Assembly: GCF_003815655.1 (NCBI RefSeq)
Contig: NZ_CP033917.1
Coordinates: forward strand, 4,154,001-4,218,000
Source: Chryseobacterium sp. G0201
GTDB taxonomy: Bacteria; Bacteroidota; Bacteroidia; Flavobacteriales; Weeksellaceae
Direction of reading: 5' to 3'
DNA: 64,000 nucleotides
In this document: positions 1 through 64,000 of the stretch, in pieces
How positions within the stretch are numbered: the stretch's first letter is position 1
How the letters are laid out: the number at the start of each line of letters is the position of its first letter
Made by a program: the position numbers and the translations under genes
The notes under the pieces: generated by a model
What the model saw: the letters and a program-made list of their open reading frames with translations, nothing else
Told to the model about the DNA's origin: nothing
The model's database searches: none

Positions 1-495
1 GAAGAATATCCCGATGTTACATTAGATTTTATGTTTGTAGATAATGCGGCAATGCAGTTGATTCTTGATCCGAAACAGTTTGATGTTATTTTAACGGAGA
101 ATATGTTTGGAGATATTATTTCTGATGAAGCAAGTGTTATTGGAGGTTCAATAGGATTGCTGCCATCAGCTTCCATTGGAAATTCGAATGCTTTATTTGA
201 GCCGATCCATGGTTCTTATCCGCAGGCTAAAGGAAAAGGAATTGCAAATCCTATTGCTTCTATCTTGAGCGCTGCTATGATGTTGGATCATTTAAAATTA
301 GAAGATGCAGCTCATAAATTAAGAGAATCTGTAGAGCATGCAATTGAAAGCAAATATGTTACTGCCGATCTTAATTCTAAACAATCCTATTCTACGAGTG
401 AAGTAGGAGATTTTATTGTTGATTATATTAAATATTCTGAAAAAACATATTACAATTTTGAGAATATTAAAATCGGAAAGTCTACTATCGTGTAG
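1..495 (+). CDS. leuB: 3-isopropylmalate dehydrogenase, C-terminal part (5' end outside window)
   Basis: This is the C-terminal 164 residues of an NAD-dependent beta-decarboxylating dehydrogenase. LeuB oxidises and decarboxylates 3-isopropylmalate in leucine biosynthesis, in the cytoplasm. The reading frame is open from base 1, so the gene starts before the window. The segment [21 protein letters not shown] carries the metal- and substrate-binding aspartates of the family, and [18 protein letters not shown] is the adenosine-binding loop typical of LeuB. The gene ends just before a strong hairpin terminator. Isocitrate or tartrate dehydrogenases share the fold, but the loop sequence favours LeuB. 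Confidence 0.93.
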
Positions 496-529
496 AATAC
501 TATACGTTTGATATTATTTTTTTTTTAAC

Positions 530-559
530 AAAAGTCTGCCTCTTTCGAAGCAGACTTTT
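530..559. terminator. bidirectional rho-independent terminator
   Basis: A perfect 10-bp stem (AAAAGTCTGC / GCAGACTTTT) with a 10-nt loop lies between leuB (+) and the convergent reverse-strand operon. A T-rich or A-rich tract flanks each side, so it can serve both transcripts. Confidence 0.85.
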
Positions 560-563
560 AATT

Positions 564-752
564 TTATTGATCTGTATTATCCGTTTTTCCTGTTTTGTTT
601 TTAGAAGCTTTTTGAATGTCTTCTTTATCAATATCAGGCGGATTTGTTTTTTTCGAAGAAACAGGAATATCAGGAAAATCCTGATTTTGCTTTTTTGATT
701 CTGAAGAATTGGCAGATTCTTTCTTTTTGTTATCGTTTTTTGAATTATCCAT
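564..752 (-). CDS. small hydrophilic Lys/Asn/Ser-rich protein, unknown function
   Basis: A 62-residue protein made almost only of K, N, D, S, Q and P, with no hydrophobic segment, so it is probably disordered. It starts 12 nt after the DUF4230-type gene and is the last gene before the terminator at 530-559, which suggests it belongs to that operon. I recognise no domain. Flavobacterial genomes carry many such short lysine-rich ORFs. Operon position and the terminator placed just after the stop support a real gene, but composition alone would also allow a spurious ORF. Confidence 0.5.
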   Translation of the reverse strand: MDNSKNDNKKKESANSSESKKQNQDFPDIPVSSKKTNPPDIDKEDIQKASKNKTGKTDNTDQ

Positions 753-764
753 AGCTTTTCATTT

Positions 765-1370
765 TTAAAGTCCTAAAATACCTAGCTGACCTGTTTTGTC
801 TTCTATAGTATAATTCAAAGCCTTTGCCAAAACGAAAATATTATTAAGATTTTCCATTAATTGTTGACGTCCTTCGTTTCTTAGCTTGTTTTGATCAATA
901 GATTTCATCGCAGCATCTTTTGCCTTTTGAGTTACATTTTTAATGTCTTTCTCAGAAATTCTATTGAAAAAAGAGTCGTCAAGAGACTGTATTTCAACAC
1001 TTGGCGTGATTCTTATATCTGCATTAGGTAATTCTGTAATAATCAGTTTTTTATTAATAGAATCAACCTCCATTTTCATTTTGTTCAGATCATAAGAAAC
1101 TTGCGCATTCGTCTTTGTATAAGTTATAATGCTGTTGCTCGAAACTTCACTACCAAATACCTCATAACCCATTTTGGTTTTTTGCATTGAAGAAACATCT
1201 TGCTCCAATACAACCATTTTATTCATTTTAGAAATCTGGTTTGTCAGAATGTAATAATCTGATTTTTCCGTTTTTCCTGTAAGATTTAAACAAGATTTAA
1301 GACCAAAGAACAGAAGCAACATGATGGAAACTCCGGCTAAAAATGGTAATATTATTCTATTATTTCTCAA
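765..1370 (-). CDS. DUF4230 domain membrane-anchored protein
   Basis: A 201-residue protein with one N-terminal membrane segment (about residues 8-27, ILPFLAGVSIMLLLFFGL) and a mainly hydrophilic remainder. The pattern of a stretch like MKMEVDSINKKLIITELPNADI followed by an amphipathic C-terminal helix matches DUF4230 proteins, which are widespread in Bacteroidota and have no known function. It probably sits at the inner membrane with the C-terminus outside. The gene starts 3 nt after the thioredoxin-like gene stops, so they are cotranscribed. Confidence 0.72.
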   Translation of the reverse strand: MRNNRIILPFLAGVSIMLLLFFGLKSCLNLTGKTEKSDYYILTNQISKMNKMVVLEQDVSSMQKTKMGYEVFGSEVSSNSIITYTKTNAQVSYDLNKMKMEVDSINKKLIITELPNADIRITPSVEIQSLDDSFFNRISEKDIKNVTQKAKDAAMKSIDQNKLRNEGRQQLMENLNNIFVLAKALNYTIEDKTGQLGILGL

Positions 1371-1373
1371 TAT

Positions 1374-1940
1374 CTATTTTTTAAATATTTCTTTTATTAC
1401 AGATTTGTCGTCTTTTTTCAAGATATCAACCAAGTCTCTTTCAATATAACCGGTTGTAGGCATTTCTATAATCCTTCCAACTTCCTTGCCGTATTTTTGA
1501 ACAATAATGGTAGGAACTTTCTGAATATTATAAAGCCCTTCTTCTCCTGAAGGCGATTCTTTTTTACGGTTTACGGCAATAATAGTTAATTTGCTTTCAG
1601 GATATTTCACTTCTTCCAAAATTTTCATTAATCTTGGAAAGTCTCTATGGCTGTCTTCGCACCAGGTTCCCATGAAAACAGTGATACTGTAAGAATTTAT
1701 TTTATCTTTTTTAAGTTCACTGATCGCTTTTTGATCAATTGCATATTCGTCATGCTCTTTCACATACCATTCTGCGTAAGGGGCTTTTGTAAATTGCTCT
1801 TTTGTTTGAGTTCCCAGAAGCATTTTGCCATCTTTCGTAGTTTCAACTTCACGATTCACCACTACTTTTTGTGCGCTGAACTGTTGAGTTGCCAAAACCA
1901 AACATGAAATGGTAACAACATTTGTGATTATTTTTTTCAT
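1374..1940 (-). CDS. exported thioredoxin-like protein with a single active-site cysteine (WCEDS)
   Basis: A 188-residue protein with a signal peptide (about 1-23, ending FSAQ) and a thioredoxin fold. The active-site region reads TVFMGTWCEDSHRDFPRLMKIL, so the usual CxxC is CxxS (C-E-D-S) and no resolving cysteine is present. The cis-proline side is seen in KVPTIIVQKYGKEVGRI. A CxxS active site suggests an isomerase-like or glutathionylation-type reaction, or a thiol-binding role, rather than classical reductase action; this is inference. It lies 1 nt downstream of the MazG-like gene in a four-gene operon. Confidence 0.8.
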   Translation of the reverse strand: MKKIITNVVTISCLVLATQQFSAQKVVVNREVETTKDGKMLLGTQTKEQFTKAPYAEWYVKEHDEYAIDQKAISELKKDKINSYSITVFMGTWCEDSHRDFPRLMKILEEVKYPESKLTIIAVNRKKESPSGEEGLYNIQKVPTIIVQKYGKEVGRIIEMPTTGYIERDLVDILKKDDKSVIKEIFKK

Positions 1941-1941
1941 A

Positions 1942-2409
1942 TTATTTTTCGATAATTGTTTTTAAATCGGCAGGAGAGTAGTATTTGTTTTTCAATACTT
2001 TATGGTCTGCCTGTCTGTAAACATTGAATTTTTCTCCAGATTTTTCATAGAAAGACTCAACTTCTTTTGCTTTATAAAACTCAACCGTTTCCTGTGCCTG
2101 TTCTTCATTATCGCAAGCTTTAGACATATTAGAACGCTGAACTTCGTTGAATAGCTCTACAAATTTGCTGCCAAGTCCAAATTCTAATACCGCACCACTC
2201 AAAACATATTGTAAATCGCAAAGTGCATCTGCAATTTCTACAATATCATTATCTGCGATCGCTTGTTTCAATTCATTTAATTCTTCCTGTAAAAGCTCAA
2301 CTCTAAGGTTGCATCTTTCCGGGGAAGGAATTTGTGGTGTATCTAAAATAGGTGCTTTGAAAGTTGTGTGGAATTCTGCTACTTGGTTCAGGCTGTCAAT
2401 TTTATCCAT
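1942..2409 (-). CDS. MazG-like nucleoside triphosphate pyrophosphohydrolase
   Basis: A 155-residue all-alpha NTP pyrophosphatase. The metal-binding pattern EExxE...ExxD is visible as LLQEELNELKQAI (about residues 38-50) and EIADALCDLQYVL (about 58-70). Proteins of this family hydrolyse (d)NTPs to NMP and pyrophosphate, and serve in nucleotide house-cleaning or as HisE-like enzymes. This one lacks other His-pathway context, so a house-cleaning role is more likely. It is the first gene of the reverse operon running to 564. Confidence 0.8.
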   Translation of the reverse strand: MDKIDSLNQVAEFHTTFKAPILDTPQIPSPERCNLRVELLQEELNELKQAIADNDIVEIADALCDLQYVLSGAVLEFGLGSKFVELFNEVQRSNMSKACDNEEQAQETVEFYKAKEVESFYEKSGEKFNVYRQADHKVLKNKYYSPADLKTIIEK

Positions 2410-2589
2410 GAAATTTTTAAATTTAGAGCAAAGATAAAATTTTTAGAAGTTAGAAGCTAGAAATTAGAGATTAGTTTTTCACGTTTTGTTATTGAATGAA
2501 TGTAGAATTTATTTTTTAGCTTTAAAATTAAAGTTGAGATGCTTCTGACATGAAATAGAGAGTTAAAAACATTGAAAAATTAAGTTTTG

Positions 2590-2650
2590 GCTAAAGCTGA
2601 ATGAAGATTTTCTTTGTTGTAAACGGGCTAAAGCCCATTCCTATTGATGC
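2590..2650. repeat. intergenic GGGCTAAAGCCC-type repeat
   Basis: The 391-bp spacer 2410-2800 has no gene. It holds a short imperfect palindrome (GGGCT-AA-AGCCC) preceded by a similar GGCTAAAGCT copy. Short motifs of this form recur between genes in Chryseobacterium-like genomes; that recurrence is background knowledge, since only this locus shows it here. An AGAAGTTAGAAGCTAGAA stretch near 2446-2475 resembles the repeats around the cassette at 11991-12423. Confidence 0.4.
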
Positions 2651-2680
2651 TGACAATTGTGATATTGAAATTTAACACAC

Positions 2681-2720
2681 ATAATTCATAATTCATAATT
2701 CATAATTCATAATTCATAAT
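2681..2720. repeat. heptanucleotide tandem repeat (ATAATTC)n
   Basis: Five exact copies of ATAATTC plus a partial sixth lie downstream of the protease gene. A shorter ATAATTCATAA copy appears near 22660. They are probably slippage-prone spacer sequence without coding effect. Confidence 0.85.
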
Positions 2721-2743
2721 CAAAATTACTCATTACCCATAAA

Positions 2744-2771
2744 AAAAGACTGCCCAAATGAACAGCCTTTT
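2744..2771 (-). terminator. probable terminator of the reprolysin-like gene
   Basis: A hairpin with arms AAAG-A-CTG and CAG-C-CTTT (one internal mismatch) and an A/T tract on the 3' side of the reverse transcript lies 30 nt beyond the stop codon. Confidence 0.6.
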
Positions 2772-2800
2772 ATCTCAAAGTTTAATTTGATGAAGGTTAT

Positions 2801-5734
2801 TTAGTTTTTGATGAATCTTTTTGAGATCTCACCGATCTGGATCATGTAAGCACCTTTCACAAGACTGCTCACATTTACAGATCCTCTTTGAAGTTTTCCT
2901 GAGTTAATTAGTTTTCCACCCATATCGAAGATTTTGTAATCTTCTGAAGCTGTATTTGAAACATTTAAAATATCTCTTACAGGATTTGGATATAATTTAA
3001 TGTCTGTCATTAAATCTTTAGTATCTAATAGATCTCCTCTTCCTGAAGAAACAATATTTAGCGTATAATCTTCAACCTGTCCGTAAGTATATGAACCACA
3101 AGATGATGTTGGAACGGAATTATACTGCATCATTACTCTCATTCTGGTGGTTCCCACCGTTGCAGTTGCCGGAATTGTAATACTTCCGGTTACTGGAGTT
3201 GTTGTGGAACCTGTTTTAGACCAAGCTAATTCTCCGCTGTCTGTGAAGTCACCATCACCGTTGTAATCGATATAAACTGCATAAGCTTCGCTGTAAACCG
3301 TTGATGTCCAAACCGGAGTTACAGAAACAGTGTAAGCACTTCCTCTTGTTACATTGGTAGAAACAGCCGTGAAGTTTTCGTAACCTGCAGTTCCTGTAGA
3401 AGTATTGTTGATTGTTCCGAATTTTACATTACCGATTCTCTCGTCAGCTGTATTTGTTGAAGTTGCTGAACAGTAGCTCACAGAACTTCCTGCTAACGTT
3501 GTAACGCTCACGGAATTACTTGCAACTGAAATATTTCCAGCTGCATCTTTTGCTTTAACTGAGAAACTATAAGTTGTTGATGGCGTTAAACTTGTCGCTG
3601 TATAACTAGTTGAAGCCGTAGAACCTATCAATGAAACTCCCTGATACACATCATAACCTGTAACACCAACCGCATCTGTTGCACCTGACCAAGAAAGATT
3701 TGTACTTGTAGAAGTAGTTCCTGAAGCTGCTAAAGTAGGAGCCGTAGGAGCGATTACATCACCACTTCCCGAACCCGCATTTACTGTAATATTTGCATTA
3801 TTTATGTCAAAGAAAATATGATTTGAACCTTTTACCATAATTCTTCCAGTTGTTGTTGCAGCATTTGGAATAACTACAGCCTGAGTTCCGTCGTTTGGAG
3901 TTCCTGCCAATAGAGTAGTCCATGTTGTTCCTGAGTTGGTAGACCAAAGAATATCTACGTTTGCAGCGTTCACACCGTTGGCGGTAGTTCCTGCAACGTT
4001 CCATGTTACGGTTTGAGAAGTTCCTCCTGTATACGTTGTTGCTGAGTTTTGAGAACTTACACTGAATGGTCCGGCCGTTCCGTTAACTGTCATAACAGCA
4101 TCATCAGAATTATTTCCTGAACCTCCGGCTCTGTTGTCACGAACTGTAAATCTGAAGTTATAACTTCTTGCTACATTAGATAAAGCCTCCACAGTGATTT
4201 CCGAACCTGCGGTTGTTGTTGCTCCTGTTAAAACTGAAGCCATTCTTGGGAAATATCTTACAGGTGAAGTGGTTGGAGTCCAAGATCTGAAAGTAGGACC
4301 TGTTGCTTTTGTAGCACTTGCCGCAGAACTTGCTCCTGTTTGGGAAGAAGAAGCATTATCCATTTGCTCCCAAACATAAGTTAATGAATCTCCGTTGGCA
4401 TCAGTTCCAGTTCCTGTCAGCATAAACGGAGTTCCTTTTGGAATTGTATAATCTAAACCTGCGTTAGCTGTTGGGATTGAATTTCCTGTTGAAGTACTTA
4501 CAGGACAGGTTTTAGCTTTAATATTATTAGTGATCTGCTGAATGCTCACTGCATGGAAAAATGCATCTGAATGAGGTTGAATATCCTGAGCGGTAATTCC
4601 CGCATACCCCATAATGGTTGATCCAGAGCCCGGTTCCATATTCACGCCAGTTCCTTCATTAGCATGAGAAAAAGTGTGATTTCCTCCGAATTGATGACCC
4701 ATTTCGTGAGCTACATAATCGATATCGAAATTATCTCCTGACGGTATTGCATCTGCCGGAGAAGTATAACCGCTGCCTTTTGAACCGTTTGTACAAACAC
4801 AACCGATGCAACCTGCATTTCCGCCACCTCCGGAAGCTCCGAATAAGTGACCGATGTCGTAATTTGCTTCACCAATTACAGAAGTTAAAGTTGACTGAAG
4901 CTGAGAATTCCAGCTGCTCATTCCTGAAGCAGCAGAGTAGGGATCTGTAGAAGCGTTGGTGTAAATTACCGCATCATTATTAGCGATAAGAACCATTCTT
5001 GCTGCAAAATCTTTTTCAAAAACTCCGTTTACACGAGTCATTGTGTTGTTCATTGCGGCTAAGGCGTTTGCTTTTGTCCCGCCGAAATAAGCTGTGTATT
5101 CTCCTGTGCTTGAAAGTGCTAATCTGAATGTTCTTAATTTAGCATCATCAGCGTTGGGTCTTGCTGCAAGATTACTTGTATTGATAACACCTTTTTGAGC
5201 AACGTCAATTACCGTACATTCAAATTTATTAAGATCATCTTTCTTATCTGATTTTTTGTAAACAACATAAGTAGAAAGATCTTTTGTGTAAGGCTCAATG
5301 AAAACGGCAGATTTATCTCCATAAATTTCCATGGAAGATAATCCTAATTGAGAAATACTGAAATAAACTGTAGAATTTGGATCATCAAGACCTTCGCCAA
5401 CGTAAGATTTGATATCAGGATACTTTGCAGCTAATAGAGGATCAAAGTTTGAATTTTCTTTTACCTTAAAGTTTTCCATTTTCCCTTCTGAATTCGGGAA
5501 AGAAATAATGATCATGGATTTTTCACCAGCAGCCAGTCTTTTAGGAGCTTTGGCCAATACATTTTTTAAACCGTTAATATCAAGGCTGTAGACCTTAGGA
5601 TTAGTAACGAAATTCTTGTTTTCGAAGACTTCTGAATTTGTTTTTTTTGAGCCTTCAGACCAAAGACGATCTGTCTGAGCGAAAGAAATGCCTGTGATAA
5701 GAAGCATTCCAATCATTGATAACTGTTTTTTCAT
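2801..5734 (-). CDS. secreted reprolysin-like (M12-type) metalloprotease with T9SS sorting domain
   Basis: A 977-residue secreted protein. The start chosen is the ATG giving MKKQLSMIGMLLITGISFAQ, a clean signal peptide; an in-frame ATG 30 nt upstream would only add polar residues. The order is: propeptide-like region, zinc protease domain with HEMGHQFGGNH (HExxHxxGxxH, His about residue 343) and a downstream Met-turn MGYAG, Ig/PKD-like beta domains, a fibronectin type III domain (about 660-750), a GEVEDY-type domain (YGQVEDYTLNI), and a C-terminal T9SS type A sorting domain (IKLYPNPV ... KRFIKN). It probably degrades extracellular protein after export through the Por/T9SS route. Confidence 0.92.
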   Translation of the reverse strand: MKKQLSMIGMLLITGISFAQTDRLWSEGSKKTNSEVFENKNFVTNPKVYSLDINGLKNVLAKAPKRLAAGEKSMIIISFPNSEGKMENFKVKENSNFDPLLAAKYPDIKSYVGEGLDDPNSTVYFSISQLGLSSMEIYGDKSAVFIEPYTKDLSTYVVYKKSDKKDDLNKFECTVIDVAQKGVINTSNLAARPNADDAKLRTFRLALSSTGEYTAYFGGTKANALAAMNNTMTRVNGVFEKDFAARMVLIANNDAVIYTNASTDPYSAASGMSSWNSQLQSTLTSVIGEANYDIGHLFGASGGGGNAGCIGCVCTNGSKGSGYTSPADAIPSGDNFDIDYVAHEMGHQFGGNHTFSHANEGTGVNMEPGSGSTIMGYAGITAQDIQPHSDAFFHAVSIQQITNNIKAKTCPVSTSTGNSIPTANAGLDYTIPKGTPFMLTGTGTDANGDSLTYVWEQMDNASSSQTGASSAASATKATGPTFRSWTPTTSPVRYFPRMASVLTGATTTAGSEITVEALSNVARSYNFRFTVRDNRAGGSGNNSDDAVMTVNGTAGPFSVSSQNSATTYTGGTSQTVTWNVAGTTANGVNAANVDILWSTNSGTTWTTLLAGTPNDGTQAVVIPNAATTTGRIMVKGSNHIFFDINNANITVNAGSGSGDVIAPTAPTLAASGTTSTSTNLSWSGATDAVGVTGYDVYQGVSLIGSTASTSYTATSLTPSTTYSFSVKAKDAAGNISVASNSVSVTTLAGSSVSYCSATSTNTADERIGNVKFGTINNTSTGTAGYENFTAVSTNVTRGSAYTVSVTPVWTSTVYSEAYAVYIDYNGDGDFTDSGELAWSKTGSTTTPVTGSITIPATATVGTTRMRVMMQYNSVPTSSCGSYTYGQVEDYTLNIVSSGRGDLLDTKDLMTDIKLYPNPVRDILNVSNTASEDYKIFDMGGKLINSGKLQRGSVNVSSLVKGAYMIQIGEISKRFIKN

Positions 5735-5882
5735 ATAAATATTATTTTGATTGTGGGATATCAAAGCTAATGAAAATTTTATAATGAAAAACTAATTTTT
5801 TTAAGAAAATTTATGATAATATGTTTAATTTATTATGTAATACATTGAATTAGACTTAAAATACATTATCTCAAAAAAAGAA

Positions 5883-5911
5883 AATAGCACACGCAAAACA
5901 CGTGTGCTATT
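5883..5911. terminator. strong hairpin terminator
   Basis: An 11-bp perfect stem (AATAGCACACG / CGTGTGCTATT) with a 7-nt loop lies 26 nt beyond the stop of the DinB-like gene. It separates that operon from the protease gene on the same strand. Confidence 0.85.
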
Positions 5912-5937
5912 CAATTATTATAATATAATTCTAATTT

Positions 5938-6435
5938 TTACATTTTATCGTCAGCAGTTGGTCCATACAATCCCGGAACTTTATTTCCTGTAGATCTTAA
6001 ATAAACTACTAGCTCACCTCTATGATGATACAAATGATTAAATAAAAACGAACGAATTACCTGAATTTTTGGCATAGGAGGTAAGATTGAATTTCCTTCC
6101 ATTTCCATTTTCCATTCATTCATCATGGTACTTTCGTCCCAATTTTCAATAGCCTGCTGAGCTTTGAGTACATTTTCTTCGAACTTGGCTACAATATTTT
6201 CTGTCATAGAAATATCACCTTTGTCGTATTGATATGTTCCCATATCAAAAACATCCTGATTGAAAGTTACTTCGTACCAATTATAAACTTCAGCAATATG
6301 AGAAGCCAATTCAGCTGTTGTCCAGTTAATTTCAGATGGTTTAAAATCTAAAGCACTGTCCGGAATCGCTTTTAAAATTTTTCTGGTGTTTTCTGCTTCA
6401 TGCAAAAATTCACCCAGAAGGGCATTTTTAATCAT
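5938..6435 (-). CDS. DinB family protein (putative metal-dependent hydrolase)
   Basis: A 165-residue four-helix DinB/YfiT-type protein. The three metal-binding histidines expected in this fold are visible as ELASHIAEVYNW near residue 45 and FNHLYHHRGELVVYLRSTG near 130-148. Members bind Zn or Ni and act as thiol transferases or hydrolases; the substrate here cannot be told. The RSTGNKVPGLYGPTADDKM tail is common in DinB proteins of Flavobacteriia. It lies 22 nt downstream of the acyl-CoA dehydrogenase gene and may be cotranscribed with it. Confidence 0.85.
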   Translation of the reverse strand: MIKNALLGEFLHEAENTRKILKAIPDSALDFKPSEINWTTAELASHIAEVYNWYEVTFNQDVFDMGTYQYDKGDISMTENIVAKFEENVLKAQQAIENWDESTMMNEWKMEMEGNSILPPMPKIQVIRSFLFNHLYHHRGELVVYLRSTGNKVPGLYGPTADDKM

Positions 6436-6457
6436 TTGTATGTTTTTTTAAATAAAA

Positions 6458-7597
6458 TTATTTAGTGATATCTCTACCAATAACCAATCTCTGGATTTCA
6501 GAAGTACCTTCCCCAATGGTACATAATTTAGAGTCTCTATAATACTTCTCAGCAGGGAAATCTTTAGTATAACCGTAACCTCCGAATATCTGAACAGCAT
6601 TATTCGCAATTCTTACACAAGCTTCAGAAGCATATAGTTTTGCCATAGCACCTTCTCTTGTCATTTTTTGCTTAGCATTTTTCAATGTTGAAGCTCTTTG
6701 GATCAATAATTCTGATGCATCGATCTCTGTAGCCATATCTGCCAACATGAAGTTGATTGCCTGAAATTCTGAAATAGATTTTCCGAACTGGTGTCTTTCT
6801 TTAGCATATTTTAAAGCAGCTTTGTAAGCTCCTCTTGCAGTTCCTAAACTTAATGCAGCGATAGAAATTCTACCTCCGTCAAGAATTTTCATGGCTTGTT
6901 TGAAACCTTCACCAACTTCTCCCAAACGGTGAGAATCCGGAACTCTAACGTTGTCGAAAATTAATTCTGCAGTCTCAGAAGCACGCATTCCCAGTTTATT
7001 TTCTTTTTTACCAGAAGAAAAACCAGTCATTCCTTTTTCTAAAACGAAAGCTGTAGAGTTATTTTTTGCTCCAATCTCTCCGGTTCTTGTCATTACAACA
7101 GCGATATCACCAGAAATAGCGTGAGTAATAAAGTTTTTAGCACCGCTGATAATCCAGTCATCACCGTCTTTTACTGCCGTTGTAGACATACCTCCAGAAT
7201 CCGACCCTGTATTATGTTCTGTTAATCCCCAAGCTCCGATTACTTTACCTGAAGCTAACTGAGGAAGCCACTTGTGTCTCTGTTCTTCATTTCCAAACTC
7301 ATAAATATGGTTTGTACAAAGAGAATTGTGTGCTGCTACAGAAAGCCCGATAGAAGGATCTACCTGAGAGATCTCATCCAGAATAGTAACATATTCATGA
7401 TAACCAAGACCAGAACCTCCATACTGCTCAGGAATAACAATACCCATGAAACCCATTTCTCCTAATTGGTGAAATAAATCTTTTGGAAAAGTTTGACTTT
7501 CATCCCATTCCATTATATTCGGTCTGATGTTTTTTTCAGCAAATTCTCTCGCCGTTTCAGCTATCATTTTAATGTTGTCAATTGTTTCTGTATTCAT
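6458..7597 (-). CDS. acyl-CoA dehydrogenase
   Basis: A 379-residue FAD-dependent acyl-CoA dehydrogenase that introduces the alpha,beta double bond in fatty acyl or branched-chain acyl-CoA. The full family layout is present: N-terminal helices, the flavin motif GAWGLTEHNTGSDSGG, the middle beta domain (GAKNFITHA), and the C-terminal region with QIFGGYGYTKDFPAEKYYRDSK and catalytic-region GTSEIQ. The start chosen is MNTETIDN; the longer ORF start would add eight unconserved residues. The substrate range (short or branched chain) cannot be read from sequence. Confidence 0.93.
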   Translation of the reverse strand: MNTETIDNIKMIAETAREFAEKNIRPNIMEWDESQTFPKDLFHQLGEMGFMGIVIPEQYGGSGLGYHEYVTILDEISQVDPSIGLSVAAHNSLCTNHIYEFGNEEQRHKWLPQLASGKVIGAWGLTEHNTGSDSGGMSTTAVKDGDDWIISGAKNFITHAISGDIAVVMTRTGEIGAKNNSTAFVLEKGMTGFSSGKKENKLGMRASETAELIFDNVRVPDSHRLGEVGEGFKQAMKILDGGRISIAALSLGTARGAYKAALKYAKERHQFGKSISEFQAINFMLADMATEIDASELLIQRASTLKNAKQKMTREGAMAKLYASEACVRIANNAVQIFGGYGYTKDFPAEKYYRDSKLCTIGEGTSEIQRLVIGRDITK

Positions 7598-7789
7598 ATA
7601 GATAAAATAGTTAGTGCTCAAAGATACTTAAATTGTTGGTATACGAAAAAAAATTATTACGGCCACAGTATTTCGTTCACAAAGTTTTAATTATCAATTT
7701 TTTATATTTTGTTAATTAATGATTTTTTAATAAAAATTTCAGAACTTCAATATGTTTAATTTACTATTTTTATCCTCCAATTTTAAAGC

Positions 7790-9652
7790 ATGAAAAAACT
7801 TCTACTTCCTATAATTTTATTTTCATCTTATATTTTTGCTCAGGCTCCGGCAGGATATTATGATGGAACACCGGGACTTACAGGGTACACTCTGAAGTCG
7901 AAACTTCACGATATCATATCCACCAAAAATGTCAACTGGCATTATGGTGACCTTCCCAATTATTATAATCAAACGGATCTGGACAAATATTATGACCACG
8001 ATGCAACCAATACTTCTATATTATTAGATATGTATTCTGAAATTCCGACGGGCGCAGATGCTTATGAGTATACTTCTGCAAACTTAATAAGTACTTCCGG
8101 AGCTGAAGGCTTGGGTTATAATAGGGAACATGCGGTTCCGCAAAGCACTTTTAACAGTGATTATCCTATGTATTCTGACTTGCATTTTGTAATTCCTACA
8201 GATGCCAGAATCAATCAGTTGCGAAACAATTATCCCTATGGAGTTGGGAATTCTACCGTTCATTACACTTTTACAAACTCTTCTAAAATTGCCAACAGCG
8301 CCATCCCTAATTATGTCTATACAAACAGGGTTTATGAGCCTGTTAATGAATTTAAAGGAGATATTGCAAGAATGCTGCTGTATTTTGCAGTAAGGTATGA
8401 AAGTAAATTACCTTCATTTAATTACTCAACAAATATTAATCCGGCAATAGACCGCTCAGCTTTAGACGGAACCGCAGAACGCGCTTTTGATCCGGCTTAT
8501 ATTTCAATGCTGCTTCAATGGAATACTCAAGATCCTGTATCTCAAAGAGAAATAGACAGAAATAACGCCATCTTTACTATTCAGAATAACAGAAATCCTT
8601 TTATTGATAATCCCACCTGGGCAAATTCAATTTGGGTGCAGACTCCTGACACTGTTGTACCGCAAGCTCCTTTAAACTTAAATTCGACTCAATCCGGAGT
8701 CTACTACACCAATTTAACATGGTCGCCAAGTACAAGTGCCGATGTTATCGGATATAATATTTATCAGAACGGAGTTTTCTTAACAACCACAAAATCCACA
8801 TCAATAGTTATCGATCATTTGACTCCTGCTACTTCATATTCATTTACGGTACGGGCTTATGATACAGGTTATCTGCAATCTTCTGACAGTAATATCGCTA
8901 CAGTATCTACTTTATCTACAGATGCAAATTCGAAGGATCTTTTTATCGTTAAATACATTGAAGGAACTGATAGCAACAAAGCCCTGGAGATTGTAAACAA
9001 AACCGGGCATGAAGTAGATTTAAACAATTACAGTGTAAGAGTACAATATTACAACAACACCAGTAATTCTTATTATTTTGGAAATAGTTTTGAACTCGAA
9101 GGAAAAATACCCAACAACCAAAGTTTTGTTATTCTAAATCCAAAATCTACATTATCATGTTACACAAATAATGATGCAAGATTTCTCACTGCAGGTGATG
9201 CTCTAACTTTTGCAGGAACTCAATATGTTGAATTGGCTTATAAGTCAGCAACTGTTGATGCTATAGGAAGCAAATTTGTTAGTAATTCATATGGAGATAT
9301 CTCTCTTTACAGAAAAAATACTGTTACACAGCCCAGTTCATCATTTAATATTGGCGAATGGGATTCATATACAGCCAATTATTGTCAAAATTTAGGAACA
9401 CTTTCTGCTTCTGATGTGATTTTGGAGGAAAAAGACTTTAAGATTTATCCAAATCCGGCTAATGACAATATTTTTGTGAGCGGAAAAACTGAAGACGTGA
9501 AAACGGCTCAGATTTTAGATTTATCAGGGAAATTGATATATACAGAAAAAGCTCCATTTAAAAATAAGAAAAATATTTCTGTACAAAATCTGTCAACAGG
9601 AACCTATCTATTAAACCTTGATGGCAAAGGATATCAGTTTATTAAGAAGTAA
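7790..9652 (+). CDS. secreted endonuclease I family protein with FN3, LTD-like and T9SS sorting domains
   Basis: A 620-residue exported nuclease. Residues 1-17 form a signal peptide (FSSYIFAQ). The endonuclease I domain follows (about 20-285), with the metal/His motif YNREHAVPQSTF and the DLHFVIPTDARINQLRNNYP segment typical of EndA/Bsn nucleases that cut DNA and RNA non-specifically outside the cell. A fibronectin III domain (about 295-375) and a lamin-tail-like beta domain (about 380-530, KALEIVNKTGHEVDLNNYSV) come next, then a T9SS sorting domain (FKIYPNPANDNIFV ... YQFIKK). Likely roles are nutrient acquisition from extracellular nucleic acid or biofilm DNA turnover. Confidence 0.9.
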   Translation: MKKLLLPIILFSSYIFAQAPAGYYDGTPGLTGYTLKSKLHDIISTKNVNWHYGDLPNYYNQTDLDKYYDHDATNTSILLDMYSEIPTGADAYEYTSANLISTSGAEGLGYNREHAVPQSTFNSDYPMYSDLHFVIPTDARINQLRNNYPYGVGNSTVHYTFTNSSKIANSAIPNYVYTNRVYEPVNEFKGDIARMLLYFAVRYESKLPSFNYSTNINPAIDRSALDGTAERAFDPAYISMLLQWNTQDPVSQREIDRNNAIFTIQNNRNPFIDNPTWANSIWVQTPDTVVPQAPLNLNSTQSGVYYTNLTWSPSTSADVIGYNIYQNGVFLTTTKSTSIVIDHLTPATSYSFTVRAYDTGYLQSSDSNIATVSTLSTDANSKDLFIVKYIEGTDSNKALEIVNKTGHEVDLNNYSVRVQYYNNTSNSYYFGNSFELEGKIPNNQSFVILNPKSTLSCYTNNDARFLTAGDALTFAGTQYVELAYKSATVDAIGSKFVSNSYGDISLYRKNTVTQPSSSFNIGEWDSYTANYCQNLGTLSASDVILEEKDFKIYPNPANDNIFVSGKTEDVKTAQILDLSGKLIYTEKAPFKNKKNISVQNLSTGTYLLNLDGKGYQFIKK

Positions 9653-9672
9653 GATTTTAGTTTATATAACAT

Positions 9673-9772
9673 AGATACTTCGACTCCGCTCAGCATGACA
9701 TCTCTAATATTAGTCGTTCTTTTTTAGCAGTTAATTTGTAGCAATGTCATGCTGAGCGGAGTCGAAGCATCT
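9673..9772. repeat. long inverted repeat (29-bp arms)
   Basis: Arms at 9673-9701 and 9744-9772 match at 28 of 29 positions (core CTTCGACTCCGCTCAGCATG) around a 42-nt loop. It sits just after the nuclease gene and can fold as a strong hairpin, so it may stop transcription. It looks like a dispersed intergenic element, since related stem-loops occur elsewhere in the window. Confidence 0.75.
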
Positions 9773-9832
9773 TTAATTAGAAAATTAATTACATAAAAAC
9801 ACCCTAAAACCAAGGGTTTACAACATCATCGA

Positions 9833-9910
9833 TATAAGCAGATTCACTAATAATCATTATCTATAAGTGTTTCTGCTTATATTTTTTATTTATAAGTAAT
9901 AATGCTTATA
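9833..9910 (+). promoter_or_regulatory. three-site operator TATAAG-N8-CTTATA in front of satD-like gene
   Basis: Three inverted repeats start at 9833, 9862 and 9891, exactly 29 bp apart. The second (9862-9881) and third (9891-9910) are perfect TATAAG-N8-CTTATA; the first (9833-9852) has one mismatch in the right half (CTAATA). The third overlaps the promoter -7 element. The downstream protein ends in a helix-turn-helix-like region, so autoregulation is the simplest reading; this is inference. Confidence 0.8.
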
Positions 9911-9914
9911 TTTG
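9907..9914 (+). promoter_or_regulatory. TAnnTTTG -7 promoter element (leaderless start)
   Basis: TATATTTG matches the Bacteroidota -7 consensus TAnnTTTG and ends 4 nt before the ATG at 9919. The transcript would start at or within a few bases of the start codon, so it is probably leaderless. The element lies inside the third operator site. Confidence 0.65.
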
Positions 9915-9918
9915 CAAA

Positions 9919-10524
9919 ATGATAGCGGTCCTTACGGGTGATATTATAAATTCGCAACACGCAGACACAGAAGTTTGGATTACCAAGCTAAAGAATCTTC
10001 TGGAAAATTGGGGAAGCTCTTCCCTTGTATGGGAAATCTACAGAGGAGACGAGTTTCAGTTTAAGTGCAACATTGATGATGCATTTTGGCGTTTTCTAGC
10101 CATAAAATCTCTTATAAAAAGTCAGGAAAATTTAGATGTAAGAATAGCCATTGGTATTGGTGAGGAGAATTTTTCGTCCGAAAAAATCACAGAATCCAAC
10201 GGAACAGCTTATGTAAACTCCGGAAGATTATTGAATGATCTAAAAAGTGATGGCCACACCGTTGCCATCAAAACTTCCAATGACAATGTAGACAGAGATC
10301 TTAATATTTTGTTGAAATGGTCTTCCAAAGACTTCGATAACTGGACGATGGCGACTTCTGAAATCATTCACGAAATGATTATGAATACCGACATCACTCA
10401 GGAAGATCTGGCAAAAAAATTCGCGATCTCACAATCGTCTATAAGCCAGCGACTGAAACGCGCAAACTACGAACTTATCGTAGAAACCAATCAATATTTT
10501 AGAAAGAAAATCTCAGAACTGTAA
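9919..10524 (+). CDS. SatD family protein (putative autoregulator)
   Basis: A 201-residue protein. The N-terminal part MIAVLTGDIINSQ followed by an EIYRGDEFQF motif and a VRIAIGIG strand looks like the SatD family, whose fold resembles nucleotide cyclase/GGDEF-like domains. The C-terminal part TQEDLAKKFAISQSSISQRLKRANYE is a clear helix-turn-helix. Family members are described from acid-tolerance (sat) operons of streptococci, but no biochemical role is firm. It is followed after 3 nt by a DUF3307 membrane protein, a frequent pairing. The triple operator directly upstream suggests that it controls its own two-gene operon. Confidence 0.82.
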   Translation: MIAVLTGDIINSQHADTEVWITKLKNLLENWGSSSLVWEIYRGDEFQFKCNIDDAFWRFLAIKSLIKSQENLDVRIAIGIGEENFSSEKITESNGTAYVNSGRLLNDLKSDGHTVAIKTSNDNVDRDLNILLKWSSKDFDNWTMATSEIIHEMIMNTDITQEDLAKKFAISQSSISQRLKRANYELIVETNQYFRKKISEL

Positions 10525-10527
10525 AAC

Positions 10528-11223
10528 ATGATCTTTACTAAACTCATATTGGCACATTTACTTGGAGACTTTATTCTCCAGCCAAATTCATGGGTAGCTG
10601 ATAAAGAGAGCAAAAAACTGAAGAGCAAATATTTGTATCTTCACGTTCTGATTCACACTGTTTTAAGTTTTGTTTTTCTTTGGGATCTACAACTTTGGTG
10701 GATAGCGGTTTTGGTGGGAGTTTCACATTTTATTATTGATGCCGCAAAGTTGACTTTTCAAACGATTAAGAATAAAAAGAATTGGTTTTTTATTGATCAA
10801 GCCCTTCATATTTTAGTAATTGCAGGAATATCTTTTTATTTTAATGAATTTAATTTTGAATTTTTAAAAGATCAAAACACTTTAAAAATATTGATGGCAG
10901 CTCTGTTTTTAACGACACCTGCTTCTATTTTTATTAAAATATTATTGTCTTCATGGACGCCCGTTCCGGAGACAGTAAGTAATATACAAACCGAATCTTT
11001 ATCAAGTGCAGGAAAATATATCGGGATTTTAGAACGTTTATTGGTTTTCACTTTTATTATGGTGAATCACTGGGAAGGCGTAGGTTTTATGGTGGCTGCA
11101 AAATCTGTTTTCAGGTTCAGCGATCTTGCACAGGCCAAACAAAGGAAATTGACTGAATATGTATTGATAGGTACATTACTGAGCTTTGGAATGGCAGTTT
11201 TAACAGGAATTTTAATTAAGTAA
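10528..11223 (+). CDS. DUF3307 domain membrane protein
   Basis: A 231-residue integral membrane protein with about six hydrophobic segments. The N-terminus TKLILAHLLGDFILQPNSWVADKE carries the HxxxDF(I/L)Q signature of DUF3307, and VSHFIIDAAKL with IDQALHIL adds the conserved His/Asp pattern in later helices. The function is unknown. It starts 3 nt after the satD-like stop codon, so it is translated from the same mRNA and is the probable target or partner of that regulator. Confidence 0.85.
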   Translation: MIFTKLILAHLLGDFILQPNSWVADKESKKLKSKYLYLHVLIHTVLSFVFLWDLQLWWIAVLVGVSHFIIDAAKLTFQTIKNKKNWFFIDQALHILVIAGISFYFNEFNFEFLKDQNTLKILMAALFLTTPASIFIKILLSSWTPVPETVSNIQTESLSSAGKYIGILERLLVFTFIMVNHWEGVGFMVAAKSVFRFSDLAQAKQRKLTEYVLIGTLLSFGMAVLTGILIK

Positions 11224-11259
11224 AATAAATATAAATCTAACTAATAAGACATTTAGAAA

Positions 11260-11979
11260 ATGGAAAAGAAAGAAATGTTGTACGAGGGTAAAGCAAAACA
11301 AGTATTTGCAACCGATAATCCGGATCAGGTAGTGGTACGTTTCAAAGACGATGCTACTGCATTCAACGCTCAAAAAAGAGGATCTGTTGATTTGAAGGGG
11401 GAAATGAACAATGCCATCACAACTTTGATTTTTGAATATTTAAATGAAAAAGGGATCAAAACTCATTTCATTAAGCAATTGGACGAAAGAGAGCAATTGG
11501 TAAAAAAAGTATCTATCATTCCTTTGGAAATGGTTGTAAGAAACTATTCTGCAGGAAGTATGGCTCAAAGATTAGGCGTTGAAGAAGGAATTAAATCTCC
11601 GGTTACAATCTTCGATATCTGCTACAAAAAAGACGAATTGGGAGATCCGCTTATCAACGATCATCACGCAGTTTTCTTAGGTGCAGCTACGTATGAAGAG
11701 CTTGATGAGATGTATAAATTAACTTCTGAGATCAACGAAATCTTGATCGATCTATTCGACAAAATGAATATTATTCTTGTTGACTTCAAAATCGAATTAG
11801 GTAAAACTTCAGACGGTGAGATCATCCTTGCAGACGAAATTTCTCCTGATACTTGCAGACTTTGGGATAAGGATACAATGAAAAAATTAGATAAAGACAG
11901 ATTCAGAAGAGATCTTGGAGAAGTAACTGAAGCTTACGTTGAGATCTACAACAGATTGAAAACTTTACTAGGTAAGTAA
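11260..11979 (+). CDS. purC: phosphoribosylaminoimidazole-succinocarboxamide synthase
   Basis: A 239-residue SAICAR synthetase, full length for the bacterial enzyme. It joins CAIR and aspartate with ATP in purine biosynthesis. Family motifs: [10 protein letters not shown] (nucleotide-binding start), [34 protein letters not shown], and [31 protein letters not shown] near the C-terminus. purF lies about 460 bp downstream with a broken foreign-looking cassette in between. Confidence 0.97.
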
Positions 11980-11990
11980 AGTTTGAGAAG

Positions 11991-12015
11991 TTAGAAGTTA
12001 GATATTAGAGGTTAG
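11991..12015 (+). repeat. left inverted-repeat arm of the four-helix-bundle cassette
   Basis: A 25-bp arm beginning TTAGAAGTTAGATATTAGAG ends 2 nt before the ATG at 12017. Its reverse complement is found at 12399-12423 with one mismatch. Confidence 0.85.
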
Positions 12016-12016
12016 T

Positions 12017-12375
12017 ATGAAATCGCACCGGATAGAAGATCTTAAAGTTTGGAGTAAATCAATGGCTTTAGTAAAAGAAGTGTATTTGGTTACCGCAGAA
12101 TTACCAAGTAAGAAAAATTTGGTTTACTGTCTCAAATTAGAAGATGTGCTGTTTCAATACCTTCAAATATTGCAGAAGGAGCAGGAAGAAATAATAAAAA
12201 CGAATTTTATCAATTTCTTGGAATTGCGTTTGGATCAACTTATGAATTACAAACACAGTTACAATTATTAATAGATTTAAATTTTATTTCTGAAAATAAA
12301 ATAGTTCCTTTAAAAGCACTTTTAGCTGAGATACAGAAAATGATTTATTCATTAAAGACAAGTTTAAAATTATAA
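12017..12375 (+). pseudogene. four-helix bundle (23S intervening-sequence protein type) gene with frameshift
   Basis: The first frame gives MKSHRIEDLKVWSKSMALVKEVY ... ELPSKK and then loses similarity. Reading continues in the +1-missing frame with GLLSQIRRCAVSIPSNIAEG, GRNNKNEFYQFLGIAFGSTYELQTQL and a stop at 12373-12375. Restoring one base in the run of A at 12113-12117 gives a normal 119-residue protein of the S23/four-helix-bundle family, originally known from intervening sequences in 23S rRNA genes. The unshifted frame would end at 12271 as an 84-residue product with a wrong second half. A sequencing error in the homopolymer is possible. The gene is tightly bounded by 25-bp inverted repeats. 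Confidence 0.85.
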
Positions 12376-12398
12376 TTGAAGTTAACTTAGACTAATTT

Positions 12399-12423
12399 CT
12401 AACATCTAATATCTAACTTCTAA
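12399..12423 (+). repeat. right inverted-repeat arm of the four-helix-bundle cassette
   Basis: This arm matches the reverse complement of 11991-12015 at 24 of 25 positions. It lies 16 nt before the purF start codon. Together the arms bound a 433-bp unit inserted between purC and purF. Confidence 0.85.
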
Positions 12424-12439
12424 TTTAGAAAAAATAGAA

Positions 12440-13939
12440 ATGAAAAGTTTAGACATTCATAAAAGTGAATATTTAAAACAGTTTGAAACTCAAACTTACG
12501 GAAGAAATCTTTTCAGAACTCAGGAAGAAGAAAGACTTGATGCTCCGAACGAGGAGTGCGGTATCTTCGGAATGTATTCTGATAATGATCTCGATACGTT
12601 TTCTCTTTCACAGTTCGGGCTTTTTGCTTTACAGCACAGAGGCCAGGAAGCTTGTGGTATTTCCGTTCTTAAAGAAGGGAAAATCACCAATATGAAAGAT
12701 GAAGGTTTGGTTTTGGATGTTTATAAAGAGATCCAGGATCCTGAAACTTTTATGGGAAATTCTGCAATCGGGCACACTCGTTACACGACGGCAGGAGACA
12801 AAAAGAAATATAATTTTCAGCCATTTTTCGCGAAAAATGAATATGATCAGATTATACTTTCTATCGCTCACAACGGTAACTTAACCAATGCGAGAGAATT
12901 AAAAACAGAATTGGAAGCTGAAGGCGTTGTTTTCAGAGCAACTTCGGATTCTGAGGTTATTTTAAGATTAATTCAAAAAAATCTTGATTTAGGACTTCGT
13001 GGTGCTATCAAAGCTACCATGGAAAAAATAGAAGGTGCGTATTCGGTTGTTGGAATGACGAGAAATAAATTCTTTGCATTCAGAGATTTCAACGGGATCA
13101 GACCTTTAGTTTTAGGTGCAGTAGACGAAAAAACATATGTTGTTGCTTCAGAATCTGTAGCTTTAGACGCGGTTGGCGCTCAATATGTACGTGATATTTT
13201 ACCTGGAGAGATCATTTATACCAATGAAAACGAGCCTGGAAAATTAAACTCTTACATGGTGAATGAAGAGAGAGGAAAGCAGAGAATCTGTTCTTTTGAA
13301 TACATTTATTTTGCAAGACCTGACTCTACTTTAGAGAACATCAACGTTTACGAAATCAGAGAAAAATCTGGTGAAAAGATCTGGGAACAGGCTCCTGTAG
13401 AAGCTGATATCGTAATTGGAGTTCCTGATTCTGGAGTTCCGGCAGCGATTGGTTTTTCAAAAGCTTCGGGAATACCTTTCCGTCCGGTTTTAATTAAAAA
13501 CAGATATATCGGAAGAAGTTTCATCGTACCTACTCAGGAAATGAGAGAAAGGGTAGTGAACCTTAAATTGAACCCTATTATTTCTGAAATTAAAGGTAAA
13601 AGAGTAGTGATTATCGATGATTCAATCGTCCGTGGAACAACTTCTAAGAGATTGGTTAAGATTTTAAAAGAAGCTGGTGTTAAGGAAATTCACTTCAGAA
13701 GTGTTTCTCCGCCAATTATTGCACCTTGTTATTTAGGAATTGATACCCCTTCAAAAGACGATTTGATCTCTGCCAATATGACGACGGAGGAACTTAGAGT
13801 TTATTTAGGAGTTGATTCTTTAGAGTTTTTAAGTACAGATAACCTGAAAGAAATCTTAGGATCTTCCAACCACTGCTTCGGATGTTTTACAGAAGAATAT
13901 CCTGTAGCGAAAGGAGAAGAAATAGAATTATTTAATTAA
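12440..13939 (+). CDS. purF: amidophosphoribosyltransferase
   Basis: A 499-residue enzyme that makes 5-phosphoribosylamine from PRPP and glutamine, the first step of purine synthesis. The class II glutaminase domain begins at Cys40 (EECGIFGMYS), so a propeptide of about 39 residues must be removed, longer than the 11 residues of the Bacillus enzyme. The PRPP site is VVIIDDSIVRGTTSKRL. Cysteines in RICSFEYIYF, IAPCYLG and NHCFGCF fit the iron-sulfur ligands of the Bacillus-type enzyme. Upstream purC and the shared pathway suggest a former purC-purF operon. Confidence 0.96.
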   Translation: MKSLDIHKSEYLKQFETQTYGRNLFRTQEEERLDAPNEECGIFGMYSDNDLDTFSLSQFGLFALQHRGQEACGISVLKEGKITNMKDEGLVLDVYKEIQDPETFMGNSAIGHTRYTTAGDKKKYNFQPFFAKNEYDQIILSIAHNGNLTNARELKTELEAEGVVFRATSDSEVILRLIQKNLDLGLRGAIKATMEKIEGAYSVVGMTRNKFFAFRDFNGIRPLVLGAVDEKTYVVASESVALDAVGAQYVRDILPGEIIYTNENEPGKLNSYMVNEERGKQRICSFEYIYFARPDSTLENINVYEIREKSGEKIWEQAPVEADIVIGVPDSGVPAAIGFSKASGIPFRPVLIKNRYIGRSFIVPTQEMRERVVNLKLNPIISEIKGKRVVIIDDSIVRGTTSKRLVKILKEAGVKEIHFRSVSPPIIAPCYLGIDTPSKDDLISANMTTEELRVYLGVDSLEFLSTDNLKEILGSSNHCFGCFTEEYPVAKGEEIELFN

Positions 13940-13962
13940 TTTTAAATAGTAAATAAAAAGCG

Positions 13963-13997
13963 AAAAGGCCAGACTTAATAATAAAGTCTGGCCTTTT
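13963..13997. terminator. bidirectional terminator between purF and the barrel array
   Basis: A 14-bp perfect stem (AAAAGGCCAGACTT / AAGTCTGGCCTTTT) with a 7-nt loop lies between convergent purF and the first barrel gene. T and A tracts on both sides make it work for both. Confidence 0.92.
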
Positions 13998-14021
13998 TCT
14001 ATTGATATATTAAAATTTGTT

Positions 14022-14732
14022 CTAGAATTTGTAGTTTAATCCTAATTGGAAAACTCTGTTCGTTAAAGCATCCATTCCTTTAGAAGGATTGGCATCAATG
14101 TTTGTCAAGCTGTTTACATATCTTGCATTGATTCCGAAGTTATGAGTGAAATCATACCCTAAACCAAGACCTAAACCAACATTAAATTTCTTGATATCGT
14201 CTTTTTCAATATCTTCAGATACTGATGAGCTTGTAGTAGTTGTAACACCGGCAGTGGTAGATTCAGTTCTTTTTTCACCTTTGTTTTTACCATTAATAAA
14301 ATAGCTGAATTCCGGACCTGCTTCAATATAGAATTTTTCCGTAGGTCTCATCTGAAGCATTAATGGTACTGAAACATAATTCAATGTTGCTGAATAGTCT
14401 TCTTTTGTTTTTACAGTAGTTGCCCCTGTAGTAACTTCATTAGAATAAACTACACTTTTTGAACCTAATTGATTATATAATACTTCCGGCTGAATTGCAA
14501 ATTTTTTAGATAATGGAATATTTACAAGTACACCCGCATGGAATCCTAATTTTTGATTATTCAAACTCACATCCTGATTGTTGAAAGAAGCTGCGTTACC
14601 ACCTGCTTTAATACCAAATCTGATTGGTTCTTTATCATTATTCACAGTAGTTACTGTAGGAGTAGTTTTTGTTTCTTGAGCAAATGCTAGTGAACCAGCG
14701 ACTACTGCTAGTCCTAGAAATAACTTTTTCAT
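14022..14732 (-). CDS. outer-membrane beta-barrel protein, array copy 1
   Basis: A 236-residue PorT/OMP_b-brl_2-type barrel. A signal peptide (1-18, AGSLAFAQ) precedes alternating beta strands: RFGIKAGGNAASF, FHAGVLVNIPLSKKFAIQPEVLYNQLG, LNYVSVPLMLQM, FYIEAGPEFSYF, and a last strand NRVFQLGLNYKF ending in the aromatic residue that the BAM machinery recognises. The function is unknown; the family includes small porins and adhesin-like barrels. It is the most diverged of the six copies and has a long Thr/Ser/Lys-rich loop (about 145-175). It lies nearest to the array end and shares its terminator with purF. Confidence 0.88.
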   Translation of the reverse strand: MKKLFLGLAVVAGSLAFAQETKTTPTVTTVNNDKEPIRFGIKAGGNAASFNNQDVSLNNQKLGFHAGVLVNIPLSKKFAIQPEVLYNQLGSKSVVYSNEVTTGATTVKTKEDYSATLNYVSVPLMLQMRPTEKFYIEAGPEFSYFINGKNKGEKRTESTTAGVTTTTSSSVSEDIEKDDIKKFNVGLGLGLGYDFTHNFGINARYVNSLTNIDANPSKGMDALTNRVFQLGLNYKF

Positions 14733-14798
14733 AATTGTTTATTTTTAATTTTACTTTTTCGTTGTTTATCAGATTTTTCAATCAGATGTGGAGTAATT

Positions 14799-14815
14799 TG
14801 CAAATTGCTTGCCAA
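14799..14815 (-). promoter_or_regulatory. sigma-54-like -24/-12 motif, barrel copy 1
   Basis: Reverse strand reads TTGGCAAGCAATTTGCA. GG and GC are separated by 10 nt as in the sigma-54 consensus (TGGCAC-N5-TTGCW). The motif lies 67 nt upstream of the start codon. Equivalent motifs occur before all six barrel genes. The rest of the 474-bp spacer 14733-15206 is AT-rich; I see no gene in it. Confidence 0.5.
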
Positions 14816-15150
14816 AAATGAAAATTTACACGTTTAACCATGCATTAATAGACAGTAGAAAGGATTCTTTAAATTAAAAATAAACTAAATTTTAACAAAT
14901 AAAATTTAAATTTCGTAATCAGAAATGAATTTTATATTAATTTTTACATCAATTTAGTTAAGTTTGTGATATTAAAATTTATTTCATTTAATCATGATTT
15001 TTTTTTATTAAGATTGAAAAATGATGATTAGTATTAAATAATCAAAGCATATTTGTATTTACTAATCATTTAAAATTATAAAAACAGCTTAGTGTTATAA
15101 GAGAAAATTAATACTGTAAATCCGGTCATCATAGTTAACGAAGCAAAAAA

Positions 15151-15175
15151 GAGCCAGAATTAAAAATCCTGACTC
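15151..15175 (-). terminator. terminator of barrel copy 2
   Basis: An 11-bp stem (reverse strand GAGTCAGGATT / AATTCTGGCTC, with G:U pairs) is followed on the reverse transcript by a six-U tract, 31 nt past the stop codon. Confidence 0.8.
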
Positions 15176-15206
15176 CTATTAAAATCTAATCTATTGCTTG
15201 GAACTT

Positions 15207-15887
15207 TTATTTAAATTTATACATTAACCCAACTTGAAATACATTATTGTAATTGGAATCTGTATTATTACCTAAGGATTTAGTAAGTTCAGTGACACCA
15301 GCTACATATCTGGCACTTACCCCAAAATTAGGCGTAAAATAATATCCTGCACCGATACCAAGACCAACATTAAAACCATTATAATTTTTCTTATTAATTT
15401 TTTCAGAATAACTATTATTTACTGTATTTGTATTACTTCCGGATGTAGTAGTTACTGATAAATCACCCTTGTTTTTTCCTCCTAGTAAAAAACCAAATTC
15501 AGGACCTGCTTCTACGTATAAGTTAGGGAGTAAATTGTACTGAACCATTACCGGTACACTTAAATAATTTAATGAAGTAGTATACGTTTCTTTTATTTTG
15601 GTTGTAGAATTATCTATAGTGTATTCATTACTATTTTTTGATTTAGCACCTAAACCGCTATATAATATTTCAGGCTGAATGCTGAATTTGCTTGAAAGTG
15701 GAATATTAGCAAATGCACCTGCATTAAAACCTATTTTAGATTTTATATCAACTTCAGATGTTGTAGAAATTGAAGATACATTCATCCCAGCTTTTACACC
15801 AAATGTAACTGGAGATTTTGAAGCTGTCTTTTGAGCGAATGCAACTGTACTTACTGTAATTGCTAATCCTAAAATTAATTTTTTCAT
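15207..15887 (-). CDS. outer-membrane beta-barrel protein, array copy 2
   Basis: A 226-residue barrel with signal peptide MKKLILGLAITVSTVAFAQ. The N-terminal 40 residues and the upstream spacer are almost identical to copy 3, while the middle loops (NSNEYTIDNSTTKIKETY, TTSGSNTNTVNNSYSEK) differ strongly. Conserved strands include GFNAGAFANIPLSSKFSIQPEILY, YLSVPVMVQYNLLPNLYVEAGPEFGFLL, and the final VFQVGLMYKFK. It is transcribed alone, with its own promoter-like motif and terminator. Sequence-divergent surface loops between conserved strands suggest selection on the exposed parts. Confidence 0.88.
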   Translation of the reverse strand: MKKLILGLAITVSTVAFAQKTASKSPVTFGVKAGMNVSSISTTSEVDIKSKIGFNAGAFANIPLSSKFSIQPEILYSGLGAKSKNSNEYTIDNSTTKIKETYTTSLNYLSVPVMVQYNLLPNLYVEAGPEFGFLLGGKNKGDLSVTTTSGSNTNTVNNSYSEKINKKNYNGFNVGLGIGAGYYFTPNFGVSARYVAGVTELTKSLGNNTDSNYNNVFQVGLMYKFK

Positions 15888-15951
15888 AAATTGTTTTTAC
15901 TTTCTTAAATTTTAATTTCAAACCTCATTTAAAGTTAGATTATCTGTCATT

Positions 15952-15968
15952 TTCAAATCGCATGCCAA
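15952..15968 (-). promoter_or_regulatory. sigma-54-like motif, barrel copy 2
   Basis: Reverse strand reads TTGGCATGCGATTTGAA, 65 nt upstream of the start codon. The GG of the -24 part is kept, but the -12 GC is GA, so the match is weaker than in copies 1 and 4. Confidence 0.4.
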
Positions 15969-16149
15969 ACAAAAGCGTAATCAACTGAAATGCAACTAAT
16001 TATGGAAAACATTTTTAGTAAAAAAGCATGAAATAATTCAAATGAAGCGTCAATTGAGTCTTATTAATTAATTTTATAATGTCTTTTTAAATTTATCGTT
16101 CATTTTGTATTAAATTAAATTTTGCAAAAAAAATCTAAAACTCATAAAA

Positions 16150-16240
16150 GCAAAAAAAGACGATCTAAAAATAAACCACTTCCTTTATTGAAAAAAAAAT
16201 CGTTTATTTAAACTTATAATCTGATCTCAAGCAATTGCTA
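16150..16240 (-). pseudogene. remnant of a lost barrel copy (3' end and decayed terminator)
   Basis: On the reverse strand TAT-AAG-TTT-AAA-TAA at 16204-16218 equals the last codons (YKFK, stop) of live copies 2 and 6, and a decayed hairpin follows at about 16150-16180. The preceding sequence is no longer a barrel frame. The same arrangement is found at 17249-17330. Between live genes 2 and 3 the 464-bp spacer otherwise contains only AT-rich sequence and the promoter motif. Confidence 0.45.
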
Positions 16241-16268
16241 ATTATTCCTCATTTTACTCTTATACATG

Positions 16269-16303
16269 AAAAGGTCAGACTTAATGATTAAGCCTGACCT
16301 TTT
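16269..16303 (-). terminator. terminator of barrel copy 3
   Basis: A hairpin with arms AAAAGGTCAGACTTA / TAAGCCTGACCTTTT (one G:U) and short loop, followed by T/A tracts. It is almost the same as the one at 17361-17395. Confidence 0.88.
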
Positions 16304-16351
16304 CTTATTGAAATCTAATTTATTAACTTTTATTGAACTTATCCTATTCTA

Positions 16352-16981
16352 TTAAAACTTATATGCTAAACCTACTTGGAAAACATTATTTTTAATTGCA
16401 TCAGTTCCACTAACTTTATTTTTAGCAATATCTGTAAGACCAGCTACATATCTTGCTGTAACTCCTATGTTAGGTGTAAAATAATATCCCGCTCCAATTC
16501 CTAGACCTAAGTTAAAACCACTTAACTGATCTTTATAGTTCCCGGATTGTGCAATTACCTCATTACTGCTTTCATTTTTTGCTTTATTTTTAGCACTTAC
16601 TAAGAACCCAAACTCAGGGCCAGCTTCTAAATAAAGATTCGGAAGAGCAGTATATTGCACCATTACCGGTATTGCTATATAATCCAAATGTCTTCCAAAA
16701 GAAAGCGTCTTCCCAAGAACTTTCTGATCATACTTGTCTCCATATTGAGAATACAAAAGTTCAGGCTGAATACTGAATGAAGCAGCCACAGGAATATTGG
16801 CAAATGCACCTGCATTAAAACCTATTTTTGATCCCTGATTTTCCAATCCTCCATCTTTTGAAATTGAAGATATATTCATCCCAGCTTTTAAACCAAATGT
16901 AACTGGAGATTTTGAAGCTGTCTTTTGAGCGAATGCAATTGTACTTACTGTAATTGCTAATCCTAAAATTAATTTTTTCAT
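16352..16981 (-). CDS. outer-membrane beta-barrel protein, array copy 3
   Basis: A 209-residue barrel with the signal peptide of copy 2 (one residue different) and the same following segment TASKSPVTFG.KAGMN. Strands: GFNAGAFANIPVAASFSIQPELLYSQYG, LDYIAIPVMVQYTALPNLYLEAGPEFGFLVSAKNKA, FNLGLGIGAGYYFTPNIGVTARYVAGLTD and terminal VFQVGLAYKF. The shared 5' part and spacer with copy 2, and a terminator shared with copy 4, show that this locus grew by tandem duplication. No function beyond an outer-membrane barrel can be assigned. Confidence 0.88.
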   Translation of the reverse strand: MKKLILGLAITVSTIAFAQKTASKSPVTFGLKAGMNISSISKDGGLENQGSKIGFNAGAFANIPVAASFSIQPELLYSQYGDKYDQKVLGKTLSFGRHLDYIAIPVMVQYTALPNLYLEAGPEFGFLVSAKNKAKNESSNEVIAQSGNYKDQLSGFNLGLGIGAGYYFTPNIGVTARYVAGLTDIAKNKVSGTDAIKNNVFQVGLAYKF

Positions 16982-17044
16982 AAATTGTTTTTATTTTTTT
17001 AAATTTTAATTTCAAACTTATTTAAAGTTAGACTATCTGTCATT

Positions 17045-17061
17045 TTCAAATCGTATGCCAA
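17045..17061 (-). promoter_or_regulatory. sigma-54-like motif, barrel copy 3
   Basis: Reverse strand reads TTGGCATACGATTTGAA, 64 nt upstream of the start codon. It is nearly identical to the motif of copy 2, as expected for a duplicated spacer; the -12 GC is GA. Confidence 0.4.
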
Positions 17062-17248
17062 ACAAAAATATAAGTAACTGAAATACAGTTTATTATATAA
17101 TTAATTTTTAATAAAAAAACATCAATTAATTCAAATCAAGCGTCAATTAGGTCTTATTAATTAATTTTATAATGTGTTTTTGTATTTATCATTCATTTTG
17201 TATTAAATTAAATTTTGTAAAAAAAAATCTAAAACTCATAAAAAGCAA

Positions 17249-17330
17249 AAAAGCCGATCTAAAAATAGACCGACTTTCTTTATTGAAAAAACCGTTTATT
17301 TAAACTTATAATTTGATCTCACGATCGCAA
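17249..17330 (-). pseudogene. remnant of a lost barrel copy with intact terminator-like hairpin
   Basis: Reverse-strand TAT-AAG-TTT-AAA-TAA at 17296-17310 matches the C-terminal codons YKFK-stop of live barrels, but the upstream codons (IAIVRSN) are unrelated. A hairpin at about 17249-17275 (AAAGTCGGTCT / AGATCGGCTTT with G:U pairs) lies in the position where live copies have their terminator. This suggests a deleted gene of which the 3' end remains. Confidence 0.5.
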
Positions 17331-17360
17331 TTACTAATTATTCCTTTACGCTTATACATG

Positions 17361-17395
17361 AAAAGGTCAGGCTTAATGATTAAGCCTGACCTTTT
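17361..17395 (-). terminator. terminator of barrel copy 4
   Basis: A 15-bp perfect stem (AAAAGGTCAGGCTTA / TAAGCCTGACCTTTT) with a 5-nt loop, 22 nt past the stop codon. Confidence 0.92.
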
Positions 17396-17416
17396 CTTTA
17401 TTGAAATCAAAGTCTG

Positions 17417-17998
17417 TTAGAACTTATATGCAAGACCTACCTGGAAAACATTGTTTTTTCCTTCTGGCTGCGCACCTGCAACTTCTTTACCTATATCTGT
17501 AACACCTGCAACATATCTTGCATTAACACCGATGTTAGGCGTGAAGAAATATCCAGCTCCAATACCAATACCAAAGTCAAAACTTTTGATATAGTCATTA
17601 GCATCTACTGATGCAGACTGATATTTGAATTTAGAATCTACTAAGAAACTGAACTGTGGACCAGCTTCAAGATAAAATTCCGGAGTTGCATTATACTGGA
17701 ACATCACAGGAACTGAGATATAACTTAAGTTTACTTTTAAATCTTCAAGTCCGTCTGCCTTAGCACCTACACCATTGTATAGAACTTCCGGCTGAACACT
17801 GAAGCTTGATGCTACAGGAATGTTTGCGAAAAGACCGCCATAAAATCCTGCTTTACCTTTTGAATCACCTCCTGAAATTGTAGAAACATTTAAACCAGCT
17901 TTTACACCGAATGCAACCGGAGAAGTAGATTTAGCTTTCTCTTGAGCAAATACTAATGAACTTGCAGCAACTGCTAATCCTAAGAATAATTTTTTCAT
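17417..17998 (-). CDS. outer-membrane beta-barrel protein, array copy 4
   Basis: The shortest copy, 193 residues. Signal peptide MKKLFLGLAVAASSLVFAQ resembles copy 1. Strands: VAFGVKAGLNVSTIS, FYGGLFANIPVASSFSVQPEVLYNGVG, LSYISVPVMFQYNATPEFYLEAGPQFSFLV, FDFGIGIGAGYFFTPNIGVNARYVAGVTD, VFQVGLAYKF. Its loops are short compared with the other copies. It may receive read-through from copy 5, which has lost its terminator. It has the best match of the array to a sigma-54 promoter. Confidence 0.88.
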   Translation of the reverse strand: MKKLFLGLAVAASSLVFAQEKAKSTSPVAFGVKAGLNVSTISGGDSKGKAGFYGGLFANIPVASSFSVQPEVLYNGVGAKADGLEDLKVNLSYISVPVMFQYNATPEFYLEAGPQFSFLVDSKFKYQSASVDANDYIKSFDFGIGIGAGYFFTPNIGVNARYVAGVTDIGKEVAGAQPEGKNNVFQVGLAYKF

Positions 17999-18046
17999 AG
18001 TTTAATTTTTAGTTATTATTGATTTAATAATTTACAACCAGCATTA

Positions 18047-18063
18047 TGCAAATTCCTTGCCAA
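18047..18063 (-). promoter_or_regulatory. sigma-54-like -24/-12 motif, barrel copy 4 (best match)
   Basis: Reverse strand reads TTGGCAAGGAATTTGCA, 49 nt upstream of the start codon. Against YTGGCACGRNNNTTGCW it differs only at the C of CAC, with the exact 10-nt gap between GG and GC. Confidence 0.55.
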
Positions 18064-18140
18064 AGTTTATTAATTGTTTTTAAAATCAATAAAAATAACA
18101 TGATATTTTAACGATTACATTTAATATCACACTCAATTTA

Positions 18141-18815
18141 TCAGTTTAAATTGAAAAAATCAGACTTTAAGATCAAACCTATTTGGAATACACTGTTTCT
18201 AACAGCGCCTCCATTATTATTTTTGTAAATATCTGTAATACCAGCTGTATATCTTGCTGTAATTGCTAAATTATCATTTAAATAATATCCAGCTCCTACA
18301 CCAATACCAAAATTGAACGAGTTGAAATCTTTCTTGTCCAATTTACTAGTTGTACTGTTGACATTTACGTTCGTAGAGCTTTTAAATTTATCTTTAACAT
18401 TTACCAAAAATCCGAATTCCGGACCAGCTTCTAAATAAAGATTTGGAAGAACATTATATTGCAACATTACCGGTATTGCTATATATCCTAATTTTCTTGT
18501 ATAATCAGATTTATATGTATTTCCTGATATTCCAGAAGAAAATTCTCTAGTTACTTTCGAACCTAGATTATTATAAATAACCTCTGGCTGAATACTGAAT
18601 GAACTTGTAACCGGGATATTAGCAAAAGCACCTGCATTAAAACCTATCTTAGATTTTGAATCACTTAGATCCGCCCCTTTTGAAAGAGAAGAAACGTTCA
18701 TTCCACCTTTAACACCAAATGTAACTGGCTTTGAAGATGAAGCCGTAGCTGTAGTTGTTTGTGCGAATGCTAATGAACTTGCAGTTACTGCTAATCCTAA
18801 AATTAATTTTTTCAT
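18141..18815 (-). CDS. outer-membrane beta-barrel protein, array copy 5, C-terminus altered
   Basis: A 224-residue barrel closely related to copy 6 (same signal peptide MKKLILGLAVTASSLAFAQ and TTTATASSS start). Strands are normal up to AITARYTAGITD and NSVFQIGL, but the expected AYKF(K) end is replaced by ILKSDFFNLN. The DNA coding for that tail, TTAAAGTCTGATTTTTTC, looks like the 3' arm and U tract of the family's terminators, so a deletion seems to have fused the gene into its own terminator. The terminal aromatic beta-signal is displaced or lost, which may impair outer-membrane assembly. Confidence 0.82.
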   Translation of the reverse strand: MKKLILGLAVTASSLAFAQTTTATASSSKPVTFGVKGGMNVSSLSKGADLSDSKSKIGFNAGAFANIPVTSSFSIQPEVIYNNLGSKVTREFSSGISGNTYKSDYTRKLGYIAIPVMLQYNVLPNLYLEAGPEFGFLVNVKDKFKSSTNVNVNSTTSKLDKKDFNSFNFGIGVGAGYYLNDNLAITARYTAGITDIYKNNNGGAVRNSVFQIGLILKSDFFNLN

Positions 18816-18878
18816 AAATTGTTTTTACTTTCTTAATATTTTCAAACTACTAAATCTATAGTTTGACTTTTCATCATT

Positions 18879-18895
18879 AACAAAGCATATACCAA
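18879..18895 (-). promoter_or_regulatory. sigma-54-like motif, barrel copy 5 (weak)
   Basis: Reverse strand reads TTGGTATATGCTTTGTT, 64 nt upstream of the start codon. The -24 GG and TTTG are kept, the -12 GC is not. The spacer 18816-19159 otherwise shows only AT-rich sequence and the terminator of copy 6. Confidence 0.3.
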
Positions 18896-19093
18896 AAAAA
18901 ATATAAACAACTGATAATAAATACGTTAATAAAGTTATTTTTAATCAAAATGAAACTATTAATTTAAATAAAACCATAATTAAGTTTAATTGATTAATTT
19001 TATTAATAATATTTTTATTTCTATTTATTTTATTCTAAGAATATTAAAACAGGAACAATTCAAAATAATAATTGGAGAAGTTGAAGTAAAACA

Positions 19094-19121
19094 AAAAAGT
19101 CAGACCTTACGATCTGACTTT
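19094..19121 (-). terminator. terminator of barrel copy 6
   Basis: A 9-bp stem (AAAGTCAGA / TCTGACTTT) with A/T tracts, 39 nt past the stop codon. Confidence 0.85.
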
Positions 19122-19159
19122 ATATGAATTAAAATTTGTTATCTGAATGTTAAGAATGC

Positions 19160-19816
19160 TTATTTGAATTTATAAGCCAATCCTACTTGGAATACGTTGT
19201 TTCTCACAGCATCTCCATTATTATTTTTGAAAATATCAGTTACACCAGCAGTATATCTTGCAGTGATTCCTAAATTATCTGTGAAATAATAACCTGCACC
19301 AATACCGATACCAAAGTTAAACGTTTGGAAATCATCTTTATCTAATGTAGTTGTAGAAGAAACATTATTGCTTCCGTTAGTAGAGCTTTTGAATTTATCT
19401 TTAGCGCTTACTAAAAATCCGAATTCCGGACCTGCTTCTAAATAAAGATTTGGAAGAGCATTATACTGGAACATAACTGGAACTGAGATATATCCTAAAT
19501 TTGTAGAATACTCATCTTTATAGTTATTTCCTAAAACAGTATAGTTTCTTGTCGATTTTGCTCCCAGATCATTATAAATAACCTCTGGCTGAATGCTGAA
19601 AGAACTTGCAATTGGAATATTAGCAAATACACCTGCGTTAAAACCTATTTTTGATTTTGTGTCGTCCAATCCTTCATTTTTAGATAGAGAAGAAACGTTC
19701 ATTCCACCTTTAACACCAAATGTAACTGGGTTTGAAGATGAAGCTGTAGCTGTAGTCGTTTGTGCGAATGCTAGTGAACTTGCAGTTACTGCTAATCCTA
19801 AAATTAACTTTTTCAT
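19160..19816 (-). CDS. outer-membrane beta-barrel protein, array copy 6
   Basis: A 218-residue barrel with intact end VFQVGLAYKFK. It is the most similar to copy 5 in the first 45 residues and in loop sequence (KDKFKSSTN). Strands: GFNAGVFANIPIASSFSIQPEVIYNDLG, LGYISVPVMFQYNALPNLYLEAGPEFGFLVSAKDKF, FNFGIGIGAGYYFTDNLGITARYTAGVTD. It is the first gene of the array in transcription order. Because copy 5 is a clear relative with a broken end, copy 6 shows what the ancestor of the pair looked like. Confidence 0.88.
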   Translation of the reverse strand: MKKLILGLAVTASSLAFAQTTTATASSSNPVTFGVKGGMNVSSLSKNEGLDDTKSKIGFNAGVFANIPIASSFSIQPEVIYNDLGAKSTRNYTVLGNNYKDEYSTNLGYISVPVMFQYNALPNLYLEAGPEFGFLVSAKDKFKSSTNGSNNVSSTTTLDKDDFQTFNFGIGIGAGYYFTDNLGITARYTAGVTDIFKNNNGDAVRNNVFQVGLAYKFK

Positions 19817-19895
19817 AACTTTAATTTTTTAATATTTTACTATTCTTAATTTTAAATTTTACTACTGTCAATTTTTACGTTGACGCAGAGTATCT

Positions 19896-19912
19896 TTCAA
19901 ATTGCTTGCCAA
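19896..19912 (-). promoter_or_regulatory. sigma-54-like motif, barrel copy 6
   Basis: Reverse strand reads TTGGCAAGCAATTTGAA, 80 nt upstream of the start codon. The -24 part is the same as in copy 1; the -12 GC is GA. Confidence 0.4.
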
Positions 19913-20091
19913 AATTAATAAACATGACAAAAGTCAGTAAAAATATTATCTAAAAAAACACATTATATAGTATATAATTAACTAAAATAAAACTATTTAG
20001 CTATTAAACAAACATTTAATTACAAATCAAATAATTTGGCACAAATTTTCACAAACTTGTTATTTTGCTTGAAAAAAAATTATAATTTTGA

Positions 20092-21138
20092 TTAAATACT
20101 GTCCAATTGTCTGTAAAATTTCAATGATTCAGCAATATTTTTCTGTTTACATTGATAATCATAGGTACATTCCCCAATTCCTGAAACTAATGAGAAGTTA
20201 ATTTTGCTGTCAGCATTCTTTTTATCATTCAATAATAAAGAGAAAATGTCTTCATCTTTAAAATCACTGATATCTAAATAAGGATAGTATCTCTGAACAT
20301 TTTCAATAATAATTTTAGAATCTTCCTCAGAGATCAAACCTTCGAGATAGGAGAGGTGCGCTTCAGAGATCATTCCCATCGCTACCGCTTCACCGTGTAA
20401 AATAGGATTTCCCTGTTCCAGACACAAACTTTCAATGGCATGACCGATGGTATGACCGAAATTCAGTGTTTTTCTGAGGTTTTGCTCATTAAAATCCTTT
20501 TCTACAACATCTTGTTTAATATCCATTGATGTTTGAATATGCGGAATAATTCCTTCTATATCTAATTTATGGATCTGAATAAGATTGTCCCAATGTTTTT
20601 TATCTGCAATTAGTCCGTGTTTCAGCATTTCGGCAAAACCACTTCTTAATTGTTTAAAAGGAAGGGTTTCTAAGAATTTAGGATACACAAAAATCTGTTC
20701 AGGAAAAGTGAAGGTTCCTACCATATTCTTATAATGCATCAGATCGATCCCTGTTTTCCCGCCAATAGAAGCGTCACACATTGATAAAAGGGTAGTAGGA
20801 ATATTAATGAATTGAACTCCTCTCTTATATGTAGAAGCTACAAAGCCACCCATATCGGTAATAACACCGCCTCCAAGGTTGATGACAAGGGCTTTTCTGT
20901 CGGCTTTCATTTCTGTAAGAATTTCCCAAAGCTGGTTGGCAGTCTGAATATTTTTCATTTCTTCACCCGCTTCAATCTCCAGAATTTCGAATCCAAGGTC
21001 GGTCTCCATATTTCCTAAAAGAACAGGAAGGCAATATTCATGTGTATTTTCATCAACTAAAATAAAGATTTTGCTGAATGATTTTTCGTGTAAAAAGTCG
21101 TTTAATTGAGAAAAATTATCGTTTAATATTGTTATCAT
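20092..21138 (-). CDS. aroB: 3-dehydroquinate synthase
   Basis: A 348-residue shikimate-pathway enzyme converting DAHP to 3-dehydroquinate with NAD and a divalent metal. The start MITILNDNF is chosen; the upstream ATG at 21180 would add 14 unconserved residues. Signatures: NLGGGVITDMGGFVASTYKRG (NAD site), IPTTLLSMCDASIGGKTGID, RKTLNFGHTIGHAIE (metal-binding His) and LHGEAVAMGM. It is divergent from the pseudouridine synthase gene, with a shared spacer of about 100 bp. Confidence 0.96.
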   Translation of the reverse strand: MITILNDNFSQLNDFLHEKSFSKIFILVDENTHEYCLPVLLGNMETDLGFEILEIEAGEEMKNIQTANQLWEILTEMKADRKALVINLGGGVITDMGGFVASTYKRGVQFINIPTTLLSMCDASIGGKTGIDLMHYKNMVGTFTFPEQIFVYPKFLETLPFKQLRSGFAEMLKHGLIADKKHWDNLIQIHKLDIEGIIPHIQTSMDIKQDVVEKDFNEQNLRKTLNFGHTIGHAIESLCLEQGNPILHGEAVAMGMISEAHLSYLEGLISEEDSKIIIENVQRYYPYLDISDFKDEDIFSLLLNDKKNADSKINFSLVSGIGECTYDYQCKQKNIAESLKFYRQLDSI

Positions 21139-21218
21139 TTTCAGAATTTCTATAACGTTAATAGTGAAACTATATTGCAAAGTTATGATTCTTAATTTTT
21201 AACTCGTAACTAAATTAC

Positions 21219-21226
21219 TATCTTTG
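21219..21226 (+). promoter_or_regulatory. TAnnTTTG -7 element of the pseudouridine synthase gene
   Basis: TATCTTTG fits the Bacteroidota -7 consensus. A start site about 5 nt downstream leaves a leader of roughly 10 nt before the ATG at 21242, which supports that start over the one at 21224. Confidence 0.6.
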
Positions 21227-21241
21227 CAAAAATATTTTAGC

Positions 21242-22507
21242 ATGAGCAGAGACAATAATAATTCAGGAAAACCTAAAAGACCAAGAGTTTCAACAAGAAA
21301 TTCCGGAAGTTCTCGCGCTCCTAAATCTGGAAATTCTTCAGAATCAAAACCTTTCAAAAAACCTTTTTCTAAAAGTGGTGACAAGAGTTTTGGCCAAAAA
21401 GATAGAGATGAAAATGGCAATTCAAAATTTGAGAAAAAGCCTTTCAGCAGAAGCGATAGAGATACCGACTCTAGACCTTTTAATAAACCTGATTCTAGGA
21501 GAGGTGATACAAATTTTGAAAGCCGTGGTGATGAAGATCGCAGCTCAAAACCTGGCAGAGAGCCTTACATTACTTCACAAAACGAAGGTAGAGAAAGAAA
21601 AACTTTTGGCGGTAAACCTGTTTCTAAAAGAGGAGGGCCAAGAGATCGTGATACCAAAGACAACAAAAGAGGTAAATACGAAAGAGGCAGCTTAAAGTAC
21701 GGTAAGAGACCTTCTACCGGAAATGACAGAGATGAAGACAGAGCAAAATCTTTTGTACAAAAAAGAAGATTAAATAAGATTGAAAAGGACATCCATAAAG
21801 ATACCATTCGTCTTAATAAATATATCGCAAACTCAGGAATCTGCAGCAGAAGAGAAGCTGATGAGCTGATTGTTCAAGGCTTAGTTGAAGTAAACGGGAA
21901 AGTAGTAACTGAAATGGGTTACCAGGTTGAAAAAACTGATAAAGTAGTTTTCGACGGACAAAACATTACTCCGGAAAAGCCAGTTTATGTATTATTGAAT
22001 AAGCCAAAAGGTTATATTTCTACTACAAAAGACGACAAAGCAAGAAAAACAGTAATGGATCTTGTGGCAAATGCTTCTCCATACCGTGTTTTCCCGGTTG
22101 GAAGATTAGACCGTTCTACAACGGGTGTAATTCTTTTAACAAATGACGGACACATGACGAAGAAACTGACGCACCCATCTTTTGACGCGAAAAAGATCTA
22201 CCACGTAACATTGGATAAAAAATTAACCAATGAAGACATGAAACTGATCGTTGAAGGTATTCGTTTGGACGAAGGAATTGCTACAGTTGATCAAATTTCA
22301 TTTATCGAAGGTAAACCTAAAAATGAGATCGGAATTGAGATCCACATCGGATGGAACCGTGTTATCAGAAGAATCTTCCAAAGATTAGGATATGAAGTTG
22401 AAGCTCTTGACAGAGTAACGTTTGCAGGACTAACGAAGAAGAATATCAAAAGAGGACACTGGAGAATCTTAACAGAATTAGAAGTGAACAACTTGAAAAT
22501 GCTTTAA
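21242..22507 (+). CDS. rRNA pseudouridine synthase (RsuA/RluB family) with long basic N-terminal extension
   Basis: A 421-residue protein. Residues 1 to about 175 are low-complexity, rich in R, K, D, S, G (SKPGREP, SRRGDTNFESRGDED), probably disordered and RNA-binding. An S4 domain follows (IRLNKYIANSGICSRREADELI), then the synthase domain with the catalytic-Asp motif GRLDRSTTG and the RsuA-type C-terminus GWNRVIRRIFQRLGYEVEALDRV. It converts specific uridines in 16S or 23S rRNA to pseudouridine; the site cannot be fixed, but the sequence is nearer to RluB than RsuA. Start chosen at MSRDNNN because of the promoter position. Confidence 0.9.
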   Translation: MSRDNNNSGKPKRPRVSTRNSGSSRAPKSGNSSESKPFKKPFSKSGDKSFGQKDRDENGNSKFEKKPFSRSDRDTDSRPFNKPDSRRGDTNFESRGDEDRSSKPGREPYITSQNEGRERKTFGGKPVSKRGGPRDRDTKDNKRGKYERGSLKYGKRPSTGNDRDEDRAKSFVQKRRLNKIEKDIHKDTIRLNKYIANSGICSRREADELIVQGLVEVNGKVVTEMGYQVEKTDKVVFDGQNITPEKPVYVLLNKPKGYISTTKDDKARKTVMDLVANASPYRVFPVGRLDRSTTGVILLTNDGHMTKKLTHPSFDAKKIYHVTLDKKLTNEDMKLIVEGIRLDEGIATVDQISFIEGKPKNEIGIEIHIGWNRVIRRIFQRLGYEVEALDRVTFAGLTKKNIKRGHWRILTELEVNNLKML

Positions 22508-22577
22508 TGAGTTTTGAGTGATGAATGATAAGTTTTTAATTCACACTTAAAATCTTCTTTAAAGTTTTTTAAATAAT

Positions 22578-22613
22578 AAAAAAGACGTTGAATTAATTTT
22601 CAACGTCTTTTTT
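22578..22613. terminator. bidirectional terminator between pseudouridine synthase and nicotinamidase
   Basis: A perfect stem AAAAAGACGTTGAA / TTCAACGTCTTTTT with a short loop and an eight-T tract, placed between convergent genes. Confidence 0.92.
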
Positions 22614-22682
22614 TTGATCCGTATAACTACTTTCTATTTTAAAACTATGAATAACTCATAATTTATAATTCATAACTAAAAA

Positions 22683-23288
22683 CTATCCCAAAACAGTTAC
22701 TCCTTTCTGAAGCATCTCAAAAATAGCATCTCTTGCATTATCCGGTTTTACGTTTACAGCACGAGTTCCGTTGAAATGCAGACAAGTTACATATCCGTTG
22801 GCTACTGCATCCGTACAAGTAAATTTAACGCAATAATCCATTGCTAAACCTACAATCTCCAATAACTGAATTTCGTGATATTTTAAGAAATCATCCAAAC
22901 CTGTTTTCATGAAGTGATTGTTATCCTGAAAACCGCTGTACGCATCAATTTCAGTATTTTTTCCTTTTTGAATGATGTGAGTTACTTTATCTCTGTTCAG
23001 ATCTTTATGAAATTCTGCTCCAAAAGTTCCCTGAACACAATGATCCGGCCACATAAACTGCGGAACACCATTTAAAATAATGCTTTCTCCAACTTTTTTA
23101 CCATTATTGCTGGCGAAGCTTTTATGATTTGCAGGATGCCAATCCTGAGTAAGAACAATTTGATCATATTCATTTTCTTCCATCAGAAGATTGATGTAAG
23201 GAATAACCTCGTTAGCTCCCGGAACTGCCAATGCACCTCCTTCACAAAAATCATTCTGTACATCTACTATTATTAACGCTTTTTTCAT
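22683..23288 (-). CDS. pncA: nicotinamidase
   Basis: A 201-residue isochorismatase-fold amidase that hydrolyses nicotinamide to nicotinate in NAD salvage. The catalytic triad is visible: Asp in ALIIVDVQNDFCEGG (residue 9), Lys in IIQKGKN, Cys in EIVGLAMDYCVKFTC. The metal-binding DWHPANHKSF segment and WPDHCVQGTFGAEF are typical of PncA. Single gene. Upstream lies a TGTCC-N14-GGACA palindrome that recurs in front of the bacillithiol operon at 25069. Confidence 0.94.
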   Translation of the reverse strand: MKKALIIVDVQNDFCEGGALAVPGANEVIPYINLLMEENEYDQIVLTQDWHPANHKSFASNNGKKVGESIILNGVPQFMWPDHCVQGTFGAEFHKDLNRDKVTHIIQKGKNTEIDAYSGFQDNNHFMKTGLDDFLKYHEIQLLEIVGLAMDYCVKFTCTDAVANGYVTCLHFNGTRAVNVKPDNARDAIFEMLQKGVTVLG

Positions 23289-23338
23289 ATTTAGATTCTC
23301 GAATTATAGATAAATTTATAAAAATTATTATTCAAAAA

Positions 23339-23366
23339 TTTGTCCAAAAATTAATTATCGGACAAA
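23339..23366. promoter_or_regulatory. TGTCC-N14-GGACA palindrome upstream of pncA
   Basis: TGTCC at 23341 and GGACA at 23360-23364 (arms extend to 7 bp) are followed by AAACG. An element with the same spacing and tail lies at 25011-25038. It is 53 nt upstream of the pncA start codon, so it may be an operator; the binding protein is unknown. Confidence 0.55.
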
Positions 23367-23463
23367 ACGGCATTTAGATTGATAATTTTTGACTGAGATT
23401 TTATTTAAAAAAGGTTATCAATCGCAAAGGCGCAAAGGTTAATGAAAAATGCTGTTGTAAGGC

Positions 23464-23582
23464 GCAAGGATTTTATCTTCGATAAAATTAATTGTGTATA
23501 GATGAACGCATACTTTGTCATTCCGTAGGAATCTAGACTTAGTTTTTAAATATGATCGTTGAGATTCTTCCAGAATGACAAA
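23464..23582. repeat. intergenic repeat mosaic with inverted arms
   Basis: The 445-bp spacer 23289-23733 contains no convincing gene. It holds CGCAAGGATTTTATC-T-TCG (23464 on; found inverted near 42576-42604) and an inverted pair TTTGTCATTCCGTAGGAATC (23514) and its imperfect reverse complement ending at 23582. The same arms occur at 46074-46155. This is a dispersed, probably non-autonomous, repeat family. Confidence 0.65.
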
Positions 23583-23733
23583 CGGTGTAGAAATTATAAG
23601 ATTAAAAATTAAAAAACTTTGCGCCTTTACGATTCTCCAACAAAACAACATCATTATTAAAATTATTACTATTTCACTTTCGGGATATAAAACAAATACC
23701 AATAGCTTATCTTTGCAGTAAATAAGTATTTTT

Positions 23734-24876
23734 ATGTCATTTGAATCGTTAGGATTATCACACAATATTATTCATTCTGTAAAAAAATTAGGGTATTTGA
23801 AGCCTTTTCCAATTCAGGAGCAAGCGATACCTGTTATTTTGCAGGGAAAAGACCTGATGGGAATTGCGCAGACAGGGTCCGGAAAAACGGCTTGTTTTGT
23901 AATGCCTATTTTAGAAAAATTACAAAATGCGGAGGTTAAAAAAGATCGTAATATTCAGGTTTTAATATTGGTTCCTACACGTGAATTGGCGATTCAAATT
24001 GATGAAGTTTTCAGAGCTTTTACAGACAATTTAAAGCGTGAAATTCGTACAATGGCTGTTTATGGTGGAGTTTCTATCAATCCGCAGATGAAAGGAATGT
24101 TTGGGGTAGAAGTTCTTATTGCAACGCCCGGTCGTCTATTAGATTTGATCGATCATAAAGCGTTGAGTATCTCCGGAATCCAGCATTTGGTGATCGACGA
24201 AGCGGATAAAATGTTTCAGTTAGGTTTTGGTGAAGAAATGAATAAACTTTTCGCTCAAATGCCTGTGATGAAGCAGACAACACTGTTTTCTGCTACTTTA
24301 GATGATAAAGTTTCAGAAATGAAGGAACGTTTATCAATCAATCCTACATTAATTGAGATTAAAAAAGAAGAAGTTGAAATTGATAATATCGAGCAATTGG
24401 CCTATCATGTTTCTCCGGAAAACAAAGGTCCATTTTTGCGTTATTTAATTAAAGAAAAGAAGGTTGAAAAAGCCTTAATTTTTGTTTCTTCTACAAAATC
24501 TGCCGATAATTTGGTTGAAAAACTGAAGAAAAATAAAATTAAAGCCGTCGCTATTCACAGTCAGAAATCGCAAGGCGCCCGTAGAAATAATTTAGAAGAA
24601 TTTAAGGTAAATGGAGCTCAGATTTTGGTTGCTACAGACTTAATTGGTCGTGGTATCCACATCGAATCTTTGCCTTGTGTGATCAATTACGAATTACCAC
24701 GTTCGCCTTTAGATTACATTCACAGGATCGGTAGAACAGGTCGTGCAGGAGAAAAAGGAACTGCCATTAATATTCTGACTGATGATGAATTGCAGCATTT
24801 CAGAGTCATTCAAAAGAAAATGGGCAAAAAAGTGACTTTACAAAGAACAGAAGGTATTGATTTACATGGTTATTAA
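23734..24876 (+). CDS. DEAD-box RNA helicase (RhlE-like)
   Basis: A 380-residue two-domain ATP-dependent RNA helicase core. Motifs in order: Q motif region PFPIQEQAIP, motif I AQTGSGKT, Ia PTRELAIQ, GG (MAVYGGVS), TPGR, II DEAD (VIDEADKMF), III SAT, and in domain 2 VATDLIGRGIHIE and VI HRIGRTGRAG. There is no C-terminal basic extension, so it is a minimal RhlE type. It probably acts in ribosome assembly or RNA turnover, particularly in the cold. Monocistronic, with its own terminator. Confidence 0.93.
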   Translation: MSFESLGLSHNIIHSVKKLGYLKPFPIQEQAIPVILQGKDLMGIAQTGSGKTACFVMPILEKLQNAEVKKDRNIQVLILVPTRELAIQIDEVFRAFTDNLKREIRTMAVYGGVSINPQMKGMFGVEVLIATPGRLLDLIDHKALSISGIQHLVIDEADKMFQLGFGEEMNKLFAQMPVMKQTTLFSATLDDKVSEMKERLSINPTLIEIKKEEVEIDNIEQLAYHVSPENKGPFLRYLIKEKKVEKALIFVSSTKSADNLVEKLKKNKIKAVAIHSQKSQGARRNNLEEFKVNGAQILVATDLIGRGIHIESLPCVINYELPRSPLDYIHRIGRTGRAGEKGTAINILTDDELQHFRVIQKKMGKKVTLQRTEGIDLHGY

Positions 24877-24895
24877 TACATTAATTTAAATAATA

Positions 24896-24935
24896 AGAGC
24901 TTCAATTTTAATAGAATTGGAGCTTTTTTTAACTA
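24896..24935 (+). terminator. terminator of the DEAD-box helicase gene
   Basis: Hairpin AGAGCTTCAATT / AATTGGAGCTTTTTTT (one G:U) with a T tract, 20 nt after the stop codon. Confidence 0.85.
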
Positions 24936-25010
24936 TAAATCTAATTAATGTTTTTTTCATTTTAAATTATCGAATTTTTGATAAATTAGCAAAAAGCAAA
25001 ACTCAGAAAC

Positions 25011-25038
25011 TGTCCAAAAAATTAATAATGGACAAAAC
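25011..25038. promoter_or_regulatory. TGTCC-N14-GGACA palindrome upstream of the bacillithiol operon
   Basis: TGTCC at 25011 and GGACA at 25030-25034, then AAAACGAC. The spacing and tail match the pncA element at 23341. It lies 35 nt upstream of the ATG at 25069. Confidence 0.55.
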
Positions 25039-25068
25039 GACGACATAAAAAAGATTAAAACTAATATA

Positions 25069-25605
25069 ATGAGCAATTTAGAACAGAAAAGGTTTCCAAT
25101 AGGTGAGTATCAACAGCCTGAGAATATCTGTGATATTAAACTTGACGAATACATTAAAGTCATCAAAAACTTCCCCGAAAAGCTTAAAAAATTAATAGAA
25201 GACCTGTCTGACGACCAGCTTGATACTCCTTACAGAGAAGGTGGCTGGACGGTAAGACAACTTGTGAACCACATTGCAGACAGCCATATCAATAGTTTTA
25301 TTCGTCTTAAATTGGCATTAACGGAAGATAATCCTACCATAAGACCTTATGATGAAGCCAAATGGGCAGAACTTCAGGATAGTGTAAATATGCCGATAAA
25401 ACCCGCCATGAGAATGATAAAAGGAACGCATCAAAGATGGGCTGCATTGCTTAAAACACTTACAAATAAACAGTTTGAAAGAACTTTTCATCATCCTGAG
25501 CACAACCAGAATTATGATCTTAGGAGTTATCTGGCATTATATGTCTGGCATTGCAATCATCATTTTGCTCATATTGAAAATTTGAAGAAAGAAAAGGGTT
25601 GGTAA
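25069..25605 (+). CDS. BstA/YfiT-like metal-dependent bacillithiol S-transferase
   Basis: A 178-residue DinB-fold protein closely resembling Bacillus YfiT. Signatures: FPIGEYQQPENI at the N-terminus, GGWTVRQLVNHIADSHINSF with the first metal His, and YVWHCNHHFAHIENLKKEKGW with the other two. Enzymes of this group conjugate bacillithiol to electrophiles or toxins. The next genes encode DUF1569 and the bacilliredoxin-like YtxJ, which fits a bacillithiol role. The gene overlaps the next by 7 nt. Confidence 0.87.
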   Translation: MSNLEQKRFPIGEYQQPENICDIKLDEYIKVIKNFPEKLKKLIEDLSDDQLDTPYREGGWTVRQLVNHIADSHINSFIRLKLALTEDNPTIRPYDEAKWAELQDSVNMPIKPAMRMIKGTHQRWAALLKTLTNKQFERTFHHPEHNQNYDLRSYLALYVWHCNHHFAHIENLKKEKGW

Positions 25606-26060
25606 AAAAGAGTCTTCATAATCGGATTTATTTTGAGGAAATCATTAATAGAATTTCTAATCTTGATGAAAATTCTCCCAGAAAATGGGGAAAAATGTCT
25701 GTTGCTCAAATGTTAAAACATTGCGACCTTGTTCTTCAGGTTGCTTTGCAGAAAATCGTTCTTCCCAAAATTAATACTTTATTTTCTGCATTAGGTATTC
25801 TTACAAAATTTGAAATGCAAATTTTTAATAACGGAATTCCCCGAAACATGCCTACTTTTCAAAAACTAATCGTTAATTTTGAATGTGATTTTGATGAAGC
25901 AAAGAAAAGTCTTCTGAAAACACTGGACGATTATTGGCAGGCATTTGAAAATCATCAATTAGCTCATCAGCATAGACTTTTTGGTAAAATGACCGAAAAA
26001 GACTGGGGCTTTTTAGAGTATAAACATCTTAATCATCATCTTAAACAATTTAATGTATGA
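25599..26060 (+). CDS. DUF1569 family protein (DinB-like helical bundle), TTG start
   Basis: A 153-residue protein of DUF1569. The conserved core RISNLDENSPRKWGKMSVAQMLKHCDLVL and the C-terminal EYKHLNHHLKQFNV carry His residues arranged as in DinB-fold proteins, so it may also bind a metal. The only start that keeps the whole conserved N-terminus is TTG at 25599, inside the end of the BstA-like gene; the next ATG (about 25695) would remove 32 residues. Overlaps on both sides (7 nt before, 4 nt after) indicate translational coupling. Function unknown, but the context suggests thiol chemistry. Confidence 0.78.
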   Translation: MVKKSLHNRIYFEEIINRISNLDENSPRKWGKMSVAQMLKHCDLVLQVALQKIVLPKINTLFSALGILTKFEMQIFNNGIPRNMPTFQKLIVNFECDFDEAKKSLLKTLDDYWQAFENHQLAHQHRLFGKMTEKDWGFLEYKHLNHHLKQFNV

Positions 26061-26434
26061 GTTTTTTTGATAAAATATTTGGCGGAAAAGAAGAAAATCC
26101 GCAACAAAAATCTTTCTGGAAAAGAATAGAATCTGAGGAAGATCTGGAAAAAGCTATTGAAAATTCATACCATCAAAAAATAGGAATATTCAAACATTCA
26201 ACAAGTTGTTTCATCAGTAAAACTGTATTGAAAAACTTTGAAAAAGAAATAGAAAATATAGATCAAAAAGTAGAGTTATATTACCTAGATTTGTTAGCTC
26301 ATAGATCAATCTCTAATAAAATTGCAGAAATTTTAGAGATCAGACATGAAAGCCCACAATTTATCGTCATAGAAAACGGAAAAGCGATCAGTAATGCATC
26401 GCATCAGGACATCTCTTTAAGTCAGATCGTATAA
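26057..26434 (+). CDS. ytxJ: YtxJ-like monothiol bacilliredoxin
   Basis: A 125-residue thioredoxin-fold protein of the YtxJ family. The active-site segment IGIFKHSTSCFISKTVL shows a single Cys (TSCxxS form), and SPQFIVIENGK has the cis-Pro. In Firmicutes, YtxJ-type proteins act in bacillithiol-dependent redox reactions, removing bacillithiol from proteins. It overlaps the preceding gene by 4 nt and shares one base with the next (stop TAA and ATG overlap at 26434), so the cluster is a tight operon. Confidence 0.87.
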   Translation: MSFFDKIFGGKEENPQQKSFWKRIESEEDLEKAIENSYHQKIGIFKHSTSCFISKTVLKNFEKEIENIDQKVELYYLDLLAHRSISNKIAEILEIRHESPQFIVIENGKAISNASHQDISLSQIV

Positions 26435-27030
26435 TGAAGAATATTAATAATTATTTAGCCAAAATATTAAATGTTCCTCTTGAAAAAGTGAACATGTGTA
26501 GTTTACACTATGAAGTAAAGAAAATACCTAAAAATCAATTTCTTTTACAGTATGGTGAGATCTGCAGAAACATATACTTTGTTGAAAAAGGACTTCTTAA
26601 GATGTATTCTATCGATAAAAACGGTAAAGAGCACATTATACAGTTCGCCCCTGAAAACTGGCTGATTTCTGACCGCAGCAGTCTTTATTTTAATGAAAAA
26701 TCGATCTATTATATTGAAGCTGTTGAGGATTCTGAAATTTTGTTTCTTCATCCGGATTTCTTTAATAAACTTGTCGAACAGTTCCCAAACAGCATCGAAA
26801 GAAGTGATATTTTGCTTCAAAAACACGTAAAAAGCCTTCAAAACAGAATCAATTCTTTATTGGGTGAAACTGCAGAAGAACGATATATGAAATTCGTTAA
26901 AATGTACCCAGATCTTTTACTGCGAGTTCCACAATGGATGATCGCTTCTTATTTAGGAATTACTCCTGAAAGCTTAAGCCGTGTCCGAAAAGAATTGGCT
27001 AGGAAAAATTTCGTTCCGGATAATAAGTAA
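26434..27030 (+). CDS. Crp/Fnr family transcriptional regulator
   Basis: A 198-residue regulator with an N-terminal cyclic-nucleotide-binding-like beta roll (YGEICRNIYFVEKGLLKMYSIDKNGKEHIIQF) and a C-terminal winged helix (PQWMIASYLGITPESLSRVRKELARK), with the E-SR pattern of Fnr-type recognition helices. No iron-sulfur cysteine cluster is visible, so the ligand is unknown. It is the last gene of the bacillithiol-type operon and probably senses redox or small-molecule stress for it. Start ATG overlaps the ytxJ stop by one base. Confidence 0.88.
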   Translation: MKNINNYLAKILNVPLEKVNMCSLHYEVKKIPKNQFLLQYGEICRNIYFVEKGLLKMYSIDKNGKEHIIQFAPENWLISDRSSLYFNEKSIYYIEAVEDSEILFLHPDFFNKLVEQFPNSIERSDILLQKHVKSLQNRINSLLGETAEERYMKFVKMYPDLLLRVPQWMIASYLGITPESLSRVRKELARKNFVPDNK

Positions 27031-27106
27031 TCGAGCAGGGAGAGGGAAGTTAGAAGCTGGAAGTTTTTGACGTTCCAACTTTCGCGCTCACCTTTATTTC
27101 TAAAAA

Positions 27107-28519
27107 TTAAATTCTCTTCGCCAAACTTCCAACTTGTCTTAATTTTGACTGTGTTTCTTCCGACCAAGGCAGACCGATACAAAGTCGCATACAATTTTCA
27201 AACTGATCCTGAAGCGTAAACATCCTGCCGGGAGCAATACTGATATTTTGTTTTATTGCCAGATCATACAATTCTGTTGTTCTGATTTTTTTATCAAATT
27301 CTATCCAAAGAGATAATCCACCTTGTGGTCTGCTGATTTTTGTGCCTTCAGGAAAGGATTCGGCGATGGTCTGTACATAATTCTGATAATTATTTTGTAG
27401 TGTTCTGCGCATCTGCTGAAGATGTTTCTCATATCTTCCGGTCTTTAAGAAATTGGCCACCGCTTCATTTACAATTGATATTGATGAGGTTGAATGAAGC
27501 AGCTTAAGCTTCATTATTTTGTCTTTATATTTTCCGGGAACAATCCATCCAACGCGATAACCTGGCGCTAATGTTTTTGAAACTGAACTGCAATACAAAA
27601 CATTTCCTTCTTTATCAAAAGACTTACAGCATTTCGGACGGTTTTGTCCAAAATAAAGATCTCCGTAAACATCGTCTTCAATTAAAGGTATATTATTTTC
27701 CGCTAATAATTTAACGACTTCCTTTTTGTTTTCATCAGACATACAGCTTCCCAAAGGCGTATTAAAATTCGGTATTAATAAGCAAATATTAATTTTAGGA
27801 ATAACTTTTTTAAGGATATCAATTTCAATTCCATGGGCTGGGTGAGTTGGTAATTCTAATACTTTCAGTCCAAAACCTGTGGCCAGCTGCAAGATTCCCG
27901 GATAACACGGACTTTCTATGGCAATTGTATCTCCGGGTTTTCCCAAAGCCATCAGGCAAAAAGATAAAGCATTCATTCCGCCATTTGTTGTGACTATATC
28001 ATTTTCATTAAAATTCCCGCCCCATGATAACGATCTTAGGGCAATCATTCTTCTTAACTTTAAATTCCCTTGTAATTCTTCATATTCAGCTCCGCCGGAT
28101 TTTAATTCTCGTGTTGCGTTGATGATCTCTTTTTTAAGTTTAGCCTGAGGCAGAAGATCTCCAGACGGAATTGCAATAGAAAAAAGCGTAAGATTATTTT
28201 TACCCATATTTTCATACACCTTGCTGATGAGTTCATCAGGTTCATTATTATTGGCGATCAAAGAGGGACGACTCACTTCAGGAAGCGGAAGTTTAATAGA
28301 AAGCTGCTGACTTACAAAATACCCGGATTGGGGTTTTGATTCTATGAGTGACATAGATTCCAGTTCCAGAAAAACACGTTTTGCTGTATTCATGCTGATC
28401 TGATGTTCTTTACATAAAATTCTTACAGACGGAAGCTTATCTCCGGATTTCAAAACTCCGTTTCTGATCTGAGAAGCGATTCCGTTGGCTATTTCTGTGT
28501 ATAAAAATTCTTTAATCAT
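27107..28519 (-). CDS. MocR/PdxR-type regulator (GntR winged helix fused to aminotransferase)
   Basis: A 470-residue fusion. Residues 1-75 form a GntR winged helix (IASQIRNGVLKSGDKLPSVRILCKEHQISMNTAKRVFLELES). Residues 100-470 form a fold-type I aminotransferase domain with SVSKTLAPGYRVGW, which contains the PLP Lys. MocR proteins bind PLP and respond to vitamin B6, amines or amino acids. The gene is divergent from an EamA exporter, its likely target. Two direct repeats ACTGTGCT spaced 30 bp lie between them, the usual MocR operator form. Confidence 0.92.
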   Translation of the reverse strand: MIKEFLYTEIANGIASQIRNGVLKSGDKLPSVRILCKEHQISMNTAKRVFLELESMSLIESKPQSGYFVSQQLSIKLPLPEVSRPSLIANNNEPDELISKVYENMGKNNLTLFSIAIPSGDLLPQAKLKKEIINATRELKSGGAEYEELQGNLKLRRMIALRSLSWGGNFNENDIVTTNGGMNALSFCLMALGKPGDTIAIESPCYPGILQLATGFGLKVLELPTHPAHGIEIDILKKVIPKINICLLIPNFNTPLGSCMSDENKKEVVKLLAENNIPLIEDDVYGDLYFGQNRPKCCKSFDKEGNVLYCSSVSKTLAPGYRVGWIVPGKYKDKIMKLKLLHSTSSISIVNEAVANFLKTGRYEKHLQQMRRTLQNNYQNYVQTIAESFPEGTKISRPQGGLSLWIEFDKKIRTTELYDLAIKQNISIAPGRMFTLQDQFENCMRLCIGLPWSEETQSKLRQVGSLAKRI

Positions 28520-28528
28520 AATTTCCTA

Positions 28529-28566
28529 ACTGTGCTCATGCAAATATACAAAACTGAGACTGTGCT
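28529..28566. promoter_or_regulatory. direct-repeat operator ACTGTGCT x2 for the MocR regulator
   Basis: ACTGTGCT occurs at 28529-28536 and 28559-28566, exactly 30 bp (about three helix turns) apart, each followed by C/T-A. It lies in the divergent spacer, and the right copy overlaps the expected -33 region of the exporter promoter. Confidence 0.65.
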
Positions 28567-28583
28567 TACTGAATTAACTTCTA

Positions 28584-28591
28584 TAATTTTG
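28584..28591 (+). promoter_or_regulatory. TAnnTTTG -7 element of the EamA gene
   Basis: TAATTTTG matches the Bacteroidota -7 consensus and lies 26 nt upstream of the ATG, 17 nt after the right MocR repeat. Confidence 0.5.
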
Positions 28592-28617
28592 AACTATCAA
28601 TAAAAATTCAAAATAAA

Positions 28618-29502
28618 ATGATGATAAATACAATATCAAAAGACCAAACACTTAATGGCTGGATCAATGGTTTTATAGGAGTTCTGCTGTTCAGTGGTTC
28701 TATGCCTGCAACCAAATTGGCAGTCAATGAAATGAGCCCTATTTTTGTAACAATAGCGCGTGCTACCATTGCAGGTTTGCTTGCTTTGATCGTCCTTTTA
28801 ATTTACAAAGAAAAACGACCGACAAAAAATCAACTGTTTCCATTAGCTTTAGTATCGATAGGCTGTGTAATTGGTTTTCCTCTGCTTTCGGCATTGGCTC
28901 TTCAATACGTAACTTCGGCGCATTCGATAGTCTTTTTAGGAATGTTACCTTTAATGACGGCGATTTTCGGAGTTATTAGAGGAGGAGAAAGACCGCATCC
29001 TGTATTTTGGCTTTTCTCAATTATCGGAAGTCTTTTGGTGATAGGTTATGCGATTTCTCAGGGAATTTCAGCGTCTCCTATCGGCGATATTTTGATGTTG
29101 GCAGCGGTAGTTTTATGTGGATTGGGCTATGCCGAAGGTGCAAAACTTTCAAAAACATTAGGCGGATGGCAGGTGATTTCCTGGGCTTTGATCTTGGCTT
29201 TACCGTTAATGATTCCTTTAGTTTTTATTTATTTTCCTAATAATATTGAAACCGTAACGACTGGTGGATGGCTTGGTTTAGCTTATATTTCGCTTTTCAG
29301 TATGTTTATCGGTTTTATATTTTGGTACAGAGGCCTGGCTCAAGGCGGAATTACTACAGTTGGGCAGCTCCAGTTATTACAGCCGTTTTTCGGGTTGGCA
29401 TTGGCTGCGTATTTTCTTCACGAGCCTGTAAGTATGGGAATGCTGGGTGTTACCATTGGTGTTATTCTTTGTGTAGCCGGCACCAAAAAATTTGCTAAAT
29501 AA
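28618..29502 (+). CDS. EamA/DMT family exporter
   Basis: A 294-residue inner-membrane protein with ten predicted membrane helices in two EamA repeats (GFIGVLLFSGSMPATKLAV ..., and GWLGLAYISLFSMFIGFIFWYRGLAQGG ...). Such drug/metabolite transporters export amino acids or other small molecules. The start could also be the second ATG at 28621. Divergent regulation by the neighbouring MocR protein suggests export of an amine, amino acid or B6-related compound; this is inference. A perfect hairpin terminator follows. Confidence 0.9.
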   Translation: MMINTISKDQTLNGWINGFIGVLLFSGSMPATKLAVNEMSPIFVTIARATIAGLLALIVLLIYKEKRPTKNQLFPLALVSIGCVIGFPLLSALALQYVTSAHSIVFLGMLPLMTAIFGVIRGGERPHPVFWLFSIIGSLLVIGYAISQGISASPIGDILMLAAVVLCGLGYAEGAKLSKTLGGWQVISWALILALPLMIPLVFIYFPNNIETVTTGGWLGLAYISLFSMFIGFIFWYRGLAQGGITTVGQLQLLQPFFGLALAAYFLHEPVSMGMLGVTIGVILCVAGTKKFAK

Positions 29503-29547
29503 AATACTCTTTCAAAGTACAAGTTAGTTCATCTGTATTATCTTATA

Positions 29548-29584
29548 TTAACCCGTTTATAAATGTAAACGGGTTAACTGTTTT
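29548..29584 (+). terminator. terminator of the EamA gene
   Basis: A 12-bp perfect stem (TTAACCCGTTTA / TAAACGGGTTAA) with a 6-nt loop and a T tract. Confidence 0.92.
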
Positions 29585-29706
29585 TTTACTAATTTTTTTT
29601 AATTAAAATATTAATACGGTTTAAAATTTGCTTGACAAAAAAATATTCATTTATAAATAAATTTTGATATTAAGTAGAGTCAATTATTTTTTTAAAAACT
29701 AACATT

Positions 29707-30321
29707 ATGAAAACAGTAAGCTGTATGAACATCGATGCAGAACTTTTGCACTCGTTCGGTGGAGAAACTAAAGAGTATAAAAGAGGAGAAATAATTTTCA
29801 GAGAAGGAGACCACGCACTTTATTATTTTCAGATCAGTGAGGGAAAAGTAAAACTCAATAATTACAATGATGACGGTAAAGAGTTTATCCAGAATATTTT
29901 TGTGAAAAATCAAAGTTTTGGAGATTCGATGCTTTTTTTGGAGAAATTTTATCCAATTAACGCAATATGCCTGGAATCATCTAAAATTATAAGAGTACCT
30001 AAAAACAATTTTCTGGAATTATTAAAAGCGCATACCTATCTCTCTTTAGGCATGAATGCTTGTCTTTCACAAAGGCTTTATTATAAAATTTTAATGACAC
30101 AAAATATGTCTTCCCCAAATCCGGTACTAAGGCTGAAGGGGCTCATGGAATATCTAAAAAGCTATTACGAGGAAGATTGCCAGCACTGTTTTCATATAGA
30201 ACTAACAAGGCAGCAGATCGCAAACCTTACCGGACTGCGTGTAGAAACTGTTATTAGAGTTTTAAAAAGAATGGAAAAAGAGAGTATCCTTAAAATAGTT
30301 AACCGAAAAATATTATATTAA
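29707..30321 (+). CDS. Crp/Fnr family transcriptional regulator
   Basis: A 204-residue regulator. An N-terminal beta roll (RGEIIFREGDHALYYFQISEGKVKLNNYNDDGKEFIQNIF) is followed by a winged helix LTRQQIANLTGLRVETVIRVLKRMEKE, with Glu and Arg of the Fnr-type recognition helix. A cysteine pair occurs at EEDCQHCFHIE, but not the N-terminal cluster of true FNR. An FNR-like palindrome lies 4 bp after its stop codon, and may be a target site for the next gene. Confidence 0.88.
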   Translation: MKTVSCMNIDAELLHSFGGETKEYKRGEIIFREGDHALYYFQISEGKVKLNNYNDDGKEFIQNIFVKNQSFGDSMLFLEKFYPINAICLESSKIIRVPKNNFLELLKAHTYLSLGMNACLSQRLYYKILMTQNMSSPNPVLRLKGLMEYLKSYYEEDCQHCFHIELTRQQIANLTGLRVETVIRVLKRMEKESILKIVNRKILY

Positions 30322-30324
30322 GAA

Positions 30325-30340
30325 TATGACTCAAGTCATA
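30325..30340. promoter_or_regulatory. FNR-type palindrome TATGACTCAAGTCATA
   Basis: The site has the TGAC-N4-GTCA form used by Crp/Fnr proteins with Glu/Arg recognition helices. Its centre lies about 35 bp upstream of an AT-rich TAAATTG box, which suits a class II activator site for the small gene at 30481. Confidence 0.5.
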
Positions 30341-30480
30341 AAAAAGTGAAATATATTGGCGTAAATTGAAGTGTGAAATTATCATCCGTTTTGATAAAAA
30401 ATAGAGAGATTAAATTACTCTAAAAAACACTTATTATGTAAAGATTTATCTGATTTTTTTTAACATGAATACTGAAAAAA

Positions 30481-30783
30481 ATGGATCATCAGAAAATATT
30501 AAAATCACTGGAAGTAAGTCATTTTACTAAAATTACAAATAATAGAAATTGGTTTGAAAATCATGATATTATCTACGCAAAAGAAATAAAAGATACCATT
30601 TTTTTATTATTTGTAGTTTCAGAAAAAGAAGAAAAAATAGAAGATATTAGGGCTTTAATTGCAGAATTTAATGATTTTAGCAGTATTGGAAAGCATGAAC
30701 CGGAGCAGATTCTGTTTTATCTTTCTATCAGGAAAAAAAATGATTTACATTATTTTGAAAAATTCATGAAAATCTATGACTAA
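30481..30783 (+). CDS. hypothetical protein, 100 residues
   Basis: A small soluble alpha/beta protein, acidic in the middle (SEKEEKIEDIRALIAEFNDF), with no signal peptide, membrane segment or motif that I recognise. The strands IIYAKEIKDTIFLLFVV and EQILFYLSIRKK give it a plausible fold. It lies downstream of a Crp/Fnr gene and a palindromic FNR-like site, which suggests that it is controlled by that regulator. Codon use agrees with neighbours, so it is probably a real gene. Confidence 0.62.
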   Translation: MDHQKILKSLEVSHFTKITNNRNWFENHDIIYAKEIKDTIFLLFVVSEKEEKIEDIRALIAEFNDFSSIGKHEPEQILFYLSIRKKNDLHYFEKFMKIYD

Positions 30784-30839
30784 AAATAATTAATAAAACA
30801 CCAAATATAAAAAGAAATTAAAAAGTAAAGGTTCCCAAC

Positions 30840-30855
30840 ATGAGTTGATACTCAT
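30840..30855. promoter_or_regulatory. palindrome ATGAGT-N4-ACTCAT upstream of the CinA-like gene
   Basis: Perfect 6-bp arms around TGAT, 53 nt before the ATG at 30909. It may be an operator; no binding protein can be named. Confidence 0.35.
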
Positions 30856-30908
30856 TAAAATTTTAAATTAAAACACCTATATAAATCAATCACTTAAACC
30901 TTATTACT

Positions 30909-31409
30909 ATGAAATTTCAACAAAATTTACTTGAATATATCAGTCGCTCATTAATAAGCGTTAACGAATCTATTTCAGTTGTAGAGACTGTAACTTCAGG
31001 ATGTCTACAGCTCGCTTTTTCACAAATGCCCAATGCCTCTCTGTTTTACAAAGGCGGAATGACGGCCTATACTTTACCCGAAAAGGTAAGGCTACTAAGC
31101 ATTGATCCTGATGAAGCCGAAGAATCCGATTGCGTCTCAGAGAAAATAGCAGAAAAAATGGCTTTAAATATCGCCAAACTCTTTGAATCCGACTGGTCGA
31201 TCGCCACAACTGGCTATTGCACGCCGATACGTAATTCTCTATATAAAGTTTTCGCGTATTTTTCGTTTTCTTATAAAGGTGAAATCGTTCTTACCAAAAA
31301 GTTAGAATTACATCCCAAAACTCAAGCCCTGAACGCTCAATTATATTACACAGAGTTTATTTTAGGATGCTTTAAAAGCGAAATGAATCAATTACTAATT
31401 CTAAAATAA
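30909..31409 (+). CDS. CinA C-terminal domain protein (nicotinamide-nucleotide amidase-like)
   Basis: A 166-residue stand-alone CinA C-terminal (PncC-like) domain. The conserved start SVVETVTSGCLQLAFSQMPNASLFYKGGMTAYT and the later ATTGYCTP correspond to the VAESCTGG and GIAGP segments of active amidases. Here Ser of the catalytic ESxTGG motif appears as Thr (ETVTSG), so activity is uncertain. Active members deamidate NMN to NaMN in the pyridine nucleotide cycle. It lies alone, followed by a hairpin terminator. Confidence 0.8.
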   Translation: MKFQQNLLEYISRSLISVNESISVVETVTSGCLQLAFSQMPNASLFYKGGMTAYTLPEKVRLLSIDPDEAEESDCVSEKIAEKMALNIAKLFESDWSIATTGYCTPIRNSLYKVFAYFSFSYKGEIVLTKKLELHPKTQALNAQLYYTEFILGCFKSEMNQLLILK

Positions 31410-31466
31410 AGAGTAGTAAATCCTTTAATCCGACCACTTCATTATCTTAATATATTTAAATTACTG

Positions 31467-31504
31467 ATAAAACCATAATGTATTTTATGGTTTTATTTTT
31501 TTTA
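31467..31504 (+). terminator. terminator of the CinA-like gene
   Basis: An 11-bp stem (ATAAAACCATA / TATGGTTTTAT) followed by a T tract. Confidence 0.75.
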
Positions 31505-31634
31505 AGATTAAGTATATTTAAAAAGATTTAATTCGAAATACTACAATTGAAACTGTAAATTAGCCGAATAAAAACTACGTTTGAAAGCCTTCTGATTAAG
31601 GTACAATTATATGTTTTAATTCAAATAAAATCAA

Positions 31635-32420
31635 ATGAAAAATTTATTTGCAAGCTTATTTTTAAGTTTAATTATTTTTCAACATGCTGCTGCGCAAGAT
31701 AATTTAGCTGTTGACACAATTCAGAGTAGTATCGTTGCTGTAAAACCAAATTCAGAGGATAAAACACATGAGTTCAGTTATAAAAAACTGATCATTCCGA
31801 CCGCATTTATTTCTTACGGAGTCGCAAGTTTGAGTATAAAAAGCTTAAAGGAACTAAATTTTTCTACTCAATACGAAATCGGAGAACATAAACCGGATCA
31901 TATCAGGCTTGATAATTATACACAATTTGCTCCCGCTGTTTTGGTTTACGGACTCAATGCCGCTGGAGTTCAAGGAAAACATAATTTTAGGAACAGAAGC
32001 ATAATTTACGGAACTTCTATGTTGATTACTTCTGCGATTACCCTTCCTTTAAAACATATTGTAAAAGAAGAAAGACCCGACCAATCGAATAATCTCTCTT
32101 TTCCCTCCGGCCATACCGCAATCGCTTTTGCCTCTGCCCAATTCATGTACAGAGAATATAAAGACACTAACTTTTGGCTGGGAATTTCGGGATACTCTTT
32201 TGCCGTTTTTACAGGCGTTTACAGAATGCTAAACAACAAACATTGGTTCGGCGATGTGATTGGCGGGGCAGGATTCGGAATTCTATCTACAGAGTTAGCC
32301 TATTGGCTATATCCTCAAATCGTCAATCTTTTAGGCGGTAAAAAAGACAAATCACAAACGATGATCATGCCATTTTACCAACAGGGAAATATGGGAGTTG
32401 GTTTGGTGAAAAATTTTTAA
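31635..32420 (+). CDS. PAP2 family phosphatase, exported or membrane bound
   Basis: A 261-residue phosphatidic acid phosphatase type 2 protein with a signal peptide ending AAAQ. The three family motifs are present in order: KHIVKEERPDQ (KxxxxxxRP), PSGH, and GVYRMLNNKHWFGDVIGG (RxxxxxHxxxD). It probably dephosphorylates lipid phosphates, such as undecaprenyl pyrophosphate or PAP, on the periplasmic side. It stands alone, convergent with an AraC gene. Confidence 0.9.
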   Translation: MKNLFASLFLSLIIFQHAAAQDNLAVDTIQSSIVAVKPNSEDKTHEFSYKKLIIPTAFISYGVASLSIKSLKELNFSTQYEIGEHKPDHIRLDNYTQFAPAVLVYGLNAAGVQGKHNFRNRSIIYGTSMLITSAITLPLKHIVKEERPDQSNNLSFPSGHTAIAFASAQFMYREYKDTNFWLGISGYSFAVFTGVYRMLNNKHWFGDVIGGAGFGILSTELAYWLYPQIVNLLGGKKDKSQTMIMPFYQQGNMGVGLVKNF

Positions 32421-32455
32421 TCATTGGTTTAAGCCTAAAAAAGGATCTTAAAAAA

Positions 32456-33256
32456 TTACTTCTTCGGTTTGGGCTTCGATTTCATGATAGAAAAGTAAGA
32501 AGACGTAAAGGCAGAAAGACTCTGATAGCCAACTTTAAAACCAACTTCACTCAGTGTATATTGCTTCATATCGATTAATTCAACACTTTTTAGAATTCGT
32601 ATCAACTGTAAATATTTTTGAAGTGTAATTCCTGTTTCATGCTTGAAAATCCTCTGTAAACTTCTTACAGACATTTGTGCTTTTTCGGCTAGAATATCAA
32701 TGTTTAGATTATATTTAAAATTTGAATTAATATAGTTACAAACCGGGATTAATCGCGAGTCCGTGGGAACGGGAATTTCCAAATAATTACTTTCTTTGCA
32801 AAAATGAGGCAGACTCTTTAAAATAGCTTTAAAAAATATGCCTTGTTCCTCGTCGTCTTCCAAAAGTTTATTCCATTTTGTAGCATACAAAAGCATTTCC
32901 CGTAAAACAGGAGGAATGGCAAAAACCTGAACATTTTCATAAAAATCCTCTTTTAAGCCAGATTTAAATAAAAAAAGTATCAAATTAACCGTTTTTGCTT
33001 CTGAAGTAATGCGATGAGGTTTCCCGGAAGGTATCCAAATCACATGGTTTTGCGGCACAAGATAGATCTTCTGATCGATGTGAAAATACTGATAACCTTC
33101 TTCCACATACGTTAGTTGAGCACGGTTATGGGTATGCTCGTAATCGTCATGTTTCCAGTTTTGTTCGCACCAAACGTAAGCTTCTTTTTCAATACTGTCG
33201 ATAAACTGACTCTCTTTGTGTTCAGTCAAACCACATTTCACCTTGTCGTTTTGCAT
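32456..33256 (-). CDS. AraC family transcriptional regulator
   Basis: A 266-residue regulator with an N-terminal cupin-type sensor (HNRAQLTYVEEGYQYFHIDQKIYLVPQNHVIWIPSGKPHRI) and a C-terminal AraC double helix-turn-helix (ILAEKAQMSVRSLQRIFKHETGITLQKYLQLIRILKS ... GYQSLSAFTSSYFSIMKSKP). It is divergent from the flavodoxin-RidA fusion gene with a spacer of 69 bp, so it is the likely regulator of that gene. Confidence 0.9.
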   Translation of the reverse strand: MQNDKVKCGLTEHKESQFIDSIEKEAYVWCEQNWKHDDYEHTHNRAQLTYVEEGYQYFHIDQKIYLVPQNHVIWIPSGKPHRITSEAKTVNLILFLFKSGLKEDFYENVQVFAIPPVLREMLLYATKWNKLLEDDEEQGIFFKAILKSLPHFCKESNYLEIPVPTDSRLIPVCNYINSNFKYNLNIDILAEKAQMSVRSLQRIFKHETGITLQKYLQLIRILKSVELIDMKQYTLSEVGFKVGYQSLSAFTSSYFSIMKSKPKPKK

Positions 33257-33325
33257 AAAGTTTTTGGCAAATTTAATAAAAACGTCATTACTAAATTTGT
33301 ATTATAAAAATATATCCCATTTAGA

Positions 33326-34462
33326 ATGAAAAAATTAGGTTCTCTTTTTGTATTACTCTTATTACTAAAAATCACAAACATCATGGCACAAGATAAAGCT
33401 AAAGTATTGGTTTTGATCCATTCAGACAATGGTGGCACCTACGAACTGGCAAAAGAAATCGCCAAAGGAATTGAAAGCGACAAAAACGCAACGGCAATTA
33501 TAAAACAAGTAAAAACATCTCAAAATCAAAAATTAAAGAATATTCCAGTTGCAACGGTGGAGGAACTTCCAACTTACGACGGAATTGCTTTTGGTTCACC
33601 CGTTTATTTCGGAAACATCAGCACCGGAATGAGCGAATTTTTATCTAAAACAGTCAATCTTTGGACCAACCACTCATTGGAAGGAATGCCGGCAACGGTT
33701 TTCATGTCTGCAGGAAGTGGAGCAGGTAAAGAATTGGCTTTACAGGCTTTTTGGAATTGTCTTACCGTTCACGGAATGGTTATGGTTTCCAACGGAATTC
33801 GTGGAACAGAAGGAATTAATAAAACGATCCCTCAGGGAAATACGGTGTTGGGAGTTACCAGCATGGCTTCTTTGAAAGACGTTGAAAGACCTACAAAAGA
33901 TGAAAGAAATCTTGCCGAACTTCAGGGAAAAAACTTCGCAAAAGTAGCTTTAGCTTTAAAGGGAACATTTGCTAAAAAAGCAATAGTTGCAAATGAAAAG
34001 CCTCAAGATTTTAATGATATTTTAAAACAAAAAAATATCGTTCTTCCTCAGGTTCCAAAACCTGCAGGAAATTATAAGCCATTTGTACGTTCAGGAAATC
34101 TGATTTTTATTAATCAGGTTGCTTTGAAAGACGGAAAAATTTTAAATCCCGGAAAATTAGGAGTTGATGTGAATGAACAACAGGTAAAAGATGCTACAAA
34201 AGCAACCATGCTGAATGTTTTATCTGTCTTGAAAGAAGCTGTTGGCGGAGATCTAAGCAAAGTAAAGCAATGTGTACAACTCACAGGAATTTTCAATACC
34301 AAAGATGATTATACGAAACATGCCGATTTGATGAATATCGCATCAGATCTTACCGTGGAGGTTTTTGGAGATAAAGGAAAACACGCGAGAGGAACATTAG
34401 GTGCTTCGTCTATTCCGGTAAATTCTTCTGTGGAAATACAGGCTATTTTTGAAGTCGAGTAG
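33326..34462 (+). CDS. exported flavodoxin (WrbA-like) fused to a RidA domain
   Basis: A 378-residue two-domain protein. Residues 1-22 look like a signal peptide (LFVLLLLLKITNIMAQ). Residues 26-215 are a flavodoxin/WrbA-like fold (VLVLIHSDNGGTYELAKEIAKGI, GIAFGSPVYFGNISTGMSEFL, AGSGAGKELALQ), the kind that binds FMN and reduces quinones. Residues about 235-378 are a RidA/YjgF domain (VRSGNLIFINQVALKDG ... VKQCVQLTGIFN ... RGTLGASSIPVNSSVEIQAIFEVE), with the Arg expected to bind carboxylates. The fusion and the export signal are unusual. An AraC regulator is divergent to it. Confidence 0.85.
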   Translation: MKKLGSLFVLLLLLKITNIMAQDKAKVLVLIHSDNGGTYELAKEIAKGIESDKNATAIIKQVKTSQNQKLKNIPVATVEELPTYDGIAFGSPVYFGNISTGMSEFLSKTVNLWTNHSLEGMPATVFMSAGSGAGKELALQAFWNCLTVHGMVMVSNGIRGTEGINKTIPQGNTVLGVTSMASLKDVERPTKDERNLAELQGKNFAKVALALKGTFAKKAIVANEKPQDFNDILKQKNIVLPQVPKPAGNYKPFVRSGNLIFINQVALKDGKILNPGKLGVDVNEQQVKDATKATMLNVLSVLKEAVGGDLSKVKQCVQLTGIFNTKDDYTKHADLMNIASDLTVEVFGDKGKHARGTLGASSIPVNSSVEIQAIFEVE

Positions 34463-34513
34463 TTTAAATAAAGCTCAATAATCAGGCATATCGATTAAAT
34501 TTCATAATAAAAT

Positions 34514-34545
34514 AAAAGCAGTGAAAAATTTTCACTGCTTTTTAT
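34514..34545. terminator. bidirectional terminator
   Basis: A 14-bp stem (AAAAGCAGTGAAAA / TTTTCACTGCTTTT) separates the flavodoxin-RidA gene and the convergent oxidase-like gene. Confidence 0.9.
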
Positions 34546-34571
34546 ATTGAGAATTAGCAATTCTTCGTTAA

Positions 34572-35081
34572 TTAAACAATTGCATTTCCTTCCACGCCAT
34601 CGGAATTATCAGTCGTTTTTCCTGTAACGGCTGCGGCTACGAAACTAAAAAGGCTTACCAGTTTTCCAACTTTCGTATCCCAATAATAGGTTTCAGTAGG
34701 CTCTACACGGATAATTGAAACTTTGGGATCATCTTTTCCTTCTTCAAACCAAGCATTAGCCATAGGTGACCATTTATCTTCGATCGTCGTTTTATCTTTG
34801 TAAACAGTAGCTTTTCCAAATACAGAAAGATATTGATAATCACCATTATTCATAAAAAACAACTGTACTCTGCGATCTTCTTTTATTTCAAAATTCTTGT
34901 TGCTGTCATCACTGCTGATGAACCAGAGATTCCCTTCATCATCGGTTTCCTGTAAACCCATTGGTCTTGAATTGATCGGAAGAGTTTCCAGTTCTGTACA
35001 AAACATACAGATTTTTGCACTTTCAGACAGTTCTTTGATTTTTTTAATTGCTTCTAGATGTGTAAGATTTTCTGTTGACAT
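34572..35081 (-). CDS. pyridoxamine 5'-phosphate oxidase family protein (general stress protein 26-like)
   Basis: A 169-residue split-barrel flavin-binding protein. The pattern AKICMFCTELETLPINSRPMGLQETDDEGNLWFISSDDSNKNFEI followed by QLFFMNNGDYQYLSVFGKATVY is the GSP26 form found throughout Bacteroidota. Such proteins bind FMN or F420-like cofactors; the substrate is unknown. A stress role is likely from the family. Confidence 0.88.
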   Translation of the reverse strand: MSTENLTHLEAIKKIKELSESAKICMFCTELETLPINSRPMGLQETDDEGNLWFISSDDSNKNFEIKEDRRVQLFFMNNGDYQYLSVFGKATVYKDKTTIEDKWSPMANAWFEEGKDDPKVSIIRVEPTETYYWDTKVGKLVSLFSFVAAAVTGKTTDNSDGVEGNAIV

Positions 35082-35430
35082 AATATAATATTTTAAGTGA
35101 TTTAGTTTTAAATAAGAATTAAATCAATAATAATTTTAATATTTATTGATATAAACTATACTTCAAAAACCTGACCAAAAGAATTTCATTTTACATTTTT
35201 CCCAGTCTTAAAATATATTTTTACTTTTTTATTACTTTTAATATAATGATAATAATCTGGCATTCATATTACTGATACATTCAAGAATGGTGAGCTATTT
35301 CCTATGCGTAATAGAATCATTTTTCTGTATGTTATTGTTTTATATCTTTATTGGAACAAGGGAACACTTTATGTTAGATCATGAAAAAGTTTACATTATA
35401 ACTTAAATCTATTTTACCTAATTTTGATCT
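35082..35430. other. 349-bp AT-rich spacer without a gene
   Basis: The spacer has no convincing ORF. A 26-codon frame starting near 35304 (MRNRIIFLYVIVLYLYW) is hydrophobic but has no support. A -7 element for the next gene ends at 35426. Confidence 0.6.
35419..35426 (+). promoter_or_regulatory. TAnnTTTG -7 element, probable leaderless start of AraC gene
   Basis: TAATTTTG ends 4 nt before the ATG at 35431, the same distance as at the satD-like gene. The mRNA would begin at or next to the start codon. Confidence 0.55.
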
Positions 35431-36234
35431 ATGCAGATTTCCCCACCGAAACATTTAGCATCTTACATCAAGCATTATATTTTCTTGGATAATTCTGAGG
35501 AAGATATAAAGAAATTAAGGCTGTTTACTGATGGTAATACGGGACTTATTCTGTCTGCTAATATTAATCTGCAAAATCTTTCAGGAAATCAACTTCCGCT
35601 TTCTTTTTTCTACGGACAATTAACTCTGTATAAGGATCTTATTGCTAATGGTTCATTTTCCTTAATTGCTGTCGTATTTCAGCCTTATTTTCTAAATATT
35701 CTCCTCAAAATCTCAGCGAAAGAAGTCCAAAATCAAATTATTTCTGTTGAAGACGTTTTAAAAAATGAAATGCAGATTTTTCAGGAAAAGCTATTTTATA
35801 AAACTGATCCTAAGTTAATCATCAATGATCTGAATATTTATTTCACACAATTTTTATCTAAAATAATCAACTCCGATTATGAACTTATAAAAGCGACTCA
35901 ACAGTATATTATTGAAAATAAAGGAATTATTACGTCTAAAAATCTGGAACATTTTACCGGATATTCTGAGCGCCAGATCGAAAGAAAATTTCAAAATTAT
36001 ATTGGATTATCTCCTAAAAAATATAGTAATATTGCGCGTCTTCACTACTTTTTAAGCTTAATGAAAATAAATAATAATGAAGAAAATATTACGGGTCTAT
36101 CTTACAAGGCAGGTTATGCCGACCAATCTCATTTGATCAAAGAATTTAAAAATAATATTGGGCTCACACCAAGTGAATATTTAAAAACAGAAAATAAATT
36201 AGCGGTAAACTTTATAGAGCTTCTTTCACAGTAA
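35431..36234 (+). CDS. AraC family transcriptional regulator
   Basis: A 267-residue regulator of the flavobacterial type that starts MQISPPKHLASYIKHYIFL. The N-terminal half lacks a clear cupin; the C-terminal half has a double helix-turn-helix (SKNLEHFTGYSERQIERKFQNYIGLSPKKYSNIARLHYFL ... AGYADQSHLIKEFKNNIGLTPSEYL). It lies 59 nt before the nitrilase-family gene on the same strand and may control it. Confidence 0.88.
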   Translation: MQISPPKHLASYIKHYIFLDNSEEDIKKLRLFTDGNTGLILSANINLQNLSGNQLPLSFFYGQLTLYKDLIANGSFSLIAVVFQPYFLNILLKISAKEVQNQIISVEDVLKNEMQIFQEKLFYKTDPKLIINDLNIYFTQFLSKIINSDYELIKATQQYIIENKGIITSKNLEHFTGYSERQIERKFQNYIGLSPKKYSNIARLHYFLSLMKINNNEENITGLSYKAGYADQSHLIKEFKNNIGLTPSEYLKTENKLAVNFIELLSQ

Positions 36235-36293
36235 TCTATGTCGGTTTTTTACAATTTTTAGCACTTCGGTCATTATAAATTTGTAGAAAAAAA

Positions 36294-37250
36294 ATGATTA
36301 ATCTCAAAATTTCAACAGCACAATTTGAAAATAAAAGCGGTGATAAAGAATATAATCTTTCTGTGATAGAAAGACTTGCCGGAGAAGCAGCGGCCAAAGG
36401 TTCTCATGTAATCGCTTTTCACGAATGTTCCATTACAGGATATACATTTGCCAGAAAACTCAACAAGGAGCAGCTTCTTGATATTGCAGAATTGATTCCT
36501 GATGGAAAAAATATTCAGACTTTGCAGCAAATCGCCAATAAGCATAATATCATAATCTTAGCAGGACTTTTTGAAAAAGATGAACATGATAATCTCTTCA
36601 AAGCGTATGTTTGTGTAGATAAAAATGGACTTGTTGCAAAATACAGAAAGCTACATCCTTTCATTAATCCCAATCTTTTACCTGGAAACGAATACTGCAT
36701 TTTCGAAATTCATGGCTGGAAATGCGGCATCCTGATTTGCTACGACAATAATATTATTGAAAACGTAAGAGCTACAAAATTGCTGGGAGCAGATATAATT
36801 TTCATGCCTCATGTTACGATGTGTACGCCTTCCTCAAGGCCGGGCGCAGGTTTTGTAGATCCGAAACTTTGGGAAAATAGAGTAGCAGACCCAACATCCT
36901 TACGTCTGGAGTTTGAAGGAATGAAAGGCAGAGATTGGCTCATGAAATGGCTTCCTTCGAGAGCGTATGACAACGCAGCGTATGTTGTTTTTTCAAATCC
37001 TATCGGCATGGATGATGATCAATTGAAAAATGGCTGCTCGATGATTATTGATCCTTTTGGAGATATCATTGCAGAATGTCGCTCGTTTGATGACAGCTTT
37101 GAAACCGTCGTTATAACTCCCGAAAAGCTTACTCAAGCCGGAGGAAGCCGGTACATAAAAGCCAGAAGACCTGATTTGTATAAAGATATTATTGGCAGGG
37201 ATCATCTGCCTGAACAAAAAGTGGTTTGGCTTAATCGTAAAAATGATTAA
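36294..37250 (+). CDS. nitrilase family carbon-nitrogen hydrolase
   Basis: A 318-residue amidase/nitrilase superfamily enzyme. The Glu-Lys-Cys triad is visible: FHECSITGYTF (Glu about 44), KYRKLHPF (Lys about 121), CGILICYDNNI (Cys about 151). These enzymes hydrolyse amides or nitriles; the sequence around Cys (ICYDNNIIENVRATKLLGADIIF) suggests an amidase, but the substrate is not clear. It follows an AraC gene closely and converges on the rhodanese operon. Confidence 0.88.
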   Translation: MINLKISTAQFENKSGDKEYNLSVIERLAGEAAAKGSHVIAFHECSITGYTFARKLNKEQLLDIAELIPDGKNIQTLQQIANKHNIIILAGLFEKDEHDNLFKAYVCVDKNGLVAKYRKLHPFINPNLLPGNEYCIFEIHGWKCGILICYDNNIIENVRATKLLGADIIFMPHVTMCTPSSRPGAGFVDPKLWENRVADPTSLRLEFEGMKGRDWLMKWLPSRAYDNAAYVVFSNPIGMDDDQLKNGCSMIIDPFGDIIAECRSFDDSFETVVITPEKLTQAGGSRYIKARRPDLYKDIIGRDHLPEQKVVWLNRKND

Positions 37251-37274
37251 AAATAAAATACATTTTCTATAACG

Positions 37275-37305
37275 AAAGAGCTTAAAAATTTACTTTAAGC
37301 TCTTT
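37275..37305. terminator. bidirectional terminator overlapping the rhodanese stop codon
   Basis: A 12-bp stem (AAAGAGCTTAAA / TTTAAGCTCTTT). The stop codon of the reverse-strand rhodanese gene (37290) lies inside the hairpin. Confidence 0.85.
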
Positions 37306-37643
37306 TCTAAATCACTCCAGGCACCCCCGTTATAAACTTTTTTAAAGCCTTTTTCTTTCAAAATATGTTCTACTTTCACACTTCTAAGTCCATGCGAACA
37401 GACTGTGATGTAAGTCTTTTGAGAATCAAGTTCTGTATATCTTTCTCTAATCGTTCCTAATGAAATATTTACAGATCCATCGATATGACCCGTTTCAAAT
37501 TCCTTTTCTGTTCTTACATCTAAAATAATGGCTCCATTTTTAATCAGCTTATCTAAGCCATCCTCCAATGTTTGATATCTATACACTCGATACACAATAT
37601 AAACCGTAAGAATAATTCCGCAAAAAATTAATAAGTTTCTCAT
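37290..37643 (-). CDS. membrane-anchored rhodanese-like protein
   Basis: A 117-residue single-domain rhodanese with an N-terminal membrane segment (LLIFCGIILTVYIVYRVY). The active-site loop reads TVCSHGLRSVKVEHIL, with catalytic Cys, so it should be able to carry a persulfide. DVRTEKEFETGHIDGSVNISLGTI is the typical start of the fold. It overlaps the DUF3817 gene by 4 nt and is the last gene of a TetR-linked operon. Confidence 0.9.
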   Translation of the reverse strand: MRNLLIFCGIILTVYIVYRVYRYQTLEDGLDKLIKNGAIILDVRTEKEFETGHIDGSVNISLGTIRERYTELDSQKTYITVCSHGLRSVKVEHILKEKGFKKVYNGGAWSDLEKSLK

Positions 37644-37942
37644 AATTTGCTTAAAATTTTCATGTCAATATAAAACGTTCCAAACGGAACAAAACAAGCC
37701 AAAAGTACTTTCCAGGTTATTTCTTTAAACTTCCAGTGTTGCTCTACACCCACACTCAATGTATTGAAAAGAAAAAGTAGAAATAAAGAACCATGAATCG
37801 GTCCCATCATCTTTACAAAAGCAGGATTTCCCATCCAATATTTCATTGGAACTGCGATAAATACTAGAATTAATAAAGAGATTCCTTCTAAAATAGCGAG
37901 TATTCTTAATCTCCCGATTTTTGTTTTAAATAAATGTATCAT
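37640..37942 (-). CDS. DUF3817 family membrane protein
   Basis: A 100-residue protein with three hydrophobic segments. The core LRILAILEGISLLILVFIAVPMKY ... NPAFVKMMGPIHGSLFLLFL matches DUF3817, small membrane proteins of unknown function. It overlaps the rhodanese gene by 4 nt (ATGA) and lies 2 nt after the four-TM gene, so the three genes are translated as one unit. Confidence 0.85.
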   Translation of the reverse strand: MIHLFKTKIGRLRILAILEGISLLILVFIAVPMKYWMGNPAFVKMMGPIHGSLFLLFLFNTLSVGVEQHWKFKEITWKVLLACFVPFGTFYIDMKILSKL

Positions 37943-37944
37943 AA

Positions 37945-38403
37945 TTATCTGAAATAAGGTCTGTTAGCAAGAGGTGAAAACGGCCACGGAATGGCAATAA
38001 AAATGATAATCAATGCCATCGTAAACCAGATCAACATTGTTTTGAATTTTTCTTTATCCGTCTCTTTTCGTTTTGTTAATGCCGAGCCTATCGTAATTAA
38101 AATAATTGAAAACAGCATGAGAAAAATATGAATCAATCCGAAAAAGAAAAGATCAAAAGATTCTTTTGCAGAACTAAAATTTTTCCAAAAATATTTGATG
38201 ATCGGACTTTGAGAATATAGTATAATTCCCAAAATCAACTGAATATGAGCAATGGTCGCCGTCCAATGTCTTACCGAATTATTTGTTTTTGAGAATTCCC
38301 TGTTTGAAAAATAACCTTTATAAGCGGTGAATATGGCATAAATAAGACTTAATAAAACCAGCCACCGAAATGTAGAATGCAAAAAAGTAAGCGTTTGGTA
38401 CAT
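37945..38403 (-). CDS. four-TM membrane protein with membrane histidines, unknown function
   Basis: A 152-residue integral membrane protein with four hydrophobic segments. Histidines lie in or near the helices (TFLHSTFRWL, RHWTATIAHIQLILG, GLIHIFLMLF), so a small haem-binding cytochrome b-like protein is possible, though I cannot confirm it. It is the first gene of the operon with DUF3817 and rhodanese genes. The promoter region carries a TACCTTTG -7 box (reverse strand, 38425-38432) next to a perfect 26-bp palindrome. Confidence 0.75.
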   Translation of the reverse strand: MYQTLTFLHSTFRWLVLLSLIYAIFTAYKGYFSNREFSKTNNSVRHWTATIAHIQLILGIILYSQSPIIKYFWKNFSSAKESFDLFFFGLIHIFLMLFSIILITIGSALTKRKETDKEKFKTMLIWFTMALIIIFIAIPWPFSPLANRPYFR

Positions 38404-38424
38404 CTTTTAATTTTTAAGATGAAG

Positions 38425-38432
38425 CAAAGGTA
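38425..38432 (-). promoter_or_regulatory. TAnnTTTG -7 element of the membrane/rhodanese operon
   Basis: Reverse strand TACCTTTG lies 22 nt upstream of the start at 38403 and 5 nt from the palindrome at 38437. Confidence 0.6.
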
Positions 38433-38436
38433 AAAC

Positions 38437-38462
38437 AAAAACATACTAATTAGTATGTTTTT
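38437..38462. promoter_or_regulatory. perfect 26-bp palindrome, probable TetR operator
   Basis: The palindrome has 13-bp arms and the core ACATACTAATTAGTATGT. It covers the -10 to -33 region of the operon promoter and lies 12 bp after the stop codon of the TetR gene. TetR proteins usually bind such palindromes and repress by blocking polymerase. Confidence 0.8.
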
Positions 38463-38473
38463 AAATAAAAAAA

Positions 38474-39064
38474 TTATTTCAATGAATCAAAATAAGATTT
38501 AAGTTGCTTTAAATAAACAAGATATACAGATTTGGAATTTACTAATTTTCCTAAATTTCTTACTCCCCAATACCCAGAAATTACAAAAACAGCAATGCCT
38601 TTTGCGTCAACATCCTGTTTTACTTTTCCATTTTCCTTTCCTTTTTCGATGGCTTGGATCATTGTTTGTTCCCATTCTGACGAAAGTTTGTTCAACGCTT
38701 TGGTAAACTCCACATTCCAGGGAGCCATTTCCTGTGTAAGATTGGAAGTGGGGCAGCCGTATTCCACCTTTAAAAACTCATTTTTCATGAGAATATTTTC
38801 CATCAATTCATAAATGCTATCTAACGGATCTACTGTAAGTTGAAAAGGTTCAATAAAAGTATTTTTAAAGGTTGTTTTCATCAATTCATTAATGATCGCT
38901 AAACCCATCTCATCTTTAGTTTTAAAGTGATAATAGAAAGCACCTTTTGTAACCTGAGTGGTTGCAATAATTTCGTCAACACTTGTTGTCTGATATCCTT
39001 TTTCATAGATCAGTTCAAATGCTTTTCTTAAAATATTTAGACGTGTGGCTTCCGATTTTTTCAT
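38474..39064 (-). CDS. TetR/AcrR family repressor
   Basis: A 196-residue repressor. The start chosen is MKKSEATRLNIL; an ATG 27 nt upstream adds unconserved residues. The N-terminal helix-turn-helix (YQTTSVDEIIATTQVTKGAFYYHFKTKDEMG) is classic TetR, and the helical ligand-binding domain contains CPTSNLTQEMA, a feature of NemR/YcdC-like members that use a Cys sensor. It lies upstream of the four-TM/DUF3817/rhodanese operon and divergent to an MFS exporter. A weaker copy of its presumed operator is at 39069-39082. Confidence 0.9.
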   Translation of the reverse strand: MKKSEATRLNILRKAFELIYEKGYQTTSVDEIIATTQVTKGAFYYHFKTKDEMGLAIINELMKTTFKNTFIEPFQLTVDPLDSIYELMENILMKNEFLKVEYGCPTSNLTQEMAPWNVEFTKALNKLSSEWEQTMIQAIEKGKENGKVKQDVDAKGIAVFVISGYWGVRNLGKLVNSKSVYLVYLKQLKSYFDSLK

Positions 39065-39068
39065 AAAG

Positions 39069-39082
39069 ATACTGACTGGTAT
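39069..39082. promoter_or_regulatory. degenerate second TetR operator next to the tetR start codon
   Basis: ATACT-GACT-GGTAT has the ATACT-N4-AGTAT form of the palindrome at 38437-38462 with one mismatch. It lies 5 bp from the TetR start codon, which suggests autoregulation. Confidence 0.35.
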
Positions 39083-39235
39083 TTTATACAAAGAAACAAC
39101 TTTTTTACTGATTTCAAGTTTTACTTAAAAATCCTATGTATAATTATAATGATACTTAGTTACTATTTATCTAATTTTTATAATACAATAAAACCTCGGA
39201 AATTTGCCATATCAAAATCATTAAAAACAAAGACA

Positions 39236-40462
39236 ATGAATTATCAAAATGATCTTAAGATCAATCCTGATCATCAAATCATAAAAAGTAAAAAACTGCC
39301 CGCAGCACTTTGGGCATTAACGATAAGTGCTTTTGGGATAGGAACCACAGAATTCGTCATTGTAGGACTGCTTCCAACCGTTGCCAGTGATCTTAACATT
39401 TCAATTCCATCAGCTGGGCTTTTGGTAAGTTTATATGCCATCGGTGTTGCAATTGGTGCACCTATATTAACGGCATTAACAGGAAAAGTGCCGAGAAAAA
39501 CCTTATTAATAGCCATCATGCTTCTTTTTGTGATCGGAAACGGTTTAGCTTCTATCGCTCCCGGATTTATCACTTTAGTGTTAGCTAGAATTTTAACAGG
39601 TTTTGCGCACGGTGTTTATTTCTCAATCGGTTCGACAATTGCAGCGTCCTTAGTTCCTGAAGAAAAAAGAGCCACAGCAATCTCCATTATGTTTGCGGGA
39701 TTAACGTTAGCCATCGTTACAGGTGTTCCATTGGGGACTTTTATCGGTCAGCATTTTGGTTGGAGAGCAACCTTTATCGGGGTAGCTATTTTGGGAATAA
39801 TCGGATTAGTGGCAAGTATGCTTTTGATTCCTAAAAATTTACAAAAAGGAAAAACAGCATCTTTGAAACAACAATTAAAAGTTTTAACCAATAAACGTTT
39901 GATTTTTGCTTTCATAATGACTGCAATGGGATATGGCGGAACTTTTGTGGTCTTTACCTATTTGTCACCAATTTTACAGGAGATTACAGGATTTAAAGAA
40001 TCTGTTGTAACCATCATTTTATTGGTCTATGGAATTGCTATTGCTTTAGGAAATTTAATCGGCGGTAAAATAGCCAACAAAAACCCTTTGAAAGTATTAC
40101 TTTGGATGTTTGTAGCGCAAGGCTTGGTTTTATTGGCATTTTATTTCACCGTAAACAGTCAGATTTTGAGTATCATTACGCTTTTCTTTTTAGGAGCATT
40201 ATCATTTGCTACGGTTTCTGGATTACAGCTTTTGGTTGTACAAATCGCGGAAAAAGAATTACCGGGTACAGAAGATGTAGCTTCAGGAATTAATATTGCT
40301 GCATTTAATATCGGGATCGCTATTGGTTCTTATTCAGGAGGTTTGATTGTAACTTCAGCACTGGGAATAGAAAGTACACCTTGGATCGGAGCTTTGTTTC
40401 TTTTGGTAACTGTCTTAATAACAATGTACAGCATTCGTATTTCTAAAAATAAATTGAAGTAA
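39236..40462 (+). CDS. MFS exporter (AraJ/YdhP-like, DHA1 type)
   Basis: A 408-residue 12-helix transporter. The start MNYQNDLKI is chosen; the ORF is open 87 nt further upstream but those residues are not conserved. Helix 1 ALTISAFGIGTTEFVIVGLLPTVASDLNIS is the signature of the AraJ/YdhP group of proton-driven exporters, and the motif A-like loop GKVPRKTLLIAIMLLF follows helix 2. The substrate is unknown (drugs, sugars or nucleosides are known for the group). Divergent from the TetR gene, so possibly under its control. Confidence 0.92.
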   Translation: MNYQNDLKINPDHQIIKSKKLPAALWALTISAFGIGTTEFVIVGLLPTVASDLNISIPSAGLLVSLYAIGVAIGAPILTALTGKVPRKTLLIAIMLLFVIGNGLASIAPGFITLVLARILTGFAHGVYFSIGSTIAASLVPEEKRATAISIMFAGLTLAIVTGVPLGTFIGQHFGWRATFIGVAILGIIGLVASMLLIPKNLQKGKTASLKQQLKVLTNKRLIFAFIMTAMGYGGTFVVFTYLSPILQEITGFKESVVTIILLVYGIAIALGNLIGGKIANKNPLKVLLWMFVAQGLVLLAFYFTVNSQILSIITLFFLGALSFATVSGLQLLVVQIAEKELPGTEDVASGINIAAFNIGIAIGSYSGGLIVTSALGIESTPWIGALFLLVTVLITMYSIRISKNKLK

Positions 40463-40483
40463 ATAATTAAAAATAAATATTAT

Positions 40484-40516
40484 AAGACCATTCATTTTTG
40501 AGTGGCCTTTTTGTTT
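40484..40516 (+). terminator. terminator of the MFS gene
   Basis: Hairpin AAGACCATTCA / TGAGTGGCCTTTTT with two G:U pairs, 22 nt past the stop. Confidence 0.75.
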
Positions 40517-40605
40517 TGAATATCGTTTCAATCATTTTACACTTATGAATCAGACGATCCAGCTAACTATCAAAAAAGAAAGAATAATTTTCATCAACAT
40601 CAACA

Positions 40606-40640
40606 AAATACAATACAATACAATACAATACAATACAATA
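40606..40640. repeat. pentanucleotide tandem repeat (CAATA)6
   Basis: Six exact CAATA copies at 40611-40640, with a variant AAATA just before. The unit length is not a multiple of 3, so copy-number change would shift any frame crossing it. Slippage here could be neutral or regulatory. Confidence 0.85.
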
Positions 40641-41162
40641 CCACATGCGTATCACAAAATATTAATTTCAAAATTAAATTTGGAATTAAAAAAAATTAAA
40701 ACATTGATTGAGGTCATAAAAAGTCAATATCAGAATCTGATATATTTGAGCATTCACAATTAAAATAAAATCGATTCTAAAAAACTTGATAAAAAACAGT
40801 GAAAATAGACTGTTCAATAGTGTCGCGTGGTATGTATGTGGTATTTCAATTCAGGAAAATTTTAATCATTTTTTCTTTCTTTGTCTACCATTACAAATTA
40901 AGATTAAAACTCATTTATTAAAATAATATTAAGCATAAATACGTAAATAGAGAAAAATATATCAATACCAAGAAAATAACTTTATTTTAAAAAGTTGAAG
41001 GAATAAAAAATTCAATTATATTTTATGTCTTTTGATTACTGTCAGACATAAAAATCAATGATTGAAATATTGAGAGAAAATGAAGAATCAAATTCTGCCG
41101 CTGAATTTTAAAACAATCCATAAATCAGCAACAGAATGTACAGTAGAGATGAGAAAATTATT

Positions 41163-41504
41163 ATGAAAAACGAAAAACCTGAATTGAATTTAGAAGATTT
41201 AAATCAAAAATTTTTAGCACAAGACGAAATTATTGCATTAGCTAAAGAAAACTCTCCGCGTTTGTTGAATAAATTCAGATTAGCGTATCCTGATTTTTTC
41301 AACAAAATATCTTCGATACAGCCTAATCTTAAAAATTCGGAACTTATTTTTTGTATTTATTTAAAACTCAACCTAACGACCAAGGAAATTGCGACATATA
41401 CCTATGTTACGCCAAAAGCAATTCAGAACAGAAAGAACAGAATAAGAAAAAAACTGAATATTCCTTCAGAATTAGATATTTATAAATGGTTTACAGATAT
41501 ATAA
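41163..41504 (+). CDS. LuxR-type helix-turn-helix protein, probably a truncated C-terminal part
   Basis: A 113-residue protein (ATG at 41136 is an alternative start). The C-terminal half NSELIFCIYLKLNLTTKEIATYTYVTPKAIQNRKNRIRKKLNI is a LuxR/sigma-4-like helix-turn-helix. In Flavobacteriia this region usually ends long TPR-containing regulators of 400-600 residues; here only the end is left, and the 600 bp upstream show no TPR frame. It is either a stand-alone small regulator or a degraded gene. Its stop codon lies inside a terminator hairpin. Confidence 0.7.
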   Translation: MKNEKPELNLEDLNQKFLAQDEIIALAKENSPRLLNKFRLAYPDFFNKISSIQPNLKNSELIFCIYLKLNLTTKEIATYTYVTPKAIQNRKNRIRKKLNIPSELDIYKWFTDI

Positions 41505-41515
41505 ACCATTTTTTT
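41484..41515. terminator. terminator overlapping the stop of the HTH gene
   Basis: A 10-bp stem (AAATGGTTTA / TAAACCATTT) followed by a T run. It lies between convergent genes, with the last HTH codons in the left arm. Confidence 0.8.
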
Positions 41516-41517
41516 AG

Positions 41518-42249
41518 TTAAAATTCTACTATTGCTTTATCAAGATCATGGTAAAGCAATACTTTCCAATGGTTTTCTGTAGCTTCTTTTTCCCATTTTT
41601 GTCTCAATTCACTTGCTTTTCTGCCATCAAAATCACTTTTGTAAGCGACATGATATTTTAGATAAGATTCCTGTGGAAGATCATCCGCTCCGTAAAAGGC
41701 GATTTCATCATTTTCTTTGATCCAAAAAACTTGCATGAATGGGGTATGACCGCCAACAACTTCAAAAGAGATCTCATCCGTGATCTGTCCTTGATCGTCA
41801 TTCATCCAAATAATATTGGGCAATTGAATCAGTTTTTCAAGGATGTCAAAATCAAAGGAATGACTGCCTTTATTTTCCATTGCAAAATCCAGTTCACGCT
41901 TTTGAATATAAATTTCTGCATTGGGAAAATTAGACTCAAAACCATCTTCAGTATTTTTTATCATTCCGTCAATATGATCTTTATGAAGATGGGAGAGAAG
42001 GACTTTTGTGATCTGATTCGGTTTAATATTTTCTCGGTTTAAAATCTCAGAGATAACAGTTTTACCTTCTTCATTTTTCCATCCGATCCCTGTATCTAAC
42101 AAGATACAATCATTTTCAGTAATGATAAGGAAAGGCTGTACAGACATTTTTATTCCTTTAACATCCGTAATATTTTCTTCTGTTAAAAGTGTAAAGTCTT
42201 TCGTTTTACTGGCCGAAAAATTCCCTTCTTTTAATGGTATGATTTTCAT
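41518..42249 (-). CDS. MBL-fold metallo-hydrolase
   Basis: A 243-residue metallo-beta-lactamase-fold protein. The start MKIIPLKEGNFSASKTKDF is chosen; the ORF extends 75 nt upstream without conserved residues. The zinc motif HLHKDHIDGM (HxHxDH) and the later VVGGHTPF and FYGADDLPQ give the other metal ligands. The general build resembles AHL lactonases and related quorum-quenching or lactone hydrolases, but the substrate is not clear. Confidence 0.88.
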   Translation of the reverse strand: MKIIPLKEGNFSASKTKDFTLLTEENITDVKGIKMSVQPFLIITENDCILLDTGIGWKNEEGKTVISEILNRENIKPNQITKVLLSHLHKDHIDGMIKNTEDGFESNFPNAEIYIQKRELDFAMENKGSHSFDFDILEKLIQLPNIIWMNDDQGQITDEISFEVVGGHTPFMQVFWIKENDEIAFYGADDLPQESYLKYHVAYKSDFDGRKASELRQKWEKEATENHWKVLLYHDLDKAIVEF

Positions 42250-42324
42250 CTTACAAATTTCCTGATAATTTATAAATCTGGAAAACGTTTTTTTTCGATA
42301 TAAATCATCGGTAAAACCGATCAC

Positions 42325-42746
42325 CTAATTATCATCATTAACGTAATATACTTCATTATAATTTCTTGTTATCGATTAGTAACTTTTCAGTTTTTTCATA
42401 AATTCTACCACAGCAGGTCTCATCATGATTTCCAAAATCAAAAGACATTGTTTTTTCTGGTGCAGAACCATCGCAAAAGCGCAAAGATTTTAAAGCGCAA
42501 GAAAATCAAAGATTTTCAATTGGTAGTTTTTTAATTTCCATAAACTTTGTCATTCCACAGTAACTTATAACGTAATCAATTTTATCGCAGATAAAATCCT
42601 TGCGAATTAAAAAACATAAAATTTATAAAAAATTGAAAATAATTCTTTTTGAGCTTTTAAGAAATAATAATTGAGCCTTACAATAAGATTTGATAATGAT
42701 TAAAGCAATAAATTTACTAAATTTAATTAAATAAAATCAAGGTGTA
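42325..42746. other. 422-bp spacer with dispersed repeat pieces
   Basis: The spacer has no gene. It contains the inverted copy of the CGCAAGG...ATAAAAT repeat (42576-42604), a TTTGTCATTCC half arm near 42547, and a 36-bp direct repeat (42651-42686) matching the sequence after the AraC gene that follows. Confidence 0.6.
42651..42686 (+). repeat. left copy of a 36-bp direct repeat around an AraC gene
   Basis: Identical to 43575-43610 at 32 of 36 positions (start GAGCTTTTAAGAAATAATAA). It contains the left arm of the terminator hairpin but not the right arm. Confidence 0.75.
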
Positions 42747-43571
42747 ATGGAAGAAACAGAGAAATTGAGAACATTAGGGTATTCAGGAATATTTCTGTCC
42801 TGTTTTTCAGATTATAGCGAAAAATGCATTCATGCAACACCGGGTCATACTTTAGTATATTTATATTCTGGCGAACAAATCATCCAGGACAGAGGCGAAC
42901 AAATCACTTTAAAAGCTGGAGAATGTGCTTTCATTCGAAGAGATCACCGGATTTTAATGTATAAAAACAGTGTAGGAGAAGAACTTTATAAAGGGATTTC
43001 TCTAACATTCAAAAGAAATGTTTTACGGGATTTTTTTAATAAATTAAATAAATCTGAGATTCCAAAAAATATTTCAATACCTGAAAATAATATATTTAAG
43101 ATTGAAACTCGCCCCGATATTACCAGCTTATTTCAATCATTGACGCCATATTTCGACACCAATATAAAACCCACAGAAGGAGTTATTCATTTAAAATTAT
43201 TAGAAGGGATTTATGCTTTGCTAAACAGTTCGGAAAAATTCTATCCGATTCTTTTTGATTTTACAGAACCCTGGAAAATAGATATTTTAGAATTCATGAA
43301 TGAAAATTACATGGATGAACTTACAATGGAGCAGATTGCTTCTTACACAGGTAGAAGTTTAGCCACATTCAAAAGAGATTTTAGCAAAATAAGTAATTTA
43401 ACTCCGCAAAAATGGCTCATTAAAAAACGCCTTGAAGTTGCTTATGATAAACTAAAAGAAAAAAGAAAAAAAGTACAGGATGTTTATATAGAAGTAGGTT
43501 TTAAAAACCCATCACACTTCTCTACAGCATTCAAAAAAGAATATGGATTTCCTCCTACAGAATTATCTTAA
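42747..43571 (+). CDS. AraC family transcriptional regulator (ExsA-like)
   Basis: A 274-residue regulator. The N-terminal cupin region HATPGHTLVYLYSGEQIIQDRGEQITLKAGECAFIRRDHRILMYK resembles ExsA-type sensors. The C-terminal part has the AraC helix-turn-helix pair (TMEQIASYTGRSLATFKRDFSKISNLTPQKWLIKKRLEVAYDKL ... VGFKNPSHFSTAFKKEYGFPP). It lies just before the acetyltransferase and hydrolase genes on the same strand and is flanked by 36-bp direct repeats. Confidence 0.9.
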   Translation: MEETEKLRTLGYSGIFLSCFSDYSEKCIHATPGHTLVYLYSGEQIIQDRGEQITLKAGECAFIRRDHRILMYKNSVGEELYKGISLTFKRNVLRDFFNKLNKSEIPKNISIPENNIFKIETRPDITSLFQSLTPYFDTNIKPTEGVIHLKLLEGIYALLNSSEKFYPILFDFTEPWKIDILEFMNENYMDELTMEQIASYTGRSLATFKRDFSKISNLTPQKWLIKKRLEVAYDKLKEKRKKVQDVYIEVGFKNPSHFSTAFKKEYGFPPTELS

Positions 43572-43574
43572 GAT

Positions 43575-43610
43575 GAGCTTCTAAGAAAGAATATTTGAGC
43601 CTTACAACAA
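43575..43610 (+). repeat. right copy of the 36-bp direct repeat
   Basis: Matches 42651-42686 at 32 of 36 positions, and here continues into the full terminator of the AraC gene. Confidence 0.75.
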
Positions 43611-43630
43611 TGTCGTTGTGAGGCTTTGCT
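43598..43630 (+). terminator. terminator of the AraC gene
   Basis: An 11-bp stem (AGCCTTACAAC / GTTGTGAGGCT, one G:U) with a short loop and a T-rich tail. Confidence 0.8.
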
Positions 43631-43661
43631 TTTAATTTTGTCTTGTATTAATAAAGATAAA

Positions 43662-44234
43662 ATGATGTACAGAAAAGATATTTTAGAAAGATTAAAATCA
43701 GGAGAAGCCATCCGTCCTACAGATCCGGAGTATTTTAAAATAAATAAGATCGTCAACAGAACTATCATACTTTCTCAATCACTCAATAATGCTACAGATA
43801 CAGAACAAATCCGTCATTATTTGGGAGAAATTATTGGGACGCCTATTGATGAAAGCACAATTATATTTCCTCCATTTCATACCAATTTCGGGAAATTTAT
43901 TAGCATCGGAAAAAATGTATTTATCAATCATGCCTGTTCATTTCTCGATATGGGCGGAATTGTGATAGAAGATGAGGTATTGATAGGTCCGAAAGTTAAT
44001 CTCATCACAGAAAATCATCCTTTAGATCCTAACGACAGAAAAGCTTTACTCACAAAACCAATAACCATTAAACGCGGAGCCTGGATTGGTGCTAATGCAA
44101 CAATTCTTCCGGGAGTAACCATCGGTGAAAATTCAGTGGTTGCAGCGAGTGCGGTGGTTTCAAAAGACGTTCCTGACAATACTGTGGTAGGCGGAGTTCC
44201 TGCAAAATTTATAAAATCAATTCAGCATAATTAA
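43662..44234 (+). CDS. sugar O-acetyltransferase (left-handed beta-helix, Maa/LacA type)
   Basis: A 190-residue hexapeptide-repeat acetyltransferase. The start MMYRKDIL (ATG-ATG) is chosen; the TTG in frame upstream is less likely. Residues 5-55 are the maltose acetyltransferase N-terminal domain (ILERLKSGEAIRPTDPEYF), followed by the hexapeptide repeats (FISIGKNVFINHACSFLDMGGIVIEDEVLIGPKVNLITENHPLDP with catalytic His). These enzymes acetylate sugars or other alcohols with acetyl-CoA. It is followed 5 nt later by an exported alpha/beta hydrolase. Confidence 0.9.
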   Translation: MMYRKDILERLKSGEAIRPTDPEYFKINKIVNRTIILSQSLNNATDTEQIRHYLGEIIGTPIDESTIIFPPFHTNFGKFISIGKNVFINHACSFLDMGGIVIEDEVLIGPKVNLITENHPLDPNDRKALLTKPITIKRGAWIGANATILPGVTIGENSVVAASAVVSKDVPDNTVVGGVPAKFIKSIQHN

Positions 44235-44239
44235 ATACA

Positions 44240-45310
44240 ATGAATAAACTTATCGTGATTATAGGAGCATCTCTTTTATTTTTTGGAGAAGCATCCGCCC
44301 AGAAAAAGCAAAACAGCAAAATAGTGAATACCGAAATGAAACAAATATCGCCAGATACATTTACCACTTTTAAGGTAAGTAATAATTTGATCATGTATAG
44401 AATTGTATTTAAAAACCAATACAATATGGACGTAGTTGGTCATCTTTTTATTCCAAAAAGTTTTAGCCAAAGCCAAAAACATCCTGCCATTATTGTTGGA
44501 CATCCAATGGGAGCCGTAAAAGAGCAAAGTGCAGATGTGTATGCTTCCCATATGGCAGAAAAAGGATTCGTCACAATGGCAATAGATCTTTCTTTTTGGG
44601 GTGAAAGTGCAGGTGAGCCACGTAATGCCGTTTTACCAGATGTATATTCCGAAGATTTCAGTGCTGCTGTTGATTTTTTAGGCACCAGATCTTTTATTGA
44701 CAGAGAAAAAATAGGAGTTATTGGAGTGTGTGGCAGCGGAAGTTTTGTATTAAGTGCAGCAAAAATAGATCCCAGATTAAAGGCGATCGCAACAGTGAGT
44801 ATGTACGATATGGGAAGTGCAAGTCGTAATGGTTTGAATCATTCTCAAACTCTTGAACAAAGAAAAGAAACTCAAAAACAAGCAGCCGAGCAACGGTATA
44901 CAGAATTTTTAGGTGGTGAAACAAAATATATTGGCGGAACAACTCATAAAATTGATGAAAATACAGATCCTATTCAAAAGGAGTTTTTTGAATTCTATCG
45001 TACGCCTAGAGGTGAATACACCCCAAAAAGCAGTTCTCCATTACTCACTACACATCCAACGTTAAGCAGTGTGGTGAAATTTAATAATTTCTATCCATTC
45101 AATGATATCGAAACCATTTCACCACGTCCCGTGCTTTTTATTACTGGTGATCAAGCACATTCAAAAGAATTCAGTGAAGATGCTTACAAAAAAGCGGCAG
45201 AACCAAAAGAATTATATTACATCAAAGGAGCCGGGCATGTTGATTTATATGATAAGACAGATTTAATTCCTTTTGATAAATTGGACGAATTTTTCAAACA
45301 AAATTTATAA
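44240..45310 (+). CDS. exported alpha/beta hydrolase (dienelactone hydrolase-like)
   Basis: A 356-residue protein with a signal peptide (LLFFGEASAQ). The alpha/beta core contains HPAIIVGHPMGAVKEQSADVYASHMAEKGFVTMAIDLSFWGES, a nucleophile elbow region IGVIGVCGSGSFVLSAAKIDPRLKAIATVSMYDM, and the later acid/His region LFITGDQAHS ... KGAGHVDLY. The nucleophile could be Cys or Ser in VCGSGS. It probably hydrolyses esters in the periplasm. It follows the acetyltransferase gene by 5 nt, so they may act on the same substrate. Confidence 0.85.
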   Translation: MNKLIVIIGASLLFFGEASAQKKQNSKIVNTEMKQISPDTFTTFKVSNNLIMYRIVFKNQYNMDVVGHLFIPKSFSQSQKHPAIIVGHPMGAVKEQSADVYASHMAEKGFVTMAIDLSFWGESAGEPRNAVLPDVYSEDFSAAVDFLGTRSFIDREKIGVIGVCGSGSFVLSAAKIDPRLKAIATVSMYDMGSASRNGLNHSQTLEQRKETQKQAAEQRYTEFLGGETKYIGGTTHKIDENTDPIQKEFFEFYRTPRGEYTPKSSSPLLTTHPTLSSVVKFNNFYPFNDIETISPRPVLFITGDQAHSKEFSEDAYKKAAEPKELYYIKGAGHVDLYDKTDLIPFDKLDEFFKQNL

Positions 45311-45413
45311 AAAAGATCATAATTCAAAAGCCTTATAATGCAATTTTCCGCTCTTACAATTTTTTAAAATCAGAAAACTTCCTGAAATTTGCAAAAATAT
45401 AAATGAAGATAAA

Positions 45414-46040
45414 ATGAAGATTATCGATGTAGAAAACTGGAACAGAAAAGAACATTTCGAATTTTTCTCAAGAATGGCAAGTCCGTATTTTGGCTTTACA
45501 ACGGAAGTAGACTGTACAAAAGCATTTCAAAAAGCGAAGGATGAAGGACATTCCTTTTTTGCCTCATACCTTCACAAATCGATGGTTGCTGTGAATTCTG
45601 TGTATGAATTAAGATTAAGAATTCTTGATGGCAAAGTTGTTGAATTTGATGATATTCATGCAGGAACAACCATCGGAAGGGCAGACGGAACTTTTGGTTT
45701 TGCGTTCATCCATTTTTCTAAAGATTTTGATGTTTTCAATGCCGAATTACAAAGCGAAATTGAAGGAGTGCAAAATACAACAGGAATCAGAATGAATAAC
45801 GGAGAATTGGGCAAAGATTTGATCAGACATTCTACCATTCCATGGAATTCTTTCAGCGCTTTACTTCATCCGACTCCTTTGGATAAAACGGAATCTGTAC
45901 CTAAAATTACTTTTGGGAAATTCAGTATCCGCGACGGTAAAAAATTCTTGCCTGTTTCTATTGAAGCACATCACGGTTTAGCAGACGGAATTCATATTGC
46001 AAGATATTTGGAGGAATTTCAAAGACAGCTTGACATTTAA
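45414..46040 (+). CDS. chloramphenicol acetyltransferase-like enzyme (CatA type fold)
   Basis: A 208-residue trimeric CAT-type acyltransferase. The catalytic motif HHGLADG (HHxxxDG) is present near residue 187, and the N-terminal VENWNRKEHFEFFSRMASPYFGFTTEVD is the usual CAT start. It may acetylate chloramphenicol or another alcohol; many chromosomal CAT homologues have unknown natural substrates and confer little resistance, so a resistance role is not proven. It stands alone in a region without transposase or integron signs. Confidence 0.88.
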   Translation: MKIIDVENWNRKEHFEFFSRMASPYFGFTTEVDCTKAFQKAKDEGHSFFASYLHKSMVAVNSVYELRLRILDGKVVEFDDIHAGTTIGRADGTFGFAFIHFSKDFDVFNAELQSEIEGVQNTTGIRMNNGELGKDLIRHSTIPWNSFSALLHPTPLDKTESVPKITFGKFSIRDGKKFLPVSIEAHHGLADGIHIARYLEEFQRQLDI

Positions 46041-46073
46041 TTTTATATTAAGTAAGAAAATAATACATCATAA

Positions 46074-46155
46074 TTTGTCATTCCGGAGGAATCTAAACAA
46101 AATTTATAAAGATTTTATTCTAATATATGTGTTGAGATTCCTCCGGAATGACAAA
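46074..46155. repeat. 82-bp inverted-repeat element
   Basis: Perfect 21-bp terminal arms (TTTGTCATTCCGGAGGAATC + T and its complement) extended to 24 of 25 positions. It shares arms with the element at 23514-23582 and a half copy near 42547. It looks like a small non-autonomous repeat that can form a hairpin. Confidence 0.8.
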
Positions 46156-46225
46156 CTTAATGTTTAAATAAAAATCAAAGATTTTCAAACTTCCATCATC
46201 CATCTTCCCGCTTCCAACCACAATT

Positions 46226-46975
46226 CTACCAATTACTCAACCCGTTTTCCAACGCTTTCTCATAATTTTCTTCATCAAAAGAATACAGATCAGGGGATTT
46301 ATGAGCGCCGCCGCGTCTCTGTTCTTCCAATTTATTTAAAATTCCAAGGTTCTTGATTTTTCTGTAAAAATTTCCACGATTGAGCTCTTTTCCTAGAATA
46401 GCTTCATACAATTTCTGTAATTCAGAAAGAGTAAATTTTTCAGGTAGAAGATTATATCCGATAGGTTTTGTTGAGATTTTTTCTCGTAAAGTCATTAATG
46501 CTTTTTCTATGATCTCACGGTGATCCATTGCCAGTTCAATTTCAGATAACTGACTTAAATAGATCCACTCAACCTTCTCACTGAATTCATCCGAAATAGG
46601 ATTCAACTTTGTAGGATTATACAAAGCGTAATATCCGATTGAGATAAATCTTTGCTTATGGAAAAGCGTTTCATCAAAATCTTCAAAATAAAATTCACTT
46701 CTGTTTTTCTTTCCAAAGACTCCAAATTCCTCGAGATAAACACCTGTTACACCGGCTCTGTCTCTTAAAATTCTTTCCACAGCTTCATCCAGATCTTCAT
46801 CTTTTCTCACGTAACCTCCTGGTAGCAGCCATTGTTTTCGGTAATTCATCTTGATCAGTAAAACCTTTAACTCGTTCTGTTCAAATCCAAAAACCACAGG
46901 ATCGGCGGATATATGAGGAAGAAAAAGCTCTCGGGCTTCGTTTGATTTATCTAACAGTTGCTGTTTGGAATCCAT
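46226..46975 (-). CDS. Nudix-domain transcriptional regulator (NrtR/AraR-like)
   Basis: A 249-residue protein (alternative ATG at 46981). The N-terminal Nudix fold has a box GGYVRKDEDLDEAVERILRDRAGV in which the catalytic glutamates of REUxEE are replaced (RILRDR), so it should not hydrolyse. The C-terminal 80 residues (FTLSELQKLYEAILGKELNRGNFYRKIKNLGILNKLEEQR) form a winged helix as in NrtR and in the AraR sugar regulators of Bacteroidota. It is divergent from a decayed GH3 gene, so it may be the regulator of a former sugar locus. Confidence 0.85.
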   Translation of the reverse strand: MDSKQQLLDKSNEARELFLPHISADPVVFGFEQNELKVLLIKMNYRKQWLLPGGYVRKDEDLDEAVERILRDRAGVTGVYLEEFGVFGKKNRSEFYFEDFDETLFHKQRFISIGYYALYNPTKLNPISDEFSEKVEWIYLSQLSEIELAMDHREIIEKALMTLREKISTKPIGYNLLPEKFTLSELQKLYEAILGKELNRGNFYRKIKNLGILNKLEEQRRGGAHKSPDLYSFDEENYEKALENGLSNW

Positions 46976-47099
46976 TTGCATTGTATGAAAAACGTAATAT
47001 CACAAATTTAGTAATAAAAATTTTGAGACAATCCCGAAAATGCATTCTTGAATCAAATTTTGGAGAAAATTTAAGACTTTACAATTCATTGATTCATCT

Positions 47100-47743
47100 G
47101 TAGCGGACGTTATTTCAGGAAAAATAAATCCTTCAGGGAAATCAACGATGACTTTCCCTGTAAAATATTCAGATACGCCTTCTGCGAAAAACTTCCCGGG
47201 AGTTCCTGCTGAAAACCCAAAAGAAGTAACGTATGAAGAGGGAGTTTATGTCGGATACCGTTATTTCAACACTTTTAACGTAAAACCTTCGTATGAATTC
47301 GGATTTGGAAAATCTTATACCAGTTTTGATTATTCAAATATAAAAATCAGTTCACCAACTTTTAAAGATAAAATTCAGGTGAGTGTTACGGTTAAAAATA
47401 ATGGAAAAGTAGCCGGAAAAGAAGTGGTAGAATTGTATTCCTCTGCTCCAAACAAATTAATCTACAAGCCAAAATCAGAACTGAAAGCTTTGCAAAAACG
47501 AAAGAATTACAGCTTGGTGAGAGTGAAATAGTCACTTTACAGCTTAATCCGAAAGATTTAGCCTCATTTATCACTGATAAAAGCGCGTGGATTGCTGAAA
47601 AAGGGAAGTATAAAGTTTCTGTCGGGACATCATCTTTAGATATAAAACAAAATGCAAAGTTTAAAGTAAATTCAGAAATTATCGTAGAAAAAGTACAGCA
47701 TGTTTTTCCTGCTGACAAACAATTTAAGGATTTAAGACCTTAA
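47100..47743 (+). pseudogene. GH3 beta-glucosidase C-terminal remnant with frameshift
   Basis: The frame begins without a start at VADVISGKINPSGKSTMTFP, which is the end of the GH3 C-terminal domain, and continues through the typical YEEGVYVGYRYF and FGFGKSYTSFDYSN into the fibronectin III-like domain. At about 47489-47491 one base is missing: the frame leaves at KSELKAL, while the other frame continues KTKELQLGESEIVTLQLNP ... QFKDLRP to a stop at 47741-47743. The N-terminal two-thirds of the gene are gone. The frame with an ATG (47148-47531) would make only a 127-residue fragment. Confidence 0.85.
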
Positions 47744-47754
47744 AATAAACAACG

Positions 47755-47785
47755 AAAAAGAGGTTCAATGCGAACCTCTTTTTTA
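47755..47785. terminator. bidirectional terminator after the GH3 remnant
   Basis: Stem AAAAAGAGGTTC / GAACCTCTTTTT with a 5-nt loop. The SDR gene on the reverse strand ends directly at the right arm. Confidence 0.88.
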
Positions 47786-48571
47786 ATACGTATTATTCAA
47801 TCCTCCATCCAGAGGAATATTGGCTCCGGTAAGATAAGCCGCGTATTCTGAAGCTAAAAAAGCGACCAAATGACCATATTCTTCAGGCTTTCCTAATCTT
47901 TTCATAGGAATTTTATCTTCTCGTCCTTTTTTTATTTCTTCCACAGACTGGTTGTTCTGTTCGGCTTCATGATCAATTAATTTTTTGATTCGTTCAGTAT
48001 CAAAATATCCCGTGAGAATATTGTTAACCGTAATATTATATTGTGCCACTTCATTAGCCAGCGTTTTTGCCCATGCGGCCACTGCAGAGCGAATAGAATT
48101 TGACAGCACTAAATTATTAATAGGTGATTTTACCGACAGAGAAGATACATTGATAATTCTTCCGTGTTTTTGTTTGATCATATAAGGTAAAGCCAAATTT
48201 GTGGTTTCACAAACTGTTTTGAAAACCAAATCAAAGGCTTTCTGATAATCATCTACCATTTTTTCTAAGGTAACTCCTGGCTCAGGACCGTTAGTATTAT
48301 TGACAAGAATATCAACCGAATTATTTTTAAAATATTCTGAAATAATTCCTTTATAATTTTCAAAATCTGAAAAATCAGCCACCAGATATTGATGTTTCTG
48401 GTCTTCATTGATAATCGGTAAAGAAGCGACAAAATTTTTTAATTTCTCTTCATTTCGAGCCATTACCGTGACATTTGCACCACATTTTGCCAATTCCGTG
48501 GCAATTCCGGCTCCGATTCCTTGGGTAGCGGCTCCTACCAATGCATTTTTTGATATTAGTTGAATATTCAT
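47783..48571 (-). CDS. short-chain dehydrogenase/reductase without the YxxxK pair
   Basis: A 262-residue Rossmann protein. The cofactor motif GAATQGIGAGIATELAK and ILVNNTNGPEPG are normal for SDRs, and LTGANIPLDGGLNN is the normal C-terminus. The catalytic YxxxK is replaced in SSLSVKSPINNLVLSNSIRSAVAAWAKTL (Leu and Ile at the Tyr and Lys places). An SDR subgroup with this NLVLSN form is known and is often annotated as 3-oxoacyl reductase. Activity and substrate are therefore uncertain. Confidence 0.87.
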   Translation of the reverse strand: MNIQLISKNALVGAATQGIGAGIATELAKCGANVTVMARNEEKLKNFVASLPIINEDQKHQYLVADFSDFENYKGIISEYFKNNSVDILVNNTNGPEPGVTLEKMVDDYQKAFDLVFKTVCETTNLALPYMIKQKHGRIINVSSLSVKSPINNLVLSNSIRSAVAAWAKTLANEVAQYNITVNNILTGYFDTERIKKLIDHEAEQNNQSVEEIKKGREDKIPMKRLGKPEEYGHLVAFLASEYAAYLTGANIPLDGGLNNTY

Positions 48572-48797
48572 GAATATGTATGTTTAAATTATTTTTTTTA
48601 ATCCTTGAATTTTGATAGATAAATGTACGGAAAAGTGCTTGATTTGAGGATAAAAGAGTTTAATTCTTTACCTTTGTTTATCTTTAAAAAACATTCTTTT
48701 TCTAATTGATTTCATTAATCTGATAATTAATCATTAACAATTTGAATTATACTTAAAGTGAAGAATTCTATAACTAAATTTGAAGTAAATTTTTACC

Positions 48798-49991
48798 ATG
48801 CAGATGAACGCTTCTAACGGTATTTCGCGTACTGTGATCTGGCTAATGGCCATTATTTCCGGACTTGTAGTGGCCAACAATTATTATAATCAGCCATTAT
48901 TGGGGCTTATTTCGAAAGATTTAAATGTTTCTGAAAGTGCAGCCAGCCGAATTTCTATGCTTACCCAAATCGGTTATGCAGTCGGATTATTAATGATCGT
49001 TCCTTTGGGAGATAAATTTTTGCGTAAAAGATTAATTTTGATCGATCTATTTCTAGTATTCGGATCCTTGTTATGGATGACATTTGCGACTCAGTTATGG
49101 ATGTTGTATGCGGCGAGTCTGCTGATTGGAGTGACGTCTGTAATTCCTCAATTATTTATACCTATCGCCGCTGAACTATCGTCTGACAAAGAAAAATCTT
49201 CAAACATCGGAACAGTAATGTCGGGCTTGTTATTAGGAATTCTATTATCAAGGTTTATAGGCGGAATCGTAGGCGATGTCTGGGGATGGAGAGCTATGTT
49301 CGGAATTGCCGCAGGACTGATGATTCTGGTATGGTTTGCTGTTTACAAAATGCTACCTGAAATGCAGCCTAATTTCAAAGGAACGTATAAAGAACTGATG
49401 CGGTCTGTGGGGCATTTAGCAAAAACACAGCCTATTTTACAGCTTGCATCATTTCGTGGAGCGATGGCTTTTGGATCGATGTGTGCTTTGTTTACAACGT
49501 TGGTCTTTCACATGGAAAAACCGCCATTTAATGCGGGTGCATCGGTTGTAGGAAGCTTCGGATTAGCGGGTGCAGTAGGAGCTTTAGCCGCTGCGAAAGT
49601 CGGAAAACTTCAAAAATTCTTAGATATTAACAGAATTATTTCATATTCTTTGCTGGTTGTTTTGGGAAGCTGGGCGTTCACGTATTTTGGAGGAGAAACG
49701 TATTGGGGACTTATTGTAGGCGTTATCCTAGTAGATTTGGGTGTACAGTCGAGCCACATTATGAATCAGACCAATTATTTTTTAATAAAATCTAATGCCG
49801 TAAACCGATTAAATACCGTGTATATGGTTTGTTATTTCATCGGCGGATCATTAGGAACATGGTTAGCATCTATCGCTTGGCAGTATGCACAATGGGACGG
49901 TGTTTGTTTCGTGGGAGCATCTTTTGGTTTATTAGCTTTAATTGCTCATATACTGTTCTCTAACAAGGTTAATAAAGAAATCGGAAGCTAG
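48798..49991 (+). CDS. MFS transporter
   Basis: A 397-residue transporter with 12 predicted helices. The start ISRTVIWLMAIISGLVVANNYYNQPLLGLISKDLNVSESAASRISMLTQIGYAVGLLMIVPLGDKFLRKRLI is typical of the YgaY/YybF-like MFS group, with a motif A-like loop GDKFLRKR. The substrate is unknown. It stands alone between the divergent SDR gene and the convergent HxlR gene. Confidence 0.9.
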   Translation: MQMNASNGISRTVIWLMAIISGLVVANNYYNQPLLGLISKDLNVSESAASRISMLTQIGYAVGLLMIVPLGDKFLRKRLILIDLFLVFGSLLWMTFATQLWMLYAASLLIGVTSVIPQLFIPIAAELSSDKEKSSNIGTVMSGLLLGILLSRFIGGIVGDVWGWRAMFGIAAGLMILVWFAVYKMLPEMQPNFKGTYKELMRSVGHLAKTQPILQLASFRGAMAFGSMCALFTTLVFHMEKPPFNAGASVVGSFGLAGAVGALAAAKVGKLQKFLDINRIISYSLLVVLGSWAFTYFGGETYWGLIVGVILVDLGVQSSHIMNQTNYFLIKSNAVNRLNTVYMVCYFIGGSLGTWLASIAWQYAQWDGVCFVGASFGLLALIAHILFSNKVNKEIGS

Positions 49992-50031
49992 ATTATTTTT
50001 AATTTTAAAATATTTGAATAAATAAATCCTA

Positions 50032-50415
50032 TCAATTTTCATCAACTTCCAACAGCTGTTCTTTTATTAATTTTTTATGCTTTTTTCCCCAGTCTTCAAG
50101 CTGTTTCCAAATAGGGATCAGCTCTCTGGCAATTTCCGTCAGTTCATAATCTACTCTCGGCGGAACTTGAGCATGAACGGTCCTTTTTAACAATCCTTCC
50201 TTTTCCATTTCTCTTAACTGGAGGGTAAGCATCCTTTCAGTAATCCCTGAAATTCGGTCTCTGAGCTCACTGAAACGTAATTTACCATTTTCAAGTTTAC
50301 ATAAAATCAAGAGTTTCCATCTTCCTCCAATTTTACAAACAGCATACGTGAGATCACATTCCGTAATATATTGTGCATTAATACTATTCGTCGAATTTTC
50401 CTTTTTCTTTGCCAT
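50032..50415 (-). CDS. HxlR family transcriptional regulator
   Basis: A 127-residue winged-helix regulator. The pattern CDLTYAVCKIGGRWKLLILCKLENGKLRFSELRDRISGITERMLTLQLREMEKEGLLKRTVHAQVPPRVDYELTE is the full HxlR signature, with the conserved N-terminal Cys used as redox or aldehyde sensor in YodB/HxlR members. It is divergent from the lipoprotein esterase and MFS genes, with a 92-bp spacer that contains imperfect GTAC-containing inverted repeats; it probably controls them. Confidence 0.92.
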   Translation of the reverse strand: MAKKKENSTNSINAQYITECDLTYAVCKIGGRWKLLILCKLENGKLRFSELRDRISGITERMLTLQLREMEKEGLLKRTVHAQVPPRVDYELTEIARELIPIWKQLEDWGKKHKKLIKEQLLEVDEN

Positions 50416-50507
50416 TACTTACAAATTTGTTAGTACCATACAATTAACTGTGTACAGTGCAAATTTAGGGTTTGTCAATTAATTTTGTGCTCTCAAAATA
50501 GAGAAAC

Positions 50508-51512
50508 ATGCAAAAAATAATAGGAACACTCCTAATTCTGGGAATGATTTCCTGTAAAAATATAAGCAATACAAAAAGAGAAACAAAGATGCAATTAACT
50601 CCAAAAATAACTAAAGTTCTGGACCATTTACAAAAAATAGAAGTATTTGAAGGTCAGAATTCTTTAGACATCAGTCGAAAACATTATGAAATTATGGCTC
50701 AGCAACTGAGTGGTACAAAAGAACCAGTTTCCATAATAGAGGAATTAAGTATTCCCACAGAAAGTTATGAAATACCCGTTAGAATATACAGACCCAAAGG
50801 AACGACCACAAAATCACCGGCAATCATTTATATTCATGGCGGCTGGTTTATTTCAGGTGGTTATGAAACTCATGATGCAATAGCCAGAAAATTAGCGAAT
50901 GCAACAGGTGCTGTAATTCTATTTGTAGATTACCGTCTAGCGCCCGAACATCCTTTTCCTGCTGGGCTAAATGATTGTAAAGACGCAACAAAATGGCTTA
51001 TTCATAATGCCGAAAAACTAGGAGTTGATCCTCAAAAGATCGGCATCATTGGTGATAGCGCAGGCGGAACATTAGCCACGGCTTTAACGACTCAATTGGG
51101 AAATCAATTAAAATTTCAGGTTTTAATTTATCCAGCTTCAGATAATACATTAGCTACACAATCTTGGGAAACTTATAAAGATGGTCCTGTCCTAAACAAA
51201 GAATGGGGAGTGCAAGCATGGAAGTGGTATTTAGCATCTGAAGAAGATAAAAACAACCCGTTCGCCGTTCCTATTTTAATAAAAGATTTTAAAGAAACTC
51301 CTCCCACATTAGTTCTATTAGCAGAACATGATCCTTTGAGAGATGAGGGTGAACAATTAGCACAACATATGAAAAATTCAGGGATTTCTGTGAAAACAAG
51401 TCTTTATAAAGACATGGTTCATGGATTTATGCATATGGGAGGTATTCTGGATGAAACACAAGCTGCCATTGAAGAAATCGCAGCATTCACAAGTGAAAAT
51501 TTAGAAAAATAA
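50508..51512 (+). CDS. alpha/beta hydrolase (HSL type), putative lipoprotein
   Basis: A 334-residue esterase of the hormone-sensitive lipase group. The N-terminus ends in a possible lipobox (LILGMISCKN), so it may be membrane anchored. Motifs: HGGWFISGGYE (oxyanion hole HGG), GDSAGG (nucleophile Ser), EHDPLRDEG (Asp) and VHGFMHM (His). It hydrolyses short-chain esters; the natural substrate is unknown. It is followed 13 nt later by an MFS transporter, and both probably lie under the HxlR regulator. Confidence 0.9.
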   Translation: MQKIIGTLLILGMISCKNISNTKRETKMQLTPKITKVLDHLQKIEVFEGQNSLDISRKHYEIMAQQLSGTKEPVSIIEELSIPTESYEIPVRIYRPKGTTTKSPAIIYIHGGWFISGGYETHDAIARKLANATGAVILFVDYRLAPEHPFPAGLNDCKDATKWLIHNAEKLGVDPQKIGIIGDSAGGTLATALTTQLGNQLKFQVLIYPASDNTLATQSWETYKDGPVLNKEWGVQAWKWYLASEEDKNNPFAVPILIKDFKETPPTLVLLAEHDPLRDEGEQLAQHMKNSGISVKTSLYKDMVHGFMHMGGILDETQAAIEEIAAFTSENLEK

Positions 51513-51525
51513 TAGACTTAGAAAA

Positions 51526-52692
51526 ATGAAAAAATTCGCATATATAGGATGTTTAGGGTTTCTTGCCGTTATCACAACCGAATTCGGAGTTATCGGTATT
51601 TTACCACAAATCGCTGAACATTATCAAATAAGTATCGATAAAGCTGGATATTTATTAAGTGCTTTTGCATTGATCATCGCGCTTACGGGACCTTTTATGA
51701 CGCTGTTGATGTCAGGATTTGACCGTAAAAAAGTGATGTTTGCTGCTATATTTATGTTTCTGATTACAGGAGTTGTTTCCTCATTTTCACCGCCTTTCTG
51801 GCTGCTGATGTTGGTGAGAATACTTCCTGCCTTTTTACAGCCTGTTTATATTGCAAGTGCCTTATCTGTTGCAGTCTCTAACGCCGATAAAAAGCACAGT
51901 AACGAGTTGATGGGAATTGTATTCAGCGGTGTTGCTTTGGCAATGGTAACTACTGTTCCTTTTGCAACATGGATTTCCAGTATCTCGTCTTGGGAGTCTT
52001 CTTTTATCGTTCAGTCTGTCGTGAGCGTTATCGCTTTAGCGGGAATTTATTTTTTACTGCCATCGATGCCTGTAAAAGAGAAAAAATCCTATGGAAGTCA
52101 ATTGAAAATATTAACGCAACCCACGTTTATCATCAGTACTTTAATTAACTTTTTCATGATCACCGCCTGGTTTTCAACGTACAGTTATTTTGCCGATTAT
52201 CTGAATAAAGCGAAAGGAATGGACGGTACAATGATCAGCTATATGCTTTTTCTATTCGGGATCATAGGCGTTTTTGCCAATTGGATCTCAGGAAAAATGT
52301 TGAATAAAAACATCGCCGGAACGACCGCTTTTTTCCTTTCCGGAACTATTTTAGTGCCTGTTTTATTGTACTTTTCAAACGGAAATTTACTGGCAACCAT
52401 TATTGTCATTGGGATCTGGGGCTTTTTGTATTCACCGAGTTTCCTTAATGCTTCCACTTATATGATCTCATCAGTCCCACAGTCATTGGAATTTGCCAAC
52501 AGTTTGGCAACCTCATTTGGAAATTTAGGCGTAACGCTTGGAACAACGGTTGGAGGATGGATGATCATTACAAAAGGAGTTGAATTTAATCCGTGGATTG
52601 GTCTAGGTTTCGGAATTTTAGCCTTTATCATGATGGGAATCAGAAGTATGCTCGAGCGTAAAGAAAAAATGGTTGTACTATGCGGGGAATAA
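51526..52692 (+). CDS. MFS transporter (DHA1 type)
   Basis: A 388-residue 12-helix transporter. KKFAYIGCLGFLAVITTEFGVIGILPQIAEHYQISIDKAGYLLSAFALIIALTGPFMTLLMSGFDRKK is characteristic of AraJ-like exporters. It lies 13 nt after the esterase gene, which suggests one transcript for uptake or export of an ester or its product. The substrate is unknown. Confidence 0.9.
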   Translation: MKKFAYIGCLGFLAVITTEFGVIGILPQIAEHYQISIDKAGYLLSAFALIIALTGPFMTLLMSGFDRKKVMFAAIFMFLITGVVSSFSPPFWLLMLVRILPAFLQPVYIASALSVAVSNADKKHSNELMGIVFSGVALAMVTTVPFATWISSISSWESSFIVQSVVSVIALAGIYFLLPSMPVKEKKSYGSQLKILTQPTFIISTLINFFMITAWFSTYSYFADYLNKAKGMDGTMISYMLFLFGIIGVFANWISGKMLNKNIAGTTAFFLSGTILVPVLLYFSNGNLLATIIVIGIWGFLYSPSFLNASTYMISSVPQSLEFANSLATSFGNLGVTLGTTVGGWMIITKGVEFNPWIGLGFGILAFIMMGIRSMLERKEKMVVLCGE

Positions 52693-52801
52693 ACTGTAAT
52701 AAATTTGGTTACAATAATCAGATATATTAACTTTGATTGACTTAAAATAGTTGAAGAAATCTTTGACAAAAGATTCATTTAAAGTATTAAAATAAGAAAA
52801 A

Positions 52802-53500
52802 ATGAAAGTAGAAATCTGGTCGGATGTGATGTGTCCGTTTTGCTATATCGGGAAGCATAATTTTGAACAGGCGCTTGAAAAGCTGCCATTCAAAGATGAA
52901 GTAGAAGTAGAATGGAAGAGCTTTCAGCTGGATCCAACTTTAGATCCAAAAGAAACAAAAACTACGATTGAATATTTTAAAGAAAAGAAAGGAGTTGCTG
53001 AAAACCAAGCTCAGCAGATGATGGGGCAGGTGGCGCAAATGGGTGCTATGGCTGGGATTGATTTTGATTTTAAAAAAGCCTTAATTACCAATACATTTTC
53101 AGCACATAAACTTATTCATTTAGCAAAAAAATACAACAAAGCTTCTGAAGCAGAAGAAGCATTATTTGAATCTCATTTCCTTGAGGGTGAAAATGTTGGA
53201 GATATCAATATTTTGGTTTCAATAGCTGAAAAATTAGGAATTGATCAGGAAGAAACAAGACAGGTTTTAAGTTCTGATCAGTTTGATAATGAAGTAAATC
53301 ATGATATTTCTGAGGCCAAAAATAACGGTATCAGCGGTGTTCCATTCTTTGTACTGAATGGCAAATATGCAGTTTCAGGGGCACAGCCTGTGCAAGCATT
53401 TGAAGAAGCACTTCAACAAACGTATAAAGAGACGGTAAGTCCGTTCAAGGATATTTCTAAAGGTGGCTCTTCATGTGATGCCGATGGTTGCAGCATTTAA
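52802..53500 (+). CDS. DsbA family oxidoreductase (FrnE-like)
   Basis: A 232-residue thioredoxin-fold protein with helical insertion, of the FrnE group. The active site is VMCPFCYIGKHNFE (CPFC), the cis-Pro loop is NGISGVPFFVLNGKYAVSGAQP. No signal peptide, so it is cytoplasmic, as usual for FrnE. A short cysteine tail GGSSCDADGCSI ends the protein and may bind metal or act as a second thiol pair. It is followed 12 nt later by a nucleosidase gene. Confidence 0.92.
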   Translation: MKVEIWSDVMCPFCYIGKHNFEQALEKLPFKDEVEVEWKSFQLDPTLDPKETKTTIEYFKEKKGVAENQAQQMMGQVAQMGAMAGIDFDFKKALITNTFSAHKLIHLAKKYNKASEAEEALFESHFLEGENVGDINILVSIAEKLGIDQEETRQVLSSDQFDNEVNHDISEAKNNGISGVPFFVLNGKYAVSGAQPVQAFEEALQQTYKETVSPFKDISKGGSSCDADGCSI

Positions 53501-53512
53501 TATTCAGATTTC

Positions 53513-54094
53513 ATGATAAAAATTAACGACGAACTTCATTATCCTGTTTCCGATACGCTTTTTGTTTTTGCTTTAGATTCGGAAGCGGGGAAAGATTTTA
53601 ATGATAAAAATAAATTGGTTACAGGAATCGGCAAGGTCAATGCTGCGATGGAATTAACCAAAGAAATTCATCTCAGAAAACCTAAATTAATTGTCAATCT
53701 AGGTTCTGCAGGAAGTAAAAGTTTTAATAAAGGTGAAGTGATCTGCTGTACAAAATTTATCCAACGGGATATGGATGTACGAGGTCTTGGATTCAGTTTA
53801 TATGAAACGCCTTTGTCCGGAATTCCACCTGTTTTGGAATATGGTTTAAAAAAGCAGGAGCTGAAAGAAGGCATCTGTGGAAGCGGCGACAATTTTGAAA
53901 TGAATCACTCTGAAACCGATTATAATATTGTAGACATGGAAGCTTATCCGCTAGCATTGATCGCGATGAAGGAAAAAATACCGTTTCTGTGTTTAAAATA
54001 CATTTCAGACGATGCCGGAAGTGATGCAGCCGAAGATTGGGCGGTGCAGGTGCATTTGGCTTCTGAGGCTTTTAAGAAAATATTATTCTCCTAA
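53513..54094 (+). CDS. nucleosidase (MTA/SAH nucleosidase or purine phosphorylase superfamily)
   Basis: A 193-residue protein of the nucleoside phosphorylase fold. VNLGSAGSKSFNKGEVICCTKFIQRDMDVRGLGF and YNIVDMEAYPLALIAMKEKIPFLCLKYISDDAGSDAAEDW show the family ligands, including VDMEA for the ribose and Asp near DDAG for the base. It is shorter than MtnN (about 230), so the substrate may differ. It probably belongs to the same transcript as the DsbA-like gene. Confidence 0.87.
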   Translation: MIKINDELHYPVSDTLFVFALDSEAGKDFNDKNKLVTGIGKVNAAMELTKEIHLRKPKLIVNLGSAGSKSFNKGEVICCTKFIQRDMDVRGLGFSLYETPLSGIPPVLEYGLKKQELKEGICGSGDNFEMNHSETDYNIVDMEAYPLALIAMKEKIPFLCLKYISDDAGSDAAEDWAVQVHLASEAFKKILFS

Positions 54095-54104
54095 AATGAT
54101 ATAC

Positions 54105-54140
54105 AAATCCTGAAGTTTTTTCTTTAGGATTTTATTTTCT
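54105..54140 (+). terminator. probable terminator of the nucleosidase gene
   Basis: A 7-bp stem (AAATCCT / AGGATTT) with a 14-nt loop and a T-rich tail. Confidence 0.6.
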
Positions 54141-54170
54141 ATTTGTATTTTTACTTTTCTGCTCCATTAT

Positions 54171-54965
54171 ATGAAAGTAAACTTCTATCAACCCATTCAT
54201 CCTATTCTCAAAAAATATATTGAAGGATACTATTTCATGTCAAAAGATGAATTTCATCAGCCTATTAAATATCTTACCTTTCCGGACAACTATTTTATTT
54301 TGTCTGCCTGCCAGAATGCAACTATCATTCAGGAAAAAGGGTGGTTGGAAATTCATGAATCTTCAACAGAAAATCTAATCATTGATTTTGTTTCGCAATG
54401 TTCTGTTCCAACGGAAATTTTTTATCAGCAATCTATTAATGAAGCCACAGTTTATTTTAAACCTTTAGGAATGTATCATTTTTTTGATGCAAATCAGAGT
54501 ATAAATTTAAAGGACAAAATTCAAGATTCAGATTTTAAAGAAATAATGGATCAAATCTTAAATGAACACGACAGAAAAATACAAATACAATTGCTTGAAG
54601 AGTATTGGCTTTTAAAATTCAACCTGAAAGATTTGGCGCTGGCTTATACGTTAGCTTATGATTTTGATTCTGAACTCAGTATCGAAGAAATTGCCACAAA
54701 AAATGGCATCACAAGACAGTATGTAAATAAAATATCTAAAAAATATTTGGGTAAACCCGCTTCTGAGTACCGAAAAATCCAGAGGTTCCGAAAAGCATTA
54801 ATAACCAATAGAAAAGTGAAAAATCTTACAGAACTTTCTTATGAAAATCTTTTTTATGACCAATCGCATTTTATCAAAGATTTCAAGGAACTCACCAAAA
54901 TAAGTCCAAAAAAGTTTTTTGAAAATGTAGATACGCATCAGAATAATATCTGGCTGTTTATTTAA
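54171..54965 (+). CDS. AraC family transcriptional regulator
   Basis: A 264-residue regulator that starts MKVNFYQPIHPILKKYIEGYYFM. The C-terminal helix-turn-helix pair is visible (SIEEIATKNGITRQYVNKISKKYLGKPASEYRKIQRFRKAL ... YENLFYDQSHFIKDFKELTKISPKKFF). The N-terminal sensor has no recognisable ligand motif. It lies 66 bp before the S41 peptidase gene on the same strand. Confidence 0.88.
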   Translation: MKVNFYQPIHPILKKYIEGYYFMSKDEFHQPIKYLTFPDNYFILSACQNATIIQEKGWLEIHESSTENLIIDFVSQCSVPTEIFYQQSINEATVYFKPLGMYHFFDANQSINLKDKIQDSDFKEIMDQILNEHDRKIQIQLLEEYWLLKFNLKDLALAYTLAYDFDSELSIEEIATKNGITRQYVNKISKKYLGKPASEYRKIQRFRKALITNRKVKNLTELSYENLFYDQSHFIKDFKELTKISPKKFFENVDTHQNNIWLFI

Positions 54966-55031
54966 GTTTCCATTTTTACAATTTCTGTGATGATCATTGA
55001 AATACTTTTGTTGAAATATTAAGTTCAAACA

Positions 55032-56042
55032 ATGAAAAAACTACTCGTAGGAATTTGCCTTTTCCATTCTTTGATCTCTTACGCGCAGAAAGAGAATAAT
55101 ACAGCCGTACTTTCTGATATTACAGAAAAAGTGAAGCAATATTACATTGATAAAGACACCTATAAAAAAGTAGATTCTTTATTTAAAAGTGAATCTCAAA
55201 AAGGCTATTTTAATAATCTAAGCAAAAAAGAGTTCGGAGCATTACTTACTGAAAGATTGAGAACCGTTATTAAAGACAAACATTTTTTTGTGAAATACAT
55301 CGAAAATTACACTCCCGAAATACAAGGAAATGAAAAGGAAATGGAGAAATTAAATAACTTTCATAACAGTCTCGAAAATTTCGGATTTGAAAATGTTCAA
55401 AGACTGGAAGGAAATATTGGATATATCAATTTTAAAGGCTTTGCAGACCCGAAAGTAAGTGCAAAAGCTTTAGAATCTGCCATGAATTTTGTGACCAATA
55501 CCAATTCTCTAATCATTGATCTCAGGGAAAATGGAGGCGGGGATAATGGTATGCTTCTGTTATTCTGCAGTTATTTTTTCAATAATAAAACAGACTTGTA
55601 TACAACCTATTCCAGATATAACAATAAAACAGACCTGAACAGCACACAATCAAAGGTTTCCGGAGATAAATATCTGAATAAAAAGGTATATATTTTAACC
55701 AGTAACAAAACATTTTCTGCGGGGGAAGCTCTTGCTTATTTTTTACAAGAATACAAATTGGCTGAAATTATTGGTGAAAAAACAGGTGGTGCAGCCAATC
55801 CTGTAAAAGATTTTATCATTCAGAATCAATATTTACTGCTTGTTCCTGCAGGCAAAGTTACATCATCAGTAAGTCATACCAACTGGGAACATATTGGCGT
55901 AACCCCTGATCAGGAAACAAAAGTTGAAGATGCTTTAAAAGTCGCTCATGTAAAAGCATTGCAATATATTTTAAAAACAGACACAAAAACAGAATTAAGT
56001 ATACCCGAAATAAAAAATCTTATTAATAAATTAGAGGAATAA
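55032..56042 (+). CDS. exported S41 family (C-terminal processing/TSP) peptidase
   Basis: A 336-residue protein with a signal peptide (LFHSLISYAQ). The TSPc-type domain shows GYINFKGFADP, LIIDLRENGGGDNGM, the catalytic-Ser segment SNKTFSAGEALAYFLQ and EKTGGAANPVKDFII. No PDZ domain is present, as in the tail-specific/IRBP-like subgroup. It probably cleaves peptides in the periplasm. The GNAT gene starts one base after its stop codon. Confidence 0.9.
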   Translation: MKKLLVGICLFHSLISYAQKENNTAVLSDITEKVKQYYIDKDTYKKVDSLFKSESQKGYFNNLSKKEFGALLTERLRTVIKDKHFFVKYIENYTPEIQGNEKEMEKLNNFHNSLENFGFENVQRLEGNIGYINFKGFADPKVSAKALESAMNFVTNTNSLIIDLRENGGGDNGMLLLFCSYFFNNKTDLYTTYSRYNNKTDLNSTQSKVSGDKYLNKKVYILTSNKTFSAGEALAYFLQEYKLAEIIGEKTGGAANPVKDFIIQNQYLLLVPAGKVTSSVSHTNWEHIGVTPDQETKVEDALKVAHVKALQYILKTDTKTELSIPEIKNLINKLEE

Positions 56043-56573
56043 ATGAATAGAATGGCATCAATTATCATTAATAAAGCTTCTCTTGAAGATTTTGAAACAC
56101 TACAAAATCTTGGAATACAAACATTTTCTGAAACTTTTGCAGAAAGCAATTCGGAAGAAGCAATGAAAAAATATCTTGAAGAAAGTTTTAATACAGAAAA
56201 AATTAAAGCAGAACTTAATAATCCTGATTCATTTTTCTTTATCGCTTGGGAAGAAGATGATGCTGTAGGATATTTAAAACTGAATTCCGGCAAGGCTCAA
56301 ACTGAATTACAGGATGAAACTTCGCTTGAAATCGAGCGTATCTACGTTAAGAAAAGTCATCACGGCAAAAAAGTTGGACAATTATTGTACGACAAAGCCC
56401 TGGAAACTGCCCAACAACAGCAAAAATCATATCTGTGGTTAGGTGTTTGGGAAGAAAACCTGAGAGCTGTAAGTTTCTACAAGAAAAATGGCTTCTTTGA
56501 ATTCGACAAACATATTTTCAGATTAGGAGATGATGAACAAACCGATCTTATGATGAAAAAAATGCTGGAATAA
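56043..56573 (+). CDS. GNAT family N-acetyltransferase
   Basis: A 176-residue acetyltransferase (start at 56043 or at the ATG 9 nt later). The acetyl-CoA-binding motif A is ERIYVKKSHHGKKVGQLLYDKALETA, followed by LWLGVWEENLRAVSFYKKNGF, the typical end of the PaiA/SSAT-like group. The substrate may be a polyamine or an amine. It is directly coupled to the S41 gene and converges with pdeM, with one base between the stop codons. Confidence 0.9.
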   Translation: MNRMASIIINKASLEDFETLQNLGIQTFSETFAESNSEEAMKKYLEESFNTEKIKAELNNPDSFFFIAWEEDDAVGYLKLNSGKAQTELQDETSLEIERIYVKKSHHGKKVGQLLYDKALETAQQQQKSYLWLGVWEENLRAVSFYKKNGFFEFDKHIFRLGDDEQTDLMMKKMLE

Positions 56574-56574
56574 T

Positions 56575-57219
56575 TTAAATTTCATGAATTTCAGAATCCG
56601 TAAAAACATAGAATCTTCCACCTTTTGGAAGATTTTTTGTATCTAACCCTGTAAATTCGCTGAAAGCAGGAAGCAATAACTGATTTTCTGTCTGCACAAA
56701 ACAAGGAAGTCTTATCCTTTTCACTGCAGAATTAAGTACAATTCCGGGATGAATATGACCCGTAATCTGAAAACCTTCGATTGATTTATCAAAGTCATGA
56801 ACAAACACAAAATCATTAATTTTTAATTGATTAGCTCTAAAATCAAGACATAATTTTTGAACTAAAGTTTTTGAAATACGATCATGATTTCCTTCAACTA
56901 GATAGAATTTTATATTTGAATATTGATTTTTCCATGTACAAAATTCATCAACATCAGAATTATCTCCAGCGTGAAGAAGATCACCGACTACAATGAATTT
57001 CTCAGGTTTAAAATATTCTATTAAAATCGATAATCGCTCCAAATCATTTTTCATAATATGATTCGCCAAAGCAATTCCGTTTTTCCGAAAATGAGCTGTT
57101 TTTCCGATATGCAAATCAGATAAAATCAATGCTTTTTCCTTTTTCCAAAACAACGCACGCTGATTGGTTAAAGTGAAAATTTCGTTTTGAATAGTTGTAT
57201 TTTTTGTTGCTAAATTCAT
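56575..57219 (-). CDS. pdeM: ligase-associated DNA damage response endonuclease PdeM
   Basis: A 214-residue calcineurin-type metallo-phosphoesterase. Metal motifs in order: DLHIGK, GDLLHAGDNSD, EGNHDR, GHIHPG. The ALFWKKEKALILSDLHIGKTAHFRKNGIA start is the usual PdeM form. It belongs to a set with the Lhr helicase, ATP-dependent ligase and MBL exonuclease next to it, a known bacterial DNA-repair group. The 174-bp spacer to the helicase gene holds a repeat, so it may have its own promoter. Confidence 0.9.
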   Translation of the reverse strand: MNLATKNTTIQNEIFTLTNQRALFWKKEKALILSDLHIGKTAHFRKNGIALANHIMKNDLERLSILIEYFKPEKFIVVGDLLHAGDNSDVDEFCTWKNQYSNIKFYLVEGNHDRISKTLVQKLCLDFRANQLKINDFVFVHDFDKSIEGFQITGHIHPGIVLNSAVKRIRLPCFVQTENQLLLPAFSEFTGLDTKNLPKGGRFYVFTDSEIHEI

Positions 57220-57249
57220 TTTAATTCCTATAATTTCGACGATAGTTTT

Positions 57250-57330
57250 ATCATTCTGACGAAGGAAGAATCTCCTGTGTGTTTATAGATTCTTCACTCC
57301 ATTTCATTTTGTTCATAATGACAAGCTTGA
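57250..57330. repeat. intergenic stem-loop repeat
   Basis: ATCATTCTGACGAAGGAAGA near 57250 and ATAGATTCTTCACTCCATTT near 57284 form an imperfect inverted pair ending in AATGACAAG. It resembles other dispersed TCATTC-GAAGGAAG elements in this window (23514, 46074), with different arms. Confidence 0.45.
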
Positions 57331-57393
57331 TGCATAATTTATCATTTACCTACCACAAATTCACTATTGACGTATTGATAATTCACAATTCCT

Positions 57394-59838
57394 TCACTTT
57401 TTCTTCGCCTGTTCAATTAGTTTTTTAATCCTTGAATCTAAGCCTTCACTTGACAGAGTTTGTCGCAAACTATCAACCTTAATCGGAAAACTCAAAGGTG
57501 TAAAAGTATTGGAAAATTTCAAAATAATTTTTGATTTCTCAATTCTTTTAAAAGCTTCAACGAGCCTTTGTTCCTGCAACTGCATATTAAAAACTTCGGT
57601 ATAAGCCTGTCTTACCAAAAAATGATTGGGATCGTAATCTTCCAATACTTTAAAGATAAGACCTGCAGAACTTTGCAAAGCTTTATTTGAACGTTGTTGT
57701 CCCGGAAAATTTTGAATCACCATACCTGAAATTACGGCGATATCCCTAAATTTTCGCCGCGCCATTTCAGCAGAATTAATACTTGAAATCACATCAACCA
57801 TCAAATTTTCTCGGGTTAATATTTTTTGTAAATTTTCTTCATTTAACGGAATTTGTTTATCACTGAACAATTCAAAACCGTAATCATTCATTGCCATTGA
57901 AAAGGAAATCGGAGCCAGTTTTGAAATCCGGTAGGCAATCAATGCAGCCATCACTTCATGCACCAAACGACCTTCAAAAGGATACATAAATAAATGATAA
58001 CCTTCCCGATTTTTGATTAATTCAACCAAAAATTCATCCTCTTTTGGAATATGTGAACGTTCTTCCTGTTTTGCCAATAAAGGATGTAAAAATTTCAGTT
58101 CTTTCTCGGAAGCTTTCGGATTCAATGCTCCGGATAATTTTTCCCTTAAAAATCGTCCTAAATTTGAACTTAAAGGCAACCTTCCGCCCAAATAACTTGG
58201 TGCCAACGCTTTTCCTTTTGATAAACGAACGTAAACGGTCATGTCTTTTACCATTGCTACTTCCAAAACACGACCAGCCAATATAAATTTTTCTTCTTTT
58301 TTTAATTTTGAGATAAAATATTCCTCAACCATTCCGATATATCCGCCAGAAATAAATTTCACTTTCAACATTGCATCGCTTACAATTGCGCCCATATTCA
58401 TACGATGAAGCATCGCGATTCTTCTTGAAGTTACTTTAAACAAACCATCTTCCATCACGACAACTTTGTGGTATTCTTCATAACTTTTTAAAGCACTTCC
58501 GCCAATTGTGAGAAAATCTAGAATACTTTTCCATTCATCATCGGTGATCTCTTGGAAAGTATAAATTTGTTTAATCCTTTCATACGTTTCGTCAGGATAA
58601 AATCCGTCGCCGATTGCCAAAGTCATTAAAAATTGAACCAAAACATCAAAGCACAAAACCTGAGGCTCGCGAGGCTCAATAACATTTTGTTTGACGGCTT
58701 CTTTCAAAGCAGCAACTTCAATCAACTCCAAAGAATGGGTAGGAACACAGTAGATTTTTGAGGTTTCGAAAGGGGAGTGACCGCTTCGTCCGGCACGTTG
58801 TAGGAATCTCGCAACACCTTTTGCAGAACCTATTTGTATCACAGTATCAACAGGTTTAAAGTCAATACCTAAATCTAAAGATGAAGTAGAAACAACAGCT
58901 TTTAATTTTCCATTACTCAAATTTTCTTCAATCCAAATTCTTAAATGGGCGTCAATCGAACTGTGATGAATAGCAATTTGTCCGGCAAAATCAGGATACG
59001 CTTCGAGCAACAATTGATACCACATTTCACTTTGACTTCTTGTATTCGTAAAAACGATCGTTGACTTTGAGTTTAAAATAATAGGAACTACTTTATCAGC
59101 TAATTTATGCCCAAGATGTCCTGCCCACGGCAAAATTTCTACTTCATCCGGAAAAACAGGAATAATATCAATCTTTTTATGTTCTTTGGCAGTAATTTTT
59201 GTTTTTTTAATGTCATAGGGAATTAAAGCTTCCATCGCTTCATCAAGATTTCCAATCGTAGCCGTTATTCCCCAAACCTTCAGTTTCGGAACATATTTTC
59301 TGAGTTGAGAAACGCCCAATTCAACAATAACTCCACGTTTTGAACCCAACAATTCATGCCATTCATCAATGACAATACTTTGCAGATTTTGAAAGAATCT
59401 TGGATGATTTTTTTGTCCAAGAAGCAAGTGTAAACTTTCGGGTGTTGCCACCAGAATTTCGGGCATATTTTTCACCTGCTGCTGTCTGACTTTCGGATCT
59501 GTATCACCGTTTCTTATACCTACTGCCCAATCCAAACCAATCTCGTCAATCGCCTCCTGCATTGCTTTTGCGATATCTTTTGATAGCGACCGAAGAGGAG
59601 TTATCCATACCATTTTTAATCTTTTCCCATATTTTTCGGGATGATTTAAAAAGTCTGAAATTAATGCTAAAAAAACGGAATACGTCTTCCCAAAACCCGT
59701 CGGAGCAACAACCATACCGCTGTAACCGTTACCGAATTTTTTCCAAGTATCGATCTGGAATTTAAAAGGGGAAATACCTTTATCCGCCATCCATTGCTGA
59801 ATGACGTTGAACCCGTTGGTATTTTCAAATGTTGACAA
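57394..59838 (-). CDS. ligase-associated DNA repair DExH helicase (Lhr type)
   Basis: An 814-residue superfamily 2 helicase. Walker A VVAPTGFGKTYS, motif DEWH (VIDEWHELLGSKRG), motif III ITATIG, and HRAGRSGH-like QRAGRSGHSPF. A C-terminal Lhr winged-helix and core region follow (RISKLAPISFSMAMNDYGFELF). It unwinds DNA-DNA or RNA-DNA from 3' to 5' and acts with the neighbouring ligase, exonuclease and PdeM. Full length for the Lhr-Core group. Confidence 0.93.
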   Translation of the reverse strand: MSTFENTNGFNVIQQWMADKGISPFKFQIDTWKKFGNGYSGMVVAPTGFGKTYSVFLALISDFLNHPEKYGKRLKMVWITPLRSLSKDIAKAMQEAIDEIGLDWAVGIRNGDTDPKVRQQQVKNMPEILVATPESLHLLLGQKNHPRFFQNLQSIVIDEWHELLGSKRGVIVELGVSQLRKYVPKLKVWGITATIGNLDEAMEALIPYDIKKTKITAKEHKKIDIIPVFPDEVEILPWAGHLGHKLADKVVPIILNSKSTIVFTNTRSQSEMWYQLLLEAYPDFAGQIAIHHSSIDAHLRIWIEENLSNGKLKAVVSTSSLDLGIDFKPVDTVIQIGSAKGVARFLQRAGRSGHSPFETSKIYCVPTHSLELIEVAALKEAVKQNVIEPREPQVLCFDVLVQFLMTLAIGDGFYPDETYERIKQIYTFQEITDDEWKSILDFLTIGGSALKSYEEYHKVVVMEDGLFKVTSRRIAMLHRMNMGAIVSDAMLKVKFISGGYIGMVEEYFISKLKKEEKFILAGRVLEVAMVKDMTVYVRLSKGKALAPSYLGGRLPLSSNLGRFLREKLSGALNPKASEKELKFLHPLLAKQEERSHIPKEDEFLVELIKNREGYHLFMYPFEGRLVHEVMAALIAYRISKLAPISFSMAMNDYGFELFSDKQIPLNEENLQKILTRENLMVDVISSINSAEMARRKFRDIAVISGMVIQNFPGQQRSNKALQSSAGLIFKVLEDYDPNHFLVRQAYTEVFNMQLQEQRLVEAFKRIEKSKIILKFSNTFTPLSFPIKVDSLRQTLSSEGLDSRIKKLIEQAKKK

Positions 59839-59863
59839 ACTATTTTATTTTATTGAATATTTT

Positions 59864-60026
59864 ATCGCAAAGTCATACAAAGAATTAAAAAAATCAAAAT
59901 TTTAAAAGATAAACAAAAGCATTTCATTTATCAAAGAAATACAATTGTATTAAGTTGATAAGCGAAGCGGCTTGCTTTAACTTATTATTAATTCCAAATA
60001 GAAGAATCTTTGTATATCCTTGCGAT
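59864..60026. repeat. spacer with distant inverted pair
   Basis: ATCGCAAAGTCATACAAAGA (59864) and AATCTTTGTATATCCTTGCG (60005) are near-complements with a 118-nt gap. The spacer 59839-60034 has no gene. Similar CGCAAGG pieces occur near 23464 and 42600, so it is probably another copy of that repeat family. Confidence 0.5.
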
Positions 60027-60034
60027 TAATTCTA

Positions 60035-61615
60035 TTATTGTATCAATTTTTTAATCTCTTCCAAATCATCAATTTCATCGACAGTTTTATCTTTCCGCCA
60101 TCTTACGATTCTCGGAAAACGTAGAGCTACACCGCTTTTATGACGATTGCTGAATCCTATTCCTTCAAAAGCAATTTCAAAAACAAGTTCCGCTTTTACA
60201 GTTCTCACAGGTCCAAATTTTTCTATCGCATTTTTATTGACGAATTTGCTGACTTCCATAATTTCTTTATCGGTCAATCCAGAATACGCTTTTGCTATCG
60301 TAACTAATTTATCTTCATTTTTCACAGCAAAAGTATAGTCTGTATAGTAAGCACTTCGTCTACCACTACCTTTTTGAGCATAAATGAGAACCGCATCGAT
60401 CGTCAACGGATTGATTTTCCATTTCCACCAATCGCCTTTTTTCCGCCCGGAATGGTAGGGCGAATTCTTTTGTTTCAGCATTAAACCTTCGCTGTTTATT
60501 TCTCTGGAATTTTCTCTGATTTGGTTTAAATTTTCCCATTTTTCAAAGTCAATAACTTGAGAAATTTTTATGTTTTCAGGTTTTTCGTTTAATAATAATT
60601 CTTCCAACATAGCTCTTCTTGCAGAGATTGGTTTTTCTCGTAAATCAGTTCCTTCCAATTCCAATAAGTCATAAGTGAAAACTTCAATCGGAATTTCGGA
60701 GAGCATTTTTTTAGTTAACGTTTTCCTGTTTAATCTTTTTTGTAATTCATTAAAATTTAAAACTTTACCTTCCTTTACCGCAAGTATTTCTCCATCTAAA
60801 ACAAAGTTTCCTTTCATCGTTTTTACAACCTCTGTAATTTCAGGAAATTGCTCTGTAATCAATTCTTCACCTCTTGACCAGATGAAAACTTCGTCATTTC
60901 TTTTAATAATTTGTCCACGAATTCCATCCCATTTATATTCAATTTGCCATTCATCAGGAGTGCCCAATTCTTGCAGTTCTTTTTCCAATGGATAAGCTAA
61001 ACAGAAAGGATAAGGTTTGGAATTATCAGGGTTAATTTTTTCCGCCGAAATCAGCTCTTTAAATGAAATTTCATCAGGCAGCCATTTTCCCATTAAACTA
61101 TGTGTCAACGTACTTGATTCCTGGTCTGAGAATTTTGTTAAAGCATTTATTAAAGTTTTATCAGAAACTCCAATTCGGAAACTTCCGCCTAATAATTTAT
61201 TGAAAATCAATCGTTCCGTATAATCTAAACCATTCCAGGAGTTTAAAACAAATTCTTTTTTTTCAGTATCCGATTGAGTTTTTAAACCAATAATATCATT
61301 CATCCATTGAGAAAGTGTACGGTCAATTTTTTCCGTCGGAGGAGGCAGAATCAGCGAAAGTGTTTCACCCAGATCTCCAACCGAAGAATAGCTTTCCTGA
61401 AACAGCCAAAACGGTAATTTTGTAATTTCCAAAGCCCATTCTTTCATGTAGTTTGTATTGACATTACGCTTTGGTCTTTTGCCCGTAAACAAAGCAATAA
61501 ACCATACTTTATCCTCATCCGGAGCACGTTCCAGATAATCGATGATCGCATCAATTTTGGCATTGGTTTTATTGGTGCTTTCCAAAGCGTTAATTAAATC
61601 TGCAAAATGTTTCAT
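60035..61615 (-). CDS. ATP-dependent DNA ligase (ligase-associated DNA repair set)
   Basis: A 526-residue LigB/LigC-type ligase. The lysine that becomes adenylated is in EYKWDGIRGQ (Lys228), followed by EILAVKEGKVL, LLELEGTDLRE, GLMLKQKNSPYHSGRKKGDWWKWK (motifs IV-V). The N-terminal 200 residues form the DNA-binding domain (ALTKFSDQESSTLTHSLMG). It seals nicks and works with the adjacent exonuclease. It overlaps the exonuclease gene by 4 nt (ATGA). Confidence 0.94.
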   Translation of the reverse strand: MKHFADLINALESTNKTNAKIDAIIDYLERAPDEDKVWFIALFTGKRPKRNVNTNYMKEWALEITKLPFWLFQESYSSVGDLGETLSLILPPPTEKIDRTLSQWMNDIIGLKTQSDTEKKEFVLNSWNGLDYTERLIFNKLLGGSFRIGVSDKTLINALTKFSDQESSTLTHSLMGKWLPDEISFKELISAEKINPDNSKPYPFCLAYPLEKELQELGTPDEWQIEYKWDGIRGQIIKRNDEVFIWSRGEELITEQFPEITEVVKTMKGNFVLDGEILAVKEGKVLNFNELQKRLNRKTLTKKMLSEIPIEVFTYDLLELEGTDLREKPISARRAMLEELLLNEKPENIKISQVIDFEKWENLNQIRENSREINSEGLMLKQKNSPYHSGRKKGDWWKWKINPLTIDAVLIYAQKGSGRRSAYYTDYTFAVKNEDKLVTIAKAYSGLTDKEIMEVSKFVNKNAIEKFGPVRTVKAELVFEIAFEGIGFSNRHKSGVALRFPRIVRWRKDKTVDEIDDLEEIKKLIQ

Positions 61616-62661
61616 GGTTCAATATTTTCGATGGTTTCTTTTTCAGTTTCCTCTTCATCATCTCCATATAAAGTTTCCACGACATCGGATTTTATCCCGA
61701 TTTCATTTAAATATTTAGAAAAAACTTCGGTTTGTCCGTGCGTTACGTGAATAATTTCCGCTTCTGTGGCTTTTATAGCTTGTAATAAACCTTTCCAATC
61801 AGCATGATCACTCATTGGAAATCCTGCATCGGCACTTCGCCATCTTCGGGCACCGCGAACCTGCATCCAGCCTGAACATATCGCTGTTGCAGCGTCCGGT
61901 ATTTTTTTAATTACGTTACTGTCTAACAGAGCAGGCGGAACAATCACAATTTCACCCTGAACCTGTTTTACACTTTCTCTAAAATCGGGAATTTCATAAT
62001 CAGGAAGTACAATTCCTACTTCTTCAAACGCTTTGTTGAGTTTACCAATAGAGTAGTGAACATGGATTTTTCCCATTCCCTCAACCGCTTTCATAATCCT
62101 TTGAGCTTTTCCCAAAGAATAACCGATAAAAACTGATGTTTTTTGATTTTCCTGATTTCGTAAGACCCAGTTTTGAAGTCTTTTATTAAGATCAGGAACT
62201 TCCAGCCAATTGTAAATGGGAAGCCCGAAAGTACTTTCTGTTACGAATTCATTGCATTTAACCAATTCAAAAGGTGTACTTAAACCATCATCCTGAACTT
62301 TATAATCACCGGAAATAACACTCACATATCCTTTATATTCCAAACGGATTTGCGCAGAACCAATAATATGGCCTGCGGGATGAAGTGAAAGTTTAACTCC
62401 ATTCATATCGATAACTTCTCCATATTCAATACTTTGACATTCGATATCGGGAGAGATTCTCTGATGTAAAATCGGTTTTGTGAAGTTATGACAAAGATAT
62501 TTTTTCATTCCCCAACGAGCGTGATCGGCGTGACCATGCGTAATGACCGCCAAATCAACAGGTCGCCAAGGATCAATGTAAAATTTTCCCTGCGGACAGT
62601 AGATTCCTTTATTTGTGAATGTGATTAGTTTCAAGGGTGTGATTGGTTTGAATTTTATCAT
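61612..62661 (-). CDS. ligase-associated DNA repair exonuclease (MBL fold)
   Basis: A 349-residue metallo-beta-lactamase/beta-CASP-like protein. The zinc motif VITHGHADHARWGM is near residue 40; GHIIGSAQI and SDHADWKGLLQAIKATEAEIIHVTHGQ follow with the other ligands. It has the form of DNA exonucleases of the Artemis/SNM1-related bacterial group that are paired with this ligase. It overlaps the ligase gene by 4 nt. Confidence 0.93.
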   Translation of the reverse strand: MIKFKPITPLKLITFTNKGIYCPQGKFYIDPWRPVDLAVITHGHADHARWGMKKYLCHNFTKPILHQRISPDIECQSIEYGEVIDMNGVKLSLHPAGHIIGSAQIRLEYKGYVSVISGDYKVQDDGLSTPFELVKCNEFVTESTFGLPIYNWLEVPDLNKRLQNWVLRNQENQKTSVFIGYSLGKAQRIMKAVEGMGKIHVHYSIGKLNKAFEEVGIVLPDYEIPDFRESVKQVQGEIVIVPPALLDSNVIKKIPDAATAICSGWMQVRGARRWRSADAGFPMSDHADWKGLLQAIKATEAEIIHVTHGQTEVFSKYLNEIGIKSDVVETLYGDDEEETEKETIENIEP

Positions 62662-62708
62662 TCAAAAATCTAACCAATCACATGATAAATTGATGAGAAT
62701 TAAATATT

Positions 62709-64000
62709 TTAAGCTTTTTTCAGTTTGAGCTTATAATTATTTAACAAGAAAAAAGTGACGATTCCTACAATTAATTCGATCAAAGCACTTCCCCAATAAA
62801 TACTTTTAATTCCGAAATAATAAGGCAAAACCAACATTAATGGAATATAAAGAATAATTTGTCTTAGAAAAACTAAGAAACTGGCTTTCTTACTATCATT
62901 TACAGCCGGATAATAGGAGAGTGCCAAAACCGTAATCGGCAGTAAAGGTAAAACGGAAAAAAATAATCTAAAATCCAAAATCTGATGATTATTTACAATA
63001 TACCCCGGAAGCATTAAGGCAATTAATTGCGCCGGAAAAAATAAAGCAATAAAGAAAAAAGGAAATAAAATAGCAACTCCAGCCCAAATGTAAGTTTTCA
63101 AAAATTTTCTTGCTCTTAGATAGTTTCCTGCACCAAAATTGATTCCCACAACAGGTTGTAAACCACGCATTAAACCAAATAAAGGGGTTAATAAAAACAA
63201 GAAAAATCTATTTAAAACGGTGAAAAATGAAATGTCACTTTCAGTTCCATATCTTGCAATCGCATTAAAAATAATGATACTTTGAATAACTCCCATTACG
63301 GATAAAATCATTTCGGGAAGTCCTAATTTTAGAATTTTTTTTCCAATTTCAGGATTGAAAGAAACTGATTTCCAATTGGTTTTAAAAAAACTTTTTCCTT
63401 TTGCATAATAGAAAATTCCGAGTAAAGAATAGATAATCATTCCACAATTTGTCGCCCAAGCCGCACCGGAAACGCCCATTCCAAAGGTTGAAATAAAGAT
63501 TGGTTTTAAGACAATATCAATGACAAGTCCGATTGCAATCATCATGGCTGCGGTTTTCATTTTTCCTTCTGCACGGATTAACATATTTAATGCTAAACCA
63601 TAAATCCAGAAAATAGTTCCGATTAATGTAACTCTAAAATATTCAACTGCAATGGTTTGTAATTCTCCTTTTGCGCCCATCATTGCCATTAATTCATGAG
63701 CAAAAATATAGGCAGGAACAGTACAAAGCGCAGAGAAAAAAATACATAGAAAGTTAAAACTTCCAAATAAATTATACAGTTTGTCTTGCTTGTTTTCTCC
63801 AATCCACATACTTACTGCTGCACCCGCTCCGGTTCCGACCAATCTTCCGAATCCCAAAACAATTTGAGATAATGGGTAGGCCATTCCGACTGCTGCAAGC
63901 GCTTTTGTATTAATTAAATAGCCAACAAAAATAGCATCCAGAAAATTATTAATTCCGTAAAGAACAATCGCCACAACGGCAGGCCATGAAGTTTCCCACA
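62709..64000 (-). CDS. MATE family efflux transporter (5' end outside window)
   Basis: The first 431 residues seen belong to a Na+ or H+ coupled multidrug exporter with the usual 12 helices in two repeats (FVGYLINTKALAAVGMAYPLSQIVLGFGRLVGTGAGAAVSMWIGE ... FGLMRGLQPVVGINFGAG). The frame is open to base 64000 (WETSWPAVVAIVLYGINNF), so the GTG at 63974 is not the start and the gene begins outside the window. The substrate cannot be told. It ends 47 nt before the exonuclease start. Confidence 0.9.
   Translation of the reverse strand, partial: WETSWPAVVAIVLYGINNFLDAIFVGYLINTKALAAVGMAYPLSQIVLGFGRLVGTGAGAAVSMWIGENKQDKLYNLFGSFNFLCIFFSALCTVPAYIFAHELMAMMGAKGELQTIAVEYFRVTLIGTIFWIYGLALNMLIRAEGKMKTAAMMIAIGLVIDIVLKPIFISTFGMGVSGAAWATNCGMIIYSLLGIFYYAKGKSFFKTNWKSVSFNPEIGKKILKLGLPEMILSVMGVIQSIIIFNAIARYGTESDISFFTVLNRFFLFLLTPLFGLMRGLQPVVGINFGAGNYLRARKFLKTYIWAGVAILFPFFFIALFFPAQLIALMLPGYIVNNHQILDFRLFFSVLPLLPITVLALSYYPAVNDSKKASFLVFLRQIILYIPLMLVLPYYFGIKSIYWGSALIELIVGIVTFFLLNNYKLKLKKA

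What the first reader, a model, noticed from the sequence alone, without database searches (positions are those of the whole stretch)
9833..9910. Three TATAAG-N8-CTTATA sites at exact 29-bp intervals before satD
Two perfect and one near-perfect inverted repeats start at 9833, 9862 and 9891. The periodicity (29 bp, nearly three helix turns) places them on similar faces, as for cooperative binding by a repressor. The last site covers the -7 box of a leaderless promoter. SatD-type proteins end in an HTH-like segment, so this gives a testable binding sequence for a family whose DNA target is not known to me.
Basis: partly seen in the sequence, partly recalled or inferred. Interest (0 to 1): 0.65.

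Follow-up and report, generated by a model that had tools for sequence, protein, structure and literature searches.

The report
Autoregulatory operator array of SatD
The repeated DNA sites in front of the little-studied gene satD are very probably where the SatD protein binds to control its own operon, and the same ruler-like layout with different letters recurs in front of satD genes in distant bacteria and some archaea, the letters changing together with one amino acid of the protein.

Summary
Observation confirmed. Three TATAAG-N8-CTTATA palindromes lie at 29-bp steps before satD (9833 with one mismatch, 9862, 9891). The genome has three perfect copies; two are these. The last unit overlaps the -7 box; the predicted transcription start is the ATG.

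Of 83 representative Flavobacteriales satD genes, 76 have tandem palindromes at 28 or 29 bp upstream; 0 of 82 control windows do, and other periods give 1-5 of 83. Half-site letters differ between lineages and change on the same tree branches as residue 177 of SatD's recognition helix: first of 183 columns, p=1e-7. Ten of 13 plasmid-borne satD genes read, mostly proteobacterial and haloarchaeal, have the array.

SatD is modelled as a cyclase/GGDEF-like palm domain plus HTH; its neighbour is a membrane protein (DUF3307) with a conserved 'LER' module.

Best reading: a cooperative autorepressor, perhaps nucleotide-gated. Binding, repression and catalysis are untested. In 18 of 18 Chryseobacterium genomes examined, a second array overlaps the stop codon of a CapV-like patatin gene, unexplained. 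The 'similar face' argument fails: 28-29 bp is about 2.7 turns.

The parts
9833..9852 (+). operator unit 1, TATAAG-N8-CTAATA (one mismatch)
   Evidence: kept with <=2 mismatches in 43 of 53 genus loci
9862..9881 (+). operator unit 2, perfect palindrome
   Evidence: kept in 48 of 53 genus loci
9891..9910 (+). operator unit 3, perfect palindrome, overlaps the core promoter
   Evidence: kept in 53 of 53 genus loci
9907..9914 (+). -7 box TATATTTG (TAnnTTTG), overlapping the right arm of unit 3
   Evidence: consensus and position -12 to -5 from passages of PMC9723704
9919..10524 (+). satD (PF16264), 201 aa
   Evidence: Pfam 47.9 bits, cut-off 29
9919..10272 (+). SatD palm-type domain (residues 1-118), cyclase/GGDEF-like, Asp8 and Asp44 conserved
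   Evidence: AF2 model mean pLDDT 94.5, Foldseek and VIA-align 2, residue counts
10348..10461 (+). SatD HTH helices (residues 144-181)
   Evidence: HTH family hits below their cut-offs
10447..10449 (+). codon of Gln177, the residue that co-varies with the half-site
10528..11223 (+). DUF3307 protein (PF11750), helical and probably membrane-bound, partner gene, 3 bp after the satD stop
   Evidence: Pfam 99.9 bits, cut-off 23; alignment A3; no transmembrane predictor was run
10999..11220 (+). C-terminal 'LER' module of the partner (from residue 158), shared with other SatD partners

Best explanation
The array is the operator of SatD. SatD binds its own promoter region through its C-terminal helix-turn-helix, one HTH per half-site, filling a ladder of alternating half-sites roughly every 14 bp (palindromes every 28 or 29 bp). 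The promoter-proximal palindrome overlaps the -7 box here, so occupancy most likely blocks RNA polymerase: cooperative negative autoregulation of satD and the adjoining membrane-protein gene DUF3307. Residue 177 of the recognition helix reads the variable bases of the half-site. The N-terminal palm-type domain, with two conserved acidic residues, probably binds or makes a nucleotide that tunes binding. Shown by sequence comparison: layout, conservation, co-variation, gene pairing; predicted: fold. Inferred: binding itself, cooperativity, repression rather than activation, nucleotide gating, and what the membrane protein does.
For: Layout: autocorrelation of 140 bp upstream of 83 representatives peaks at lag 28 (Z 24.7), 56 (11.7) and 29 (7.3). 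Array score: 76 of 83 above the best of 83 shuffles and above the best coding-sequence control; 0 of 82 control windows at -580 to -405; periods 24-27, 30-33 and 36-37 give 1-5 of 83. Co-variation: residue 177 ranks first by shuffle-corrected mutual information with the half-site and first of 183 columns in a tree co-change test: 17 of its 24 changes lie on the 34 of 138 branches where the half-site changes, p=1.2e-7, next column 1.8e-4. Code in 70 loci: Gln177 with N2=A 34 of 34 and N3=G 32 of 34; Arg177 with N3=C 11 of 11; Lys177 with N3=C 5 of 6; Glu/Asp177 with N1=C 10 of 10. Held-out: in the 10 plasmid loci with arrays, Lys with N3=C 8 of 8 and Glu with N1=C 2 of 2; but all ten have C at N3 and several are close pairs, so this is a weak test. 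Promoter overlap: a TAnnTTTG box within 14 bp of the last palindrome's centre in 33 of 76, 11.9 expected. Dedicated target: in the 25 genomes searched outside the genus, 23 have the two-unit pattern and in 22 of these every match lies before satD. Context: satD was reported essential yet accessory (178 of 249 genomes) in S. pyogenes (passages of PMC11323703), as expected if its loss frees something harmful.
Against: No binding or expression data. 7 of 83 representatives miss the threshold, and divergent Chryseobacterium loci such as L050 and L053 keep a full palindrome only at the proximal position. The stricter independent-pairs test never went the other way but had too few supported pairs for significance. 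In the phylum-level loci outside Flavobacteriales the code is not confirmed: Lys loci of the GAAACA type and the Arg loci L308, L312 and L318 do not have N3=C in the even-centred reading, and the Lys loci L290-L300 are mixed; many of these arrays score better odd-centred. Segatella and Sphingomonas insulae plasmids have no array. In 43 of 76 representatives no TAnnTTTG box lies at the last palindrome. The second Chryseobacterium array lies at the end of a gene, which simple promoter repression does not explain.
Confidence: 0.82

Rival explanations
1. SatD binds the array but as an activator, or both ways depending on ligand: distal units recruit or position polymerase and the proximal unit shuts off.
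For: Palindrome centres reach -165 in L118; in 43 of 76 representatives no TAnnTTTG box lies at the last palindrome.
Against: The proximal unit is the one kept in all 53 genus loci read, and it overlaps the -7 box; where a box is near, it prefers +6 or +8 from the last centre, as for an occluding operator.
Confidence: 0.12
2. The array is a centromere-like or membrane-tethering site: SatD coats the half-site ladder and the membrane partner anchors this DNA.
For: An array of several sites, at one place in 22 of 23 non-genus genomes with a match, beside genes for a DNA-binding and a probable membrane protein; half-sites at an even 14-bp pitch fit a continuous coat; some pairs are on plasmids.
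Against: Mostly chromosomal; only 16 plasmid records of 72,556 were found with five SatD queries; a second array at a patatin gene in Chryseobacterium. Neighbouring genes were not studied for partition functions (AAA ATPase genes lie near the Vibrio and Segatella pairs).
Confidence: 0.05
3. Another DNA-binding protein reads the array, SatD merely lying downstream.
For: No direct binding data; other regulators of the genome were not examined.
Against: The half-site changes with a residue of SatD's own recognition helix, and array and satD occur together in other phyla.
Confidence: 0.05
4. The repeats act as RNA (hairpins, terminators) or are a selfish repeat family.
For: Palindromic; the second array sits at a gene's 3' end.
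Against: In this locus the array lies upstream of the predicted start of transcription; arms are AT-rich; centres vary while arms stay (0.69 against 0.88 majority in 20 divergent genus loci); the letters follow the protein; the pattern is not dispersed in the genome.
Confidence: 0.03

Closest known systems
SatD family, PF16264 (named after the Streptococcus mutans sat operon)
   Same: Same Pfam family over its cut-off.
   Different: No DNA target, activity or solved structure turned up in the searches made (PDB by sequence; papers). Of the papers listed only passages of PMC11323703 were read; PMC10326533, PMC12077213 and PMC8504454 were seen as listings only.
Panoptes optSE (mCpol palm enzyme plus transmembrane effector)
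   Same: Two adjacent genes, a palm-fold protein followed by a probable membrane protein; OptS structures appear in the fold search (9pd0, 9mnr).
   Different: SatD carries a C-terminal HTH and an operator array; 'helix-turn-helix', 'SatD' and 'DUF3307' do not occur in the main text of the Panoptes paper PMC12657218 (term search; abstract and passages seen). No product is known for SatD and no defence role was tested.
GGDEF and class III nucleotidyl cyclases, Cas10 palm
   Same: Fold match of the model (6eib Foldseek E 3e-3; 9l7d VIA Z 9.6 over 124 residues, rmsd 3.2); GD[E/S]FQ hairpin and Asp8.
   Different: No Foldseek match at E<=1e-3; no significant profile match to the one GGDEF and the one cyclase protein tried.
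Autorepressors with tandem palindromic operators (recalled, general knowledge)
   Same: Several palindromes, one over the core promoter.
   Different: A 28/29-bp step with about 14 bp between successive half-sites, kept across phyla while the letters change.
CapV-type CBASS phospholipase (second array in Chryseobacterium)
   Same: Patatin, NF041079 E 5e-46.
   Different: 157 bits against a cut-off of 200, so not that family by NCBI's rule; no CBASS cyclase was noticed among the flanking ORFs printed (they were not annotated by profile).

Membership tests
SatD family (PF16264) | profile match over the curated cut-off | tested here: met
   47.9 bits, cut-off 29
DUF3307 (PF11750) partner | profile match over the curated cut-off | tested here: met
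   99.9 bits, cut-off 23
Palm-fold nucleotidyl cyclase / GGDEF / Cas10 superfamily | palm fold | tested here: inconclusive
   high-confidence model; the top matches are consistently of this fold but best Foldseek E is 3e-3 and best Z 9.6
Palm-fold nucleotidyl cyclase / GGDEF / Cas10 superfamily | two metal-binding acidic residues | tested here: inconclusive
   Asp8 and Asp44 each in 162 of 163 loci; that they overlay the catalytic pair was not shown (no significant alignment)
Palm-fold nucleotidyl cyclase / GGDEF / Cas10 superfamily | nucleotide synthesis | not testable with these tools
   needs purified protein
Panoptes (optSE) | palm enzyme gene adjoining a membrane effector gene | tested here: inconclusive
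   a DUF3307-like or hydrophobic protein gene follows satD in the 18 loci printed (L288 with its partner's start miscalled) and, by annotation or by eye, in the 13 plasmid loci; relation to OptE was not tested
Panoptes (optSE) | cyclic dinucleotide product holding the effector in check | not testable with these tools
   needs purified protein and mutants
Known anti-phage systems (PADLOC-DB 2.0.0) | profile match of SatD or DUF3307 at E<=0.001 | tested here: not met
   SatD only E 0.003 and 0.007 over its HTH end, DUF3307 none up to 0.01; the library dates from 2023
CBASS CapV phospholipase (second target) | NF041079 over cut-off 200 | tested here: not met
   157.3 bits

The most novel reading that the evidence does not exclude
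SatD plus its LER-module membrane partner is a widespread, undescribed nucleotide-signalling pair in bacteria and haloarchaea, Panoptes-like in logic: a palm-fold enzyme that is at the same time the repressor of its own operon, holding a membrane effector in check both by a nucleotide and by coating a half-site ladder in the promoter. Loss of the nucleotide or of SatD would free the effector. The satD-DUF3307 pair beside Pycsar and TIR genes on a Sphingomonas plasmid (that copy has no array) and the essential-yet-accessory satD of S. pyogenes fit.
Probability: 0.2. Interest if true: 0.92.

Novelty: new variant of a known kind. Interest (0 to 1): 0.78.

Why it matters
A protein family found in bacteria and archaea, for which the papers searched gave no biochemical function, gets a DNA target, a one-residue recognition code that can be tested by point swaps, a predicted nucleotide-enzyme-like fold and a recurrent membrane partner. 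A binding layout kept across domains while its letters change is a natural experiment in how a regulator and its operator co-evolve, and gives a regulator with one main target per genome that could serve as a design part.

Tried and rejected
Loose single-site counting in the window is uninformative. Rejected: 'same face' phasing (28-29 bp is 2.67-2.76 turns). Rejected: a broad regulon; outside the genus the two-unit pattern is at satD only, apart from one extra 2-mismatch place in G318. The patatin array looks genus-bound: the patatin genes of G315 and G527 lack it by eye, five divergent Chryseobacterium genomes have degenerate forms by eye. The DUF3307 model has no PDB match (best E 1.4), so no fold or function was assigned. 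Profile comparison of SatD with one GGDEF and one cyclase protein found nothing significant. No satD in INPHARED phages and no match there for the Vibrio partner; three IMG/VR contigs have satD, L287 and L289 with arrays, L288 without. A viral-contig scan with the Vibrio protein found nothing. Literature: searches listed no paper whose title or abstract treats SatD's DNA target or the satD-DUF3307 pair; most listed papers were not opened, the library is open-access only, and the S. mutans sat papers were seen only as references.

Dropped before counts: loci L031-L045 and L049 (not satD hits) from the 163-locus set; 80 of 163 as near-duplicates, leaving 83 representatives; 7 of 83 below the array threshold and 6 more with unclear frame (L104, L122, L148, L150, L167, L176), leaving 70 for the code and the tree. 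misread minus-strand loci of L290-L319 and was redone; the even-only scan was redone with odd centres and matched shuffles. These 30 are the best-scoring loci of 66 matching genomes; L309 is from the window's own order, L294 and L302 are incomplete or misread. Of 16 plasmid records found, 13 were read (one of four Agrobacterium). The Fusobacterium locus passes by score (19.2, shuffle maximum 14.4) but was set aside by eye as a terminator-like hairpin; counting by score alone would give 11 of 13. In one search the satD array of G035 itself did not match; only its patatin array did; one genome (G002) had a control hit.

Full report
What is there. The three palindromes are as described: 9833-9852 (one mismatch, right arm CTAATA), 9862-9881 and 9891-9910, at steps of 29 and 29 bp. 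satD starts at 9919 and DUF3307 at 10528, 3 bp after the satD stop. The whole genome (4.81 Mb) has three perfect TATAAG-N8-CTTATA sites; two are these. The genus is Chryseobacterium: a contig of a same-genus genome has the length and satD position of a named Chryseobacterium record (inference). satD is in 173 of 173 genomes of the genus. In the 53 genus loci read (33 near, 20 far by protein identity) the units at -28, -57 and -86 are kept with at most two mismatches in 53, 48 and 43; majority identity is 0.88-0.97 in the units and 0.53 upstream of the array. In the 20 more divergent of them arms are kept better than centres (0.88 against 0.69), the mark of protein-binding sites.

The promoter. 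TATATTTG (9907-9914) overlaps the right arm of the last unit. The flavobacterial sigma-A box TAnnTTTG lies at -12 to -5 (passages of PMC9723704), so +1 is predicted at 9919, the A of the start codon. Leaderless messages were only 5.5% in that species (same passages), so this needs mapping. Over 76 representatives with an array, 33 have such a box within 14 bp of the last palindrome's centre, 11.9 expected at random positions; 27 of the nearest boxes start at +6 or +8. The other 43 do not.

The layout is general, the letters are not. I read 163 satD loci from Flavobacteriales and reduced them to 83 representatives. Autocorrelation of the 140 bp upstream peaks at lag 28 (Z 24.7), 56 (11.7) and 29 (7.3). 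A score for chains of palindromes 28 or 29 bp apart exceeds the best of 83 shuffles and the best coding control in 76 of 83; 0 of 82 windows at -580 to -405 pass, and periods 24-27, 30-33 and 36-37 give 1-5 of 83. Arms start 14 bp apart in 53 of 83 by the best-offset count. The arms differ by lineage: TATAAG, TATTAG, TATTAC, TATCGG, TATCGT, TATCTG, TATTCC, TATATG, TATTGA, TATTGC, ATTGGC and others. With arms 14 bp apart, a 28-bp step puts a half-site every 14 bp in alternating orientation.

The letters follow the protein. With the half-site written TAT-N1N2N3, residue 177 of SatD, in the recognition helix of the model (172-181), has the highest shuffle-corrected mutual information of the variable columns. 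On a tree of the N-terminal domain (70 loci, quick method), 17 of its 24 changes fall on the 34 of 138 branches where the half-site changes: p=1.2e-7, first of 183 columns, next 1.8e-4. The 72 columns with 18-30 changes average 7.8 co-changes and the best of the others has 15. Gln177 goes with N2=A (34 of 34) and N3=G (32 of 34); Arg with N3=C (11 of 11); Lys with N3=C (5 of 6); Glu or Asp with N1=C (10 of 10). The independent-pairs test never went the other way but had too few supported pairs.

Beyond Flavobacteriales. Of the 30 best loci of a phylum-level search (66 of 296 genomes match; one of the 30 is from the window's order), 26 exceed the best of 150 matched shuffles when odd centres are allowed; by cluster 20 of 24. 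On plasmids 16 records have satD; I read 13: Vibrio, Salinivibrio (2), Pseudoalteromonas (2), Agrobacterium (1 of 4), Sphingomonas (2), Segatella, Fusobacterium and haloarchaea (3). Ten have an array: Vibrio three units 28 bp apart, haloarchaea two units 29 bp apart. Segatella and Sphingomonas insulae have none. Fusobacterium passes by score but looks like a terminator, so I did not count it. In the ten with arrays the code holds, Lys with N3=C 8 of 8 and Glu with N1=C 2 of 2; as all ten have C at N3 and some are close pairs, this is a weak test. It is not confirmed in the phylum-level loci: Lys loci of the GAAACA type and three Arg loci lack N3=C in the even-centred reading, and L290-L300 are mixed. 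Many of those arrays score better odd-centred, so their frame is uncertain.

A nearly dedicated regulator. The two-unit pattern matches in 18 of 30 relatives, which are all 18 of the genus; one of them (G002) also has a control hit, and in G035 only the second array matches. Outside the genus, 23 of 25 chosen genomes have a match and in 22 of these every match lies before satD; G318 has one extra. In Chryseobacterium there is one more place per genome, and in all 18 genomes it overlaps the stop codon of a patatin-like phospholipase gene although the neighbouring genes differ. The patatin resembles CapV but is under NCBI's cut-off. Why an operator-like array sits there is unexplained.

What SatD is. 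The AlphaFold model is confident (mean pLDDT 94.5): strands and helices in an order that fits the palm fold, then a linker helix and an HTH. Foldseek's best matches are a GGDEF domain (E 3e-3), GTP cyclohydrolase III and class III cyclases; lower rows include Cas10 proteins, a bacterial cUMP synthase and the Panoptes OptS; VIA best Z 9.6. None reaches E 1e-3. Asp8 and Asp44 (in RGD[E/S]FQ; mostly LGDEFQ in the phylum-level loci) are each present in 162 of 163 loci. Catalysis is inferred at most. The gene after satD in the 18 loci printed is DUF3307-like; in the phylum-level loci the next ORF contains 'LER' in 23 of 30. The partner's C-terminal module (GxLER ... AAKSxxR ... EYxLIGTL) is shared even where Pfam sees no DUF3307: E 3e-17 (probability 98.9) and 2e-4 (probability 46) with two such partners.

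How it probably works. SatD dimers fill the half-site ladder, cover the -7 box and lower transcription of satD-DUF3307; a nucleotide bound or made by the palm domain tunes this. Support for a harmful partner is indirect: satD is essential in S. pyogenes strains yet present in only 178 of 249 genomes (passages of PMC11323703), and one array-less pair lies beside Pycsar and TIR genes. Whether the streptococcal satD has the same partner was not examined.

Verdict. Open: binding, sign of regulation, ligand, and the role of the membrane protein.

Noticed in passing
9673-9772: 34-nt inverted repeat (91% complementary, 32 nt between arms) containing TTCGACTCCGCTCAGCATGACA; 44 matches of this 22-mer within 2 mismatches genome-wide, 0 for the reversed control, often in inverted pairs about 65 bp apart: a dispersed repeat family.
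   Followed up: partly
G000:C1:1736820-1736868 (L049:3821-3869): Second tandem SatD-type array overlapping the stop codon of a CapV-like patatin gene, present in 18 of 18 Chryseobacterium genomes examined although neighbouring genes differ.
   Followed up: partly
L049:3414-3450 and 3759-3795; also beside the patatin array in many of the relatives printed: Recurrent AACACGTCAAGTTTTGTCGC-like sequence near the patatin array, seen by eye, not identified.
   Followed up: no
L330:11192-18682 (Sphingomonas insulae plasmid): satD-DUF3307 next to genes annotated as a Pycsar system and a TIR protein.
   Followed up: partly
L287, L289 (IMG/VR contigs): satD-DUF3307 pairs with strong 29-bp arrays on contigs classed as viral.
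   Followed up: partly
12017-12271: Weak match, below the cut-off, to a 23S rRNA intervening-sequence protein in an ORF just after the SAICAR synthetase gene.
   Followed up: no
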